A DNA stretch of 58,473 bases from Alphaproteobacteria bacterium (GTDB taxonomy: Bacteria; Pseudomonadota; Alphaproteobacteria; CAAGCB01; CAG-977): contig JAFZYY010000016.1 in assembly GCA_017616015.1 (NCBI GenBank), forward strand, positions 1 to 58,473. Reading direction: 5' to 3'. Of the stretch, positions 1 through 58,473 are shown piece by piece. Under the pieces are notes generated by a model. The model was not told the DNA's origin, ran no database searches, and worked only from the letters and a program-made list of their open reading frames with translations. Each line of letters opens with the position of its first letter. Position 1 is the stretch's first letter. Position numbers and translations under genes: made by a program.

Positions 1-39
1 ATTGCGAACGCGTCGCTCTCCCAGCTGAGCTACACCCCC
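1..39 (-). tRNA. tRNA-Ala(CGC), 5' part only
   Basis: The reverse strand reads acceptor GGGGGTG, then TA, a D-arm (GCTC...GAGC) and anticodon loop TTCGCAA, giving anticodon CGC, which reads GCG alanine codons. The 3' half lies outside the window, so the cloverleaf cannot be completed. Confidence 0.8.
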
Positions 40-128
40 GTGAATGGCTGTAATATGCTTTTTTTATCCTGCGGAGTCAACAAAAAAAAGCATTTAAAAA
101 AGAAATTTCCGTCTCTCTTTTTCCACGT

Positions 129-158
129 AAAAAAAACAGCCTGTTCTCACAGGCCGTT
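129..158 (-). terminator. Rho-independent terminator after ptsN
   Basis: On the minus strand AACGGCCTGT, a GAGA loop and ACAGGCTGTT form a ten-pair stem with one G-T pair, followed by a run of T. It lies five bases past the ptsN stop and closes the rnd-to-ptsN transcript. Confidence 0.8.
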
Positions 159-162
159 CTTA

Positions 163-618
163 TTAATCCTGTTCATGTTCCAATATTGCCGAATAAATCG
201 CTTCCGCATTTTCGCTACCGCGTAGCAACATGCACATTTTTTCGTCGCGCAACAAACGGGATACTTTTGCCAAGGCAGTCAGATGATCTCCGCCCGCGTT
301 TTCCGGTGTCAGCAACAAAAACATTAAATCTACCGGCCAACCGTCCGTCGAATCGAACGGTATCGGCGTGCTCAGTCTGGCAAACAACAAATAAAGCTTG
401 CTTAACCCGAGCATTTTGCCATGCGGAATGGCAACGCCTCTGCCGACGCCGGTCGACCCCAAACGTTCGCGTTCCAAAAGCACGTCCAATACGGCGCGAT
501 CTTCCAACTTCAGTTGTTTCGCGGCATACGACGCAATCTCTTGCAATGCCTGTTTTTTGCTTGTCGCCTTCAGATCTGCGATGATCGTTTCGGGCGTCAA
601 CAAATCTGAAATGAGCAT
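163..618 (-). CDS. ptsN: PTS IIA-like nitrogen regulatory protein (EIIA-Ntr)
   Basis: Cytoplasmic phosphocarrier at the end of the nitrogen PTS chain (EI-Ntr, NPr, EIIA-Ntr). In proteobacteria it adjusts potassium uptake, envelope stress and other processes by protein contacts rather than sugar transport. The 151 residues match the family length, and the phosphorylated histidine lies in GVAIPHGK (His66). It is last in the rpoN-hpf-ptsN run, 14 bases after hpf and just before a terminator, which is the classic arrangement beside rpoN. No NPr or EI gene is in the window. Confidence 0.95.
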   Translation of the reverse strand: MLISDLLTPETIIADLKATSKKQALQEIASYAAKQLKLEDRAVLDVLLERERLGSTGVGRGVAIPHGKMLGLSKLYLLFARLSTPIPFDSTDGWPVDLMFLLLTPENAGGDHLTALAKVSRLLRDEKMCMLLRGSENAEAIYSAILEHEQD

Positions 619-632
619 TTTCGGCTTCGAGC

Positions 633-1193
633 CTAGTTTGCCTGCGGATCAACCCAGCCGATATTGCCATCAGCACGGCGGTAGACCATATTCAATCCGC
701 CATGAGCAATGTTTCTGAACATCAAAGCCGGAACATCGGCCAGATCCATGCGCATTACGGCGCCGCTGACAGTGCACAAAGGCAGTTCGGACTGCATTTC
801 GGCCACAACAACGGGAGCCGCTTCGTCCTGAGGCAAAGAATCTTCTTCGATCTCTTTTTCCGGTTCAATAACGGCAAAGTTGACCGTTTCAGCCGTTGAC
901 TTATGGCTGGTCAGGCGCTTTTTATAACGTTTCAGCTGTTTGGCGATACGATCATTGGCCGCATCAAAAGCAGCGTAAGCATCAGCATTGGCGGAAGAGC
1001 CCTGAATGGAAACGCTGCTCATCGGGTGAGCGGAAATGTCCGCTTTAATGAGGCTGCCTTCTTTCGAAAAGGCCACAGAAGCATTCAAAGGCGTTTCAAA
1101 ATACTTTTTCAAGGTGCTTTCGATGCGTTCTTCAACATACGAACGCAAGCTGGTACCAATGTCGATTTGTTTCCCTGTAATAGCAATTTTCAT
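633..1193 (-). CDS. hpf: Ribosome hibernation promoting factor, long form
   Basis: Binds the 30S subunit and pairs ribosomes into inactive 100S dimers in stationary phase or starvation. At 186 residues this is the long form. The N-terminal S30AE domain covers about residues 1-105. A short acidic linker leads to the conserved C-terminal dimerisation domain (about 130-186), which includes ALMFRNIAHGG and MVYRRADGNIGWV. It lies between rpoN and ptsN. A good sigma-70 promoter in the rpoN-hpf gap suggests it can be expressed independently of rpoN. Confidence 0.95.
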   Translation of the reverse strand: MKIAITGKQIDIGTSLRSYVEERIESTLKKYFETPLNASVAFSKEGSLIKADISAHPMSSVSIQGSSANADAYAAFDAANDRIAKQLKRYKKRLTSHKSTAETVNFAVIEPEKEIEEDSLPQDEAAPVVVAEMQSELPLCTVSGAVMRMDLADVPALMFRNIAHGGLNMVYRRADGNIGWVDPQAN

Positions 1194-1257
1194 AGTGCCG
1201 TTCTCATTTGTTAATGGTTAAATCCTGCGCGGTTTTTTCTTAACCGCCTAAGCCGAA

Positions 1258-1286
1258 AAAGTACGACCGCACGCGTCGTAAGTCAA
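1258..1286 (-). promoter_or_regulatory. Predicted sigma-70 promoter of hpf-ptsN
   Basis: Minus strand: -35 TTGACT (1281-1286), 17-base spacer, -10 TACTTT (1258-1263). The predicted leader contains a small hairpin, GCGGTT...AACCGC at 1229-1247, before the hpf start at 1193. The hairpin has no T tail, so it is not an obvious terminator of rpoN. Confidence 0.6.
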
Positions 1287-1313
1287 GTAAATGTTTTATC
1301 CGGTCGCCGAAAT

Positions 1314-2804
1314 TTAACCTTTCAGACGTTTGTCTCTTTTCCTTTGGGCGGAAGTCGGAATTCCCAATGCTTCGCGATACTTGGCAACGGTACGCCGCGC
1401 AATATCGATATTTTCGCGTTTCAGCATATAGACCAAAGCTTCATCGGATAAAATATTGTCTTTTTCTTCCGATTCAATCAATTCGCGGATTCGCTGTTTT
1501 ATCGCCTGCGCTGAAATCAAATCGTCGCCGACACGGCTTTCCAATCCCTGAGAAAAGAAAAATTTCAGTTCAAAAATTCCCCGCCGGCAGGCAATGTATT
1601 TTCCGGCCGTTACGCGGCTGATTGAGCTTTCGTGCATGCCGACCGCTTCGGCGATGTCCCTTAAAACCATCGGCTTTAAAGCTTTTTCACCTTGAACGAA
1701 AAAATCTTTTTGCCGTTCGACGATTTCCGAAGCGACCTTTAAAATCGTTTCCGCCCGCTGATTCAAAGCTTTTACCAGAAAATTCGCGGCAGAAAGATGT
1801 TCGGCTACAAACTTGTTTGCCGCTTTATTTCCTTTTCCGGCGGCGGAAATTTCGGCCACATAGGCGCGATTGATTAAAACGCGGGGCAGAGCCGCCTGAT
1901 TGAGTTCTACAACAAAATGACCGAATTTATCCTGCCGCAACAAAACGTCGGGGATTAAAACGCCGGGCATATCCTGTGTCAGAGCAGAAGCGGGACGCGG
2001 GTTCAGGCGTTTTATTTCCGCAATCATATCGGCGATATCCTCTTCGTCGACGCCGCACAATTTTGCCAGCTTTTTATATTCCCTTTGCGCAATCAGTTCC
2101 AAATGCTCCAGCATTGTTGCCATTGCTGGATCGCATCTGTCCAATTCTTTCAGCTGCAAAGCCAGACATTCCGACAGAGAACGGGCAAATATTCCTGTCG
2201 GGGAAAGTCCCTGCAAAACAGGCAGAATTTTTTCAACCGCAGGCGTGCACGCTTCAACGGGCAAATAGCCGTTCTCGTCCAGTTTTTCCACTAAAGAAAC
2301 GGCCAGGGCGCGTTCCTGCGGGTCATAGAACGCCATATTGATCTGACCTGTCAGCGATTCATAAAAAGAGGCCGGTTTTGAAGCGCATAGATCAACGGCG
2401 GAAACACTGTTGTCCGCTTCCCGGGTTCCCGATCCCGACCACGGATCAACGGAAAAATCGGGAGAGTATTCAATTTCTTCGCTAAAATCGTTTGCCTGTT
2501 CGTAGAAACTGTCTTCTGTCGGCAAATCATTCGTATCCGGCGGCGCGTCTTCCTGTCCGGCAGAATCAAACAAAGAAGGCAATTCTTCGCGGCCTTCGGA
2601 TTCCGAAAAATCGGCTTGATTGGGAATATCCGTTTCGTCTTCGCCGCCTTCGCGTTCCAAAAAGGGATTCTTTTCCAGTTCTTCGGAAACCGCCGCTTCC
2701 AGTTCCAGGGAAGACATTTGCAACAACCGGATCGCCTGCTGCAGGCGCGGGGTCATTGTCAGCGTTTGAGATTGGCGTAAGTCCAGACGAGGCGTCAAGG
2801 ACAT
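1314..2804 (-). CDS. rpoN: RNA polymerase sigma-54 factor
   Basis: Alternative sigma factor that needs AAA+ activators and recognises -24/-12 promoters. The 496 residues contain region I (QSQTLTMTPRLQQAIRLLQM, about 11-30), an acidic region II (about 45-130), the core-binding domain, a helix-turn-helix near 375-395, and the RpoN box ARRTVAKYRE near 469-478. The start is fixed by GGGAGGGG seven bases before ATG. It follows lptB by 25 bases, a linkage common in proteobacteria. No sigma-54 activator gene is in the window. Confidence 0.97.
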   Translation of the reverse strand: MSLTPRLDLRQSQTLTMTPRLQQAIRLLQMSSLELEAAVSEELEKNPFLEREGGEDETDIPNQADFSESEGREELPSLFDSAGQEDAPPDTNDLPTEDSFYEQANDFSEEIEYSPDFSVDPWSGSGTREADNSVSAVDLCASKPASFYESLTGQINMAFYDPQERALAVSLVEKLDENGYLPVEACTPAVEKILPVLQGLSPTGIFARSLSECLALQLKELDRCDPAMATMLEHLELIAQREYKKLAKLCGVDEEDIADMIAEIKRLNPRPASALTQDMPGVLIPDVLLRQDKFGHFVVELNQAALPRVLINRAYVAEISAAGKGNKAANKFVAEHLSAANFLVKALNQRAETILKVASEIVERQKDFFVQGEKALKPMVLRDIAEAVGMHESSISRVTAGKYIACRRGIFELKFFFSQGLESRVGDDLISAQAIKQRIRELIESEEKDNILSDEALVYMLKRENIDIARRTVAKYREALGIPTSAQRKRDKRLKG

Positions 2805-2829
2805 GTTCTATCCCCTCCCGGACGATCGT

Positions 2830-3636
2830 TTACAACGCGAATTTTTCACCCAGATAAACGCGACGGACATCTTCATGGTGAACGACGTCCTGCGGATCGC
2901 CTTCCATCAGTACGACGCCGTCATGCAAAATATAAGCCCTGTCAATAATATCCAATGTTTCGCGCACATTATGATCCGTAATTAAAACGCCGATGCCGCG
3001 ATGTTTTAAATGAGAAACCAAATCTCTGATTTCGCCGACGGAAATCGGGTCAATCCCCGCCAACGGTTCGTCCAATAAAATGAAAGACGGAGACGACGCC
3101 AAAGCGCGCGCGATTTCAACGCGCCGCCGTTCGCCGCCGGATAATGCCAAAGCCGGCGCGCGCCGCAGATGCGCTACGGAAAATTCGTTCAGCAACTCTT
3201 CCAATCTTTCTTCGCGTCGTTCCCAATTCGGCTCGGCGACTTCCAAAATCGCGCGGATATTGTTTTCAACGTTTAAACTGCGGAAAATGGAAGCTTCCTG
3301 AGGCAAATAGCCGATTCCCAACCGCGCGCGGCGATACATCGGCAAAGACGTCACATCGATTCCGTCTATCGTCACCGTTCCGGAATCCGGCGTAATCAAA
3401 CCGGTAATGCAATAAAAGGAAGTCGTTTTTCCCGCGCCGTTCGGTCCTAACAATCCGACGGCTTCGCCGCGATCCACTTTAAAGGAGACATTGCGCAAAA
3501 CGGGGCGCTTTTTATACGCTTTTGAAAGTCCTTTCGCCCGCAGCCCCATTTCCGTCGACGAGGCTAAACGCGGCGCTTCATTCCCCTTCGTTTGAGGAGC
3601 TGAGGAGTTTTTCGTTTGTTTCGTGTCCACCAACAC
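2830..3636 (-). CDS. lptB: LPS export ABC transporter ATP-binding protein
   Basis: Cytoplasmic ATPase that, with LptF and LptG, pulls lipopolysaccharide from the inner membrane onto the LptC-LptA bridge. Visible motifs are Walker [10 protein letters not shown] (64-72), signature LSGGERR (165-171), Walker B ILLDEP (186-191) and switch His222. The chosen start is GTG at 3636, with AAGGAAG six bases upstream, so the gene overlaps the end of lptA by 59 bases. This leaves a low-complexity N-terminal extension of about 30 residues. Met30, which also has a purine-rich upstream, is the alternative start. lptF and lptG are not in the window. Confidence 0.93.
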
Positions 3637-4507
3637 TATTTTCTTCCTTTAATGCCGCCGGCGCTTTCGGTTTTTCCAGAGACGTCGGCTTTTTATTCTT
3701 CTTCTCTTCGTCCGGAACAAAAACCCCGCGCACCTGTCCTCTAGGTTTACCTTTTTCGGACAACATTTGCAAGCGGCTGACACCCGTTTTCATATTTATA
3801 TCGGCAACTTCGCCAAGAATAAAGTTTTTTCCTTGCGAAATTTTGACGTTTCCCCGTAAAGTCGCCGTTTCTTTGTCAACCAGATAAACGCCCGAATCCC
3901 CTTGAACCGTTTCTTTGTCGTTTGTAATTGTGACATTGTCTTCCGCTTCGAAACGTTCAACCTGCGTCGTGTTTTCCTTCTTGACAAAATAAGCTTTGAC
4001 GGTGTCGGCCTCCAAACGGCGGGTATCCTTCTGAGCCGTGACATTTTGACGGGCAACCGCCATATCTTCTTTTTGCCACAGTTCCAGAACTTTAGCCGTC
4101 ATTTGTTCCTGACCGGCTACCAGCTTAACCGGATTTCCTTTAAGAATAATTACCGACTTTTCAATTTCATAAACAGCCGTATCCGCGTATACGACTTGTT
4201 TCGGTGTTGTGATAATGATGTTTCCGAACGCTTTGACCAGATAGACTTCACCGTCTTTTCCCGCCGCGTTTTCTTTATAATACGCGATTATTTTATCGGC
4301 GCCCAAAGCCGTATCGCCGCGCACGACAAGCGCTTTTTCCTCCGCTGTCAGCGTTTTTTTATTGCCGTTCCATTCCAAACCGCCTTCAGACGTCAGGACG
4401 ACCTGCTGCGGTTTTTCGGCTTTCTTGGCGGTCGCGGCAGAAGAAACAGAAGCACCGGCAAAAATAAAAGCGATTGCAATTCCCAATAAATAAAACAAGC
4501 GGCGCAT
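3578..4507 (-). CDS. lptA: Periplasmic LPS transport protein LptA
   Basis: LptA forms the beta-jellyroll bridge carrying LPS across the periplasm between LptC and LptD. The 309 residues start with a signal peptide (cleavage expected near SVSSA, residue 25). An OstA/LptA-type repetitive beta domain follows, with blocks such as [17 protein letters not shown] and [13 protein letters not shown]. The protein is longer than the 185-residue E. coli form, as in many alphaproteobacteria. The charged C-terminal tail overlaps the lptB start. It abuts lptC with no gap, so the two are probably translationally coupled. Confidence 0.88.
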
Positions 4508-5200
4508 TTATTTTTCCTTTTCTTCAGGCGAAAAGACGACATGTGTCTTTCCCGTCAGTTTGATGACCGTTCCGTTTTGCGTTACCGAAAAACCTTCCGC
4601 GCGGGCATGCCCCGAAGAAGAGCGCAAAAACACTTCACGACTTCCGAAAATATCCCGATTTTTTAAATTTATCAATGCCTGCGTTGTTTCGATTTCTTCG
4701 CCGGTCTGCGTATACAGGTTGACCTGATCCAACAGTTCCATCGTATCTTCCGCCTGGGAATAAATGCCTTTTTGAGCGTCCACCGCAATCCAGCGGTCGT
4801 TATGCTTTAAAAGGTCAGCTTTCAGCGCTTCCAACTGAATGCGGCGCGTTTCCCCCGGCAATTCAAAAGCGTAATCCGCCGTTAAATTAAAAGGTTCGCC
4901 TCTTTCATCGACAGTAAAAAAGCGCGGATTAACCATCACCTGATCGTTCGGCATGTCCGTTTGTTCCGTTTCGGACGCCAAAAGCGACACGGCTTCTTCC
5001 TGTTGTTTTTTCATTTGCGGCCAAACGATAACCAATCCGATCATCACCGCGGCTAAGCTTGGAAACAGAACTTTTAAAGAAACAACCAACCGGCTGTGAT
5101 AACGCATTCTTTTCTTTTGCCGGCGCAACCAATCGCCTGCGCCGCTGGTTTGGGTCTTCCCCCATTTAACATCGCTTAAATCAACGACCTTTTTCGCCAT
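4508..5200 (-). CDS. lptC: LPS export protein LptC
   Basis: Bitopic inner-membrane protein linking LptBFG to LptA. The 230 residues have a basic cytoplasmic N-terminus, one membrane segment at about 38-60 (VVSLKVLFPSLAAVMIGLVI), and a periplasmic LptC-type beta domain with RFFTVDERGEPFNLTAD and a terminal VTQNGTVIKLTGKTHV. Its ATG shares the A of the upstream kdsD stop (TGATG), indicating coupling. Identification rests on domain shape plus position in the kdsD-lptC-lptA-lptB cluster. Confidence 0.88.
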   Translation of the reverse strand: MAKKVVDLSDVKWGKTQTSGAGDWLRRQKKRMRYHSRLVVSLKVLFPSLAAVMIGLVIVWPQMKKQQEEAVSLLASETEQTDMPNDQVMVNPRFFTVDERGEPFNLTADYAFELPGETRRIQLEALKADLLKHNDRWIAVDAQKGIYSQAEDTMELLDQVNLYTQTGEEIETTQALINLKNRDIFGSREVFLRSSSGHARAEGFSVTQNGTVIKLTGKTHVVFSPEEKEK

Positions 5201-6168
5201 CAGGCCACTCCGACGCGCAGACAGTCATGCATATGCAGCAGGCCGACGGGCTTTTTCCCGTCCAAAACGAACAGGCTTGTAATTCCTTTTCCCGTAGTGT
5301 TCATAATGCGCAGAGCGTCTATCGCCAACGTTTGCGCCGTTGTCGTTTTCGGCGTGCGCGTCATGACGTCCCGAATTTTCTTTGTCAAAAGATCCGGCGC
5401 CATCGCTCTGCGCAGGTCGCCGTCCGTAAACACGCCGCAGAAATTGCCGTCTTTATCCGCAACGCCTACGCAGCCGAAACCTTTGCCGCTCATTTCAAGC
5501 AAAGCTTCCGACATATCCGTATCCGGATCAACCAACGGCATTTCTTTGCCCGTATGCATCAAATCGGCGACCGTCAGCATCATTTTGCCCAACTTTCCGC
5601 CCGGGTGACGTAATTTGTATTCGTCTTTGGAAAAATTATGCAGCTGCAACAGCGCAATCGCCAAAGCGTCCCCCAAAGCCAGCATCAGCGTTGTAGACGT
5701 TGTCGGCGCCAGTCCGAACGGACAGGCTTCCTGAATCGGCGGCAGGCACAAAACAATATCAGATTGACGTCCCAAGGTGCTGTCGCGCTTTCCCGTCATG
5801 CCGATCAGTTTGATGTTGAAACGGCGGCAAAAAGCAATGATATCGCTTAATTCCGGCGCTTCCCCCGAATTGGAAAGGGCGATGACGATGTCCGTCGGTT
5901 CAATCATGCCAAGGTCGCCATGGCTGGCTTCGCCCGGGTGCACGAAATACGCCGTCGTCCCCAAAGACGCCAGAGACGCCGCGATTTTTCTGCCGATATG
6001 ACCGCTTTTTCCCATACCCGTCACGATGACGCGCCCTTTTGTTTCGTTAATCGCGTAAACGGCCTGAACAAAAGAATCGTCAATGCTGTCCGACAGCAGT
6101 TTTAAAGACTTGCTTTCCAAATCCAACGTTTGATGGGCGCTTGTCAAAATTTCGGCAGATGTCAGCAT
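5200..6168 (-). CDS. kdsD: D-arabinose 5-phosphate isomerase (KpsF/GutQ family)
   Basis: Converts ribulose 5-phosphate to arabinose 5-phosphate, the first step toward Kdo for LPS. The 322 residues comprise an N-terminal SIS sugar-isomerase domain (about 30-185), with GMGKSGHIGRKIAASLASLG and HPGEASHGDLG, and two C-terminal CBS domains (about 205-320). Full family length. The start is preceded by AGGA six bases upstream. The link with lptCAB ties Kdo precursor synthesis to LPS export. Confidence 0.94.
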   Translation of the reverse strand: MLTSAEILTSAHQTLDLESKSLKLLSDSIDDSFVQAVYAINETKGRVIVTGMGKSGHIGRKIAASLASLGTTAYFVHPGEASHGDLGMIEPTDIVIALSNSGEAPELSDIIAFCRRFNIKLIGMTGKRDSTLGRQSDIVLCLPPIQEACPFGLAPTTSTTLMLALGDALAIALLQLHNFSKDEYKLRHPGGKLGKMMLTVADLMHTGKEMPLVDPDTDMSEALLEMSGKGFGCVGVADKDGNFCGVFTDGDLRRAMAPDLLTKKIRDVMTRTPKTTTAQTLAIDALRIMNTTGKGITSLFVLDGKKPVGLLHMHDCLRVGVA

Positions 6169-6183
6169 GAAAGATCCTAAATT

Positions 6184-6798
6184 TTAATGGGTAAACAGTG
6201 TTTCGCAGTCAAAGCCGGCCAGATCCAGCTCGGCGACGTGGGGCAGAAAATCAAAACAGGATTGCGCATAAGTCGTCCGTCCTTCGCGCGCCAGCAAAGC
6301 GTCCAGCTTTTCTTTCAGCGCATGTAAGTATAGCACGTCGTTGGCAGCGTATTTCAACTGTTCTTCGCTTAAGGTTTCAGCTCCCCAGTCCGAACATTGC
6401 TGTTCCTTTTCCAACTCGACGCCCAATAATTGTTCGCATAACGTTTTCAAACTGTGAGAAGGCGCGTTCGTTCTGGCGATTTTGGAAGCTATTTTCGTGC
6501 AATACACGGGCGCGCATGAAACGCCCAGATAAAGAGACAGCGCCGCAACGTCAAAACGCGCGTACTGAAAGATTTTTAATACGGAAGAATCCGCCAGCAA
6601 CGCTTTTAGATTCGGCGCGTCGTACCGTCCTTTTTGGAATCGGACTATGTGGCAGTTTCCTTTGCCGTCTCCCAACTGCACCAGACACAAACGATCGCGG
6701 CGCATTTGGAGGCCCATTGTTTCCGTGTCGACGGCAACGCTGCCCGAAAAGTGTACGGAAGCGGGCAGGTCTCCTTCGTGAAAATAAATCTGCGTCAT
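6184..6798 (-). CDS. rnd: Ribonuclease D (3'-5' exonuclease)
   Basis: Metal-dependent 3'-5' exonuclease that trims tRNA and other structured RNA ends. The DEDD motifs are visible as AVDTETMG (first D-x-E), a middle block near FQYARFDVAAL, and YAANDVLYLH near the C-terminus. At 204 residues it is the short form, without the HRDC domains of E. coli RNase D, as is common in alphaproteobacteria. The reading frame is open upstream through the tRNA, but GAGAGGA six bases before ATG at 6798 sets the start. First gene of the LPS-rpoN operon. Confidence 0.92.
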   Translation of the reverse strand: MTQIYFHEGDLPASVHFSGSVAVDTETMGLQMRRDRLCLVQLGDGKGNCHIVRFQKGRYDAPNLKALLADSSVLKIFQYARFDVAALSLYLGVSCAPVYCTKIASKIARTNAPSHSLKTLCEQLLGVELEKEQQCSDWGAETLSEEQLKYAANDVLYLHALKEKLDALLAREGRTTYAQSCFDFLPHVAELDLAGFDCETLFTH

Positions 6799-6811
6799 GC
6801 TCATTCCTCTC

Positions 6812-6840
6812 AAAAAGAAAGGGGCTTTAACCGCCCCTTT
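6812..6840 (-). terminator. Terminator of tRNA-Leu
   Basis: AAAGGGGC, a short loop and GCCCCTTT form an eight-pair stem on the minus strand, followed by CTTTTTG. It lies between the tRNA and the rnd start, so rnd transcription is either read-through or begins close to the hairpin. Confidence 0.65.
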
Positions 6841-6856
6841 GCCTTCCGGCTTGTTT

Positions 6857-6943
6857 TGGTGCCCAAAATAGGACTCGAACCTACACACCCCAACGAGTAC
6901 TAGCACCTGAAGCTAGCGCGTCTACCAATTCCGCCATTTGGGC
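6857..6943 (-). tRNA. tRNA-Leu(CAG)
   Basis: The 87-base reverse-strand sequence has acceptor GCCCAAA pairing with TTTGGGC, an encoded ACCA end, anticodon loop TTCAGGT (anticodon CAG, reading CUG), a variable arm typical of class II tRNAs, and a T-arm with GGTTCGAGTCC. Confidence 0.96.
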
Positions 6944-6961
6944 AAAACAAGTCATGGCTGT

Positions 6962-6990
6962 TTTTTATTACGAACAAAGGCGTTCGTCAA
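6962..6990 (-). promoter_or_regulatory. Possible promoter of tRNA-Leu
   Basis: Minus strand: TTGACG (6985-6990), 17-base spacer, TAAAAA (6962-6967). The -35 is good and the -10 weak. It lies between the uppP stop and the tRNA. Confidence 0.4.
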
Positions 6991-6998
6991 CAAAAAAA

Positions 6999-7793
6999 TC
7001 AAAAAAGATAAAAAAGGACGATTCCCAGCAAAACCCGATACGCGGCAAAAACGGCAAAGGAAGACGTTTTTAACCAACGCATCAGAAACCCGATGGCGGC
7101 GATGCCGCCGGCAAAAGAAAACAACATTCCGAGGGAGATCATAGACGCTGACAGATTTTGACCGACCGGTTCCGTCAGAATCTCGAATATTCCCAGACAA
7201 CCGGCGGCGCCAATCGTCGGAATGGACAGCAGCATTGAAAATCTGGCGGATTCTTCGCGGTTAATTCCCAAAGCCCGCGCCGCCGTCATTGTAATTCCGG
7301 ATCGGCTGACTCCCGGGATCAGCGCTAAAGTCTGCGCCAAACCGATCAGCAAAGCCGTTTTAAACGTCATTGTTTCTATGTTTCCTTCATTTTTTCCTTT
7401 TTTATCCGCCGCATACAGCAAAATACCGAAGATAATCGCCGTAGAAGCGATGATTTTCGGGCTTCTGAAATGTTCGGAAATGTAAGAATGACAGACGGCT
7501 CCGATCAAGAAAACCGGAATACAGGCAACGCCCAGTTTCAGGACAAACAATGCCTGCGGCAGATTGAAATGCCGTTTGGCAATATCCAAGCTACCTTTCA
7601 AAATAAAGCAAACGTCCCGACGGAAATAAAGCATAACGGAAAAAAGCGTTCCGACGTGTAGCGCGATGTCCGCCGCCATTCCCTGATCCGCCCAGCTGAA
7701 CAGCCGCGGCGTCAATATCAGATGCCCGGAAGAACTGACCGGCAAAAATTCGGTCACGCTTTGCATCAAAGCCAAAACAATCGTCTGTAGCAT
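6999..7793 (-). CDS. uppP: Undecaprenyl-diphosphatase (BacA/UppP)
   Basis: Multi-pass inner-membrane enzyme that dephosphorylates undecaprenyl diphosphate, recycling the lipid carrier for peptidoglycan and glycan synthesis. Both family motifs are visible: TEFLPVSSSGHL near the N-terminus and PGVSRSGITMT in the middle. The 264 residues match the family. The frame is open 132 bases further upstream, but AAGGAT seven bases before ATG at 7793 and the family N-terminus (MLQTIVLALMQ) set the start. It is divergent from the GST-like gene. Confidence 0.95.
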   Translation of the reverse strand: MLQTIVLALMQSVTEFLPVSSSGHLILTPRLFSWADQGMAADIALHVGTLFSVMLYFRRDVCFILKGSLDIAKRHFNLPQALFVLKLGVACIPVFLIGAVCHSYISEHFRSPKIIASTAIIFGILLYAADKKGKNEGNIETMTFKTALLIGLAQTLALIPGVSRSGITMTAARALGINREESARFSMLLSIPTIGAAGCLGIFEILTEPVGQNLSASMISLGMLFSFAGGIAAIGFLMRWLKTSSFAVFAAYRVLLGIVLFYLF

Positions 7794-7823
7794 AAAACAA
7801 TCCTTCGTTTCACATTCGGTGTT

Positions 7824-7866
7824 TTTATCACTGTGAAGTTTTTTTTTAATATTTACAAGTGATAAA
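7824..7866. promoter_or_regulatory. Inverted repeat between uppP and the GST gene
   Basis: TTTATCACT (7824-7832) and its exact complement AGTGATAAA (7858-7866) are separated by 25 AT-rich bases in the divergent intergenic region. It could be an operator for either gene or a weak hairpin. Confidence 0.35.
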
Positions 7867-7917
7867 CTAATTCCTGTTAAAAATAAAAAGAATGTCTTTT
7901 TCAGGGATATCTGCGCA

Positions 7918-8601
7918 ATGTACACATTGTATCATCATTCGGCCGATCCTTTTTCCCGCAAAGTGCGTCTTATGCTGGCGGAAAAAGGGTTGGATTTTAC
8001 TCTTTCGACGGAAGAGCCCTGGAACGAACAGCCCGCTTTTCTGGCGAAAAATCCGGGCAAAGACATTCCAGTGCTGGAAGAACCGGACGGTCATATTTTA
8101 TGCGGACACCGGCCGATTTGCGAATACATTGACGAAATCACGTCCCGTCCTCTGTTTGGCGCTTACGCGCGGGACAAAGCGGAAGTGCGCCGCTTGTGCG
8201 ATTGGTTCGACGAAAAATTCTATAAGGAAGTCACGCTTTATCTGGCCGGAGAAAAAATTCTGAAGCGCTTAAACGGCGGCACTCCCGACTCTGACGCGAT
8301 TCGCGCCGGAAAAGTCAATATTATCGGCCATATGAATTACACGGAATGGCTTTTAAATCAACGCAACTGGCTGGCCGGAGAAACGTTTACCATGGCGGAT
8401 TTCGCGGCGGCGGCTCAGTTTTCCGTTCTGGATTACATCGGCGAAGTCCCGTGGGACAAATCGGATAACGGCGCTTTGATTTTCGAAGAAACAAAGAATT
8501 GGTATGCGCGCGTGAAATCCCGCCCGTCGTTCAGAGCGTTGCTGACGGACAGAATTCCGGGGATTTTACCTGCCGGGCATTACGGTGATTTGGATTTTTA
8601 G
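7918..8601 (+). CDS. Glutathione S-transferase family protein
   Basis: Two-domain GST fold of 227 residues. The N-terminal thioredoxin-like domain (about 1-80) has the start YHHSADPFSRKVRLML, with candidate catalytic or binding Ser13 and a cis-proline region at DIPVLEE. The all-helical C-terminal domain (about 88-220) includes WLAGETFTMADFAAA. Substrate cannot be predicted. Alphaproteobacteria carry a GST-fold cell-division protein, FzlA, which binds FtsZ and is similar in size; this gene could be that or an ordinary detoxifying GST. CAGGGAT lies upstream of the ATG. Confidence 0.85.
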   Translation: MYTLYHHSADPFSRKVRLMLAEKGLDFTLSTEEPWNEQPAFLAKNPGKDIPVLEEPDGHILCGHRPICEYIDEITSRPLFGAYARDKAEVRRLCDWFDEKFYKEVTLYLAGEKILKRLNGGTPDSDAIRAGKVNIIGHMNYTEWLLNQRNWLAGETFTMADFAAAAQFSVLDYIGEVPWDKSDNGALIFEETKNWYARVKSRPSFRALLTDRIPGILPAGHYGDLDF

Positions 8602-8622
8602 GACAAACAAGGATTATCAGAC

Positions 8623-8997
8623 ATGAAACGTTTATTTTTTCTGCTTCTCTTCTGCTTTTGTCTGAACGGCTGTTCAACGCCGACACGCGTTTATTATTGG
8701 GCGAAGGAAAATACAGGTGCCGAACGTTTTGTTCGGGATCACAACGCCTGTTTGCGAAAAGCCGACTTCTGGCCATGGACTTTTTTCTATCCCGATCCTT
8801 CCGAGCCCGACCTTTTAAATTTAAGACTTAATCTGAAAGACGGCGGTATTTGGGCGAATTATTCGCCTTATCCCGGCGCAATGCCTATTTTTGTCAATAC
8901 GGCAGCTCCATCAAGAACAGTTGTTTATTGGTGGTACGCCCGTTGCATGCGAAACGCGGGATATAAAGAACGCCGGCCTTACGGCGGACCGCTGTAA
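8623..8997 (+). CDS. Small lipoprotein of unknown function
   Basis: The 124-residue product starts with a lipoprotein signal (MKRLFFLLLFCFCLNGC; lipobox LNGC, lipidated Cys17). The mature part is rich in aromatics (FWPWTFFYPDP, VVYWWYARC) and contains a few cysteines. No domain is recognised. It follows the GST gene by 21 bases with AAGGA upstream, so they are probably co-transcribed. Probably periplasmic or outer-membrane anchored. Confidence 0.75.
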   Translation: MKRLFFLLLFCFCLNGCSTPTRVYYWAKENTGAERFVRDHNACLRKADFWPWTFFYPDPSEPDLLNLRLNLKDGGIWANYSPYPGAMPIFVNTAAPSRTVVYWWYARCMRNAGYKERRPYGGPL

Positions 8998-9005
8998 GGC
9001 GTTTT
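8976..9005 (+). terminator. Possible terminator overlapping the lipoprotein stop
   Basis: GCCTTACGGC and GCTGTAAGGC form a ten-pair stem with one G-T pair, followed by GTTTTG. The stop codon sits inside the 3' arm. The T tract is short, so termination may be partial. Confidence 0.4.
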
Positions 9006-9022
9006 GAACCGGACATACAATC

Positions 9023-10195
9023 ATGACTTCTGATCAAAAAAAGCCCGTTATTATACAAATTCTGCCTCGTCTGGAAACAGGCGGCGTCGAACGGGGAAGT
9101 TTGGAAATAGCTTCGGCACTGCAAGACGCCGGCTGGACTTCCGTTGTCGTTTCCGGCGGCGGAAGGTTGGTGCGCGATTTGGAAAAGCTGGGGACAGAAC
9201 ATATCACTTTGCCCGTTTATTCCAAAAATTACTTTACCATGCTCCGAAACGCCAAACGTCTGGCCGAAATCATCACCGAAAAAAAAGCGGACATCGTGCA
9301 CGCCAGATCCCGCGCGCCGGCCTGGAGTGCAAAATGGGCTTGTCAGAAAACTGGCGTTCCTCTGCTGACGACCTTCCACGGCGCTTACAATTTGGGGCCG
9401 TTTAAGATTAAAAAGAAATATAATAAAGTCATGACGGACGGCGTTTTAACAATCGCCGTATCCAACTTCATCAAACGGCATATTCTGAGCAATTACGAAA
9501 CTGTTGAAGAAAATAATATAAGAGTCATTCACCGCGGTGCGGACGTGGAACGCTTTGACAGAACGAAAGTTTCTCAGGAACGCCTTATTGCGTTGTCTCA
9601 AAAGTGGCGGGTTCCCGAAGACCTGCCGGTCATCATGCTGCCGGGGCGCCTGACGCGGTGGAAAGGGCAGCTTATTTTGCTGGAAGCTCTTTCCAAAATG
9701 CATCATAAAGAGCTACGCTGTCTGCTGGTCGGATCGGATCAGGGACGCAAAGGCTATCGCCGCGAACTGGAAAGAAAAATTAAAAAGCTGGGATTATCAG
9801 GCGTCGTGCAGATTGTCGATCATTGCAGCGAAATGGACGTGGCTTATATGCTTTCGGACATTGTTGTTTCCGCGTCTACGGATCCCGAAGCGTTCGGACG
9901 CGTCGTTCCCGAAGCGCAGGCCATGGGGCGCATTGTGATCGGTCCCAATCACGGCGGCGCGACGGAAACAATCCGCGACGGGGAAACCGGTTTTCTGTTC
10001 GAACCGGGCAATGCGGACGATTTGGCGGCAAAGCTGGACGCGGTTTTATCCATGAGCGCGGAGGATAAAAAACGCATTGCGGAAAAAGCCGTCGAAAGTG
10101 TGCGCACCGAATTTTCCAAAGCGTTGATGTGCGCTAAAACGCTGGACGTTTATCGGGAAATTTTAAAAAAATTTCCAGTTGAAAAAGGTGAGTAA
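9023..10195 (+). CDS. Glycosyltransferase, GT4 family
   Basis: GT-B fold retaining glycosyltransferase of 390 residues. The N-terminal domain begins with ILPRLETGGVERGSLEIA, the acceptor-side glycine loop typical of WaaG/RfaG-like enzymes. The C-terminal nucleotide-sugar domain carries LPGRLTRWKGQ and the E-x7-E element EAFGRVVPE, followed by GGATETIRDGETGFLF. It has no membrane segment, so it is probably a peripheral cytoplasmic enzyme using lipid-linked or LPS-core acceptors. Donor and acceptor cannot be read from sequence. No other glycan genes are adjacent. Confidence 0.87.
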   Translation: MTSDQKKPVIIQILPRLETGGVERGSLEIASALQDAGWTSVVVSGGGRLVRDLEKLGTEHITLPVYSKNYFTMLRNAKRLAEIITEKKADIVHARSRAPAWSAKWACQKTGVPLLTTFHGAYNLGPFKIKKKYNKVMTDGVLTIAVSNFIKRHILSNYETVEENNIRVIHRGADVERFDRTKVSQERLIALSQKWRVPEDLPVIMLPGRLTRWKGQLILLEALSKMHHKELRCLLVGSDQGRKGYRRELERKIKKLGLSGVVQIVDHCSEMDVAYMLSDIVVSASTDPEAFGRVVPEAQAMGRIVIGPNHGGATETIRDGETGFLFEPGNADDLAAKLDAVLSMSAEDKKRIAEKAVESVRTEFSKALMCAKTLDVYREILKKFPVEKGE

Positions 10196-10224
10196 AAAAA
10201 CTCGTAAAAAAACCGGATTAGTTC

Positions 10225-10253
10225 TTGAATACGGAACAAACCGGAATTACAAT
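10225..10253 (+). promoter_or_regulatory. Sigma-70 promoter of thrS-infC
   Basis: TTGAAT (10225-10230), 17-base spacer, TACAAT (10248-10253). It lies just past the glycosyltransferase stop and would give a leader of roughly 30 bases before the thrS start. Confidence 0.7.
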
Positions 10254-10292
10254 GCGCGCATTCATTTTTTTAACTTGAGAAAGAAGATTTTT

Positions 10293-12212
10293 ATGGTTTC
10301 GATAAGACTTCCCGACAGCTCGCAGCTGTCTTTTGACGGACAGACCAGCGGCGCGGAAATCGCCGCCAGGATCGGTCCGGGATTGGCTAAGGCCGCGTTG
10401 GCAATCAAAGTAAACGGCAAAGCGCAGGATTTGGCCACGCCGATTACGCAGGACGCCGATATTGATATAATTACCGCCAAATCTCCCGAAGGATTGGATA
10501 TTATCCGCCACACCTGTTCGCATGTCATGGCGGAAGCGGTGCAGGAATTGTATCCTGAAACACAGGTTACGATCGGGCCGTCGATCGAAAACGGTTTCTA
10601 TTACGACTTTGCGCGCAAAACGCCGTTCACGCCGACGGATTTGGAAGCAATCGAAAAGAAGATGGCCGAAATCATCGATCGCGACGAAACGATTGTCCGC
10701 GAGGAAAAACCGCGTGCCGAAGCAATCAAATTCTTTAAGGATAAAGGCGAAAAGTATAAAGTCGAACTGATTGAAGACTTGCCCGCCGACGCGGTTATCA
10801 GCTTTTATAAGCAAGGCAACTTTATCGACCTGTGCCGCGGGCCTCATCTGCCTTCGACCGGAAAAGTCGGCAAAGCGTTCAAACTGATGAAAGTTGCGGG
10901 CGCTTACTGGCGCGGCGATTCTTCGCGCGAACAGTTGCAACGCATTTACGGTACGGCCTGGGCGGATAAGAAAGCTCTGGACGCTTATCTGCTTCAGTTG
11001 GAAGAAGCCGAAAAACGCGATCACCGCAAACTTGGCCGCGAAATGGATCTGTTCCATTTTGAAGATGTCGCCCCCGGCGATATTTTCTGGCACCCGCACG
11101 GCTGGACGTTGTTCCAGACGCTGATCGACTATGAACGCAAGCGTCAGAACGCCGAAGGTTATGTCGAAATCAACACGCCGCAGATTATGGACCGCGTTTT
11201 GTGGGAAACGTCGGGACACTGGGATTGGTACCGTGAAAATATGTTCACGACAACAATCGAAGATCGCGTTTACTGCGTGAAACCGATGAACTGCCCCGGC
11301 GGCATTCTGGTGTTCAAGCAGGGGATCAAGTCTTACCGCGATCTGCCGCAGTACATCGCCGAATTCGGTCGAGTCCACCGTTATGAAGCCTCCGGCGCGA
11401 TTCACGGGTTGTTCCGCGTCCGCGGGTTCACGCAGGACGACGCTCACATTTTCTGCACGCCTGAGCAGCTGGAAGAGGAATGCCAGAAAGTCGTTCGCTT
11501 GATGCTGAGCATTTACGAAGCGTTTGATTTGAAAGACATCAATATTAAGTTGTCTACCCGTCCGGAAAAGCGCATCGGCTCCGACGAGTTGTGGGATCAC
11601 ACGGAAGCCGCGTTGGCGAAGGCGCTGACGGATATGGGCTACAAATACACGCTGAATCCAGGCGACGGCGCTTTCTACGGTCCGAAGCTGGACTTCAAGG
11701 TCAAGGACACAATCGGCCGCGAATGGCAGTTGGGTACTCTGCAAGTCGACATGAACCTGCCGGAACGCTTTGATGTTTCCTATATCGGCGAAGACGGCGA
11801 AAAGCATCGTCCGATTATGTTACACCGCGCTTTGTTCGGCTCTTTGGAACGTTTCACCGGCATCATGATTGAAAATTACGCGGGCAAGTTCCCGTTCTGG
11901 TTGGCGCCGGTACAGGCTGTCGTCGCGACTATCACGGACGAAGGAAACGATTATGCCAGAGAAGTCCTGAAAGCGTTAAAGAAAGCGGGTATTCGGGCGG
12001 AATTGGATTTACGCAACGAAAAGATCAACTATAAAATCCGCGAACATTCTTTAAAGAAAGTACCCGTCATGTTGGTGATCGGCAAAAAAGAAGCGGCCGA
12101 ACACACGTTGACGATCAGACGTTTGGGACAGGAAAAGCAAGAAACGCTTGCACTTGACGACGTAATTGCTAAACTTGTCAAAGAAGCGGCTTTACCGCTG
12201 ATGGAAAATTAA
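10293..12212 (+). CDS. thrS: Threonyl-tRNA synthetase
   Basis: Charges tRNA-Thr. The 639 residues have the full-length architecture: TGS domain (about 1-62), N2 editing domain with HTCSHVMAEA, a class II catalytic core with MNCPGG (zinc Cys), RVHRYEASGAIHGLFRVRGF (motif 2 region) and LHRALFGSLERF (motif 3), and a C-terminal anticodon-binding domain. The frame is open for 38 more codons upstream, but those overlap the previous gene and the promoter. ATG at 10293, with the family N-terminus MVSIRLPDSS, is chosen. Followed by infC. Confidence 0.97.
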   Translation: MVSIRLPDSSQLSFDGQTSGAEIAARIGPGLAKAALAIKVNGKAQDLATPITQDADIDIITAKSPEGLDIIRHTCSHVMAEAVQELYPETQVTIGPSIENGFYYDFARKTPFTPTDLEAIEKKMAEIIDRDETIVREEKPRAEAIKFFKDKGEKYKVELIEDLPADAVISFYKQGNFIDLCRGPHLPSTGKVGKAFKLMKVAGAYWRGDSSREQLQRIYGTAWADKKALDAYLLQLEEAEKRDHRKLGREMDLFHFEDVAPGDIFWHPHGWTLFQTLIDYERKRQNAEGYVEINTPQIMDRVLWETSGHWDWYRENMFTTTIEDRVYCVKPMNCPGGILVFKQGIKSYRDLPQYIAEFGRVHRYEASGAIHGLFRVRGFTQDDAHIFCTPEQLEEECQKVVRLMLSIYEAFDLKDINIKLSTRPEKRIGSDELWDHTEAALAKALTDMGYKYTLNPGDGAFYGPKLDFKVKDTIGREWQLGTLQVDMNLPERFDVSYIGEDGEKHRPIMLHRALFGSLERFTGIMIENYAGKFPFWLAPVQAVVATITDEGNDYAREVLKALKKAGIRAELDLRNEKINYKIREHSLKKVPVMLVIGKKEAAEHTLTIRRLGQEKQETLALDDVIAKLVKEAALPLMEN

Positions 12213-12223
12213 CTTTAATTGAT

Positions 12224-12237
12224 GGAGGCTTTATATA
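12224..12237 (+). promoter_or_regulatory. infC ribosome binding site with ATA start codon
   Basis: GGAGG at 12224-12228 is followed six bases later by ATA at 12235-12237, in frame with infC. The nearest in-frame standard start, GTG at 12256, is 27 bases from the ribosome binding site. Non-standard start codons on infC are known to be used for autoregulation by IF3. Confidence 0.75.
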
Positions 12238-12771
12238 ACTACCGATACGACACAGGTGTCGCCCACCCGGGAGGGGCCGCGCACCAATACAGAAATTACG
12301 GCGAAAGAGATTCGATTGATTGACGAAACCGGTGAAAACGCCGGAATCGTTTCTTTGAAAGAGGCTTTGAAAAGGGCAGACGAAGTCGGATTAGATTTAA
12401 TCGAAATTTCGCCGAACGCCAACCCGCCCGTGTGCAAGATTTTGGATCTGGGCAAATACCGCTACGAACAGCAGAAAAGAAAGGCTGAAGCGCGGAAAAA
12501 CCAGAAGGTCGTCGAAATTAAGGAAATCAAACTAAGTCCGAATATCGACACTCACGATTACGAGGTCAAATTGCGTAGCGCTCAACGCTTTATCAACGAC
12601 GGGAACAAAGTCAAGTTTACATTGCGGTTCCGCGGCCGCGAAATGGCTTACATGGAACAGGGCGAAGAAGTTATGGCGCGCATTGTCGAAGATTCGGATT
12701 TATACGCTAAAATCGAACAGCCCGCAAAACTGGAAGGCAAACAGATTACGATGGTCATCGTGCCGAAATAA
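12235..12771 (+). CDS. infC: Translation initiation factor IF-3 (ATA start)
   Basis: IF3 binds the 30S subunit, checks the start codon and initiator tRNA, and prevents premature 50S joining. The 178 residues contain the N-terminal domain (about 15-85, with DLIEISPNANPPVCKILDLG) and the C-terminal domain (about 90-178, with KEIKLSPNIDTHDYEVKL). The ATA start is inferred from GGAGG six bases upstream and gives the short N-terminal tail MTTDTTQVSPT. A GTG start at 12256 would remove seven residues but lacks a ribosome binding site. It follows thrS by 22 bases, the usual thrS-infC order. Confidence 0.93.
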   Translation: MTTDTTQVSPTREGPRTNTEITAKEIRLIDETGENAGIVSLKEALKRADEVGLDLIEISPNANPPVCKILDLGKYRYEQQKRKAEARKNQKVVEIKEIKLSPNIDTHDYEVKLRSAQRFINDGNKVKFTLRFRGREMAYMEQGEEVMARIVEDSDLYAKIEQPAKLEGKQITMVIVPK

Positions 12772-12789
12772 GTTTTGCGATATTTCAGA

Positions 12790-12820
12790 AAATCCTCGCT
12801 TAATCGCGGGGATTTTTTTT
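12790..12820 (+). terminator. Terminator of thrS-infC
   Basis: AATCCTCGC, loop TTAATC, GCGGGGATT then a run of eight T. It ends the infC transcript and isolates the cysteine-rich locus downstream. Confidence 0.85.
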
Positions 12821-12857
12821 GCTCAAAAAAACAGAAACAAAAAAGAACGATTTATTA

Positions 12858-12879
12858 ATATACCCCCACCATCTATAAT
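12858..12879 (+). promoter_or_regulatory. Promoter motif of the first cysteine-rich unit
   Basis: ATATACCCCC (12858-12867), four unmatched bases, then TC and TATAAT (12874-12879). The same ATATACCCCC and TCTATAA at identical spacing occur at 17130-17151 before the third cysteine-rich gene. TATAAT is a good -10, but no canonical -35 is visible, so the C-tract may bind a regulator. The start codon is 72 bases past the -10. Confidence 0.55.
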
Positions 12880-12950
12880 TAATTTTTCTTTTTTTATAAA
12901 CAGGTATAAGATTAAAGCGTGGTAGTTTGTGATAGGGAGGGAGCAACGCC

Positions 12951-15239
12951 ATGAAGAAACGTTTGTTTTTATTAGCGGGACTACTTATTTTAGTTGCTAA
13001 TGGGGTTGAAGCCCGATCCTATAAACTGGGACGCGATTTGTATTCAAACGGGGACGATCTTGTTAATCCCAGCAATTTTAAAGATGTAGGAAATGCGCCG
13101 AATTCTTCCGGCTGTACTGGCGGAAAGGTTTACAATCCGGTTATAAGAAAATGCGTAAATCCCGGATGCGGCGAATTTTGTAGCGACTGTGTTTCAACGG
13201 ATCAGGGCAATTACTGTGCCGGCTGTGTCGGTGAAGGGGAAAAGAAAACCTATTTAAGCCCCTCAGAAGGTTTGTGCCATTATTGTCAGAACGGTCCCGA
13301 AGGAATCAGCAACTGCGATCTGTGTACAAAAAACAATCTGATTCTTAAGTGTGAAGCGTGTGGTAACAACCTTACTTTGCAAAACAACCAATGTGTTCCG
13401 GAAACCTGTCCGCAGGGGCAAGTGTTTAACACGAGTTTAGGCAAATGTGTAAATGAAGGGTGCGGCAACGGTTGCGCCGACTGCGTGTCGACGGACAGAG
13501 GCTTTTTCTGTGCGGAATGCGAAGCGGGACGAGGTTTCTACTTGTCTGAGGACGGTGTGGAAAGCGCCAACGGAACATGCATGATTTGTCCGAAAACATA
13601 CCATTCGGACGACGAAGAAGGCAGATCGCCGTCTAAGTGTGTCAAATGCCCTTACAATAACTCGGCGTTTCAGGGGCCGTGGTCTCCGGCCGGCAGCACT
13701 CTGGCTTCCTGTTCGTTCTGCGATGTAGGGTGCAGAAATTGCTCGAACACGCAACACCAGTGCATCGAATGTTACGAAGGATATACAAAAGAAGGCAACA
13801 GCTGTGTAGCGCAAGGTTGCTCGGAAGGTCAGGTCTATCACCCGGTTTTGCAGGATTGCGTGCCCGCAGGTTGCGAAAACAACTGCACCTATTGTGTAAA
13901 CGATGCTTATTGTTATACCTGTCCGGCGGGAACATATTTGTCTTCAACGGGGACGTGCCAGTCTTGTCCGAAAGGGACGTATACTGCCACCGCCAACAGA
14001 CAAACGGCCTGCACGCCCTGCGAAAAGGGAACATATAACAACGCGACGGGATCCACGTCTTGCACACCCTGTGACGCAGGAAAGTATTCGTCCGCTGTGG
14101 GTAGTCAGAGCTGTTCTAACTGCCCGTCCGGCAAATATTCCAAATCCGGCGCGGAACAATGTGAAACTTGCTCCACTTTAATCCCGCATTGCACAACGTG
14201 TACGTATAATGGCGGAGCTCTGAAATGCACGGCATGCGGTTCAGGTTATAACGTTCAGAACGGGGAATGCGTAGAAAATCCGTGTAGCGCGGGACAGGCC
14301 TATAACTCTGCGATCGGCAAATGCGTAACGGCCGGTTGTTCGACATGCAACGGCGTCGCCGGCGCATGTCAAACCGATGAAGCCGGTCAGAGTTATTGCT
14401 CGAAATGCGCCAGCTCTTCTTATCTGAGCCGCGATGACGGAGCGTGTCACACGTGTTCTTCCGCGATAGATCATTGCTCGGCCTGCAGTATGTCTCAAAA
14501 CGGGACAATCATCTGCTCTTCGTGCACGTCGGGATTTGAACCGTCAGGAACGGGAACAAGTTGTGTTTCGTCAAGCTGCGACAGCGGATACTTTTTGAGC
14601 CCCTGCACAGGTAACTGCGCTGCTTGTCCGGCGGCATGCGGAACCTGTAGCGCGCCCGCTTCATGCGGCACCAACAAAAGTGCGGCAATTTGTTCGACCT
14701 GCAGTGCCGGATACACCGGTCCGTCAAATGGACGATGCTATAAAAACTGTAGCTCCGGACAATATTGGAGCTATTCAACCAACAGCTGTCAGTCCTGTCC
14801 GACACACTGCTCGAACTGTTATCATAACTGTCCGTACGCAGGCTATGTCAGTATTGAGAGATGCTCTACTACCTGTACCGGTTGCGACAGCGCCGATTAT
14901 CAGGTGTCAAACGGGCAGTGCGTTGAAAAGCACGGCTGTACCAGCGGCCAGATATGGCACCCGACTCTGCAGTTATGCATAACGTCAAACTGCGTCGCCA
15001 ACTGTAAATCCTATGTACAGGATAACAAATACCAGACGTGTTACTGTGCGGAATGCAATCCGGGATATACGTTAAATAACCGCGGTGAGTGCGTGGCCTG
15101 CTCGACCATAACCAGTCATTGCGCTACCTGCCAGACAGAGGTGAGCAAGGGAGTAATCTCTTTGGTTTGTATAGGGTGTGACAACAATTACAATTTGTCA
15201 GGCGGCTCTTGTGTCGCGCAGCAACAAAATGCTTATTAA
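12951..15239 (+). CDS. Secreted cysteine-rich repeat protein A (762 aa)
   Basis: Not a recognised bacterial family. A Sec signal peptide (about 1-21, ending NGVEA) is followed by mature N-terminus RSYKLGRDLYSNG. The rest consists of cysteine-rich modules of about 45-50 residues, with signatures such as GKVYNPVIRKCVNPGC and YCAGC, mixed with shorter repeats of the CPAGTYxSxxGxxxC type. The pattern resembles furin, TNFR, ephrin-receptor-like (GCC2/GCC3) and Giardia VSP-type modules of eukaryotic surface proteins. No C-terminal membrane segment, sorting signal or enzyme domain is visible. Extracellular disulfide-bonded protein is the likely form. The start has GGGAGGGAG seven bases upstream. It probably shares a transcript with protein B. 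Confidence 0.8.
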   Translation: MKKRLFLLAGLLILVANGVEARSYKLGRDLYSNGDDLVNPSNFKDVGNAPNSSGCTGGKVYNPVIRKCVNPGCGEFCSDCVSTDQGNYCAGCVGEGEKKTYLSPSEGLCHYCQNGPEGISNCDLCTKNNLILKCEACGNNLTLQNNQCVPETCPQGQVFNTSLGKCVNEGCGNGCADCVSTDRGFFCAECEAGRGFYLSEDGVESANGTCMICPKTYHSDDEEGRSPSKCVKCPYNNSAFQGPWSPAGSTLASCSFCDVGCRNCSNTQHQCIECYEGYTKEGNSCVAQGCSEGQVYHPVLQDCVPAGCENNCTYCVNDAYCYTCPAGTYLSSTGTCQSCPKGTYTATANRQTACTPCEKGTYNNATGSTSCTPCDAGKYSSAVGSQSCSNCPSGKYSKSGAEQCETCSTLIPHCTTCTYNGGALKCTACGSGYNVQNGECVENPCSAGQAYNSAIGKCVTAGCSTCNGVAGACQTDEAGQSYCSKCASSSYLSRDDGACHTCSSAIDHCSACSMSQNGTIICSSCTSGFEPSGTGTSCVSSSCDSGYFLSPCTGNCAACPAACGTCSAPASCGTNKSAAICSTCSAGYTGPSNGRCYKNCSSGQYWSYSTNSCQSCPTHCSNCYHNCPYAGYVSIERCSTTCTGCDSADYQVSNGQCVEKHGCTSGQIWHPTLQLCITSNCVANCKSYVQDNKYQTCYCAECNPGYTLNNRGECVACSTITSHCATCQTEVSKGVISLVCIGCDNNYNLSGGSCVAQQQNAY

Positions 15240-15273
15240 AGATAACAACGCGTAAAGCGGAAAGGATTTTACC

Positions 15274-17034
15274 ATGAAAAAATACATATACTTTTTGACA
15301 TGTTTATGTTTTTTAGGCTTATGCGGTTCCGCTGAAGCGGATACAGTCAAAGTTGGGCGTAAAGGTGTCTTTACCACAACGGATAAAATAAAAGCGTCTG
15401 TATCTTCGTGCTCACCCGGACAAGTCCGAGTAGGAGGTGTCTGTATTTATCCTGACGCTCCGGTTACCCCGCAATCCTGTCCGAGCGGAAAGGTGTGGGC
15501 AACCGATAGAGCGGCTTGCATCAGTTGCCCCGATAATTGCTCTTCCTGTACGGAAACATGTAGCGGAACGACGTCGGGCAAATATTGCACCAGAAACGGA
15601 ATATCTCAGATTCCTTATACATATACGTGCACGAACTGTGATCCCGGATTTGCTTTGAATAACACAACCAAAATATGCGAGCACTCTTGTCCGGCCGGAA
15701 AGGTTTGGAGCGAAAAAGCCGGGGACTGCGTGACTTCCTGTCCCGCGGGACAAATTCTTCACCCGTCTCTGGAACACTGCGTACCGGAAGGCGGTTGCTT
15801 GTCGCCGTACTGCACTTCCTGTCCTGATTTGCAAGGTTGCTTGGCTTGCCAGGAAGGGTTTGCTTTGAACAATGACGGCGTTTGTGCTTCAACATGCGGT
15901 GACGGCGAAGTTTATAATCCGGTCATTCAGGAATGCGTTACGCCTGGGTGCGGAGAAGCCGATTTTTGTTCGAACTGCGTTTCAACGCCGCAGGGAGATT
16001 ACTGCGCCGCATGCGATTCCGAACATGTGGTTGCGGGAAAGGTTTATCTGTCCCCGACCGATGGTTTGTGTCATGACTGCGGATCAGGGCCTCAAAATCC
16101 GGATCTGAATCTTCATTGCTCTTATTGCGGAAACCTGGGAAGAAATGTTGTATGCCGCGGCTGTGAAGACGGATATACGCTGAATGCGGACGGAACATGC
16201 ACGTCGCCTGTTCCTTCGTGCCCGGCCGGACAATACCACAGTATTTCAGCTTGTGCGGATTGCCCGGAGAATTGCGATATCTGCAACGGCAGACTATATA
16301 CTCTGACCGACTATGGTGTCGGTGAAGTTGTGGAAGAAAGCGTGCGTTGTTCCGTCTGTGCGGAAGGTTTCAGATTGTCCGAAGACTTCTTATGCGTACC
16401 CGAAGACACACCTGTTTGCGGCGTCGGTGAATACACGCAATATGACGGTACGTGTGCTCCTTGTCCCGATGATTGCAATTCCTGTGAAGAAACATGCGCC
16501 GACGGGTATTATCTTGTGGCTAACGGGCAGTGCGGTAGAGGCAAAAGCGCCAGCAGGAACTCTTCCATTGTTTCCTGTGTTGCCTGCAAGCACAATATTG
16601 ACGCCGAATGCGTAAATATTTTTGGAGATGCTAATCCGTGGCAGGGAACAAACGGCGGGTATTATTGGTGCGCTGACGGAACCCATTCCATTCCTGCGGG
16701 AAAGACCTGTTGGGAAGGATATGGCCATTATCAAACGATAACGGTTCCCAGCGGAACGCCGTCTTATACGGCGGTCAGCCTCCGTTTCTGGGGAAATACG
16801 GCTGTCAACGGCAGTTTCTCGGCCAACTATCTGTCCGTCGGTTTGGATTGGGGACAGAAGACATCGCCGGCCACATTTACATTTAATAACAATGTGACTG
16901 TCAATATTCTCTTTATCCTGCAAGGGGATAAAGCAGTCTTTAACGGCGGTCTCAGCGGACCTTCAAGATGTCTTTATCAATACGGAGCCGGCAACTGTAC
17001 CTGTTCCGGCAGTTCGCCGAAGATATGTCAGTAA
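15274..17034 (+). CDS. Secreted cysteine-rich repeat protein B (586 aa)
   Basis: Paralogue of protein A, 34 bases downstream with AAAGGA before its ATG and no terminator between them. Signal peptide about 1-22 (ending GSAEA), mature N-terminus DTVKVGRKGVF. Cysteine-rich modules cover about residues 45-440. The block with GEVYNPVIQECVTPGC, YLSPTDGLCHDC and a GYTLNADGTC ending closely parallels the start of protein A. Unlike A and C, it ends in a cysteine-poor domain of about 130 residues (about 455-586), rich in Gly, Ser, Thr and aromatics (AVSLRFWGNTAVNG, LSVGLDWGQK), which looks beta-rich and could be the binding head. Function unknown. Confidence 0.8.
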   Translation: MKKYIYFLTCLCFLGLCGSAEADTVKVGRKGVFTTTDKIKASVSSCSPGQVRVGGVCIYPDAPVTPQSCPSGKVWATDRAACISCPDNCSSCTETCSGTTSGKYCTRNGISQIPYTYTCTNCDPGFALNNTTKICEHSCPAGKVWSEKAGDCVTSCPAGQILHPSLEHCVPEGGCLSPYCTSCPDLQGCLACQEGFALNNDGVCASTCGDGEVYNPVIQECVTPGCGEADFCSNCVSTPQGDYCAACDSEHVVAGKVYLSPTDGLCHDCGSGPQNPDLNLHCSYCGNLGRNVVCRGCEDGYTLNADGTCTSPVPSCPAGQYHSISACADCPENCDICNGRLYTLTDYGVGEVVEESVRCSVCAEGFRLSEDFLCVPEDTPVCGVGEYTQYDGTCAPCPDDCNSCEETCADGYYLVANGQCGRGKSASRNSSIVSCVACKHNIDAECVNIFGDANPWQGTNGGYYWCADGTHSIPAGKTCWEGYGHYQTITVPSGTPSYTAVSLRFWGNTAVNGSFSANYLSVGLDWGQKTSPATFTFNNNVTVNILFILQGDKAVFNGGLSGPSRCLYQYGAGNCTCSGSSPKICQ

Positions 17035-17060
17035 GACCGCAAAAACGGTAACATAAATTT

Positions 17061-17100
17061 AAAACAGCCGCGAAGACGATTTTTTCGCGGCTGTTTCTTT
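17061..17100 (+). terminator. Terminator after protein B
   Basis: AAACAGCCGCGAA and TTCGCGGCTGTTT form a thirteen-pair stem, followed by CTTTTT. It ends the A-B transcript, so protein C has its own promoter. Confidence 0.9.
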
Positions 17101-17129
17101 TAAAAATTGTTTTTTTTATTTATCCGACG

Positions 17130-17151
17130 ATATACCCCCGCGCTCTATAAC
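17130..17151 (+). promoter_or_regulatory. Shared upstream motif before protein C
   Basis: ATATACCCCC (17130-17139), four bases, then TC and TATAAC (17146-17151). It matches the motif before protein A in sequence and spacing. Because a consensus-like sigma-70 promoter follows at 17165, the motif may be an upstream regulator site rather than the promoter itself. Confidence 0.55.
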
Positions 17152-17164
17152 TGTTTAGACTTTG

Positions 17165-17193
17165 TTGACTTTCCTTGAAAACGCGTATATTAT
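17165..17193 (+). promoter_or_regulatory. Sigma-70 promoter of protein C
   Basis: TTGACT (17165-17170), 17-base spacer, TATTAT (17188-17193). About 32 bases of leader would precede the ATG, which has AGGGAGGG seven bases upstream. Confidence 0.65.
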
Positions 17194-17232
17194 CTAAAAT
17201 AAAATAAGTTTGAGAAGAGGGAGGGCTCAATC

Positions 17233-20200
17233 ATGAAAAAAGTACTATTTTTGGGGTGTTTGCTGTTCTTTAGCTTAAGCACTTCTGTTCAGGCAAAAAC
17301 GGCCAAATTAGGACGTGATATCCTTTCCTCTTCGGAAGACGAATATAAAGTTTTTTCGTGTTCCGTCGCTAATTGCGCGACCTGCGACAAGAACGGCAAC
17401 TGTAAACAATGTCGTCCCGGATATGAATTAAGATATAACGGGTGTTTATCAATATGCCCCGGAACGAAAGTCTGGAGTACGGCGTTAAACGGATGCGTCT
17501 CTCCCGGTTGCGACTCGAACTGCGCTACATGTAATTCTTCTCCGTCTTTCTGTAAAGTATGTAAACCCGGATACACTTTGAATTCGAACGGTTCATGCGT
17601 AGCTCAATGTACCGCTATAGAGAACTGTGACATTTGTGAAAACGGAAAAGTATGTACAAAATGCAAAACCAACTACACATGGAATGAAGGCACAAAAGAA
17701 TGCATTACCGGCTGTGCGAACGGCACGATTTATCACCCGACGCTGAAAAAATGCGTTGCGAAAGGGTGTTCCGCACACTGCATTACCTGCAATTCTTCCG
17801 GTAACGAAGATCTTTACTGCTCCGAATGTGAGGGAGGTTATCAGATAGGTTCCAGCGGCGCTTGCGTCAGCTCCTGTCAGAATAATCAGGAATATAACAG
17901 TGCGGACAGACAATGTTATCCGGCTTGTCAAGAAGAAAACACGACTTACAGCCCGATTGTTGAAAAATGCGTTCCCAGAGGCTGTATAGAACACTGCACC
18001 GAATGCTCCGCCGGTTATTGTTCGGGTTGCGAAGCGGGATACGGTTTGAACGAAAACGGCGTCTGCGCGGCTAAATGCGGCGAAGGCTTTGAATGGAACG
18101 CCGAAGTCCATGAATGCTATCTTAACTGCGCAGAAGGGCAAGTTTATCATCCGGGACTGGAAAGATGTGTTCAGGCCGGTTGCGGCGAAAATTGCACTAC
18201 CTGCAGCACCTATAAAGAGGCGAATTACTGTGCCGCCTGCGAACAGGGATATGTTTTAAATCCGTCGGACGGTCGTTGCCTTTCCAAGTGCCCTGAAGAC
18301 AGAGTCTGGGTGGAAGAGCATGAACGCTGTGAAATTTCCTGCGATTCCGGCTTTGTCTATCATCAGCCTGCCGATAAATGTCTGAAAAATTGTCAGTTTG
18401 TCGAACACTGCTCGCAGTGCCTTGATTATGCGGTGGCTGTAAATGAAGATGTTTGTACGGTTTGTGCGTCCGGTTATGAATTAGACGAAAACGGCGATTG
18501 CGCGCCGATCGTCTGCGAACCCGGACAGCACTACAGCTTTGAGGAAGCCAGTTGCCAGAGCTGTTCCGGCGTTGATATAAACTGCACGGCCTGCACGACA
18601 GATCTCGGCGATCCTTCGGCGGATAGCAAATATGCCTGTACGGCGTGTGTCAGCGGTTATCATGTGGAAAACGGATTGTGCGTTGAAGACACGCCCGTCT
18701 GTTCGCCGGGACAACACTTAAATGTTCTGACGAATACATGCGTAGCCTGCGCGGCAGGAACGTATTCCAATACGGAAGGCGCCGAGTCCTGCACGGACTG
18801 TGCGGCGGGAACCTATTCCGGCGAAGGTGCGACTTCCTGCACGCCGTGCGCGGCGGGATCGTATTCGTCCGTAGCGGGTTCGTCCGTCTGTACGCCTTGC
18901 GAAGCGGGAACGAAAGCTAACGAAGGTTCTTCGTCCTGCGCGCCCTGTGATGCGGGAACGTATTCCGGAGCGGGCGCGGCGGTCTGCGAAAACTGTCCGG
19001 CGGGAACTTATGCCGGCGTTGGCGCGACTTCCTGCACGCCTTGCGAACCGGGGACATTCTCTTCCGCAGTGAAATCGTCGACCTGCACGCCGTGTGCGGC
19101 GGGAACGTATTCCGCTGAACGTGCGACGGGCTGTTCGAATTGTCCTGCGGGATCTTATTCTGCGGAACGCGCGACGAACTGTTCGTTGTGTCCTGCGGGA
19201 ACGTATTCAGCCGAAACGGCGGCAACCTCTTCAGCGGTTTGCCAGTCTTGTCCGGCAGGTAAGAATTCTTCGGAAGGGGCTGCGGCCTGCGGGGATTGCC
19301 CGACGGGTTGCTCCGCCTGCTCGGGAAGCTCATGTTCGGACTGCTTCGACGGATTTGAACTGCAAGGCACATCGTGCGTCAGAGTATGCCCGGCGGGTCA
19401 GTACCTGAACAACGGAATTTGCACGAATTGTACGGCGGGAACGTATTCCACGGGCGGAACAGTTACGGAATGCACGCCGTGTCCGGCGGGAACGCGCTCT
19501 TCAGCGGGCGCCGGATCCTGTGTGGACTGCGCGGCGGGAACGTATTCTGCGGCGGGTTCTGAAGTATGCTCTGTCTGCGACGCGGGAACGTATTCTGCGG
19601 CCAGAGCTTCCACCTGCACGCAGTGCGCGGCGGGAAGATATTCTGCGGAAGGCGCTTCGTCCTGTACGGAATGCTCGTCGGGAACCTATGCCGAAAACGC
19701 CGGATCAGCCTCTTGTACGCCGTGTCCGGCAGGCAAGAATTCCGGAACGGGGGCTTCGTCCTGCTCGAATTGTCCGGAGGGTTGTTCTGCCTGCACGGTC
19801 AGTGCCTGCACGGAATGCTCCGGCGGTTACACGCTGCAGGGCGGATCCTGCATAAAGACATGTAATGCCGGCGAACGTCTGAACAACGGCTCTTGCGTAA
19901 CCTGTGCGGCGGGAACGTATTCCGCGGGCGGAACGGTTACGGAATGCACGCCCTGCGCGGCAAGCAAATATTCCGCGGCGGGAGCCTCTTCCTGTGAGGA
20001 TTGCCCGACCGGCTGTTCGGCCTGCACGTCTATGAGCTCCTGCACGTCTTGCTCCAGCGGTTACGTACTGCAAAACAATACATGCGTTGCTTGTGCTACG
20101 GCCTTCCCGAACTGCACGTCATGTTCCGGAAACGTTTGCTCGACCTGCGCTGACGGATACGTATTACAGGGTGGATCCTGCGTAAGAACGTGTCCGGCGG

Positions 20201-22695
20201 GACAATATGTAAGCAACGGAAACTGCGTGAACTGCGCGGCGGGAAGATACTCCGCGGGCGGAACGGGTACGGAATGTTCGCTCTGCGCGGCGGGATCTTA
20301 TTCCGCGGAAGGCGCTTCGTCCTGCTCGACCTGTCCGACGGGAACGTATGCGTCCGGAACCGGAAACACGAGTTGCGCGAAATGCCCGGCGGGAACGGCT
20401 TCAAATGCGACGGGAGCAACTTCCAGCGCAACCTGTGTGGCTTGCGGAGCGGGAATGAATTCCGCGGAAGGATCGGCTACCTGCACGGCCTGCCCGAGCG
20501 GTTGCACGGCATGTTCCGGAAATACTTGCACGTCCTGCGCAAGCGGATATGAATTAAAGAACGGATCGTGCTCGATCTGTCCGGCGGGACAATATCTGAA
20601 GAACGGCTCTTGCACAAATTGCGAGGCGGGAACGTATTCGTCCTCGGCGGGGGCGACTTCTTGCGCGACCTGTCCGGCAGGAAAATATTCCGCGGCCGGT
20701 GCGTCGACCTGCACACAGTGCACGGCGGGAACATATTCCGCGGCCGGTGCGTCGACCTGCACGCAGTGCACGGCGGGAACGTATTCCAGCGCTAACGGAG
20801 CGACTTCCTGCTCGAGCTGTCAGGCCGGAAAATGGTCCAGCGCGGGTGCGACTTCCTGCGCAACGTGTACGGATAACTGTTCAGTATGCGCGACGACGAC
20901 CACTTGCGGAACGTGCGCCAGCGGATACAGATTGGAAGGCGGAGCTTGCGTGAAGAACTGTCAGGCGGGCGAATACCTGAAGAACGGCGTTTGCACGGCC
21001 TGCGCGGCGGGAAGCTATTCCAATACCACAACCGCGACAGAATGCACGCCTTGCCCGGCGGGACAATATACTTCAAGCACGGGTAGCACGTCCTGCTCGC
21101 CTTGTCCGACGGGACAATATGCGTCCGGCACGGGCAACAGCTCTTGTTCAACCTGTTCGGCGGGAACATATGCGTCCGGCACGGGCAACAGCTCCTGCGC
21201 GTCCTGCGGATCCGGAAAATACTCTGAAGCGGGGGCTTCGTCCTGCTCGAATTGTCCGGCAGAAGCGCCTGAGAAACTCTGCGGCGGTTCATCGGCTTGC
21301 CTGAGCCAGTGCTCGGCAAACAGCTGTCCGGCAGGACAATTCCTGTCAGCCGGATCCTGTCAAGCCTGTGGGGCTGGATCGTACTCCGCGGGCGGCACGG
21401 CGACATCTTGCACGGGCTGTTCGGCGGGAACGTACGCGTCCGGCACAGGAAACAGCTCTTGCACGGGCTGTTCGGCGGGAACGTACTCCTCCGCGACGTG
21501 GGCAACCTCCAGCTCGACTTGCACGGCTTGTCCGGCGGGATCTTCCGCTTCCGGCACAGGCAACAGCTCTTGCACGCAATGTGCGGCGGGCACTTATGCT
21601 TCCGGCACGGGCAATACGTCCTGCGCGTCCTGCGGATCCGGAAGATACGCCAGAGGCACCGGAAACACTGCCTGCGCAACCTGCAGCGCGAATTGTAAGT
21701 CCGGATACTGCTCGACCACACAAGGATGCACGCAGTGCAACAGCGGATACACGGCATCGAACGGCACGTGTGTAGCTTCGGGCTGCAACCCCGGATACTA
21801 TAAGAAGAACGGCTCATGCTTGCAGTGCGCGGCGGGTACTTACTCCGCGGGCGGAAGCGCAACGTCTTGCACGCAGTGCGCGGCAGGAAAATACTCTGCG
21901 GCCGGTGCATCGTCCTGCTCGACCTGCTCGGCGGGAACATATTCCACAGCCGGTTCCGGATCTTGCACACAGTGCGCGGCAGGAAAATACTCTGCGGCCG
22001 GTGCGTCGTCCTGCTCGTCTTGCGCTTCAGGAAAATGGTCTAATGCGGGGGCTTCGTCCTGCTCGAGCTGTCCGACACAAGACGCAGAAGTATCGACTTG
22101 CACAGGAAACTGCGCGACACAGTGCAATATTGTGAACTCTTGCTCGGGCGGATATTACCTGAGTGTTGGTAAGTGCGTACAATGCGCGGCGGGAACGTAC
22201 TCGGCCGGCGGCGCTTCGAAGAATTGCTCGGCCTGCGGATCCGGAAAATGGTCCAATGCGGGGGCTTCGTCCTGCTCAAATTGTCCGAGCTTTGAGTCTG
22301 AACAGGCAGGTTCATGCACCGGAAATTGCGCGACGCAATGCGCCGCAACCAGCTGTTCTGCCGGACAATACCTGCAGGGCGGCGTATGCAAATCCTGTGC
22401 GGCCGGAACCTGGTCTAACGGCGGAAGTGCGGCGTCTTGCTCGCAATGCAAAGCTAATTGCGACCTTTGTGCGTCAACGACCGCTTGCGCGACCTGCAGT
22501 ACCGGATATTATTACGATAGCGGCAGTTGCACGGCATTGGGGACAGGGAAAAACACATGTGTATCGTCAACCGGTGTTGCAAATTGTAGCGCATGTACCG
22601 GAAGTAAGTGTACGGCCTGCCCGAGCGGATATAATGCTACGAGCTCCAGCAAAGGTGTAACGGCTTGTACGGCAAAATCCAGATCTGCTAGTTAA
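17233..22695 (+). CDS. Giant secreted cysteine-rich repeat protein C (1820 aa)
   Basis: Largest gene in the window. Signal peptide about 1-22 (ending SVQA), mature N-terminus KTAKLGRDILSSSED. About residues 40-500 hold VSP/EGF-like modules with GQVYHPGLERCVQAGC-type starts. From about residue 500 to 1790 the protein is built from 16-18-residue repeats (CAAGTYSxxGAxSCTxC), resembling the GCC2/GCC3 ephrin-receptor-like domain. These are interrupted every few copies by linker modules of about 40 residues (GCSAC...GYxLQGGSC...CPAGQYLNNG). In sampled stretches about one residue in seven is cysteine, always in regular pairs. No transmembrane segment, anchor or enzyme domain. Internal DNA repeats suggest copy-number change by recombination. 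Function unknown; an adhesin, coat or stalk protein is plausible. Confidence 0.8.
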   Translation: MKKVLFLGCLLFFSLSTSVQAKTAKLGRDILSSSEDEYKVFSCSVANCATCDKNGNCKQCRPGYELRYNGCLSICPGTKVWSTALNGCVSPGCDSNCATCNSSPSFCKVCKPGYTLNSNGSCVAQCTAIENCDICENGKVCTKCKTNYTWNEGTKECITGCANGTIYHPTLKKCVAKGCSAHCITCNSSGNEDLYCSECEGGYQIGSSGACVSSCQNNQEYNSADRQCYPACQEENTTYSPIVEKCVPRGCIEHCTECSAGYCSGCEAGYGLNENGVCAAKCGEGFEWNAEVHECYLNCAEGQVYHPGLERCVQAGCGENCTTCSTYKEANYCAACEQGYVLNPSDGRCLSKCPEDRVWVEEHERCEISCDSGFVYHQPADKCLKNCQFVEHCSQCLDYAVAVNEDVCTVCASGYELDENGDCAPIVCEPGQHYSFEEASCQSCSGVDINCTACTTDLGDPSADSKYACTACVSGYHVENGLCVEDTPVCSPGQHLNVLTNTCVACAAGTYSNTEGAESCTDCAAGTYSGEGATSCTPCAAGSYSSVAGSSVCTPCEAGTKANEGSSSCAPCDAGTYSGAGAAVCENCPAGTYAGVGATSCTPCEPGTFSSAVKSSTCTPCAAGTYSAERATGCSNCPAGSYSAERATNCSLCPAGTYSAETAATSSAVCQSCPAGKNSSEGAAACGDCPTGCSACSGSSCSDCFDGFELQGTSCVRVCPAGQYLNNGICTNCTAGTYSTGGTVTECTPCPAGTRSSAGAGSCVDCAAGTYSAAGSEVCSVCDAGTYSAARASTCTQCAAGRYSAEGASSCTECSSGTYAENAGSASCTPCPAGKNSGTGASSCSNCPEGCSACTVSACTECSGGYTLQGGSCIKTCNAGERLNNGSCVTCAAGTYSAGGTVTECTPCAASKYSAAGASSCEDCPTGCSACTSMSSCTSCSSGYVLQNNTCVACATAFPNCTSCSGNVCSTCADGYVLQGGSCVRTCPAGQYVSNGNCVNCAAGRYSAGGTGTECSLCAAGSYSAEGASSCSTCPTGTYASGTGNTSCAKCPAGTASNATGATSSATCVACGAGMNSAEGSATCTACPSGCTACSGNTCTSCASGYELKNGSCSICPAGQYLKNGSCTNCEAGTYSSSAGATSCATCPAGKYSAAGASTCTQCTAGTYSAAGASTCTQCTAGTYSSANGATSCSSCQAGKWSSAGATSCATCTDNCSVCATTTTCGTCASGYRLEGGACVKNCQAGEYLKNGVCTACAAGSYSNTTTATECTPCPAGQYTSSTGSTSCSPCPTGQYASGTGNSSCSTCSAGTYASGTGNSSCASCGSGKYSEAGASSCSNCPAEAPEKLCGGSSACLSQCSANSCPAGQFLSAGSCQACGAGSYSAGGTATSCTGCSAGTYASGTGNSSCTGCSAGTYSSATWATSSSTCTACPAGSSASGTGNSSCTQCAAGTYASGTGNTSCASCGSGRYARGTGNTACATCSANCKSGYCSTTQGCTQCNSGYTASNGTCVASGCNPGYYKKNGSCLQCAAGTYSAGGSATSCTQCAAGKYSAAGASSCSTCSAGTYSTAGSGSCTQCAAGKYSAAGASSCSSCASGKWSNAGASSCSSCPTQDAEVSTCTGNCATQCNIVNSCSGGYYLSVGKCVQCAAGTYSAGGASKNCSACGSGKWSNAGASSCSNCPSFESEQAGSCTGNCATQCAATSCSAGQYLQGGVCKSCAAGTWSNGGSAASCSQCKANCDLCASTTACATCSTGYYYDSGSCTALGTGKNTCVSSTGVANCSACTGSKCTACPSGYNATSSSKGVTACTAKSRSAS
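18740..22440 (+). repeat. Coding repeat array inside protein C
   Basis: Degenerate units of about 48-54 bases encode the C-x2-C-x-A-G-x-Y-S pattern. The DNA repeats GCGGCGGGAACGTATTC with few changes many times, and longer blocks recur, such as the one encoding YASGTGNSSC. The array is the longest repeat structure in the window and a likely site of slippage or unequal exchange. Confidence 0.8.
20686..20781 (+). repeat. Near-perfect 48-base tandem duplication
   Basis: Units 20686-20733 and 20734-20781 differ at only about two silent positions (ACA/ACG codons) and encode the same 16 residues, starting YSAAGASTCTQC. The low silent divergence points to a recent duplication or gene conversion within protein C (codons 1152-1183). 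Confidence 0.85.
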
Positions 22696-22713
22696 TTTGC
22701 AAGCTTAATTCAT

Positions 22714-22748
22714 ACAGCCGCGGAGAATTTTCTCCGCGGTTGTTTTTT
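22714..22748 (+). terminator. Terminator after protein C
   Basis: ACAGCCGCGGAGA and TCTCCGCGGTTGT form a stem around a short AT loop, followed by seven T. It resembles the terminator after protein B, also built on an ACAGCCGCG arm. Confidence 0.9.
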
Positions 22749-22749
22749 T

Positions 22750-22976
22750 ATTATTGAAAAATAAAGCTGTCGTTTTTTTTCAGGCTATGCCGGTTAATGG
22801 CACGAATGTTTTCCTCGCAGGATTATACCGTCGGGAGAACGATACCGTTGCAGGCGGGCATTATCCCCCTGCGGACAGCGGCCGTACAAGGTATCAACCA
22901 TACGGGATACCAGCCGTACGGGCGTTAAATTTTCAGATACTCTGCCGGAAGGGAGTTCAGTCAGAGAAGCCTCTGC
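22750..22976. other. Gene-poor region with inverted repeats
   Basis: This 227-base stretch lies between the terminator of protein C and the convergent M15 peptidase stop. It contains GGTATC...GATACC (about 22890-22910) flanked by GTACGG-like arms, and ATACCGT twice near 22825-22850. Short open frames exist in two phases (one encoding NGTNVFLAG, one ending at 22980), but none has a ribosome binding site. It may be a structured RNA or a gene remnant. Confidence 0.3.
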
Positions 22977-23621
22977 CTAATACTCGAAATGCTGGTAGTC
23001 TTTAACGGAAATCCAACTGCCGCCCCAGAAAAAGCCCTGTTCGGTAAAGGCTTTATACGCCAAATCGTTTTTATCGATTTTGTGCGGGAAAGGCTTTGTC
23101 CTGTCCGCATAATCGGCGGCTATTTCGGGGAAAACAACCGTTTTCGATTTCGTCCTTTTGATATACGGATTGTAAAGCGGATTGATGTCTACGGCCAGTC
23201 CGAGCGAATGATTGGAAAGCTTGTTTGAACCGGCGATTTTGCGATAGTTGAAGCAAGACGTGTTGTTGTCCCGCATAGAGGCGTCATCGTCGCCTTTATA
23301 GTCGTCAATCAGGCGGATTTTTTCGATTTGATAGGCGTTATCGTACAGCTTTTGAAAAACGGCCAACACTTTTTGACCGATTTTTTTGTTGCAGATTAAA
23401 CGTCCTTTTTGCACCCGGTTATTAAAGTCGTAATGCAAGACGTGAATATCGACCAAATCGTCGTACGAAATTTCCGCCGGCGTATACGGAAAAGAAATGC
23501 CGGTAATCCGTTTTTTTAAAGCGTCGCTCAGCGGCTGAATATAAAAATCGTTGTTTTCCGCCGTTGCATCGGAAACGAATAAAAGCAATGCGAAAAAGAA
23601 AAAACGGATTAAAGATTTCAT
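22977..23621 (-). CDS. Secreted M15-family peptidoglycan peptidase
   Basis: Zinc peptidase with the VanY/L-alanyl-D-glutamate peptidase fold, expected to cut stem peptides of peptidoglycan in the periplasm. After a signal peptide (about 1-21), the core contains SNHSLGLAVDIN with His138 and Asp145, and the C-terminal DYQHFEY with His211, the three zinc ligands. Asp208 is the likely catalytic base. At 214 residues it is a single domain with no wall-binding repeats. The start has AAGGGGAAAG upstream. A strong terminator hairpin lies only 19 bases before the start, so its own promoter is not obvious. M15 enzymes also occur as phage endolysins, but the signal peptide favours a housekeeping role. 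Confidence 0.87.
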   Translation of the reverse strand: MKSLIRFFFFALLLFVSDATAENNDFYIQPLSDALKKRITGISFPYTPAEISYDDLVDIHVLHYDFNNRVQKGRLICNKKIGQKVLAVFQKLYDNAYQIEKIRLIDDYKGDDDASMRDNNTSCFNYRKIAGSNKLSNHSLGLAVDINPLYNPYIKRTKSKTVVFPEIAADYADRTKPFPHKIDKNDLAYKAFTEQGFFWGGSWISVKDYQHFEY

Positions 23622-23640
23622 AGCTTTCCCCTTATGGATA

Positions 23641-23673
23641 AAAAAAGCTTCCGGAATAACCGGAAGCTTTTTT
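23641..23673 (-). terminator. Terminator after the lpoB-like gene
   Basis: AAAAAAGCTTCCGG and CCGGAAGCTTTTTT form a long symmetrical stem with a five-base loop. It can act on either strand but fits the end of the minus-strand lipoprotein operon. Confidence 0.85.
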
Positions 23674-23687
23674 GTTAAAAATAACTT

Positions 23688-24302
23688 TTACCAGCCGAAA
23701 CCGCCGCGTTTGGAGTACTTGGAGGTTTTGGAACGTACGCGTGCGACTTCTTCGCCCGTTTCGATATTGGTCAGGCGCAGGTTGACGGTATATTCCTTAA
23801 TCGTTTTTCCTTTCAGCGTCTTCGGATTCATACGGACGGCGCCGAACATCAACAGTTCGGCTCCGGTAGCTTTGCCGATTTTCTTGACGTCGGAGGCTTT
23901 GACCATGCCGTCGTTCTGATACTGAATTTCTTTTAAGATTCTGTCGCGGGCTTTCGCGTCAATCAGCGTGAAATCGCCTGAAGCGGAAACTTCATTCAGG
24001 AATTCGTCGTTCATATCGTCGATCGGGAAGTACGCTTCGGACGTTTCGTTCTGCACTTCGGCGATAAACATTTTCGGCGGGTGTCCCAAAGTGTTCAGAT
24101 AACGCTGGAAGGTTTTATGTTTTTCCAACTGTCTCAAAACATCTTTAATGGTGTTTTCCGAATCAGTGACCAGCCATTCGTCGGTGATGCTCATCGCTTT
24201 TTCATCGCCTTCCGCCGTGGACAGACGTTCCGCTTTGAAATCGGCGCAGCCCGACAGAGCAAACGAGGCGGCAAAAGCCAAAACAAGTAAAGATTTTTTC
24301 AT
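23688..24302 (-). CDS. LpoB-like penicillin-binding protein activator
   Basis: Lipoprotein of 204 residues (lipobox LSGC, lipidated Cys19) resembling LpoB, the outer-membrane activator of PBP1b-type peptidoglycan synthases. Family-like features are FIAEVQNETSEAYFPID, DFTLIDAKARDRILKEIQYQ and VNLRLTNIETGEEVAR. It is the last gene of a four-lipoprotein run that starts with a COG3014 protein, a combination seen with LpoB relatives elsewhere. The partner synthase is not in the window, and activation of a PBP is inferred. Confidence 0.82.
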   Translation of the reverse strand: MKKSLLVLAFAASFALSGCADFKAERLSTAEGDEKAMSITDEWLVTDSENTIKDVLRQLEKHKTFQRYLNTLGHPPKMFIAEVQNETSEAYFPIDDMNDEFLNEVSASGDFTLIDAKARDRILKEIQYQNDGMVKASDVKKIGKATGAELLMFGAVRMNPKTLKGKTIKEYTVNLRLTNIETGEEVARVRSKTSKYSKRGGFGW

Positions 24303-24314
24303 TTTTGTTCCCTC

Positions 24315-25274
24315 TTAGAAGTTTAAGTTTAAAATATTTTCTTTGATATAGTCTTTCAAAGACGACAAAGCGTTTTTGAAAGCCTGTTGCTGATTGCGTC
24401 CGGATTCTTCGATCGTCGTTGCCAGAACATCAATCATTTGTCCTTTTTTATCGGGGGCTTTCATCGTGAAGTGATAGGCGTATTTCACGAATCCCTTGAC
24501 CTTTATGTACTGTTCTTCCTCTTCGAAAGAAATGACGACTTTCGGCGTTGATTCAGATGCGGAAGCGGCAAACGTATAGCCGTTTTCCTTTAATACGGAA
24601 CGAACCGCCTGATCGAAAGCCGTGTTAGGTTTTCCGGCAACGGTCAGGAAAATGTGACGCTTGCCGATACGGTCTTTTTTATTGCCGTAGACCTGGTCGT
24701 AGCCGACGACTTCGTCCATCGGGTGACCGGTCAGAACGGTGTAGCGCCTGTTGTAGCTACGGCGTTCTTCGTACAGCTTTTCCAGCTGCACGGCGGCGGC
24801 GGGCGTGTCCTCTTTCAGCAGAGCCGTCATTTTCTGATCCAGATCGTCAATGTCCTGCTTTGTGATGCGGGCGGCTGTCGGCTTGTTTAAAACGGCCAAA
24901 GCGTAAACGTCCGTCGGCGTTTCATAAGTTTCCTTGATTTCGACCGATTCCAAAATCACTTCCGATTCATCGGATATGTAATCCTTCACTTTGGAATAGG
25001 AAGTGTCGTTTTCGTCAATGAAAGTCGTTTCAAAAGACGACTTGATTTTGGATTCAAAAACCTTTGCAATCTGGTTGCGGGCGTCCGCCTGCGCCCGTTT
25101 GAGCGAAGCTCCCGTCCCGACGGCGCACAATTCGTTGGGCGAGCAAGCGGCGGCCGGATCGCTGATCCATTTCGGTTTTGATCCGGCGGCCGTTTTCGCG
25201 TTCGAGCTTGTCGTGGCACAAGCCTGCAAAACCAACGCTAAGAATAAACTTGTTAAAAACAATCTTTTTTTCAT
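24315..25274 (-). CDS. LPP20-like lipoprotein
   Basis: Lipoprotein of 319 residues with lipobox LQAC (Cys19), followed by KPKWISDP and LCAVGTGASLKRAQADARNQIAK, the LPP20-type domain in which an alpha helix rich in Ala and Arg precedes a beta sheet. The C-terminal half (about 200-319) looks like a second beta-alpha domain with FVKYAYHFTMKAPDKKG. Position between COG3014 and the lpoB-like gene suggests a shared outer-membrane complex. No enzymatic residues are visible. Confidence 0.75.
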   Translation of the reverse strand: MKKRLFLTSLFLALVLQACATTSSNAKTAAGSKPKWISDPAAACSPNELCAVGTGASLKRAQADARNQIAKVFESKIKSSFETTFIDENDTSYSKVKDYISDESEVILESVEIKETYETPTDVYALAVLNKPTAARITKQDIDDLDQKMTALLKEDTPAAAVQLEKLYEERRSYNRRYTVLTGHPMDEVVGYDQVYGNKKDRIGKRHIFLTVAGKPNTAFDQAVRSVLKENGYTFAASASESTPKVVISFEEEEQYIKVKGFVKYAYHFTMKAPDKKGQMIDVLATTIEESGRNQQQAFKNALSSLKDYIKENILNLNF

Positions 25275-25294
25275 AAGCGAGTCCTTTCTGATGA

Positions 25295-25906
25295 TTATTT
25301 CTCGGCTTTTAAATTTGAAATGTAAGAATCTATTGCGGATTTCGTCGGTTTCTTTATTTCATTCTGCGCTTTGATTTTATAAGCTTCCAACGCTTTAATC
25401 AACGCGGACTTTTTTATTTTGACGACGGTATCGCATTTATAAGAGGTATAGTCTTTTTCGGCGCCCATTTCCTTCTGATAGCTTCGTTTTTCCCAATATT
25501 CTCCGGCGACGGAGACATCAGACAGATTAATCAGAATGTTTCTTTCCAGCATATCCTTCAGCGGGCTGTGGTCTTCTTTGGTTTTGTTCTTTTTTTTGAG
25601 CGTCTTCACGATTTCTTCGGCGACGTCGGAAGCCGCTTTTTTCATCGCGTTTTTTTCCGAAAGCTTTAGGCACAGGCGCTGATTTGCGTTTTGCGCGTCG
25701 CTGACAAAATAGCGATATTGTTTTGTATCGGAAGAAGGATCTGCCTTGTGCGCTCTTGACTGATAAATCCATGCCGGTGCGGAAGAAGAATGAAGCGAAT
25801 TTTCCTTAACGACATAGTCCTGTTTGATCTGAACGCAGGCAAACAGCAGACCGATTGCCGAAAAGACGGCGTAAAACTTCAGAACATTTTGAGCTAAGCG
25901 GTTCAT
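25295..25906 (-). CDS. Lipoprotein, LPP20-like family
   Basis: Lipoprotein of 203 residues with signal ending LLFAC (Cys24). The mature part has APAWIYQSR, YRYFVSDAQNANQRLCLKL and KNAMKKAASDVAEEIV, an arrangement like the LPP20 domain of its neighbour but shorter. A lysine-rich C-terminus ends the protein. It lies four bases after the COG3014 gene and is certainly in the same transcript. Exact role unknown. Confidence 0.65.
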   Translation of the reverse strand: MNRLAQNVLKFYAVFSAIGLLFACVQIKQDYVVKENSLHSSSAPAWIYQSRAHKADPSSDTKQYRYFVSDAQNANQRLCLKLSEKNAMKKAASDVAEEIVKTLKKKNKTKEDHSPLKDMLERNILINLSDVSVAGEYWEKRSYQKEMGAEKDYTSYKCDTVVKIKKSALIKALEAYKIKAQNEIKKPTKSAIDSYISNLKAEK

Positions 25907-25910
25907 TTTT

Positions 25911-27368
25911 TTATTCTTTCAACAGAGTCACATCGATCAGTGTCGGACGATCTTTTGGAACCGTAAAAGTAAACGTTTTAACGACGTTATCGTTTGAACG
26001 GATTTCGCCGGTATATTTTCCCGGCTTCAGCGTGACCGATTGCTGATAGACGGCGTGAGGCAACAGCCCCCAGTAGCGCAGATCCGCATATTCGGATTCT
26101 TCGATCAGTTTGGAGGAAGCCGCAAAAGCCGCCCAAGCCGCTAACCAGGATCCTATGTCGTCGCGTTTGTAAATTGCGCAGGCGGCAATAACGGCTGTTA
26201 CGTATTTTGACGTCAGCCGCGTTCCTTTTTTAGCGATCAGTCCGCCGCGCTGACGCTGAAATTCTTTGTAAGCCGTTTCCGATACAGGTGCCGTCAGAAT
26301 CATGTCTTTTGTTGTCAAAACGGCGCCTTCGCCATTTTTAACGACCAACCGATAATCTTTGACTTTTGCCGGTTTTTCCATTGAAGGAATTTCAAAGCTG
26401 ATTTTTTGTCCGGGCAAAATCATTCCCAGGCAATCGGCCAAATCGTTTTTACTGCCGGCGGCTACGAAAGCGGAGAGAGGAATGTTAAAATCCACTTTGT
26501 CCGCAATTTTCGGCGTGATAATGCCGGTTTTCAGAATGAATTTGGCGTTTTCCTTTTTAACGGGAGAAGCCTTTAAATCCTCCCCTTTATGAACGGCGAA
26601 TTCGGTAAGCTTTTTCTTTTGTCCCGCGCTGTAAGCTTCGTAATCCGCATACACGGAATTTAGCAGTTTTTGCGCGTCTTTGTACAGTTGTCGGGCGATT
26701 TGTTTGTCTCCGCCCGATCCGTAAATATCATGGATTTCCGCGCCGTAAGTTTTCGCCAGCATATCCTGTTTGAAAATCTTTTTATCGCCGGATTCATTCA
26801 GATAAGATGTCAGCAGACTGTTCCAATCCAAAATGGACGCTCTGGCCGCGTTAAAGTGGCGTTTCTTTTCAGATTCCGTCAGTTCTTTGCGTTCAATGAT
26901 TTTTTCAAGAATTTCTCCGTCGGAGCCTTTTTTATCCGTTTTCACAGTGTACGATTCGTAAAATCCCTGTTCGTACAGGCGATAGTGAGTCAGCGACTGA
27001 TAAAAACGCAGTAAAGAAAGCTCGTAACGTTCTCCGGCATAAGGCGAAACGCCGTCTCCGACGATTTGTGCCGCAACGGATTTGGAAACGCTGGTCGTGT
27101 ATAATTCTTTGGATAAGGCGTGCGCTTTGTCAAAGTTCATCAAAGCCTGATAATATTCGCCTTTGACGTAATGCAAAGTTCCCAATTCGACGTAACGAAC
27201 CAGCAAAGACGGTTTGTCCATATAGAAATCTTCGTTCGTCGTTATTTTTTGCGCGCTTTCAAAGTCTCCGTTTCTGACGGCTTCAATCATCGCCGCATGT
27301 TCTCGTCCCGTATGGCCGCACGCCGCTAAAAATAGAATCAGAAAAAAAGAAACAAATTTTTTAGACAT
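25911..27368 (-). CDS. COG3014-family TPR lipoprotein
   Basis: Lipoprotein of 485 residues (lipobox LAAC, Cys17). The N-terminal half holds TPR-like helices, for example YVELGTLHYVKGEYYQALMN. A middle region contains ILPGQKISFEIPSMEKPAKV, and conserved helices include GLIAKKGTRLTSKYVTAVIA. The layout matches the COG3014 family often encoded with LpoB-like and LPP20-like lipoproteins. First gene of the operon, with a good promoter upstream. Probably outer-membrane anchored on the periplasmic side; biochemical role not established. Confidence 0.78.
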   Translation of the reverse strand: MSKKFVSFFLILFLAACGHTGREHAAMIEAVRNGDFESAQKITTNEDFYMDKPSLLVRYVELGTLHYVKGEYYQALMNFDKAHALSKELYTTSVSKSVAAQIVGDGVSPYAGERYELSLLRFYQSLTHYRLYEQGFYESYTVKTDKKGSDGEILEKIIERKELTESEKKRHFNAARASILDWNSLLTSYLNESGDKKIFKQDMLAKTYGAEIHDIYGSGGDKQIARQLYKDAQKLLNSVYADYEAYSAGQKKKLTEFAVHKGEDLKASPVKKENAKFILKTGIITPKIADKVDFNIPLSAFVAAGSKNDLADCLGMILPGQKISFEIPSMEKPAKVKDYRLVVKNGEGAVLTTKDMILTAPVSETAYKEFQRQRGGLIAKKGTRLTSKYVTAVIAACAIYKRDDIGSWLAAWAAFAASSKLIEESEYADLRYWGLLPHAVYQQSVTLKPGKYTGEIRSNDNVVKTFTFTVPKDRPTLIDVTLLKE

Positions 27369-27394
27369 GGAAAATAATCCGTTGAAAACAACTC

Positions 27395-27423
27395 ATAATA
27401 AAAGATTGCTTGGATAAAGACAA
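27395..27423 (-). promoter_or_regulatory. Sigma-70 promoter of the lipoprotein operon
   Basis: Minus strand: TTGTCT (27418-27423), 17-base spacer, TATTAT (27395-27400), about 27 bases before the COG3014 start codon. Confidence 0.65.
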
Positions 27424-27432
27424 GGGCAGATA

Positions 27433-28080
27433 TTAAGAAACTGTTAACGACGCCAGTTCTGCCCGCAGTTCGGGAATGCCTTGTTTTGTCTCTGAACTGG
27501 TCGGAAATAAAACGGGATAAGCGGCCGTGTGTTTTTCAACGGCTGTTTTAGTTTGAGCCAGCATTTTCTGCAAAGCGCCGGCGGAGATTTTATCCGTTTT
27601 GGTTAAAACGATTTGATAAATGACGGCGGCCTTGTCCAAAACAGTCATGACTTCTTCATCGGCTTTTTTGATGCCGTGCCGGCTGTCAATCAGTAAACAG
27701 ACGCGGCGCAAATTCGGCCGTCCTTTCAGGTAAAGCGTCACCAGAGCCTGCCAGGCTTTAACCGTTTCGACGGGCGCTTTGGCAAAGCCGTATCCCGGCA
27801 TGTCCACCAGGCGTAGGCGGTTGTCCAGGTTAAACAGATTCAGCATTTGCGTGCGTCCGGGCGTATTTGATGTGCGCGCCAATGTTTTCCGGCCTGTCAG
27901 CGCATTGATCAGACTTGATTTGCCAACATTAGAAGTGCCCGTAAAAGCGATTTCCGGCACGTTCGGTGCCGGCAACTGTGCTAAATCCGCCACACTGAGC
28001 ATAAAAGTACATTCTTTGGCGAACAGCAGGCGTCCTTTTTCGATGAAAGCCGCTTGTTGCTCCGTCAAATTTTCCGGCAT
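27433..28080 (-). CDS. engB: Ribosome biogenesis GTPase EngB (YsxC/YihA)
   Basis: Small essential GTPase acting in late 50S subunit assembly. G motifs are visible: GTSNVGKS (48-55), DMPG (93-96), TKTD (160-163) and a terminal TSSE. The 215 residues are family length. The start codon overlaps the yidC stop by one base (TAATG), so translation is probably coupled. The order rpmH-rnpA-yidD-yidC-engB is common in alphaproteobacteria. Confidence 0.96.
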   Translation of the reverse strand: MPENLTEQQAAFIEKGRLLFAKECTFMLSVADLAQLPAPNVPEIAFTGTSNVGKSSLINALTGRKTLARTSNTPGRTQMLNLFNLDNRLRLVDMPGYGFAKAPVETVKAWQALVTLYLKGRPNLRRVCLLIDSRHGIKKADEEVMTVLDKAAVIYQIVLTKTDKISAGALQKMLAQTKTAVEKHTAAYPVLFPTSSETKQGIPELRAELASLTVS

Positions 28081-29861
28081 TACGCTTTTCCTTTTTGTTT
28101 TTTGCTTTCAAATTTCAAAGCGTATTGTTGCGCCATGGATAACAGATTGCTCCACGTCCAGTAGATGACCAGTCCGGAAGCCAAATGTCCTAACAGGAAC
28201 GTCATCATCACGGGCATCAGCATCAAAATCAAGTTTTGTGTTCTGTCCGGCGTTTTGGGGCTCATTTGCTGCTGGATCCACATGGTTAATCCCATGGCGA
28301 CAGGCCAAACGCCGATATTTAAAACCGACGGAACAGGCCAATCCAAATAGCCGAACAATGTAAAGACGGAGGAGGGATCCGGCGCGGACAAATCGTGAAT
28401 CCAGCCGTAGAAAGGCGCCTGACGCAATTCCAAAGAAATGTACAGGACTTTATACAGAGAAAAGAATACCGGAATTTGAATCAGCATCGGCAAACACCCG
28501 GACGCCGGATTGACGTTGTTTTGACGGTACAGTTCCATGATTTCCTGATTCAAGCGCATCTTGTCTTCGCCGTAGCGTTCGCGCAATTTCTCCATTTTCG
28601 GCTGAAGTTCCTTCATCTTTGCCATGTTTTTGAAAGACTTGTTAGCAATCGGGAACATTGCCAGACGCAACAGGAAAGCAAAGAACAAAATGGCCAGTCC
28701 CATATTGCCGAATAAAGAGTTAAACCAGCTGAGAATGAAGAAGAACGGCTTTGTCAGGAAATAGTACCAGCCGAAATCAACGGTTAAATCAAACCGTTTG
28801 ATGCCCAGCTCTTTTTCATAAGTGTCTATCAGTTTTAATTCTTTGGCGCCGGCGAAAACGCGGTTGGTCGTCTGAACGGCCTGCCCCGGTTCGATAACGG
28901 TGGGAGGCATTAAATAATCCGTCTGATAGTGTTTGCCGGCCGAAGTGTCCTGTTCGCTGAATTTAACGGTGACGTTCGGCGCGTTTTGATCAAAAGCCAG
29001 AATCGTCATCCAGTATTTATCCGTAATGCCAGCCCAACCGCCTGTCGTCTGGAAAGACGCCTGACCTTCCTTATCCATTTTCGTGTAAGGAAATTCTTTT
29101 AAAGAACCGGACAAATATCCGACCATTCCTTCCAGTACGGCGCCTCTTTGGGCTTCCGGCACGTTCGTGCGTCCGGTCAGGCCGTAATTGAACAAAGTGA
29201 CGACTTTGGAACCGTAGTTTTCGATCCTGTCGGAAACGGTGAACATGTAGTTGGTGTCAACCGAAATCTGACGAATGAATTTCAATCCGGTTCCGTTATC
29301 CCACGATAAAGTGATTGGCTTTTCCGGCGTCAGTTCCGTATCTTGCGTCGTCCAGGGGGTGTCGGATCCGGGTAACAGAACGGGTTCCGAAGATACCCAG
29401 CCGAATTCGACAAAGAACGGAAATTCCGTTCCCACCGGCGAAAGCAGAGAAACATAAGGACTGTTTTCTTCAAGCGTTTCACGATACTTTGTTAAATACA
29501 GGTTATCCAGTCTGGCTCCTTTTAAACGCAGGGATCCGCTGACGGAAGGCGTTTTAATGGAAATATGCTTATATTCGTCAACCGCCTGTTCGCGCGACAT
29601 TGTCGTCGTTGTTGCCGCTTGATTTTGAATGCTGACGGCACTGGGGGTGGGCGCATAGGATTTTACGGCCGCTTGCTGAGGCGAAGGAACCGGTTTTAAT
29701 TGAACGGGGGAATTTGAATTCTCGATTGAAGGTTTCTCCGCCGCCGGCGCGGGCACGGAATGTTGTTCCGACGGGAAAAACGAGTCGACGGCGAAAAGAA
29801 GCAACGCCGAAAAAACAATCGCCAAAACAAAATTCCGCTTTTCTATATTGTTATTTTCCAT
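28080..29861 (-). CDS. yidC: Membrane protein insertase YidC
   Basis: Inner-membrane insertase that works with Sec or alone to place and fold membrane proteins. It has a first membrane segment (about 8-25), a large periplasmic domain (about 40-350) with a low-complexity Pro/Gln linker, and the conserved membrane core (about 365-585). The core includes FFAFLLRLAMFPI with the hydrophilic-groove arginine, a coiled cytoplasmic hairpin (KMEKLRERYGEDKMRLNQ), and ASGCLPMLIQIPVFFSLYKV. At 593 residues it has normal Gram-negative length. Confidence 0.97.
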   Translation of the reverse strand: MENNNIEKRNFVLAIVFSALLLFAVDSFFPSEQHSVPAPAAEKPSIENSNSPVQLKPVPSPQQAAVKSYAPTPSAVSIQNQAATTTTMSREQAVDEYKHISIKTPSVSGSLRLKGARLDNLYLTKYRETLEENSPYVSLLSPVGTEFPFFVEFGWVSSEPVLLPGSDTPWTTQDTELTPEKPITLSWDNGTGLKFIRQISVDTNYMFTVSDRIENYGSKVVTLFNYGLTGRTNVPEAQRGAVLEGMVGYLSGSLKEFPYTKMDKEGQASFQTTGGWAGITDKYWMTILAFDQNAPNVTVKFSEQDTSAGKHYQTDYLMPPTVIEPGQAVQTTNRVFAGAKELKLIDTYEKELGIKRFDLTVDFGWYYFLTKPFFFILSWFNSLFGNMGLAILFFAFLLRLAMFPIANKSFKNMAKMKELQPKMEKLRERYGEDKMRLNQEIMELYRQNNVNPASGCLPMLIQIPVFFSLYKVLYISLELRQAPFYGWIHDLSAPDPSSVFTLFGYLDWPVPSVLNIGVWPVAMGLTMWIQQQMSPKTPDRTQNLILMLMPVMMTFLLGHLASGLVIYWTWSNLLSMAQQYALKFESKKQKGKA

Positions 29862-29882
29862 AAATTCACCTGTTACTTTTTT

Positions 29883-30584
29883 TTATTGTTCCGGAACGGG
29901 ATCGTATCCTGATCCGCCCCATGGGTTGCAACTGAGAATGCGCTTTATTGTCAGCCAAGACCCTTTCCAAAAGCCGAAACGTTCCAACGCTTTGACGCCG
30001 TATGCGGAGCAGCTGGGCGTATATCGGCATTTCCCCGGAAGATGGGAAGATATATTATCTTGATATAAGCGGATTAGCCAGATTAAAAAACGTGTCGGAG
30101 CATTAATTTTTTTTGTCAGAAGCGCCTGTTTGTCGGTTTCCGCTTCTTTTTCAGTCGTTATTTGTTCTTTTACGACGGTTTCATGCGTATCCGGCTCCGC
30201 TTTTTCTTCCATCATAATGTTGAAAATGCCGAAGCAGAGCAGGGCGGCGAACACCGTGAAGAAAACGGTGTAGAATGTTCTGCGGCGTTTGATTGCGAAA
30301 AACGGTTTTTCATGTTTAGGGGGAACGGGGTCGTATCCTGATCCGCCCCACGGATTGCAGCGCAGAACGCGTTTGATTGTCAGCCATGAACCATAGAAAG
30401 CGCCGTGTACCCGCAGTGCTTCCAAAGCATAGGCCGAACAGGTCGGCGTAAAGCGGCAACAGGCGGGTTTTAAAGGAGAAATCACTTTTCTGTAAAACAG
30501 GACAAGACAGGTCAGCAACCGCGCCCCTAAAGAAAGTTTTTCCGGCTTATTTGTCTGTTGTTCCTGTGGTATTAACGTTGTCAT
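29883..30584 (-). CDS. Tandem double-domain YidD protein
   Basis: YidD helps YidC-dependent insertion and is normally a single domain of about 70-110 residues. Here one 233-residue frame holds two complete copies. Copy 1 (about 20-90) has [15 protein letters not shown] and [16 protein letters not shown] predicted membrane segment follows at about 104-124, then an acidic linker. Copy 2 (about 160-233) has [15 protein letters not shown] and [15 protein letters not shown]. Both keep the cysteines. ATG at 30584 has AGGAA upstream and overlaps the rnpA end by 38 bases. The fusion is intact and not the product of a frameshift. Confidence 0.9.
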
Positions 30585-30936
30585 CAAATTCCTGCTTGAT
30601 TTCTGTCAGGGCGATTTTCAATTCTTTGTATAGTTTTTTATAGGGTATGTCCAGCACCATATGTCGGGCAATGATTACATAGTCGTATCCGCAAACGGCT
30701 TCAAGCGGCAGTAAAGCCCGGCAGACGGCTCTGAGCCGGCGTTTGGCTCTGTTGCGCAAAACGGCGTTGCCGATTTTTTTGGAAGCGGTGTACCCGATTC
30801 GGTAAGCCGGCGCCGGAAAGAATCGACGTGAAAGTGCCGCCTGCAATACAAAACCGGACTTCACAATCTTATACCCGTTATGGGTGACGTGAAGAAAGTC
30901 CGGTCTTTTTTTTATTAAAATCAGCTTGTCTGACAT
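30547..30936 (-). CDS. rnpA: Ribonuclease P protein component
   Basis: Basic protein subunit of RNase P, which matures tRNA 5' ends together with the rnpB RNA. The 129 residues include the family motif RNRAKRRLR after [12 protein letters not shown] and the central beta sheet with YDYVIIAR. The C-terminus overlaps the start of the double yidD gene. It follows rpmH by 23 bases. A small hairpin (CCCGC...GCGGG) sits between them and may tune relative expression. Confidence 0.95.
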
Positions 30937-30959
30937 GCCCGCTTATCTCGCGGGAAGTA

Positions 30960-31094
30960 TTAAATAGCTAAACGCTTGCGGCCTTTACGGCGGCGATTGT
31001 TTAAAACCTTGCGTCCTCCGACTGTGGCCATGCGGGTACGAAACCCATGACGGCGAGTCCGGACTGTTTTGCTGGGTTGATATGTACGTTTCAT
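30960..31094 (-). CDS. rpmH: 50S ribosomal protein L34
   Basis: The 44-residue highly basic protein starts [18 protein letters not shown] and ends GRKRLAI, the standard L34 sequence with [14 protein letters not shown]. First gene of the rpmH-rnpA-yidD-yidC-engB operon, with a sigma-70 promoter 35-65 bases upstream. Confidence 0.97.
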
Positions 31095-31129
31095 GGACAA
31101 CTCCGTTCTTAATCAAAATCGAGTATTCT

Positions 31130-31158
31130 CATATACCCTTTTCGTTATCAGGAGTCAA
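31130..31158 (-). promoter_or_regulatory. Sigma-70 promoter of the rpmH operon
   Basis: Minus strand: TTGACT (31153-31158), 17-base spacer, TATATG (31130-31135), giving a leader of about 30 bases to the rpmH ATG. Confidence 0.7.
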
Positions 31159-31184
31159 GACGCTTTCCCGTTTTTCTGAATTTT

Positions 31185-31961
31185 TTAACTGTGTTCGCGA
31201 ATAAAGCGGCAAACGGCGCCGCAAACTTTGTGCTCCAGCCCGAAATGACCGGAATCGGCCGATGCCGTTTCGACGGGCAGGCGATGCAGACGTAATTGGG
31301 CGGCGGAAAAATAATCGACCGTCTTCGGAAAGATTTCGTCGTGTTCTCCGCGCGCCAACAAAACGGGAATTGGCGGAAAATCGTTTAATTTTAAAGCGTT
31401 TAATCGATCGGATTCATTGATGCCGGCGCCGATGACGATCAGGCCTCCTAAAAAGTTTTTTGTTTTGTTTTTGCGCAGTTCTTTGCGGAATAAAACCATG
31501 TCGAAAGCCGTAATACCGCCCTGGGAAATACCCGCCAGAAAGCAATCGGACAAAGAAAGGCCGTATTCTTTTATTTGTTCCAGAATGAAAGAATTTAAAA
31601 GTTTTGCGGTTTTTTGAATATGGGGAGTGCTTTCCCGCATTTGCATTTGCTTTTCCGCCGGCGCATAACACGGCATGAAAGAATAAAAATATCCGTCCGA
31701 ATCCGCCGTTGCCGGCAAAGGATACCATTGACGATGTTGCGGATCGTTTTGCGGCGGCACGGGGGTCGGCCCGTTCGGAACCAAAACGACGGTCTGCGGG
31801 CAAGCCGCCGCGATTTTACGGGCGAATTCCATGTTTGACGGTGCGTCGCCCATATACCCGTGCAGTAAAACGACCATTTTTTTTACAGGTTCTTGATCCG
31901 GTTTGACGCCCATTCCCGTCAATGTCCGGCAATGCCAAAAAAATGTTTCGAACTTCGTCAT
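31185..31961 (-). CDS. Alpha/beta hydrolase, phospholipase/carboxylesterase type
   Basis: Cytoplasmic esterase-like protein of 258 residues. It shows MVVLLHGYMGDAPSN (oxyanion region), nucleophile elbow GISQG, acid residue in LARGEHDEIF and catalytic histidine in SADSGHFGLEH. This order fits the YpfH/carboxylesterase-2 family. The substrate is unknown. ATG is preceded by AAAGGA six bases upstream. Divergent from the DtxR-like regulator, though a regulatory link is only a possibility. Confidence 0.85.
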   Translation of the reverse strand: MTKFETFFWHCRTLTGMGVKPDQEPVKKMVVLLHGYMGDAPSNMEFARKIAAACPQTVVLVPNGPTPVPPQNDPQHRQWYPLPATADSDGYFYSFMPCYAPAEKQMQMRESTPHIQKTAKLLNSFILEQIKEYGLSLSDCFLAGISQGGITAFDMVLFRKELRKNKTKNFLGGLIVIGAGINESDRLNALKLNDFPPIPVLLARGEHDEIFPKTVDYFSAAQLRLHRLPVETASADSGHFGLEHKVCGAVCRFIREHS

Positions 31962-31993
31962 TGCGTTCCTTTCAGGCTGAAACAGTCCGTTTC

Positions 31994-32022
31994 TTGATTT
32001 TTATAAGCTTTTTGGATATGCT
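31994..32022 (+). promoter_or_regulatory. Promoter of the DtxR-like gene
   Basis: TTGATT (31994-31999), 17-base spacer, TATGCT (32017-32022). AAGCTTTTTGGATATGCTT spans the -10, so a weak palindrome overlaps the promoter and could be an autoregulatory site. Confidence 0.45.
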
Positions 32023-32046
32023 TGGAAAGAAAAAAGGACGGAAAAT

Positions 32047-32712
32047 ATGACGGCAGTTACTCCCCGTTTGGAAGATTATCTGGAAGCTTTGTTTCTTTTG
32101 GAAACGTCCGGTAGCAGACAAACGGTAACGGCTTTGGCCGAAAATTTAAAACTGACAAAGGGCACGATTGCGACCGTAATTAAAAAAATGACGGAGCAGG
32201 AACTTGTTTTGCATGAATCTTACGGCGCGATTCGATTGACGCCGGAAGGAAGGCGCATCGGCTGGGAAGTCTATATGAAGCATGAGCGTCTGACGTCTTT
32301 TTTCCATGACTTTCTTGGGCAGGATTCCGAACGTTCGGAAGAAATCGCCTGTCTGATTGAACATCATCTGGACGGGGCGGCCGCCAATCGTTTCTTTAAT
32401 ATGATTGGTTTTTTAAGACAGGCACAGTCTGAAAAAAAAGAGTGGACGAACGAGCTGTTTTCATCTTTGGAAAACGCGGTTCGTTTGCCTATGCCGCTGA
32501 CATTAATGTCTGTTCATCAAAATAAAGGGCGCGTCTGCCGGCTGACGGGAGCCGCGGAAACAAAACACAAGCTGGAACAACAGAAAATCGTTCGGGGAAC
32601 CGTTCTGGAAAATATCCGATACGACTGTAATTCCGCGTCATATGTTTTAAAGGCGGACGGAAAACAGGTGTCTTTGGATTTTGCGACCGCAGCCACGATT
32701 TGGCTGATTTGA
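32047..32712 (+). CDS. Metal-dependent DtxR/MntR-family regulator
   Basis: Transcription factor of 221 residues that would repress iron or manganese genes when metal-loaded. The winged helix covers about 1-65 (RQTVTALAENLKLTKGTIATV). A dimerisation and metal domain spans about 70-135, with Asp10, Glu13, His79, Cys102, Glu105 and His106. A C-terminal SH3/FeoA-like domain (about 150-221) follows. Cys102-Glu105-His106 matches the iron-type DtxR primary site, whereas Asp10 is as in MntR, so the metal cannot be assigned. It ends two bases before the convergent DUF4340 gene. Confidence 0.88.
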   Translation: MTAVTPRLEDYLEALFLLETSGSRQTVTALAENLKLTKGTIATVIKKMTEQELVLHESYGAIRLTPEGRRIGWEVYMKHERLTSFFHDFLGQDSERSEEIACLIEHHLDGAAANRFFNMIGFLRQAQSEKKEWTNELFSSLENAVRLPMPLTLMSVHQNKGRVCRLTGAAETKHKLEQQKIVRGTVLENIRYDCNSASYVLKADGKQVSLDFATAATIWLI

Positions 32713-32714
32713 GT

Positions 32715-33974
32715 TTATTGGTCGGTTTTATTTTTATCAGCGCTGTCTTTTTCCGGCTTGCTTTCCTGAGTTGGCTTATCTGCTGTTTTATTCGCGGCAG
32801 GTTTATCGGCGGCGTTGTTTTTTTTCGCTTTGGCCGGGACGGCTTTCTTTTTTGGCGGTTTTGATTTCTTTGCAGGTTCCGCTTTTTTAGGCTGTTCTTT
32901 GTTTTTCTCTTCGACTTTTTTAGGTTCTTCCGCGGGTTGAGATTCTTTTTCTTCCTGAACGGTCAAAAAAGGATTCAACGGCGCAATCTTTTCCGGTTCC
33001 ATCAAATACAGCCATTTGCTGTGAAGAGCTTCAAGATCCGCGGCTTCCTGAATAACGCTTTCCGGAGCTTCTTTTTCGGCAGAAAAAGAAACGGCTGCAT
33101 ACGGTTTTGAATCGATCAGGAAAATAAACAGAAAAATATTCATTCCGTCGCCCGTTTTTATCAGAGAAGATCGGAACGGTTCTTTTTTCGCTAAATCGTC
33201 AGGTCTTTTAAGAGCGTGCTTGAACGTAAAAGACGTAAGGGCTTGTTCCGCCGCCGTGACGGATTCCGGAGAAGTAACGAAATAAGTGTCGGATAAATAA
33301 ACAATCACCAGCGGCGCCGCCGGTTCCGAACGTCTGTAGATGATTTGGCGTTTTTTTGAGGCGTCCGTTAAAACCAAAGTGGATATTCTTCCTTTTATCA
33401 GCGGTAAAATTTTGCTTTGCACCCAGGAATGTCTGCTGCCGGTCACGTCCATATTTCCTCTGACCAGCCAGGATTGAGCATCGTTCGGGAAACGCGTGAA
33501 ATATCCCTGTCCGTTCCATGTGATGCCGCTGATGTTTTTGCCGACAAGCAGACTGGTTATTTTTTCGCCTTCGGCATTCAGCAACGTGACCAGATAGGAT
33601 TTGGCATTTTCCGCCGTGTTGTCTTCAACTTGTATGTCCGGATAGAATTCGGGCAGAGCCGTTTTTTGTTCGATTTTTTCCAAACGGGACATGCCGATTA
33701 AAACTTTTCTGATTCGATCCTTGTCCGCCGGGTATCCGTTTTCTTCCATAAACGACCATGATCCGTCATGATCGCGCAGAAAAGTTTTTGTTTCCCCTTC
33801 GTGTTCAATGGAAACGACTTCGACGTCGTTGATTTTATCGATCAGTCCCGGCATCAGCAATTCGCCGAAAAAGGTTCCGGCCGAATATTCGGGCGTTAAT
33901 ATCCATACGGCAACCGCCGTGATAAAGACAAGGACGGAAACTGTTAAAAGCTTATAGAAAGAACGCGGACTCAT
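32715..33974 (-). CDS. DUF4340 protein, last gene of a Gld-type ABC operon
   Basis: Membrane-anchored protein of 419 residues. One N-terminal membrane segment (about 8-26) precedes a periplasmic DUF4340 region with VEVVSIEHEGETKTFLRDHDG and VGKNISGITWNGQGYFTRFP. The last 75 residues (about 345-419) are a Lys, Pro, Ala and Glu tail (PKKAEPAKKSKPPKKKAVPA). DUF4340 genes regularly follow GldG-like genes in operons of this kind. The tail looks disordered and could contact acidic polymers or other proteins. Function unknown. Confidence 0.8.
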   Translation of the reverse strand: MSPRSFYKLLTVSVLVFITAVAVWILTPEYSAGTFFGELLMPGLIDKINDVEVVSIEHEGETKTFLRDHDGSWSFMEENGYPADKDRIRKVLIGMSRLEKIEQKTALPEFYPDIQVEDNTAENAKSYLVTLLNAEGEKITSLLVGKNISGITWNGQGYFTRFPNDAQSWLVRGNMDVTGSRHSWVQSKILPLIKGRISTLVLTDASKKRQIIYRRSEPAAPLVIVYLSDTYFVTSPESVTAAEQALTSFTFKHALKRPDDLAKKEPFRSSLIKTGDGMNIFLFIFLIDSKPYAAVSFSAEKEAPESVIQEAADLEALHSKWLYLMEPEKIAPLNPFLTVQEEKESQPAEEPKKVEEKNKEQPKKAEPAKKSKPPKKKAVPAKAKKNNAADKPAANKTADKPTQESKPEKDSADKNKTDQ

Positions 33975-33985
33975 GGGCGTTTCCT

Positions 33986-35869
33986 TTATTTAGACTGTAT
34001 CCGTCTGACGCGTCTGCGCCAGGCGATAAACAGAGCGACGATGACTAATAAAACGGGAACCAAAATGACGTTCAGCAGAATAACGGCGGACTGTAAAGCC
34101 AGAATATCGCGGCTTAGAATATTTTGTACCGTCCGCAGAGCGGATCGAAGCGTGATAATCCGTTCCTGCAACATTTGAATTTCCGTTTTGTCTTCATGTG
34201 ACAAAGTGTCTTTGGAATCGGAAGACTGCTGCGTCAGTTTCTTTAATTTCGCTTGTTTTTCCTGCAATTCAAGGAAAAGAGTCGCTTCCTGCTCCCGATA
34301 TTGCCGTCCGGCGTTCAACGCTATGTTTTCGATTAACGTAAACGGGCGGCGCCATTCGGCTTTTGAGCGCAAATCAATCAGAGAGGTGATTCCGCTTAAA
34401 TTATCCAAAGCGTTGATAATCAAATCCGCATTGCCGGCAAAAGGATATAATTGTTCGACTCCCATTATATTCGATTTTGTTGTCCAAAACTTGTCGGCCA
34501 GAAAGTCGCTGTCGGCAATCAGAATAATGTTAACGGGGGATTGCGCTTTTTCAAGATGCGCTTCCGTCCGTTGCTTTAAAATATTTCTTTCGGGCGCCCG
34601 GTCGAAAATGCTGTGGGGCGTTCCTTTGATTCTTAACCCCAATACTCTGTTTTTATCGCCTGATTTAAAGCCGCGCAATAAAACCGCCGGATCGGGCGCC
34701 AGTCCGCGCAGTGTTTTTACCAACTGAGATTCTTTGGAAGAGAAAATCAACGGCGTGATCGTCAAATCGTCTTCTTTCTTTGTTACGTTGAACGATCCGG
34801 CGTAAGCCAGATTAACAACGGGAATCGTGTTGGTGACGGGATCTTCCGGACTCAGGTAGTTGTCGTTGACGGCCAGCCAGGGCAGGAATTTCGTTTGAAA
34901 AGTTTTGTCTTCTTCCGTGTGGGAAATCGTTCTGGCCAGATTTAAGTCCGCGACAAATTTCGACGGATCGAAAGAAATTCCCCAACCGGTCAGCAGTCTG
35001 TCTATGTCGGGCTGAATAGAGTAAGGCGTTTCGCCCAAAGAAGCTTCGATTTCGGAAAAAGGATCCAGCAGGATCAACATGTTACCGCCCCGCATAATAT
35101 ACTGATCAATGGCGTACAGGGTTTCTTCGTTGAACCGTTTCGGGTTCACGAGCATCAACACGTCAATATCCGACGGAATGTCGAGAGTCTGACGGGAAAT
35201 AAACCGGACATTGAAAATGTCGCGCACGACTTTCATGACGGCCCAACGCGGGTGGTATTTCGGATAAATCTGCTGCGGATCGCCTCGTCCGTCAATCGGC
35301 AGAGTGCTGATAATGCCGATAGTCGGGCGTTTTGCGCGCGTTAAATCGGTCAGGTATTTGGTAATGTCGTATTCCAGGAACCGTTCGCGCGAAGGATCCA
35401 GCAAAGCGATTGTTCTTCTGCGGTCGGAAGAGTTGGACAGCGTCATTCCGATATACACGTATTCGGAAGAGTTGCCGACCGGAATTCCTTTCAGACCATA
35501 GGCAAGCGCTTCGTCCTCTTTTTTGGAAAACGGTTCGGGATCAATGACTTCCAGACGGATTTTTCCGTCTGAAGCCGAAACGTACTGTTCTATCAATTCG
35601 ATGACGCGAACGGCGTATGTCGCGTGCGTTTGCGAAACTTTGGCCAGTTTCCCGGACAGGTAAAAGCGGATCGTAATCGGTTCTTTTATTTTTTCAATGG
35701 CGCGCAAGGATCCTTCGGACAAAGAATACAGTTTGGCCTGCGTCAAATCCAGCCGGTAGCTTTTTAAAGTAAACGCGGCGATGATATTGACGCTGAAAAA
35801 CAGAATGATGACCAAAAACAGCCCGATAATGCCCAGAGTGCTTCTATCAAAGTCGGATATTTTTTTCAT
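33986..35869 (-). CDS. GldG-like ABC transporter auxiliary protein
   Basis: The 627 residues match the GldG/ABC_transp_aux family. An N-terminal membrane segment (about 13-33) is followed by LDLTQAKLYSLSEGSLRAI and a large extracytoplasmic domain with LVNPKRFNEETLYAIDQYIM and GGNMLILLDPFSE. A coiled coil lies near 520-585, and a last membrane segment near 597-617. The family is known from Bacteroidetes gliding and widely from proteobacteria, where it accompanies an ATPase and permease. Substrate unknown. It lies two bases after the permease gene. Confidence 0.85.
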   Translation of the reverse strand: MKKISDFDRSTLGIIGLFLVIILFFSVNIIAAFTLKSYRLDLTQAKLYSLSEGSLRAIEKIKEPITIRFYLSGKLAKVSQTHATYAVRVIELIEQYVSASDGKIRLEVIDPEPFSKKEDEALAYGLKGIPVGNSSEYVYIGMTLSNSSDRRRTIALLDPSRERFLEYDITKYLTDLTRAKRPTIGIISTLPIDGRGDPQQIYPKYHPRWAVMKVVRDIFNVRFISRQTLDIPSDIDVLMLVNPKRFNEETLYAIDQYIMRGGNMLILLDPFSEIEASLGETPYSIQPDIDRLLTGWGISFDPSKFVADLNLARTISHTEEDKTFQTKFLPWLAVNDNYLSPEDPVTNTIPVVNLAYAGSFNVTKKEDDLTITPLIFSSKESQLVKTLRGLAPDPAVLLRGFKSGDKNRVLGLRIKGTPHSIFDRAPERNILKQRTEAHLEKAQSPVNIILIADSDFLADKFWTTKSNIMGVEQLYPFAGNADLIINALDNLSGITSLIDLRSKAEWRRPFTLIENIALNAGRQYREQEATLFLELQEKQAKLKKLTQQSSDSKDTLSHEDKTEIQMLQERIITLRSALRTVQNILSRDILALQSAVILLNVILVPVLLVIVALFIAWRRRVRRIQSK

Positions 35870-35871
35870 CG

Positions 35872-36606
35872 TCAGACAGCCTTTTTTTGATCAAGCACTA
35901 TGACCGTAGCGAACAGAAATACGCCTGAAAAAGAAATGAAAAACAACAGATCGCGCACGTCCAACACGCCGCGGGTTAAAGAAAGAAAATGAATTAAAAA
36001 GCCGAAGGACTGGAACAGTTTCATCACTTTTTCGGTAGCGACGTCCGAAAGTATGTTGATGACGGCGTCAGAGCCTAAAAACGTCAGCAGAATACAGGCC
36101 ATCATTGTTGAAACAAACGCGATCATCTGGCTTTTGGTGCAGGCCGACATGCAGGAGCCGACGGATAAAAATGTTCCGGCAATCAAAAAGCTGGCAAGAT
36201 AGCTCATTAATATAACGCCGTTATCCGGATTTCCCAAATAGTTGACGGTAATCCACATCGGCGTTGTTAAGATTAACGCCACGCCGACAAAAGCCCATGC
36301 CGCGAAAAATTTTCCCAAAACCAGTTCTCCGGTCGAAACGGGCAGAGTCATCAACATTTCGATCGTGCCGCTTCGCCGTTCTTCCGCCCACATGCGCATG
36401 GATACGGCGGGGATTAAAAAAACGTACAGCCAGGGTTGAAACAGGAAAAACGACTGCAAATCCGCCTGACCGCGCCCGAAGAAATTTCCGGCGTAAAAAG
36501 TCAGCAGTCCGGACAGGGAAACGAAGATCATCAGAAATACCCAGGCTACCGGCGTTATAAAGTAGCCGAAAAACTCCCGTTTTATTAAAACATTCAAAGC
36601 CTTCAT
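35872..36606 (-). CDS. ABC transporter permease (GldF/ABC-2 type)
   Basis: Six-helix inner-membrane permease of 244 residues. ABC-2 type features include AVSMRMWAEERRSGTIEMLMTLPVS, the coupling region seen in GldF and NosY-like proteins. Its ATG overlaps the stop of the ATPase gene (ATGA). Together with its neighbours it would form an exporter or a mechanotransmission complex; the substrate cannot be told from sequence. Confidence 0.87.
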   Translation of the reverse strand: MKALNVLIKREFFGYFITPVAWVFLMIFVSLSGLLTFYAGNFFGRGQADLQSFFLFQPWLYVFLIPAVSMRMWAEERRSGTIEMLMTLPVSTGELVLGKFFAAWAFVGVALILTTPMWITVNYLGNPDNGVILMSYLASFLIAGTFLSVGSCMSACTKSQMIAFVSTMMACILLTFLGSDAVINILSDVATEKVMKLFQSFGFLIHFLSLTRGVLDVRDLLFFISFSGVFLFATVIVLDQKKAV

Positions 36607-37562
36607 TTCGCGTTTTCCTTTATGTTTCTGTCTGAGGAGGTAAAGGCGTAAAAGACTTCTTCCAATCGTCCTTTTTCGACAAACATATCCAGAATTTTAA
36701 CGTCCTGTCTTCGCAATGCTTCCACAATATCCGCCGTTGCCGACTCTCTTTCTCTGGGCTGCATGGTAAAAAGAAAGGCGTCTTCGGATTCCTGATGAAC
36801 GTCCGTCAGTACGATTTGCGGCATTTCGTTAAAAATCGTTTCGGCGCGTTCTTTTTGATAGTCCGGGATCAGGAAAAACAAAGTCTGATGCGTGTCCGAC
36901 AGGCTCAGTAAAGCGCGCGGCGTATCGTCCAGAACGATTTTTCCTTTGTCGATAATGACGGCGCGGGAACACATGGCTTCGACTTCTTCCAGAACATGCG
37001 TGGAAATGATGATCGCTTTGTTTTCGCGCAAGCGGCGGATTAAAGTGCGAATGTCTCTTTTCTGATTGGGATCCAGTCCTTCCGTCGGTTCGTCCAAAAT
37101 CAATACGTCGGGATCGTGAACCAATGCCTGTGCCAGACCGACACGGCGTTTATACCCTTTGGACAACGTTTCTATCGGTTGGTACAGAACGTTGTTTAAC
37201 GAAATGGTGTCGACAACTCTGGCAACGGCTTTTTCTTCTTCCGATCCGAACAACCCTCTGGCCTGCGCGATAAAGCTTAAAAAAGACAGGACAGTCATGT
37301 CGTTATAAGAGGAAGCCACTTCCGGCATATAGCCGATGTGTTTTTTGACTTCGACCGGATCTTTAACGGTATCATACCCGCAGACCGTGATTTCGCCGGC
37401 GCTGGGCATCAAAAAGCCGGAAATCATGCGCATCGTCGTCGTTTTTCCCGCGCCGTTCGGCCCCAGAAACCCCAGAACTTCGCCTTTTGATACGGTTATG
37501 GACAGATTGTCGACGGCTGTGAAAGAACCGAATTTTCGCGTGACATTTTGAAGTGTAATCAT
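36603..37562 (-). CDS. ABC transporter ATP-binding protein (GldA type)
   Basis: ATPase of 319 residues with Walker [10 protein letters not shown], signature LSKGYKRRVGLAQ (the variant typical of the GldA/drug-export group), Walker B VLILDEPTEGLDP and a switch histidine in IISTHVLEE. A C-terminal extension of about 85 residues is also typical of this group. First gene of the four-gene operon ATPase-permease-GldG-DUF4340. Divergent from eipB across about 190 bases. Confidence 0.9.
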   Translation of the reverse strand: MITLQNVTRKFGSFTAVDNLSITVSKGEVLGFLGPNGAGKTTTMRMISGFLMPSAGEITVCGYDTVKDPVEVKKHIGYMPEVASSYNDMTVLSFLSFIAQARGLFGSEEEKAVARVVDTISLNNVLYQPIETLSKGYKRRVGLAQALVHDPDVLILDEPTEGLDPNQKRDIRTLIRRLRENKAIIISTHVLEEVEAMCSRAVIIDKGKIVLDDTPRALLSLSDTHQTLFFLIPDYQKERAETIFNEMPQIVLTDVHQESEDAFLFTMQPRERESATADIVEALRRQDVKILDMFVEKGRLEEVFYAFTSSDRNIKENAK

Positions 37563-37750
37563 CAGTCTGCTCGAAATAAAAAGCCCGTAAAAAAGTAATA
37601 ATAAGGTCTTTTCAGAATATAACCGCTTTAATAAAAACTCAAGGCTTTTACTTTGTCAGATAAATGTTTCTCCGGTCGGATTGATTTTCAACTGTCATTC
37701 TGATTCTTTTTCGATTATGATGGGCGAAAAATAAGGCTGAAGGCGCTTGA

Positions 37751-38596
37751 ATGAAAAAAGTTGTTCTGTCGTTATGTTGTTGGATTTTTCTTTCCGCGCC
37801 GGTCGTGGCGGCGCAGGATCTTGCTTCGCACAGGGCTGTCTATGATATAGCTTTGGCGTCGACAAAAGGCGGCGCGGCCGCAGTGGTCAACGCGCGCGGC
37901 AAAATGAGCTACAGTATCCAGAAAGTATGCGGACAGTGGCGGACGGAATCCGTTTTTTCCCTCGATATCGGTTATGAAATGGCCGGTTTAGACACAACGA
38001 ACTGGAAACAGACAACACGGGAAAGCGCCGACGGTTGCTTGTTTGAATTTGACGTGTTCGTCCGCGAAAAAGGACAGGACAGAAAAGATTTGTCGGGAAA
38101 AGCCGTTTGCAGCGACGGTAAAAAAACGCTCGATTTAACCGTGCCTATCCGTTCGCGAGCCGTTCTTCCGGGCAACGTCGTTTTTCCCGTTCAGCAAAAC
38201 CTGCGCTTGCTGGAAGCGGCGCGGACGGGGCAGAAAAGCATTTCCGCTTATGTTTACGACGGAACAAGACCCGACGCATTGTTTTCGATGAACACCGTTA
38301 TTTCTTCGCCGAAAGACTTCCGCTCTTCGGACGTTAAAGGAGACGCCGATTTGCTTCGCGATAAAAAGGTTTATCGCTTTGATTCGGCGTTTTTTGAGGA
38401 ATTCCCGTCAAACGGTCATCAGGACGGAAGACCTCTTTACGAAGTGTCGCTGCATTCTTATGAAAACGGGATAAGCGATCGGATCGAACAGGATTTCGGG
38501 ACTTATCGTCTGCGTTCAACTCTGACGGAGATAAAGCGGCTGCCGGAAATTCCCTGTTCGTCAAAAAAGAAACGGCGGGCTTTGACAACGCGTTAA
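37751..38596 (+). CDS. eipB: Envelope integrity protein EipB (DUF1849)
   Basis: Periplasmic beta-spiral protein needed for cell envelope integrity in Brucella and relatives. The 281 residues carry a signal peptide (about 1-21, ending VVAA), then LASHRAVYDIALASTKGGAA, ARGKMSYSIQKVCGQWRTES and LFEFDVFVREKG, a clear family match, with cysteines placed for a disulfide. A TATGAT -10 at 37716-37721 is a possible promoter, but its -35 is weak. AAGG precedes the ATG. It stands alone before the HAD gene, with a 41-47-base gap. Confidence 0.88.
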   Translation: MKKVVLSLCCWIFLSAPVVAAQDLASHRAVYDIALASTKGGAAAVVNARGKMSYSIQKVCGQWRTESVFSLDIGYEMAGLDTTNWKQTTRESADGCLFEFDVFVREKGQDRKDLSGKAVCSDGKKTLDLTVPIRSRAVLPGNVVFPVQQNLRLLEAARTGQKSISAYVYDGTRPDALFSMNTVISSPKDFRSSDVKGDADLLRDKKVYRFDSAFFEEFPSNGHQDGRPLYEVSLHSYENGISDRIEQDFGTYRLRSTLTEIKRLPEIPCSSKKKRRALTTR

Positions 38597-38643
38597 ACCG
38601 TGGTATACCTAGAAATGAATAATTTTTTTGCGGAGAATTGTCT

Positions 38644-39519
38644 TTGATCGGCGACATACCCTATATTCCCGGTTTACGTAGTCTTTCTGCGGCCTATGAC
38701 GCGTTCGTCGTAGATCTGTGGGGCGTCGTTTATGAAGAACAGAGATTGTGCTTCGGCGTTTTTAACGCGCTCAGTCAGCTCAGCGACGAAGGAAAAAAAG
38801 TCGTTTTCCTGTCTAATTCCCCGATGAGATCCGCGGATATGATTAAAACGCTGGAGCGCATGGGAATCAAAAGGCATCTTTATCATGGCGTTTTAACAGC
38901 CGGAGAAGTCGTATATCACGAACTGCGCCGGCGGATAGATCCTTTTTTCACTAATCTGGGACGGAAATGCTTTCATATCGGTCCCGAAAGTTGTTGGCAG
39001 CCGTATGCTGATTTGGGATATGTTCCGGTTTCCAATATCGACGAAGCGGATTTTATTTTTGTAACCGGAACAATGGGCGCGCAGGATTCTCTGGAAAAGT
39101 ACGAACCGTTTTTCAGAGTATGTTTGTCCCGCCGTCTGCCGATGGTTTGCGCGTGTCCGGATTCTTTCGTTCTGAAAGACGGAGTCCCCTATATGGCGGC
39201 GGGAGCATTGGCGGCGCAGTATCAAAAAGTCGGCGGCTCTGTTTTTTGGCGCGGTAAGCCGGATTCGTCCGTTTTTTTGTATTGTGTGGAAGGGCTGGAC
39301 GTTGATAAATCGCGGGTCGCGGTTATCGGCGATTGCGTACAGACGGATATTTACGGCGCCAATTTAGCGGGATTGGACGCGTTGTTTATTGCCGGCGGAA
39401 TTCATGCCAAAGAACTGGGTATCAACCGGGGACAGCAGCCCGACGCGGATCGTGTGCGCTCTTTGCTGGGGCAGCATAATTGCACGGCGAAAGCCGTCCT
39501 GCCGGCGTTTGTGTGGTAA
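38644..39519 (+). CDS. HAD-superfamily IIA hydrolase (TIGR01459-like)
   Basis: Cytoplasmic HAD phosphatase of about 291 residues. The nucleophile motif appears as FVVDLWGVVYE, motif II as VVFLSNSP, a Lys in WRGKPDSSVF and acidic motif IV as VAVIGDCVQTDIYGA. The DLWGV form is typical of an alphaproteobacterial family of unknown substrate, related to NagD. TTG at 38644 is chosen because GGAG lies eight bases upstream. TTG at 38638 is too close to it. Convergent with nadK, three bases apart. Confidence 0.85.
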   Translation: MIGDIPYIPGLRSLSAAYDAFVVDLWGVVYEEQRLCFGVFNALSQLSDEGKKVVFLSNSPMRSADMIKTLERMGIKRHLYHGVLTAGEVVYHELRRRIDPFFTNLGRKCFHIGPESCWQPYADLGYVPVSNIDEADFIFVTGTMGAQDSLEKYEPFFRVCLSRRLPMVCACPDSFVLKDGVPYMAAGALAAQYQKVGGSVFWRGKPDSSVFLYCVEGLDVDKSRVAVIGDCVQTDIYGANLAGLDALFIAGGIHAKELGINRGQQPDADRVRSLLGQHNCTAKAVLPAFVW

Positions 39520-39522
39520 AAT

Positions 39523-40284
39523 TTATCCTGAAAACTGTTCGTCTAAAACGCGATCTTCCAGATTTCGTTCGGGATCGAACAACAAATGCAGTCCGATTGA
39601 AGGATCTTCGCGAACGGTAACTTGGACGGCGTGGCGTAGCTCTGTAAAGTCGGCGACGGCGCTGACGGGACGTTTTTCGCTTTGCCGAATGGTAAAAGAA
39701 ACGGTGGCGTGCCGCGGCAATATGGCGCCTTGCCACCGACGCGGACGAAACGGACTGATCGGCGTTAAAGCAAGCACATTCGACGCTAAAGGTAAAATCG
39801 GTCCGTGCGCCGAAAAGTTATAAGCCGTGCTTCCGGCAGGCGTTGAAAGCAATACGCCGTCGCAAATCAAATCCGGCAGTTTCTGAACGCCGTCGACGCT
39901 AATCGAGATGTCGGCCGTTTGACGGCTCTGACGCCATAAAGAAACTTCGTTGAACGCCCAGGCTTTTTTATATTTGCCGTTAGCGGCGTAGGCTTCCATC
40001 ACCAAAGGGCGCAGCGTAATCAATCCGGCATTGTTCAGCCGTTCGGGCAAATCTTTTTCCTGATATTTGTTCATCAGAAAACCGACGCTGCCGCAGTTCA
40101 TTCCGTAAAACGGAATACCTTTTCCGATATAGCGGTGCAGTGTTTGCAGCATAAAGCCGTCTCCGCCCAAAACGACAAAAACGTCCGCGTTTTCCGCGCC
40201 GGAACACCCGTATGTTTTACGCAAATTTTTCAAAGACGTTTGCGCAAGTTCTGTTTTATCTGCCAGAAAACAAATATGCTGCAT
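39523..40284 (-). CDS. nadK: NAD kinase
   Basis: Phosphorylates NAD to NADP. The 253 residues include the conserved VVLGGDGFML, GMNCGSVGFLMN, NEVSLWRQS and LICDGVLLSTPAGSTAYNFSAHGP blocks of the family. Slightly shorter than E. coli NadK, as usual in alphaproteobacteria. AAAGAAA precedes the ATG. It is divergent from the 40369 gene and convergent with the HAD hydrolase. Confidence 0.95.
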   Translation of the reverse strand: MQHICFLADKTELAQTSLKNLRKTYGCSGAENADVFVVLGGDGFMLQTLHRYIGKGIPFYGMNCGSVGFLMNKYQEKDLPERLNNAGLITLRPLVMEAYAANGKYKKAWAFNEVSLWRQSRQTADISISVDGVQKLPDLICDGVLLSTPAGSTAYNFSAHGPILPLASNVLALTPISPFRPRRWQGAILPRHATVSFTIRQSEKRPVSAVADFTELRHAVQVTVREDPSIGLHLLFDPERNLEDRVLDEQFSG

Positions 40285-40293
40285 TTTCTTTAC

Positions 40294-40323
40294 TTGAGTT
40301 TATGGATTTTAAACCAATATAAT
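40294..40323 (+). promoter_or_regulatory. Promoter of the 40369 gene
   Basis: TTGAGT (40294-40299), 18-base spacer, TATAAT (40318-40323). A second TATAAT lies at about 40326-40331. Confidence 0.55.
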
Positions 40324-40368
40324 TCTATAATACAGAAAAATACGGAAAATAAAAACAGGAAAAGAGAA

Positions 40369-41016
40369 ATGTTTTCTTTAGTAGGCAGACTTTGTGTCAT
40401 AGCGTTTTTTTTGGCGGCGACAGGTTTCCCTTCCGCAGCTTTTGCCGCGAAATATTCCGGAGTCCGCACAAAAAATCGTTTCGTCGCGGAAAAAACGGTT
40501 AAAAAGAAACCGTTGCCGGCCGCAGCTGTTGCTTTGCCCGAAAAAGAAACGCGTGCCGCTGACGCCATTACGTTTGAAGAACTTCATCTCTTTGTCAGAG
40601 ATTGGAGAAAATATGCGCGATGGCTGAAAAAAAACGATAACGAATATAAGGCCGTAGCATATTTGGGGGTTTCTCCGTCGACGGATTATCCGCCGGAAGT
40701 CGTTAAGTGGATGGACGAACACGGTTGGGCTGTGGATCGCTTCTTTCTGTTGGAACGTAAGTTCCGGCAAACGCTTTCCGTTCAAAAACAAGAAGCCAAG
40801 CAAAATACTTTAATATCGCATTTGGAAAAGCAAATTCAGGACGTCGAGAGAAATCACTCTTTAACGCAGGCACAAAAGAAAGAAATGATAGATCAGTACC
40901 TGCAAACAATTTCGTCCGTTCAAGCGAGTATCAGCGGAAAAGCTCCCGTAACGCAGGAAGAATATAATCTGATTAAGCTGAATCACGACGTGTTGGCGCG
41001 TGTTTTGGACGAATAG
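40369..41016 (+). CDS. Secreted coiled-coil protein of unknown function
   Basis: The 215-residue product has a signal peptide (about 1-27, ending AAFAA) and a basic linker. An acidic helical region follows with FVRDWRKYARWLKKNDN and MDEHGWAVDRFFLLERKFRQTL, then a coiled coil (about 140-200) with ISHLEKQIQDVERNHS. No recognised family. The frame is open 234 bases upstream, antisense to nadK, but promoter position and signal peptide place the start at 40369. Probably periplasmic. Confidence 0.7.
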   Translation: MFSLVGRLCVIAFFLAATGFPSAAFAAKYSGVRTKNRFVAEKTVKKKPLPAAAVALPEKETRAADAITFEELHLFVRDWRKYARWLKKNDNEYKAVAYLGVSPSTDYPPEVVKWMDEHGWAVDRFFLLERKFRQTLSVQKQEAKQNTLISHLEKQIQDVERNHSLTQAQKKEMIDQYLQTISSVQASISGKAPVTQEEYNLIKLNHDVLARVLDE

Positions 41017-41018
41017 TT

Positions 41019-41867
41019 TTACGAAGAAATCAAAGGGAAGTTTTCTCTTTTTTCGGAAACGATCCATGAGGCTGCATAATACATAACGATGCCGATATAC
41101 ATTCCCATAACGGCGTCGCTGATGAAACTTTCGGCTGTTACGACAACGGAAAGCGTGACCAGTCCGGCAAGGAAATAAAACCAACGTTTAAAACGCGGAA
41201 GCTGTGAACCCGCCGCTAAAGCGACAACCCACGCGCTTTGGACGTCGAAGCTGGGAAACGACGTTTCCGAAACGCGGAAACGCAATGCTGAAAAACCGTA
41301 CAAGTTCATAGTATCCAAAAACTCCGGCGAATAACGGCCGGTTAAAACATTCAAAAACAGGGTTATGAAAGAAGAAAGCGATAAGGCCAGCAAAACGAAT
41401 AAAACGGAACGCGCTTTAATCAGATTTTTTTCGAAAACTTCAGTGGTTAAAGACAAACCGGCAACAGCCATGTAAAACAACCATAAAGCCGCTAAAAACA
41501 GAAACCACCACCCGGCGGGGTTTAACGCGACGATAGAGGAAAAAAGTCCTTGGTTTGTTGATTTTAATCTGATCAAAGCGAACGGTTCGTCCAAAAAAGC
41601 GATTGAAAAAGAGCAAAACAAACAAACGTAAATGAAGCAAGCCGTTTTAGGCTGTTGTTCGGTAAAGTCAACAATGATTTTCTTTGCCTGCAACAGATGT
41701 AAACGCAGATTCGGCCATTTAAAAAATACAATAAAGTCATGAAGCGCTTTTGAATGAATAAAACGGCCAATATGAGAAAAAATAAGAGCAAAAAAAGCCG
41801 AAGCAGTCTCTTTTGCCTTTTTTATAAAAAGCTTAATTCGTTCCGATTTGTTTGTATCAATAGTCAT
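41019..41867 (-). CDS. PAP2-like membrane protein with degenerate active site
   Basis: Polytopic membrane protein of 282 residues whose C-terminal half aligns by eye with the PAP2 phosphatase fold. LTGRYSPEFL sits where K-x6-RP is expected, SFPSFDVQSAW replaces the PSGH motif (His to Phe), and AESFISDAVMG replaces SR-x5-H-x3-D, keeping only the Asp. Lipid phosphatase activity is therefore doubtful. A binding or structural role, or a diverged family, is more likely. ATG at 41867 with GGAAAG upstream is preferred over the in-frame TTG at 41879. It ends two bases from the convergent 40369 gene. Confidence 0.65.
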   Translation of the reverse strand: MTIDTNKSERIKLFIKKAKETASAFFALIFSHIGRFIHSKALHDFIVFFKWPNLRLHLLQAKKIIVDFTEQQPKTACFIYVCLFCSFSIAFLDEPFALIRLKSTNQGLFSSIVALNPAGWWFLFLAALWLFYMAVAGLSLTTEVFEKNLIKARSVLFVLLALSLSSFITLFLNVLTGRYSPEFLDTMNLYGFSALRFRVSETSFPSFDVQSAWVVALAAGSQLPRFKRWFYFLAGLVTLSVVVTAESFISDAVMGMYIGIVMYYAASWIVSEKRENFPLISS

Positions 41868-41972
41868 TGGTCTTTCCAATCGTTTAAAATCGGATCATCA
41901 TAACATAAGAAGAATTGAAGGTTAAGCCCTCTCTTAATGTTTTTTTATCTCTTTTCCGGTCCAAGGCTTTTC

Positions 41973-42000
41973 TTGAATTTGCGGGAAAAAATGTTAAAAT
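41973..42000 (+). promoter_or_regulatory. Promoter of the small secreted protein cluster
   Basis: TTGAAT (41973-41978), 16-base spacer, TAAAAT (41995-42000), 22 bases before the ATG of the first gene, which has AGAGGG upstream. Confidence 0.6.
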
Positions 42001-42021
42001 AGTGCCCGAAGAGGGAAAATA

Positions 42022-42327
42022 ATGAAGAAACTTTTGATTTTATTCGTTTTAGGTCTTTTAATGAACATGTCGGTCGCGTTTGCTCAGGTTATTGACATGC
42101 GCGAGTTGAGCCGTCGGCGCGGGTTTGCGTCATATAAGCCTCAGCCGTTGCAAAGCCAGACCGTTCATCAGCAACAGCCGGACTATGCCGAAAAGCCTCG
42201 TTCTCAAACGAAAGCGGTCTCTTTCTCCGGAAGAAAAGATCAGCAGATGTCAGTGAAAGCCGTTGATCAGACCGAAGAAATGCAACAGTATATTGCGGAT
42301 AATCCGCGGGTTAAACCGGATATTTAG
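42022..42327 (+). CDS. Small secreted protein, paralogue 1
   Basis: The 101-residue product has a signal peptide (about 1-21, ending AFA) and mature start QVIDMRELSRRRGFASY, then a Gln, Ser and Lys rich low-complexity region. The mature start matches that of the next gene. No known family. The pair lies at the head of a four-gene run of secreted proteins on one promoter. Confidence 0.65.
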   Translation: MKKLLILFVLGLLMNMSVAFAQVIDMRELSRRRGFASYKPQPLQSQTVHQQQPDYAEKPRSQTKAVSFSGRKDQQMSVKAVDQTEEMQQYIADNPRVKPDI

Positions 42328-42340
42328 GAATAAGGTGCAG

Positions 42341-42715
42341 ATGAAAATTTTCTTTTTGGCATTTTTGACTGCTTTTGTTTTCGCCGGTTCGGCGTTTGCT
42401 CAGGTTGTCGACGTGCGCGCCGCCAGTTTTCGACGCGGGTATAAAGCGTATCATACTCCCGCGCCCGCGGCGGTTCAGACGGAAACCGTTCAGTCGAGCG
42501 CTTTTCAGCAAAATATGGAAAAAAACGTTCGGTCGGATACGTCGACGCAGAAGCAGGCAAAAAAAGAACAGACTCGGATTCAGCAAAATGGCTATAAGAT
42601 ATTTCAGGAAAAAGACGAAGATAAGGTTATGAATTTTGATGTTGATAATCCCGAGTTTAAAAAATTAAATAAAGCTCAGCAGCAGGATTTGCTTAATCGC
42701 ATCAAGTTTGAATAA
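42341..42715 (+). CDS. Small secreted protein, paralogue 2
   Basis: The 124-residue product has a signal peptide (about 1-20, ending AFA) and mature start QVVDVRAASFRRGYKAY. A Gln and Lys rich region follows, then a C-terminus DVDNPEFKKLNKAQQQDLL. It shares the pattern QV-x-D-x-R-x2-S-x-RRG with the preceding gene, pointing to tandem duplication with fast divergence of the rest. ATG at 42341 is 13 bases after the first gene; the longer upstream frame overlaps it and is rejected. Confidence 0.65.
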   Translation: MKIFFLAFLTAFVFAGSAFAQVVDVRAASFRRGYKAYHTPAPAAVQTETVQSSAFQQNMEKNVRSDTSTQKQAKKEQTRIQQNGYKIFQEKDEDKVMNFDVDNPEFKKLNKAQQQDLLNRIKFE

Positions 42716-42732
42716 TATTACGGGTCAGGTGA

Positions 42733-43257
42733 ATGATGAAATATACGTTTTTAGTATTGTTTTTCTTGTTGTTTTCGGACAACGCTCGGGCTGTTTGTTC
42801 CGGCGGCTTTGACGGAGCGAACGCCATCTTTGAAGGGTGTTCCGAAATGGGCGGACTGGGCGATGTGGTCTATAAGCGCGACGCTAACGGCAAAGCGCTC
42901 GGTCAGAGAAATGACGAGGAGATCAGAAAGCATTTGGTTTCTACAGTCGAAGAACGCCTGAAAGGCCGCGGCATGACAATGAAAAATAAAGACGGCCAAA
43001 CGTCGATTGTCATCAGTTCGGACAATATCGTTTTCGATGTGTTTAATCAGAACGGGGATTTGGTTTTCAAATATACGATAGATCTTGAAAACGGTATTCC
43101 CGAAAACGAAAAAGATCTGATTTCTTCCCGCGAAAGCTACAATGTCCGGAAAACGAACCGCAATACGTTGCGTAAAGAGTACCTGGACGAAATACAAACT
43201 CTGGGCGATAAAATCAAAGCGGAAGAAATCGATACGAAAGCGGCGGCAAAAAAATGA
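42733..43257 (+). CDS. Secreted protein of unknown function
   Basis: The 174-residue product has a signal peptide (about 1-20, ending ARA), then CSGGFDGANAIFEGC, a candidate disulfide. A central beta-rich segment (TSIVISSDNIVFDVFNQNGD) and a charged helical C-terminus with KTNRNTLRKEYLDEIQTLG follow. Two ATG codons in tandem (42733, 42736) could serve as start. No family recognised. It overlaps the next lipoprotein gene by four bases. Confidence 0.62.
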   Translation: MMKYTFLVLFFLLFSDNARAVCSGGFDGANAIFEGCSEMGGLGDVVYKRDANGKALGQRNDEEIRKHLVSTVEERLKGRGMTMKNKDGQTSIVISSDNIVFDVFNQNGDLVFKYTIDLENGIPENEKDLISSRESYNVRKTNRNTLRKEYLDEIQTLGDKIKAEEIDTKAAAKK

Positions 43258-43598
43258 AAAAACTTTTGACGGGTTCGGCGCTGTTGTTGCTGGCGGCCTG
43301 CGTAGCGCAAAATGAACCGAATCCCAATCTTCCGTTAAGGCTGGAAACGGCAATCGACAGCGATCTGCTGATTCTGAAAACCGAAGATATTCGTATCGTT
43401 GAAGTGAAAGAAAGAAAAATAGCTTACGAATATAACGATCAGCATATTAAGTTGCCTCAGTTGGGGGATCACGCTACCCGCTTTTGTGAAGGCAAGGGGC
43501 ACGACACGATTTTAACGGATATGAAATTGACAAATCGCGAAGGTTTCCGTCGCGCTACGTTTGAATGCCGGGAAAAACCGACGCTGATTAAGCGTTAA
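43254..43598 (+). CDS. Small lipoprotein of unknown function
   Basis: The 114-residue product has lipobox LAAC (Cys16). The mature part contains RLETAIDSDLLILKTEDIRI and a cysteine pair in RFCEGKGHDTILTD and RATFECREKP, likely a disulfide. ATG overlaps the preceding stop (ATGA). The stop codon shares TTAA with the stop of the convergent RHH gene. No family recognised. Confidence 0.65.
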   Translation: MKKLLTGSALLLLAACVAQNEPNPNLPLRLETAIDSDLLILKTEDIRIVEVKERKIAYEYNDQHIKLPQLGDHATRFCEGKGHDTILTDMKLTNREGFRRATFECREKPTLIKR

Positions 43599-43806
43599 AG
43601 CGGCGTTTCGTTCATCACTGTTTTTAAAACGAATACACGCAGGGCAGAGGATAATCCTCCCGCCCTGTTTGCGTCTATGCGGGTGATTATTTCGGCGGGA
43701 GTCGTTCCCTGTTTTATGGCAATGCGCTTTAATGCGTCCCAGAATTCGGGCTCCAGGGAAACGCTGGTGCGATGACCGGCTATCATGATGGAGTGCTTGG
43801 AAACGC

Positions 43807-43810
<4 letters not shown>
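43595..43810 (-). CDS. Ribbon-helix-helix (RHH_4) protein
   Basis: The 71-residue product has RTSVSLEPEFWDALKRIA followed by TTPAEIITRID, the core of the RHH_4 family common in alphaproteobacteria and expected to bind DNA as a dimer. Its ATG overlaps the fumarase stop (ATGA), so the two are translationally coupled. This might reflect a regulatory link with metabolism, but the target is unknown. Only the arc-like fold is secure. Confidence 0.85.
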
Positions 43811-45372
<1,562 letters not shown>

Positions 45373-45376
45373 TTTT

Positions 45377-45811
45377 TTATTTCTTCTTGCGGAAAGCGCT
45401 GAGGCTGACAACGTTTTCCGAATCGTTTTTCCGTGCGGTTTCTTTTTTATGTTTCGGAGCCGGCTTTTGCGGCGTAAAAGTCAGCGCAAACTGCGCGTAC
45501 GGATCGGCAAAGCGTATGACAGCGTCAAAAGGAATGGAAATTCTTTCGGAAATGTTGTTGAAACTGAGCGTGACGGAAAATTTGTCATCTTCGGTTTTCA
45601 GATCGTAAAATTCGTGTTGCAGAACGATGGTCATATCTTTCGGATAAGCGGTTTTCAGCCTTTCGGACAGGATCACGTCGTCTCTGTCCGTCTGAAAAGT
45701 GATGTAAAAATGATTGCCGTCCAAGCCGTTCTTTTCAGCGGACGACAAAGCGTCGCGAACAACGTGAAGCAGGGCTTTTTCCACCAGACGTTCGTAGGAA
45801 ATTTCGGTCAT
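45377..45811 (-). CDS. sspB: SspB-type adaptor for ClpXP (alpha subfamily)
   Basis: Binds the ssrA tag on products of rescued ribosomes and tethers them to ClpXP for degradation. The 144 residues include the substrate-binding fold (NHFYITFQTDRDDVILSERL, DMTIVLQHEFYDL), a flexible linker rich in Lys and Pro, and a C-terminal ClpX-docking-like motif NVVSLSAFRKK. It lies immediately downstream of ssrA, whose tag it should recognise. AAGGA precedes the ATG. Confidence 0.92.
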   Translation of the reverse strand: MTEISYERLVEKALLHVVRDALSSAEKNGLDGNHFYITFQTDRDDVILSERLKTAYPKDMTIVLQHEFYDLKTEDDKFSVTLSFNNISERISIPFDAVIRFADPYAQFALTFTPQKPAPKHKKETARKNDSENVVSLSAFRKKK

Positions 45812-45829
45812 TGATCAGTCCTTAAATCA

Positions 45830-45872
45830 GAATAAAAATAACGGGACACTTCTGTTGCTAGGCAAGTCCCCG
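45830..45872 (-). terminator. Terminator of ssrA
   Basis: Minus strand: CGGGGACTT pairs with AAGTGTCCCG around a CCTAGCAACAG-type loop, followed by TTATTTTTATT. Leak-through would reach sspB 19 bases later. Confidence 0.65.
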
Positions 45873-46137
45873 CCCCACCCGAAGCGCTCAAGCCTCAGGG
45901 ATTAAGTTCGGTTTTCCGGCCGCATTACGCAGCGAGAGCAACCTGAGTGCGATTATCATTCGCATTTAAAGTTATAGCCCGATAACGGCGGTACAATGCC
46001 GGATACAAACTTTACCTTTACTACGCGCGTCGATCCTGTTTCGTCCCCAAAGTTTGGTGGAGACGCCGGGTACCGCCCCCGGGTCCGCTACGCCTATTCC
46101 ATAAAGCGTTTAGCATCATAGCCGGATTGCTCCGGCA
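45842..46137 (-). ncRNA. ssrA: tmRNA, circularly permuted two-piece form
   Basis: Rescues stalled ribosomes. On the minus strand the acceptor piece comes first and contains a hairpin with GCAA tetraloop, T-arm CCGGG...CCCGG and the 3' end CGTCTCCACCA at 46055. After only about six bases the coding piece begins with GGGGACGAAACAGG at 46048. GGGGACG pairs with CGTCTCC, including a G-U third pair as in tRNA-Ala. The tag frame (45925-45963) encodes ANDNRTQVALAA then a stop. This permuted order is typical of alphaproteobacteria. Exact processed ends are not visible. Confidence 0.93.
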
Positions 46138-46143
46138 CTTTCC

Positions 46144-46171
46144 ATTATAGAACGGAAATCCGTTTTCGCAA
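46144..46171 (-). promoter_or_regulatory. Sigma-70 promoter of ssrA
   Basis: Minus strand: TTGCGA (46166-46171), 16-base spacer, TATAAT (46144-46149), just upstream of the first tmRNA hairpin. Confidence 0.7.
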
Positions 46172-46191
46172 GGGGCATTCCGATTCATTAG

Positions 46192-46220
46192 TTGCGCTTT
46201 GGTTCGGACTGAATTAAACT
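46192..46220 (+). promoter_or_regulatory. Possible promoter of thyX
   Basis: TTGCGC (46192-46197), 17-base spacer, TAAACT (46215-46220). Divergent from the ssrA promoter. Confidence 0.4.
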
Positions 46221-46253
46221 GCCGGCAGTATTTTCTTTCAGCAGAGGTTTTTT

Positions 46254-47192
46254 ATGGAACTGACGGAAATCCAAAAACAGGAAATCGAAGAGCTGACATC
46301 GGCCGCGTACACGACAAAGCGCCCGACCGTTCCCGCTTTCGAAGAAATTCTGTACAAGCCGTTTCCCGTGTTGGATCACGGATTCGTCCGCGTGATCGAC
46401 TATATGGGCGACGACGCCGCTATCGTTCAGGCGGCGCGCGTGTCTTACGGCCGCGGAACAAAGCAGACGTCTCAGGACAAGGGACTGATCAATTATCTGA
46501 TGCGTCATCGGCATACGTCTCCGTTTGAGATGTGCGAAATCAAGCTGCACGTCAAGCTGCCGATCTTTGTCGCCCGTCATTGGGTGCGTCACAGAACGGC
46601 GAGCATCAACGAATATTCCGCCCGCTATTCGATTCTGGATCGCGAATTCTATTTTCCGAAATTCGAGGATATGGCCGCTCAGGCGACGCAGAATCATCAG
46701 GGGCGCGGCGAAACGCTGTCGATGGCCGAAGCTGAAAAAGTGTTCGAGATTTTAAAAACGGACGCGTTGAAATGCTATGACGATTACGAATTTATGCTGA
46801 ACGAAAATCCGGACGGTTCGCGCAAGGACGAAAGCCGCAAAGGGCTGGCCAGAGAATTGGCGCGCATGAATCTGCCGGTCAGCATCTATACGCAGTGGTA
46901 CTGGAAAACGGATTTGCACAACTTATTTCATTTCCTGTCCCTGCGCGCGGAATCTCATGCGCAGAAAGAAATCCGCGATTATGCGAACGTGATTTTGGAT
47001 ATGTGCCGCAAATGGGTGCCGTTGGCAACGGAAGCTTTTGAACAGCATTGTCTGGGCGGGACTCATTTGTCGCAAAAAGGGCTGGAAGTTGTCCGCCGCA
47101 TGGTTAAAGGCGAAAAAGTCGCCCGTGAAGACTCCGGCCTGATGAAAGGCGAATATAACGAATTAATGACCGCTTTGGGAATTGAGGAATAA
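46254..47192 (+). CDS. thyX: Flavin-dependent thymidylate synthase
   Basis: Makes dTMP from dUMP using FAD, NADPH and methylenetetrahydrofolate. The 312 residues carry the ThyX signature [15 protein letters not shown] (112-126) and family blocks [19 protein letters not shown] and [17 protein letters not shown]. Somewhat longer than short ThyX proteins, as in rickettsial and other alphaproteobacterial forms. AGAGG lies upstream. No thyA is seen in the window. Confidence 0.96.
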
Positions 47193-47196
47193 AACG

Positions 47197-48300
47197 ATGA
47201 CAAAAAGAAAAAGTCCGTGGGACAATTCAAACGATGACGATCAGAATCCGTGGCAGCCGCAGCAAAATGAGGACGATCCTCAGGATATTGAGGCTTTGCT
47301 GAAAAAAAGTCAGGACAAAGTCCGCTATATCATGAAAGGCGGCCGCAGAAGAGGAAATATCGGTAAAAAAGGTTTCTGGGGAATTGCCGCCGCCGCTGTT
47401 TTGCTGTGGGCTCTGACAGGGTTCTATCAGGTTCAGCCGCAGGAACAGGGCGTCGTTTTGCGTTTCGGCAAGTATGCTTATACGACCGCTCCCGGTCTGC
47501 ACTATCATCTGCCTTATCCGATTGAAAGCGTTCTGACGCCGAACGTATCGCGTGAAAACCGTATTGAAATCGGTTTCCGCTCTGAACCGGTGCGCCGCGG
47601 CAGAGGCGTTCCCGTTCGCGACATTCGGTCTGAAAATATCGCTTTGACCGGAGACGAAAACATTGTCGAGGTCAACTTTACTGTGACCTGGAAAGTCAAA
47701 AACGCCGGTGATTATCTGTTTAATATCCGTGATCCCGAAGCGACCGTCCGCACCGCGGCGGAAAGCGCCATGCGCGATTCGATCGGGGTGACGCCGATTA
47801 TGGAAATCATCGCCGACGACCGCAAAGGCGTTCAGGAACGCGCGGAAAAAACGTTGCAGGCTTTGCTGGACAAGTACAAAGCCGGTATCGCGGTAACGTC
47901 CGTTCAGCTGACGAAGGCCGACGCGCCCGTGCAGGTTATTGACGCGTTCAACGACGTGCAGCGCGCCAAAGCGGATAAGGAACGTTTAAGCAACGAAGCC
48001 GAGGCTTATCGCAACGATATTCTGCCCCGCGCCCGAGGCGAAGCGTCCAGGATCATCAGCGAAGCCGAAGCATATAAGTCTCAGGTGATTGATCAGGCGA
48101 AAGGGGACACCGCCCGCTTTAACGCCGTTTTAGAAGAATATATGAAGGATAAAGAGGTCGTCGCCCGCCGTATGTATCTGGAAACGATGGAAGACGTTTA
48201 CGGTCATGTCGATAAAGTGATCGTCGATAAAAAAGTCGGCGGTGTCGTGCCGTATTTGCCGTTGCCGGAAATCAACAAAAAACAGGAGAAAGCACAATGA
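47197..48300 (+). CDS. hflK: HflK, FtsH modulator (SPFH/band 7)
   Basis: With HflC forms a large cage around FtsH in the inner membrane and controls its proteolysis. The 367 residues have a Asn, Asp and Trp rich cytoplasmic start, one membrane segment (about 58-75) and the band 7 domain (from about 80: VQPQEQGVVLRFGKYAYTTAPG). A long helical region with AEAYRNDILPRARGEASRII and a short C-terminal tail follow. ATG at 47197 has GAGG upstream. It overlaps hflC by four bases. Confidence 0.95.
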   Translation: MTKRKSPWDNSNDDDQNPWQPQQNEDDPQDIEALLKKSQDKVRYIMKGGRRRGNIGKKGFWGIAAAAVLLWALTGFYQVQPQEQGVVLRFGKYAYTTAPGLHYHLPYPIESVLTPNVSRENRIEIGFRSEPVRRGRGVPVRDIRSENIALTGDENIVEVNFTVTWKVKNAGDYLFNIRDPEATVRTAAESAMRDSIGVTPIMEIIADDRKGVQERAEKTLQALLDKYKAGIAVTSVQLTKADAPVQVIDAFNDVQRAKADKERLSNEAEAYRNDILPRARGEASRIISEAEAYKSQVIDQAKGDTARFNAVLEEYMKDKEVVARRMYLETMEDVYGHVDKVIVDKKVGGVVPYLPLPEINKKQEKAQ

Positions 48301-49175
48301 AACCGCAGGCTAAAGTTTTTCTGGGGATCGTCGCCGTCATAGCGTTGATTGTTTTATTGGATTCCCTGTTTATCGTTCCGCAGGTTCAGCAGGCAATCGT
48401 GATTCAGTTTGGCGAACCCAAACGCGTTATTCAGGATCCCGGGTTGCATGTCAAAGTCCCGTTCATTCAGCGGGTGCTTTTGTACGATAACCGTTTGCTC
48501 GGGCTTGATCCGCCGGCAAAGGAAGTGTTGCTGTCGGATAAAAAGCGTATTGTCGTCGATGCGTTTTTACGTTTCAGAATTATCAATCCGCTGTTGTTCT
48601 ATCAGGCTTTGCAGACAGAAGAAATGGCTCATTCCCGTTTAAGCGACGCGACCGTTTCCTCTTTGCGCGACGTTCTGGGCAAATTCGATATGAAAACGGT
48701 TTTGTCCCCGAAGCGTCCGGAAATCATGGATCAGATTCGCGACGAAGTGGATTCCAAAGCCAAAGCTTTCGGGGTGGAAGTCGTTGATGTGCGTATCCGC
48801 CGCGCCGATCTGCCGGACGAAACGTCGCAGGCCGTTTATGCCCGCATGCGTTCGGAACGTGAACGCGAAGCCAAGGAATTCCGCGCTCAGGGGCAGCAGA
48901 TGAATCAGAAAATCAGAGCCGAAGCCGACCGCGATAAAATCCGCATTCTGGCTCAGGCGCAGAAAGACGCTCAAATCCTGCGCGGGCAGGGGGACAAGGA
49001 AGCTGCAAACATCTGGGCGAAAGCGTCCCGCCGCGACAAAGATTTCTACGCGTTCTACCGTTCTTTGGAAGCGTATAAAAATTCCATCAAAACAAACGGA
49101 ACGTCTTTGGTGATTTCGCCTGATTCCGAATTTTTCAAGTTCTTCGGAACTTTGCCGGCCGGGGCTAAACACTGA
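48297..49175 (+). CDS. hflC: HflC, FtsH modulator (SPFH/band 7)
   Basis: Partner of HflK, 292 residues. N-terminal membrane segment (about 7-25), band 7 domain with VPQVQQAIVIQFGEPKRVI and a helical region with ADRDKIRILAQAQKDAQILRG. C-terminus YKNSIKTNGTSLVISPDSEF fits the family. ATGA overlap with hflK indicates coupled translation and fixed stoichiometry. Confidence 0.95.
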   Translation: MKPQAKVFLGIVAVIALIVLLDSLFIVPQVQQAIVIQFGEPKRVIQDPGLHVKVPFIQRVLLYDNRLLGLDPPAKEVLLSDKKRIVVDAFLRFRIINPLLFYQALQTEEMAHSRLSDATVSSLRDVLGKFDMKTVLSPKRPEIMDQIRDEVDSKAKAFGVEVVDVRIRRADLPDETSQAVYARMRSEREREAKEFRAQGQQMNQKIRAEADRDKIRILAQAQKDAQILRGQGDKEAANIWAKASRRDKDFYAFYRSLEAYKNSIKTNGTSLVISPDSEFFKFFGTLPAGAKH

Positions 49176-49194
49176 GAACGGGGGCTCTTTTTTC

Positions 49195-49380
49195 ATGCAG
49201 GATCTGATCGTGGCGTGTCTGATGGCCTTTGTGATAGAAGGCATTTATTACGCTCTGATGCCCGAAAGAGCGCAGGAAGCGATGCGCAAACTGGCTCAGG
49301 TGGAACCGGAGATGTTGCGCAAAGCCGGCATTCTGGTCGCGATTATCGGCGTAATGATTATAAACGTGATTAAGAGGTGA
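49195..49380 (+). CDS. DUF2065 small membrane protein (YjeT-like)
   Basis: The 61-residue protein has two membrane helices: VACLMAFVIEGIYYALMP, and AGILVAIIGVMIINVI after a short cytoplasmic turn with ERAQEAMRKLAQVEPEMLRK. DUF2065 genes regularly lie between hflC and degP in alphaproteobacteria. No biochemical function is known; HflKC association is only a guess from position. Confidence 0.87.
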   Translation: MQDLIVACLMAFVIEGIYYALMPERAQEAMRKLAQVEPEMLRKAGILVAIIGVMIINVIKR

Positions 49381-49382
49381 GA

Positions 49383-50795
49383 ATGTTTTTTAAAATAGTC
49401 ACGGCCTTCCTGATATTGTTTTCCCGAAACGTTTCCGCTCAGACGGTTGTTTCTTTCGCGGATACGGTTCAGAAAGTCCTGCCTTCCGTCGTCAGCGTGT
49501 CGGCTGCGAAAATCGCCGCGGAGCCTCCCGAAATGATGTTGGCTTTGCGCGGATCGCCGTTTGAACAGTTCTTTAAAGACGTTTACCGCGACGGCGGCTT
49601 TGATATGCCGAAATCCATTCTGCTCGGTTCGGGGTTCGTTTATGATAAAGACGGCCATGTGATTACCAGCGCTCATGTCGTCGAAAACATGACCGAAGTC
49701 ATGGTGACGATGAATGACGGAACGGCAATGACGGGCAAAGTGTTGGGACGCGATCCCAAAACGGATCTTGCTTTGCTGAAAATCGACGCAAAAGAGTTGA
49801 CTCCTGTTGTTATCGGTTCTTCCGATGCCGCGAAGATCGGCGATCCCGTGTTGGCGGTCGGCAATCCGTTCGGGCTTGGCAATACGGTGACTTCCGGCAT
49901 TATTTCCGCGCGTTCCCGCGATATTCAGGTCGGTCCTTATGACGACTTTATTCAGACGGACGCGGCGATTAACCGCGGCAATTCGGGCGGGCCTCTGTTT
50001 AATGCAAACGGAGAAATGATCGGCGTGAATACGGCTATTTTTTCTCCTTCCGGAGGCAGTGTCGGCATCGCTTTTGCCGTGCCGTCCAAAATGGTGAAAA
50101 CCGTGGCTGACGCGTTGATTAAAGACGGCGTCGTCAAACGCGGCCGCTTAGGGGTTATGGTGCAGACCGTCACGCCTGAAATCGCCAAAACTTTGGGTAT
50201 GGATAAGCCGCGCGGCGCTTTGGTCGCCGGCGTGGATAAGGCTTCTCCTGCCGTGAAGGCGAATATTCGGACGGGCGACGTGATTATTCGTTTCGACGGA
50301 CAGGACGTGGCTTCTATGCGGGATTTGCCGCGTATGGCGGCGGAAACGCCGATCGGAAAGACCGTGCCCGTTGTCGTGTGGCGGGAAGGCAAAGAAAAAC
50401 AGGTCGAAATAACCGTTTCCGAAATGAAGGAAACGTCTTACGCCGGAGCTTTGCCGAATACCGCGCCGGTCGAAACGGTAACAATCAGAGATATTCCGCT
50501 GTTGGGCATCGGTGTTGCCGAAATAACGCCTGACTTGCGTCGTAAATATCATCTGTCCAAAAACGCGGCCGGATTAGTCGTCGTTTCCGTATCGTCCAAA
50601 TCCGACGCGGCGCAGAAAGGATTGAAATCCGGCGATTTGGTGGTTGAGCTGGATAAAAAAAGCGTGACCGGATTTAAGACTTTGGAACTGTGGGAAAAAG
50701 ACGCCGCCGAAATGGGACAGGAGTCCGCTTTTGTTTTGATTGAACGGAACGGCGAGCGGTTCTTTGCCGTCGTTCGGTTTGCTCCCGCTTCTTAG
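49383..50795 (+). CDS. degP: Periplasmic serine protease Do (DegP/HtrA family)
   Basis: Degrades or refolds damaged envelope proteins. The 470 residues comprise a signal peptide (about 1-19), a trypsin-like domain with His98 (ITSAHVV), Asp128 (KTDLALLK) and Ser201 (GNSGGPL), and two PDZ domains (about 260-350 and 375-465). ATG at 49383 is favoured by AGAGGTGA. A GTG at 49377 overlaps the DUF2065 stop. The cluster hflKC-DUF2065-degP joins two envelope quality-control systems. Confidence 0.95.
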   Translation: MFFKIVTAFLILFSRNVSAQTVVSFADTVQKVLPSVVSVSAAKIAAEPPEMMLALRGSPFEQFFKDVYRDGGFDMPKSILLGSGFVYDKDGHVITSAHVVENMTEVMVTMNDGTAMTGKVLGRDPKTDLALLKIDAKELTPVVIGSSDAAKIGDPVLAVGNPFGLGNTVTSGIISARSRDIQVGPYDDFIQTDAAINRGNSGGPLFNANGEMIGVNTAIFSPSGGSVGIAFAVPSKMVKTVADALIKDGVVKRGRLGVMVQTVTPEIAKTLGMDKPRGALVAGVDKASPAVKANIRTGDVIIRFDGQDVASMRDLPRMAAETPIGKTVPVVVWREGKEKQVEITVSEMKETSYAGALPNTAPVETVTIRDIPLLGIGVAEITPDLRRKYHLSKNAAGLVVVSVSSKSDAAQKGLKSGDLVVELDKKSVTGFKTLELWEKDAAEMGQESAFVLIERNGERFFAVVRFAPAS

Positions 50796-50804
50796 GACGA
50801 AAAC

Positions 50805-51269
50805 ATGCGCGTTGATTTTTATCATTTGCAGCAATCGACTTTGGAACAGACGCTGCCGGTTTTGGCCGAAAAAGTCTATGCGTCGGGAAAGCGGTTGTTG
50901 ATTAAAACGGAAATGGCCGAAAAAGCGGACTATATCAATACGCTGTTATGGACGTACAAGCCTGATTCCTGGTTGCCTCACGGATCTGAGACCGACGGGT
51001 TTGAAGCCGAACAGCCTGTTTTGATCACTTCGGAAGAAAACAACTCCAATCAAGCGGAAATGATCATGCTGACGGACGGCGGAACGGTTGAAGAAATCTG
51101 CGCATTTGAGCGTTGCCTGAATTTGTTTGACGGCCATGACGACGCGGCCGTTCAAAAAGCGCGCAATCTGTGGAAAGCCGTCGTTGACGCGGGACACGAA
51201 GCCTATTACTGGCAACAGAACGATGCCGGCAAATGGGAAATGAAAGCGTCAAAAATTCCTGAAAAATAA
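50805..51269 (+). CDS. holC: DNA polymerase III chi subunit
   Basis: Clamp-loader accessory protein that links the polymerase to single-strand-binding protein. The 154 residues start MRVDFYHLQQSTLEQTLPVL and contain LLWTYKPDSWLPHG and CAFERCLNLFDGHDDAAVQ, the HolC pattern. AGGAC precedes the ATG. Last gene of the hflK operon, five bases from a convergent gene. Confidence 0.9.
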   Translation: MRVDFYHLQQSTLEQTLPVLAEKVYASGKRLLIKTEMAEKADYINTLLWTYKPDSWLPHGSETDGFEAEQPVLITSEENNSNQAEMIMLTDGGTVEEICAFERCLNLFDGHDDAAVQKARNLWKAVVDAGHEAYYWQQNDAGKWEMKASKIPEK

Positions 51270-51274
51270 AGATT

Positions 51275-52954
51275 TTAACGGTTTTGTTCCAAAGCGAGAA
51301 GATCTTCTTCCGCGCTGGAAATCAAGTCTTTGCGCGCCAGATAGTTGGTCAAATCTCCGCGCGTGTTAATATCGGTCAAAGGCAAATCGTCTTTTAAAGG
51401 AATTTCTTTAATATAATCCGAATGCTCTATTAAGGCGGGTACCCATTGCGCGTCTTCCGGAACGATTTTGACGGCTTTGAACAAATCGCGCGGCCATAAG
51501 ACAGGATTATGCCGGACGGCATTGAAGGTCGGCAAAACAACGGGAGGACGCTCTGCCGAAAAATCAAAAGCGTCTATCATCTGGTCGATATATTCTTCGG
51601 TAAATTCAGGCATATCCGCCGGCAAAATAAGCGCGGCGGCAATATCGGGCGGCAAAACCGCCAGACCCAGCCGAGCCGATCCCAGAACGCCGGAAACGTA
51701 ATCTGCGTTGCGGACGATTTTAACGTCATATTGTTCCAGCCGTTTTTCAATGAAGTTCGCATCGTGTCCCGTAACGACGGCGACATAATCCGCTTTGGAA
51801 GAAAGAGCGGATCGAACAACGTGTTCGACCATGGGCAGACCATTAATGTATTCCAACAGTTTGTTCGTTCCGATCATTCTGCGGCCGGCGCCGGCGGCTA
51901 AAATGACGACGGCGATTTTTTTGCTGTCGGAAAGCGAACCGATACCGATGGACTGTTCCATTTGTTCCGGAGAAATGCGCTTTGTCATTCGGCCTAAAGA
52001 AATGCCGTTCATTGCCAAAGACGGAAAAATATCGTTGCCGGGAAGCGATTTCGTGGCTAAAAAACGCAACAGTCTGTCCAACGCGGGCTGATCTTTGTCT
52101 TCCGCGCCGTATCCCAGAAGCTTCACATCGTTTTTATGACCGATAACCACCGACAATCCGTTGTCGACCGGCCACCCCAGACGATCGATGTCGGCAGCCG
52201 CTTCTTTAAATCCCATAGGTACAATATCTTCGCGGTGCAAAGGCGGATTTTGGCTTTCGACCAAAACGACTTCCGCCTGTGCGTCAATGGCGTTGCGCAC
52301 GGCTTTTTCTATGGCGGCGGCGCTGTGTTCGCATAAGTCCGAATAAACAACGTTAAAACCGAAAGCGCCGAAACGCGCGGCTATTTTGTCGTCGTCCAAA
52401 GGCGCGACGGAGCTGTTGTTCGTCAGCGTACGGATAAAGCCTATTTTGCAAAACGCATAAGGCGCCACTTTTAATAAAGAACCGGTGCCGGAAATTTTTG
52501 TTATAGCTTCGTTTAAGACTTCGGCGTTTATCGCCGGACCGAACAGCCGCAGATTGGCGATAAACTGCCCTTTATAAACAGGCATGTAGGGCTGAACAGT
52601 AGATAACGAAATGCTTTCGTCGTGCGCGTTAAAGCGGTTCAATCGTTCCTGATCAAAGATCAGGACGCCGTCTATGTCCGCGAATATTTCGCTGTAACCC
52701 GTTTCGTCCGGAAGAGTATAACGCAAATAGTCGCCGACGAGCGTTTTTAACAAAATATCGGCTGCCGTTTCGGCCAGCACGTCTTCGGAGGAAAAGCGGA
52801 CGCCCGTAACCGTTTTAACGCCGGCGTACTTCAGCAGATTAATGTCCGCCGAAGTAAGGGTATGTCCTTTTTTCAGAGTTTTTTCCTGACATTTGATGTC
52901 GTGAACCAGCTCGATTCCTAACGCGTCATAGACAGGAAATTCTCCGAATTTCAT
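51275..52954 (-). CDS. Molybdopterin-binding / nucleotidyltransferase fusion protein
   Basis: The 559 residues join an N-terminal MoeA/MoCF-like domain (about 1-340, MKFGEFPVYDALGIELVHDI and VVLVESQNPPLHREDIVPMG) to a C-terminal MobA/MocA-type NTP transferase (about 352-530). The latter has VVILAAGAGRRMIGTNKLLE and ALILPADMPEFTEEYI. The combination is typical of molybdenum cofactor cytidylyl or related transferases in alphaproteobacteria. No molybdoenzyme or other cofactor genes are near. AAGGAAAA precedes the ATG. It follows the YdbH-like gene by 12 bases. Confidence 0.82.
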   Translation of the reverse strand: MKFGEFPVYDALGIELVHDIKCQEKTLKKGHTLTSADINLLKYAGVKTVTGVRFSSEDVLAETAADILLKTLVGDYLRYTLPDETGYSEIFADIDGVLIFDQERLNRFNAHDESISLSTVQPYMPVYKGQFIANLRLFGPAINAEVLNEAITKISGTGSLLKVAPYAFCKIGFIRTLTNNSSVAPLDDDKIAARFGAFGFNVVYSDLCEHSAAAIEKAVRNAIDAQAEVVLVESQNPPLHREDIVPMGFKEAAADIDRLGWPVDNGLSVVIGHKNDVKLLGYGAEDKDQPALDRLLRFLATKSLPGNDIFPSLAMNGISLGRMTKRISPEQMEQSIGIGSLSDSKKIAVVILAAGAGRRMIGTNKLLEYINGLPMVEHVVRSALSSKADYVAVVTGHDANFIEKRLEQYDVKIVRNADYVSGVLGSARLGLAVLPPDIAAALILPADMPEFTEEYIDQMIDAFDFSAERPPVVLPTFNAVRHNPVLWPRDLFKAVKIVPEDAQWVPALIEHSDYIKEIPLKDDLPLTDINTRGDLTNYLARKDLISSAEEDLLALEQNR

Positions 52955-52966
52955 AATATTTTCCTT

Positions 52967-55903
52967 TTATTTAGAATAGCCTTGTATGGCCGACAGAACG
53001 TCTGCCGGAATTTCGGACGGCTTTCCTTTCTGTCTGAACAGGTTTTTAAAGCTGCTCTTGAAATCGAAAGAAACGTCCTGATCATTGCCCGTCGAGTCCA
53101 AAGGCGAATGTCCTTTTATTGATACAGCGAAAGAAACGGGACCGTCCATCTGTCCTTTGGCTGTAACTTTCATGCTTTTCACAATAACGTCTTTCAAATA
53201 GGCGGTCATTTGCGGATCCATTTTTTTCCGCAAAGCTTCCGACGGCGTGAAATGTAATGTTCCCGGCAACTTCGTTGCGAAAACCGCCTGACTGATACTT
53301 AATTTTTTGTCTTCCGTGAAAGAAAGTCTCCATTCGGAATTGGCAATGCCGTCAACCTGCAAAGAGGAAGACTTTAAATTTTCAGCCATTAAAGACAGGT
53401 TGATGCCGTTTCCTTCCAACAATATGGGAGAAGGCTGTCCATCATAAGGAATAAAGAAGGATTTAATCGTTTTAAACTGCCCGTCCGCATATTTCATGCG
53501 CATGTTTGCAATTTCGATGCCTCTGTCCGCATTGATATGGAAATTGAATAAGGCGCCCTCAAACGGAATGCCGACGTTGAAAACACCGGCATACAGCTGT
53601 TGGTTTTCCGGCGTAGCCAAAGGCGACAAAGACGTTAAAGTGACGACGCCGTTTAAAGATTCAACCGGGAAGTTGTTCCATGTTGTGTTGATGTTTTCCA
53701 ACAGGACGTTTAAAGGCCCGATAACGGCTCCTTTGCTTGTAGCCAATCGCCCTTTGGCGGCAACGGCGCCGGTTGTCGCGTCCGGCAAATATTTTTGCAT
53801 GAAGGGCAAAACGGAACTTAATTTTAAGCTTTCTTCCGATAAAAGGAATTTGGGCACGACCAAATACATATCCCATTCGTGCGCAGGCAAAGAATAAGAC
53901 CCGTTAAGCGTTGCCGTGACAAGCCCGTTCTGGATACTGACGACTGAATCTACGTTAAATACGCCTCTGTTCGCCGCGGGACGGAAACGAACGTCCGCCG
54001 AAAATTCGGGCAAAATATCGGGCTTGGTTAAAACGGCTTTGGCGACGCGCAAACGCGCATTCGGCAAAGAATTGCTGACAAAAGAAACCACGCCCTGAAT
54101 TCCGCTCAAGCGAATGTCTTTGTCAACATATCCCGACTGTTGGAAAGAGGCTTCTCCGGAATAAGCTCCGTTGAAAATGTTATATTTGACGACAGTTTTT
54201 AATCCGTTGAAGGCAGTCGCTATTTGCGAACTGGAAATACTGTCCGTCAGGAACAGCGATGTCTGGAAATTGTTAACGGGCAACGTAAACGTTAATATAT
54301 GGCTTTCCGATTTCAGGAACGGCTCCGCAGGATCCGGATTAATTGTCAATTCCATCGGCGTAAAGATTTTGATCTGCTTTTGCAGTCCGATCGTTTGTAA
54401 TCCGGAAAAAGCGAATTTCATCGGTTTTGTCAGCGAAGCGGAACAGGTTGTTCCTGTGCAGGAAAATTTTAAATCCATATCCGTTTCCAGATTTTGAATC
54501 AATGTCTGGCCGTTTGTCAGTGTTTCGGCTTTTAGCTGCAGGGGCAAGGTTCCGTTAAAGCTTTGAAATGTTCCTTCAATTGTAACGTTGTCAGCTTTGG
54601 CGGACAGCTTTCCGACAAATTTTCCGATGGCGTCTTTCGGATCATCAAAAGATCTGTCTATATCCAAAGCAATATCGAAACCGGATTCTTTCGGCGTAAT
54701 TCCGGCATTCAGTTTTAATTTTTGCGATGAAGAAGAAATCAGCAAATCCGCCAATCCTGTCGACAAGACGCCGCCGTCAACGGCAATTTCCAGATTTCCG
54801 GTGACAGAGCCGATTTTTTCGTTTTTCTTTAACAGATTACCTTCGGTGATTTCTGTTTTAATATGGGAAGATTTCGCCGTTTTATTAAGGTTTGTTTCCG
54901 TTTTTAAAGAAAGAACCGGCGAAGCGTATTGCGTCGAAATCATCATATTCAGACCGACAGGGCTCAAAGATCCGTTGGCCGAAAATTGAACGGAGATTGT
55001 TTCGTCCACTTCTACCTCTTCTCCGTCTTCGTTGACGACTTTTTTGTGCGGTGTCATGTCTTTTAAAACGAAAGTGCCTTTTTGTATTTTTAAAGATTTG
55101 ATTGATAATTCTTTGCCTTTAAGCGCTTTAATCGGCGAGTAGATAAAACTGTCCAGAGCGCCTAAAGAAATACCGTCCTCTCTTCTTTCCCCTTTAACGG
55201 TGATGCCGGACAGAGTCATGGAGTGAATGGTGTTTTTCGAATACAGGTCGGCCAAAGAATAGTTGAACTTAATAGACGAAATTGACAGCGTTCCCGTTTT
55301 ATCCGAAACATTCGTTAATTCCATTGTGTCAATGGTCATTTCTTTAAGTTTGAAATTCTGGAAAGGAACGCCGTTGGCGGCAAAAAGAGCGGGAAGCCGT
55401 TTTTCGGCAATAACCGGCAAAGAAGAATAAATGCCGCCGAAAATAGTGCCGAGCAAAGCGACAATGACACCCAGGCGGATCCATCTGTTGGACAATCCCC
55501 ATTTCAGCGCGAGTTTGATTTTTCTGAGCTGAGAAATCTTTTTTTCATCGATTTTTGAAGAAATATCCAGTTCAATGGCGGGCTTATTGGCATTTTTTTT
55601 CTTTTTTGACGGCTCTTCTTTTTTTTCAGTTTTAGTCTCGGTTTTATTTTCGGGCGGAAGTTCCTGCTTTTCAGTCGGCTGAGGTGCTTCTTCCTGAGGG
55701 ATTACGGGAGCTTGAACAGGAGCGCTCGTTTCCGGTTGCGCCTGTTGTTCCTGAGTTGTCGTTTCGGCGGCTTCCGGAGCAGGCTGAACGGAGGGAGCCG
55801 TTTGGCGGACGGTCGGAACTTTTATTCGCTTGACAAGAACCTTTTTGGCCGCGTTGTTTGTAACGGGCGCTGAATTTGATTCGTTCGAATTATTGCTTTC
55901 CAT
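52967..55903 (-). CDS. YdbH/AsmA-like envelope protein
   Basis: The 978 residues begin with a long cytoplasmic low-complexity region rich in Pro, Gln, Glu and Lys (about 1-130), then one membrane segment (about 142-163) and a large periplasmic beta-rich domain. Its C-terminal third resembles YdbH (INADRGIEIANMRMKYADGQ, EGNGINLSLMAENLKSSSLQ, ATKLPGTLHFTP). YdbH, TamB and YhdP act as bridges for phospholipid transfer to the outer membrane in E. coli; this gene is probably a member. GGAGGGA lies upstream of the ATG. The long N-terminal extension is unusual for the family. Confidence 0.78.
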   Translation of the reverse strand: MESNNSNESNSAPVTNNAAKKVLVKRIKVPTVRQTAPSVQPAPEAAETTTQEQQAQPETSAPVQAPVIPQEEAPQPTEKQELPPENKTETKTEKKEEPSKKKKNANKPAIELDISSKIDEKKISQLRKIKLALKWGLSNRWIRLGVIVALLGTIFGGIYSSLPVIAEKRLPALFAANGVPFQNFKLKEMTIDTMELTNVSDKTGTLSISSIKFNYSLADLYSKNTIHSMTLSGITVKGERREDGISLGALDSFIYSPIKALKGKELSIKSLKIQKGTFVLKDMTPHKKVVNEDGEEVEVDETISVQFSANGSLSPVGLNMMISTQYASPVLSLKTETNLNKTAKSSHIKTEITEGNLLKKNEKIGSVTGNLEIAVDGGVLSTGLADLLISSSSQKLKLNAGITPKESGFDIALDIDRSFDDPKDAIGKFVGKLSAKADNVTIEGTFQSFNGTLPLQLKAETLTNGQTLIQNLETDMDLKFSCTGTTCSASLTKPMKFAFSGLQTIGLQKQIKIFTPMELTINPDPAEPFLKSESHILTFTLPVNNFQTSLFLTDSISSSQIATAFNGLKTVVKYNIFNGAYSGEASFQQSGYVDKDIRLSGIQGVVSFVSNSLPNARLRVAKAVLTKPDILPEFSADVRFRPAANRGVFNVDSVVSIQNGLVTATLNGSYSLPAHEWDMYLVVPKFLLSEESLKLSSVLPFMQKYLPDATTGAVAAKGRLATSKGAVIGPLNVLLENINTTWNNFPVESLNGVVTLTSLSPLATPENQQLYAGVFNVGIPFEGALFNFHINADRGIEIANMRMKYADGQFKTIKSFFIPYDGQPSPILLEGNGINLSLMAENLKSSSLQVDGIANSEWRLSFTEDKKLSISQAVFATKLPGTLHFTPSEALRKKMDPQMTAYLKDVIVKSMKVTAKGQMDGPVSFAVSIKGHSPLDSTGNDQDVSFDFKSSFKNLFRQKGKPSEIPADVLSAIQGYSK

Positions 55904-56011
55904 GGGTATCCCTCCAAACTTTTCCCGAGCATTAACTTTTTTTTTATCGGATAACGGTAAACAAAATTACGCGCATCATTATCTTTTATCTGAATTTCGG
56001 GGAAAATTCAA

Positions 56012-56548
56012 ATGGAAATACCATCGGTGGAATCTGTTTTTGACGCGGCGGAATGGTTTTTGGATACGGCTTTGAACGACGGTGAATATCTTCAGCCGAT
56101 GAAAATGCAGTATTTGATGTTTTTGGCTCAGGGATATTACGCGGCGCTAACACAGGGAAAACGCTTTATTCCCGGTGTTTTTTTAGCGACGGAGCGCGGT
56201 CCGATAGAGCCGAACTCGTACAGAATATACGGTTCCAATCGCCCCGTTTTATCTCCGCGAAAAATGAATCGCGTGACGGCGTCTTTTTTACAAACGATTT
56301 GGGCCAGATTCGGTGCGTACTCTTCAGATTACATTTACAATCTGATTTCCGGACATTCTCCTTATGCCGAAGCGTTCGCCGCCGGTGAAAAAACGGAAAT
56401 CAGTCTGCCCGCCATGACGGAATTTTACGCCGGCCGGGCGGAAAAAGACGAAAGATTGAAAAGAGCAGAATTCGGAACAACCAGAATTTTGCGTTCGCAG
56501 TCGGGAAAAGCCGTCGCCGTGAAAAAATGGTTCCCTCAAAAGAAATAA
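56012..56548 (+). CDS. Panacea-domain protein (DUF4065, SocA-like)
   Basis: The 178 residues match the Panacea/DUF4065 domain: VFDAAEWFLDTALNDGEYLQ, PMKMQYLMFLAQGYYAAL, ERGPIEPNSYRIYG and IWARFGAYSSDYIYNLISG. Panacea domains serve as antitoxins in many toxin-antitoxin pairs, and SocA of Caulobacter delivers the toxin SocB to ClpXP. No toxin gene lies next to it, so it may be an orphan adaptor or antitoxin. GGGGA precedes the ATG. Confidence 0.78.
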   Translation: MEIPSVESVFDAAEWFLDTALNDGEYLQPMKMQYLMFLAQGYYAALTQGKRFIPGVFLATERGPIEPNSYRIYGSNRPVLSPRKMNRVTASFLQTIWARFGAYSSDYIYNLISGHSPYAEAFAAGEKTEISLPAMTEFYAGRAEKDERLKRAEFGTTRILRSQSGKAVAVKKWFPQKK

Positions 56549-56662
56549 ACGATTGTAGAAAACAAATTGTTCATAGATAATTAAGAAGTTATCTTTATTT
56601 TAGGAATGAGAGCTTGGCTTTTGTTAAAGTCGTCAGCTGAAAATCCTGTTATGGAGCAGACA

Positions 56663-57559
56663 ATGGAAAATTTGGAATTACGTATTCAAAAACTGGAAAA
56701 AAAATACAACACGCTGAAATATTCGGTTCTTTTCTTGATGTGTTTTGCCGCTTATGCCGGAATGAGCGGGACGACCAAACTCAGCGTGTCTGCTCATGCG
56801 CAGCAGCGCTCGGAGGCATCGAAGGAAAAAGCCGCCGCCGGCGTTCCTCTGGTGGTTGAGGCTGAAGTCTTTTTGCTTAAAGACGCGGCCGGCAAAATCC
56901 GCGGCGTTTGGTCGGCGGACGATACGACGACTTCTTTTGCGATGATGCACAAAGACAAATACCCGATTATAGCCATGGCTGTCGATCGTAAAAACGCGTC
57001 CATGTCTTTAACGGACGTTTATTCCGGAAAAATCAGCATCGGACTGAATGATTCCATTCGTTCCGTCGCGATTATGGACGATACGAAGAAAAATAACATT
57101 TATCTCGGACTGACCGGTGCCGGCGAAGCCGCTTTCGATATGATCAGCACGGGGAATTCCGCTTTTGTGATTGACGGATCGACCGCCAGCATTGATATGT
57201 CCGGCGACACGTCTATTTTGGCTTTGACGGAAACGGTCGGCGGAACGGTCGCTTTGAAAGCTCAGCCGTCTTCGTCTGCCCTGACCTTTTTGGATCATCA
57301 AAACAAACAGACGGCCTCTTTTTCAACGATTGACGGAAAAACGCAGATTTATATGAACTCTCCATCGACAAAAGAAGAAAAAACCATCGGCACAATGCCG
57401 GATAACCTGCTTTCTTTCGTCGATATGCAGTCAGAGGAAGACGAAGAAAAGAAAGAAACGGACAATAAAGCCGCTAAGGCCGATAAAGAAAAAGTCAAAT
57501 CCGAAAAAGAAGAAAATAAAATCGTAAATATGAAAACGTATTCTCCTTTTTCCAAATAG
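56663..57559 (+). CDS. Membrane-anchored beta-repeat protein of unknown function
   Basis: The 298 residues start with a coiled coil (ENLELRIQKLEKKYNTLKYS), a membrane segment (about 21-38) and a processed-looking AHAQQR. A repetitive region with LLKDAAGKIRGVWSADD, YSGKISIGLNDSIRS, SIDMSGDTSILALTE and FSTIDGKTQIYMNSP suggests a stacked beta structure. A strongly charged Lys and Glu tail follows. ATG at 56663 is chosen because GGAG lies six bases upstream; the longer open frame from 56606 lacks one. Probably periplasmic, anchored in the inner membrane. Confidence 0.65.
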   Translation: MENLELRIQKLEKKYNTLKYSVLFLMCFAAYAGMSGTTKLSVSAHAQQRSEASKEKAAAGVPLVVEAEVFLLKDAAGKIRGVWSADDTTTSFAMMHKDKYPIIAMAVDRKNASMSLTDVYSGKISIGLNDSIRSVAIMDDTKKNNIYLGLTGAGEAAFDMISTGNSAFVIDGSTASIDMSGDTSILALTETVGGTVALKAQPSSSALTFLDHQNKQTASFSTIDGKTQIYMNSPSTKEEKTIGTMPDNLLSFVDMQSEEDEEKKETDNKAAKADKEKVKSEKEENKIVNMKTYSPFSK

Positions 57560-57568
57560 GGACAAATA

Positions 57569-57601
57569 AACGGGCTGTTGATTGAAACAGTCCGTTTTTT
57601 T
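57569..57601 (+). terminator. Terminator after the 56663 gene
   Basis: AACGGGCTGTT and AACAGTCCGTT form an eleven-pair stem with one G-T pair, followed by TTTTTTT. It lies just before the DUF192 start. Confidence 0.85.
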
Positions 57602-57612
57602 CAGAAACCGAA

Positions 57613-58101
57613 ATGAAACGCTTTTTCTTAATCATAGCAACGCTTTTTATCGCTGCGTGTTGGCCTGAAGAAACGACGAACGCGAAAGCTTCCGTTTCTT
57701 TTGAAAAGGATACGATCCGCATCGTTGATCGTGAAGGCCGTCGGGTAAAAGCGGATTTGACGGTTGAAATAGCCGATACGGACGCAAAAAGAATGAGAGG
57801 GCTGATGTATCGGACGGAATTAGCGGATAATGCCGGAATGCTTTTTTTGCTTCCGACAAACAGAAAAATCAGCATGTGGATGGCGAACACGCCGCTTTCT
57901 CTGGATATGATTTTCATTGACGAGCAGGGCGAAATACAGGAAATCGTTGAAAAGACGATTCCGTTTTCCCGCGACGAGATTCGTTCCGAAAAAAAAGCAA
58001 AGAGTGTTTTGGAAATCAAAGGAGGCTTTTCGAAACACTATAATCTTCAGCCCGGCGATATTGTCGAGCATTCGTTTTTTAAACTTGAAAAAGCGCAGTG
58101 A
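57613..58101 (+). CDS. DUF192 lipoprotein
   Basis: The 162 residues have lipobox IAAC (Cys16), then the DUF192 core: VEIADTDAKRMRGLMYRTEL, NAGMLFLLPTNRKISMWMANTP, LDMIFIDEQGEI and VLEIKGGF. The domain is a compact beta barrel found widely in proteobacteria with no proven function. A weak ribosome binding site and the upstream terminator suggest low or independent expression. It precedes tRNA-Pro. Confidence 0.85.
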   Translation: MKRFFLIIATLFIAACWPEETTNAKASVSFEKDTIRIVDREGRRVKADLTVEIADTDAKRMRGLMYRTELADNAGMLFLLPTNRKISMWMANTPLSLDMIFIDEQGEIQEIVEKTIPFSRDEIRSEKKAKSVLEIKGGFSKHYNLQPGDIVEHSFFKLEKAQ

Positions 58102-58122
58102 AACCGATACAGTTCATCTGTC

Positions 58123-58199
58123 CGGAGCGTAGCGCAGTCTGGTAGCGCACTTGATTTGGGATCAAGTGGTCGTAGGTTCGAATCCTATCGCTCCGACCA
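58123..58199 (+). tRNA. tRNA-Pro(TGG)
   Basis: The 77-base sequence has acceptor CGGAGCG pairing with CGCTCCG, an encoded ACCA end, D-arm, anticodon loop TTTGGGA (anticodon TGG, reading CCA and CCG) and T-arm GGTTCGAATCC. Confidence 0.97.
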
Positions 58200-58206
58200 A
58201 ATATAT

Positions 58207-58241
58207 AACATAGTATGTGTATACCTACTATGTTATTTTTT
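58207..58241 (+). terminator. Terminator of tRNA-Pro
   Basis: AACATAGTA (58207-58215) and TACTATGTT (58226-58234) flank a loop and are followed by ATTTTTTT. The stem is AT-rich, but the T tract is good. Confidence 0.7.
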
Positions 58242-58266
58242 TATCTAAAATAATTTAATTATATTT

Positions 58267-58421
58267 TTCAATGAGTTAATGATAATTTTTTGGGAGTACT
58301 AAGAGGGCAGCATTCGATTGTATGACACTTTTTTGCCCATGTAAAAGTATACCTTTGGCCAAAAAGTATACCTCGCATAAAAAATTATGAGCAAGTGACC
58401 GCTAGGTCATAACTCATTGAA
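58267..58421. repeat. Inverted repeat and direct repeats in AT-rich tail
   Basis: TTCAATGAGTTA (58267-58278) and its exact complement TAACTCATTGAA (58410-58421) bracket about 130 bases. Inside are two direct copies of AAAGTATACCT (58344-58354 and 58363-58373), 19 bases apart, and a small palindrome TGACC...GGTCA. No ORF of useful length. Lying just past a tRNA gene, it could be an element end or attachment region. Confidence 0.5.
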
Positions 58422-58473
58422 ATAGATATATTTTTATCTAGTTGTCGTCAAGGTCACCAGAGTGGATGCGAAC

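Follow-up and report, generated by a model that had tools for sequence, protein, structure and literature searches.

KLGR proteins, a family of secreted cysteine-rich proteins usually encoded by gene pairs and associated with poly-C promoter tracts in an order of Alphaproteobacteria

The best solved relative, by sequence, of the proteins considered here is MST1 of the Chlamydomonas mastigoneme, a eukaryotic protein which also carries nine Ig-like domains and a hydroxyproline helix. The cysteine-rich domain of MST1 is rod-shaped, 26 nm long and braced by 26 disulfides; it dimerises via an interface of more than 7,400 square angstroms and makes interstrand contacts in the filament (PMC11015965). 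For the Ephrin_rec_like domain itself, an early eukaryotic origin and an isolated actinobacterial case were described (PMC6993872). Single modules of a similar fold occur in ELAPOR1, TNFR and EphA2, which are receptor ectodomains with transmembrane anchors. Cysteine-rich repeated modules also make up the large variable family of VSP proteins in Giardia, and coats of this large, variable, cysteine-rich type are seen as a speciality of protists. An uncultured bacterial order that multiplies eukaryote-type rod modules, encodes them in fixed gene pairs and seemingly sets them behind slippery promoters would have arrived at surface variation independently. Switching of a surface protein by a poly-C tract in its promoter is established for Neisseria opc (PMC3960869), whose product is a beta-barrel outer-membrane protein.

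The window, i.e., the whole stretch of DNA analysed here, comprises 58,473 nt and is the entire contig C32 of a 2.1 Mb genome (G000) with 98% completeness. An earlier note had read from it three consecutive genes for Sec-exported cysteine-rich proteins of 762, 586 and 1820 residues, and both the open reading frames and the signal peptides were confirmed. On the plus strand, gene 1 occupies positions 12951–15239 (762 aa, 102 Cys), gene 2 positions 15274–17034 (586 aa, 63 Cys) and gene 3 positions 17233–22695 (1820 aa, 251 Cys), each with a GA-rich ribosome-binding site. Cysteine comprises 11–14% of the residues, and CxxC, found 36, 16 and 95 times in genes 1, 2 and 3, is the dominant spacing, far above chance. 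The claim that nearly every segment is modular needs correction for gene 2, in which about 110 residues near the C-terminus are nearly free of cysteine and are not modular. No second hydrophobic segment was found in the three proteins (the maximal 19-residue Kyte–Doolittle mean outside the signal peptide is 1.05, 0.95 and 0.90), in agreement with the absence of a membrane anchor asserted before.

The strong terminators reported around the locus were recovered as three plus-strand hairpins: the infC terminator at the upstream edge (12787–12820; RNA fold −17.5 kcal/mol, z −3.96), a second one in the interval between genes 2 and 3 (17062–17097; −23.0 kcal/mol, z −5.06) and a third one 3′ of gene 3 (22714–22743; −24.0 kcal/mol, z −8.8). 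Given their positions, genes 1 and 2, which are spaced by 34 nt, form one unit, and gene 3 is separate. The flanking genes are ordinary bacterial ones, infC and thrS on one side and the M15 peptidase, LpoB and LPP20 genes on the other, and there is no secretion system among these neighbours. A plasmid origin was considered for the contig, and the search gave no match. Elsewhere in the window (45834–46147, minus strand) there is a permuted (two-piece) tmRNA, which is usual for alphaproteobacteria.

The resemblance to eukaryotic modules is supported by both sequence and fold searches, which returned Ephrin_rec_like, TNFR and growth-factor-receptor repeats. At the level of the whole protein, a Pfam cut-off is exceeded by gene 3 alone: hmmscan detected 17 stretches of Ephrin_rec_like (PF07699) with E 2.5e-38 and 130.1 bits against the curated cut-off of 23.1, along with a TNFR_ELAPOR1 match (E 6.6e-10). 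The module array spans positions 18709–22248 (plus strand) in tandem units of 48–51 nt. Gene 1 gave only a weak NCD3G match and gene 2 no Pfam match in hmmscan, neither having an Ephrin_rec_like entry at E ≤ 0.01; in a six-frame genome search, Ephrin_rec_like stretches in gene 1 exceeded the cut-off, reaching up to 36.3 bits. The NCBIfam search gave no match. Of the similarities suggested in the earlier note, the profile searches upheld the Ephrin_rec_like one for gene 3, but not the VSP one (PF03302), for which genes 1–3 had no match at E ≤ 0.01. One relative (contig C4 of genome G004) gave a VSP match that is sub-threshold at E 5.1e-7 with 29.3 bits against a cut-off of 31.4. The window proteins also lack the C-terminal membrane anchor of Giardia VSPs, and the likely control of the family would be promoter slippage.

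MST1 was matched by gene 3 with E 4.2e-33 and by gene 1 with E 5.6e-13. Residues 402–700 of gene 3 were modelled with AlphaFold from an input alignment of six stretches of gene 3 itself; the model has pLDDT 82 overall and above 90 across most repeats. Among known structures it comes closest to the rod of MST1, with 31% identity, Z 12.9 and an rmsd of 5.7 across 233 residues. The single-module fold is shared with ELAPOR1 (Foldseek E 1e-5), TNFR and EphA2, with Z of 6–9 for the short matches. If the MST1 rise per residue applies, the whole gene 3 array (about 1,180 residues) would span about 45 nm. The C-terminal 206 aa of gene 2 were modelled with pLDDT 41, and their structure is not interpretable. 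In contrast to MST1, the bacterial proteins are short-tagged arrays forming multigene families; the Pfam scan of gene 3 contained no tandem Ig-like domains, and the cysteine-rich modules start within 20 residues of the signal peptide.

The very high cysteine content might also be taken to indicate a secreted store of cysteine that binds metal or buffers oxidants instead of forming a structural coat. We consider this most improbable because the regular CxxC ladder is modelled with good confidence as short hairpins, similarly to disulfide-bonded rods of known structure, and because a redox or metal store would need neither the diversity nor the mosaicism and promoter tracts of these genes.

When the starts of the three window genes were aligned with those of four genes from a second locus of the same genome (L021), an invariant K-x-G-R was revealed right after the signal peptide. 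In the window it is KLGR at residues 25–28 of gene 1 (13023–13034), KVGR at residues 26–29 of gene 2 (15349–15360) and KLGR at residues 25–28 of gene 3 (17305–17316), all on the plus strand. The commonest form of the signature is A-K-x-[VF]-K-[LIV]-G-R; sometimes it is preceded by a spacer of 10–15 residues, and in the more distant genera its final position is not constant. A profile search followed by reading revealed cysteine-rich genes with a KLGR-type start in all 12 genomes sampled from the order (the same set represents one family and three genera). The number of KLGR genes in these genomes is about 42 (43 candidates from the script, with one false start), and seven of them belong to the window genome, four being located outside the window. 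All three window genes fit this family in having the signal peptide, K[LVI]GR and the cysteine-rich body.

This distribution bears on the question of whether we are dealing with genes recently acquired from a eukaryote or with a eukaryotic contaminant contig, as the otherwise eukaryotic origin described for the domain family (PMC6993872) might suggest. The contaminant was rejected: the signal peptides, ribosome-binding sites and terminators are bacterial, the locus lies between infC/thrS and lpoB, and relatives with the KLGR signature are present in each of the 12 genomes. For the same reasons any transfer must be old, and a recent acquisition appears extremely unlikely.

KLGR genes are usually the second members of two-gene modules. 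For 25 of the 43 candidates, the same strand carries a cysteine-rich open reading frame whose end is less than 60 nt away on the upstream side; in one case this upstream partner is itself a KLGR gene (gene 1 before gene 2 of the window). About 24 KLGR genes (“type B”) are located 3–41 nt behind a second secreted cysteine-rich gene (“type A”), which has a signal peptide but no KLGR and often ends with C-P-x(n)-G-C-C-C and a few further residues. The lengths range from about 98 to 1610 aa. In the second locus of the window genome, four A-B pairs follow one another. The window genes are all B-type and have no A partner: no A gene precedes genes 1 and 3, and gene 2 is preceded by gene 1. It is well supported that the KLGR proteins form a family of secreted disulfide rods, usually encoded as A-B pairs and having poly-C promoters in the relatives of the window locus. 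The literature searched on bacterial cysteine-rich surface proteins and Ephrin_rec_like proteins contained no account of this family, which appears to be previously undescribed. Nor was there a match to a characterised bacterial family with a known role, which the earlier note had named as a refuting result. Its other refuting result, absence from related genomes together with misassembly, did not occur either, as the relatives possess such proteins. That note did not include the KLGR signature, the two-gene modules, the promoter element considered below or the other locus of this genome.

The A-B organisation, repeated in tandem and dispersed, could also suit a secreted antagonist in which A and B are partners directed against competitors or eukaryotic grazers (e.g., as decoy ligands) and the rods serve as a carrier, and the likeness of the modules to eukaryotic receptor repeats is in line with this. 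However, A and B have the same composition, which is not that of a toxin and its immunity protein, and the Pfam scans revealed no enzymatic, toxic or immunity domains, so we regard such an activity as improbable.

In the class, PF07699 is rare, as had been anticipated for such modules in bacteria: of a class-wide sample of 385 genomes, nine contain it at E ≤ 1e-6, and four of these nine are from this order. Among the listed open reading frames of the PF07699 genomes from other orders (G378, G100, G049, G368 and G194), no KLGR beside a signal peptide was seen. Within the order, the modules show a high turnover of site and sequence between species, their insertion sites differing from species to species. 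The site behind infC is a recurrent one, occupied in the window genome, in G002 by an A-B pair (L232:9454-11025, contig C86, minus strand) and in G006 by a poly-C promoter at the contig end (end of L234, contig C15); in G003, G004, G005 and others this site harbours other genes. Since contig ends fall in or near modules in G001 and G006, the module counts are lower bounds.

Mosaic structure of the copies was found in two relatives. In G001, the modules on contigs C22 and C26 are 94% identical in the promoter and gene start, have no collinear match over about 900 nt in the middle and are again 90% identical over the last 1 kb or so, including gene B. In G004 (contig C10), two genes are identical in their upstream DNA and alike over the first 60 or so residues, after which they diverge. 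Recombination between copies would be expected to leave such a pattern. Behind an intact KLGR gene on the same G004 contig (L105:7590-9546), there are 5′-truncated, frameshifted and degenerate copies of this gene with no signal peptide, which resemble decayed or silent cassettes. The suggestion that the proteins are “possibly large and variable” is thereby borne out by dispersal, mosaicism and the poly-C promoters of the relatives.

These promoters were recognised ahead of modules in G001, G004 and G006, with tracts of 9–18 C at a distance of about 75–120 nt from the start codon. The tracts have a common sequence context: TTGTKACASTTTTRTTAAAAATATA, the tract, and ATATYTTTATTG or similar. In G008, a run of 12 G lies between TTGACA and TAGGATAAAAT. 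Nine of the 15 tracts of at least 12 C in G001, among the matches listed (about 100 of 112 windows), are in the conserved context before A or B genes; under random placement, the probability of such clustering would be negligible, although the copies share descent and are not independent. Near-identical copies differ in tract length (13, 14 and 15), which suggests slippage; the lengths come from assemblies, one per species, and assembly error could also produce such differences. The C runs in the promoters of several relatives look like on/off switches, comparable to the variable tract of Neisseria opc. The difference is that here one promoter element accompanies many dispersed genes for secreted cysteine-rich rods. 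Some further tracts of C13–C16 in G001 lie outside the KLGR promoter context (L192, L199, L201, L203 and L206), in part within or before unrelated genes, and are possibly further contingency loci.

In the window, the corresponding element is short. The promoter-like sequence ATATACCCCC-ACCATC-TATAAT upstream of gene 1 (12858–12880, plus strand) represents a C5 version of the family poly-C promoter, and ATATACCCCC-GCGCTC-TATAAC upstream of gene 3 (17130–17152, plus strand) aligns with the poly-C promoters of the relatives. ATATACCCCC occurs twice in the 58 kb window, only before genes 1 and 3 (zero occurrences are expected in shuffles), and a search of the entire 2.1 Mb genome for the longer promoter pattern, allowing up to two mismatches, gave no sites other than these. 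The elements lie at −101 and −103, the same distance as in the relatives, and have a good −10. Their C5 tracts are below the 9 or so C needed to slip, compared to C9–C18 in the relatives, which argues against present-day switching here; the switch is short or locked.

The window genome has five tracts of at least 9 C. In the second locus, a single member has a long tract nearby, C9, located 183 nt upstream of its A gene in a different context. Two other tracts lie a few codons past the start of a gene: C10 in an Acyl_transf_3 gene (MNNQYTPPPIS..; L218:4837-5904, contig C15) and C9 in a glycerophosphotransferase gene (MNNANRLIPPPVYK..; L219:2151-3509, contig C25). A tract in this position is the classic layout of translational phase variation, to which these two surface polysaccharide genes are likely subject, as judged by tract position. 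Their presence makes slippage control plausible in the window species.

The same data may be explained by stable adhesin or matrix rods, i.e., a constitutive extracellular fibre for attachment to host mucus or protists, in which the C tracts are incidental or modulate the promoter but do not switch it. The fold close to the filament-forming MST1, the window promoters with their short C5 and good −10, and the fact that no conserved receptor-like domain is present agree with such rods. However, 9–18 C in a conserved promoter context, with lengths differing between near-identical copies, are a hallmark of contingency loci, and the strong turnover of sites and sequence between species also speaks against a stable fibre, which we therefore hold to be doubtful.

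We prefer to consider the KLGR proteins as a lineage-specific, modular and phase-variable family of secreted rods or filaments that forms a changeable surface coat, a reading to which we assign a probability of about 55%. Each protein would comprise a cleaved signal peptide, a short K-[LVI]-G-R tag at the mature N-terminus and cysteine-rich modules in varying number. In gene 3, these modules would mostly be CxxC units of about 17 residues, folded like the cysteine-rich rods of MST1, Eph and TNFR. Typically, gene A would be directly followed by gene B, and the dispersed modules may recombine with each other. Since a poly-C tract belongs to the conserved promoter in several species, slippage should switch single modules on and off. 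The rods would be oxidised in the periplasm, carried outside and held via their KLGR end, with a lateral packing like that of mastigonemes. The outcome would be a combinatorial, switchable fibrous coat altering recognition by phages, grazers or host defences. The window copy is likely a constitutively transcribed member of the family, because its genes are B-type with no A partners and have a short, probably stable C5.

A more far-reaching scenario, which we put forward only tentatively, is a bacterial counterpart of the antigenic-variation coats of eukaryotes: paired disulfide rods from dozens of dispersed A-B modules would co-assemble into filaments on the surface, each module being switched by poly-C slippage in a common promoter element and reshuffled by recombination, with the window locus as a locked member. 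The promoter tracts make the switching directly testable from existing metagenome reads.

Sec by itself delivers proteins to the periplasm, and DsbA-like proteins are present in all seven genomes tested. A secretin was also found in each of these seven genomes; the single one of the window genome belongs to a type IVb pilus cluster (PilN/PilO/PilQ/PilR-like) that neighbours a VirB4-like gene. The KLGR tag provides a concrete lead to a step of export or anchoring. In the cluster itself (L217; contig C22, 112500–132400), genes for TcpQ, secretin, PilO, the T2SSE ATPase and T2SSF adjoin the VirB4-like ATPase, so that it is a mixed type IVb pilus/type IV secretion cluster. In other small-genome alphaproteobacteria, long proteins with pseudopilin-like N-termini (..EMLGTLAIMGV..) are encoded at L136:105-1472 (G100) and L134:13253-14455 (G378). 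The former has 21 cysteines along with Ephrin-like repeats, and its pseudopilin-like start perhaps reflects a different export route for similar modules.
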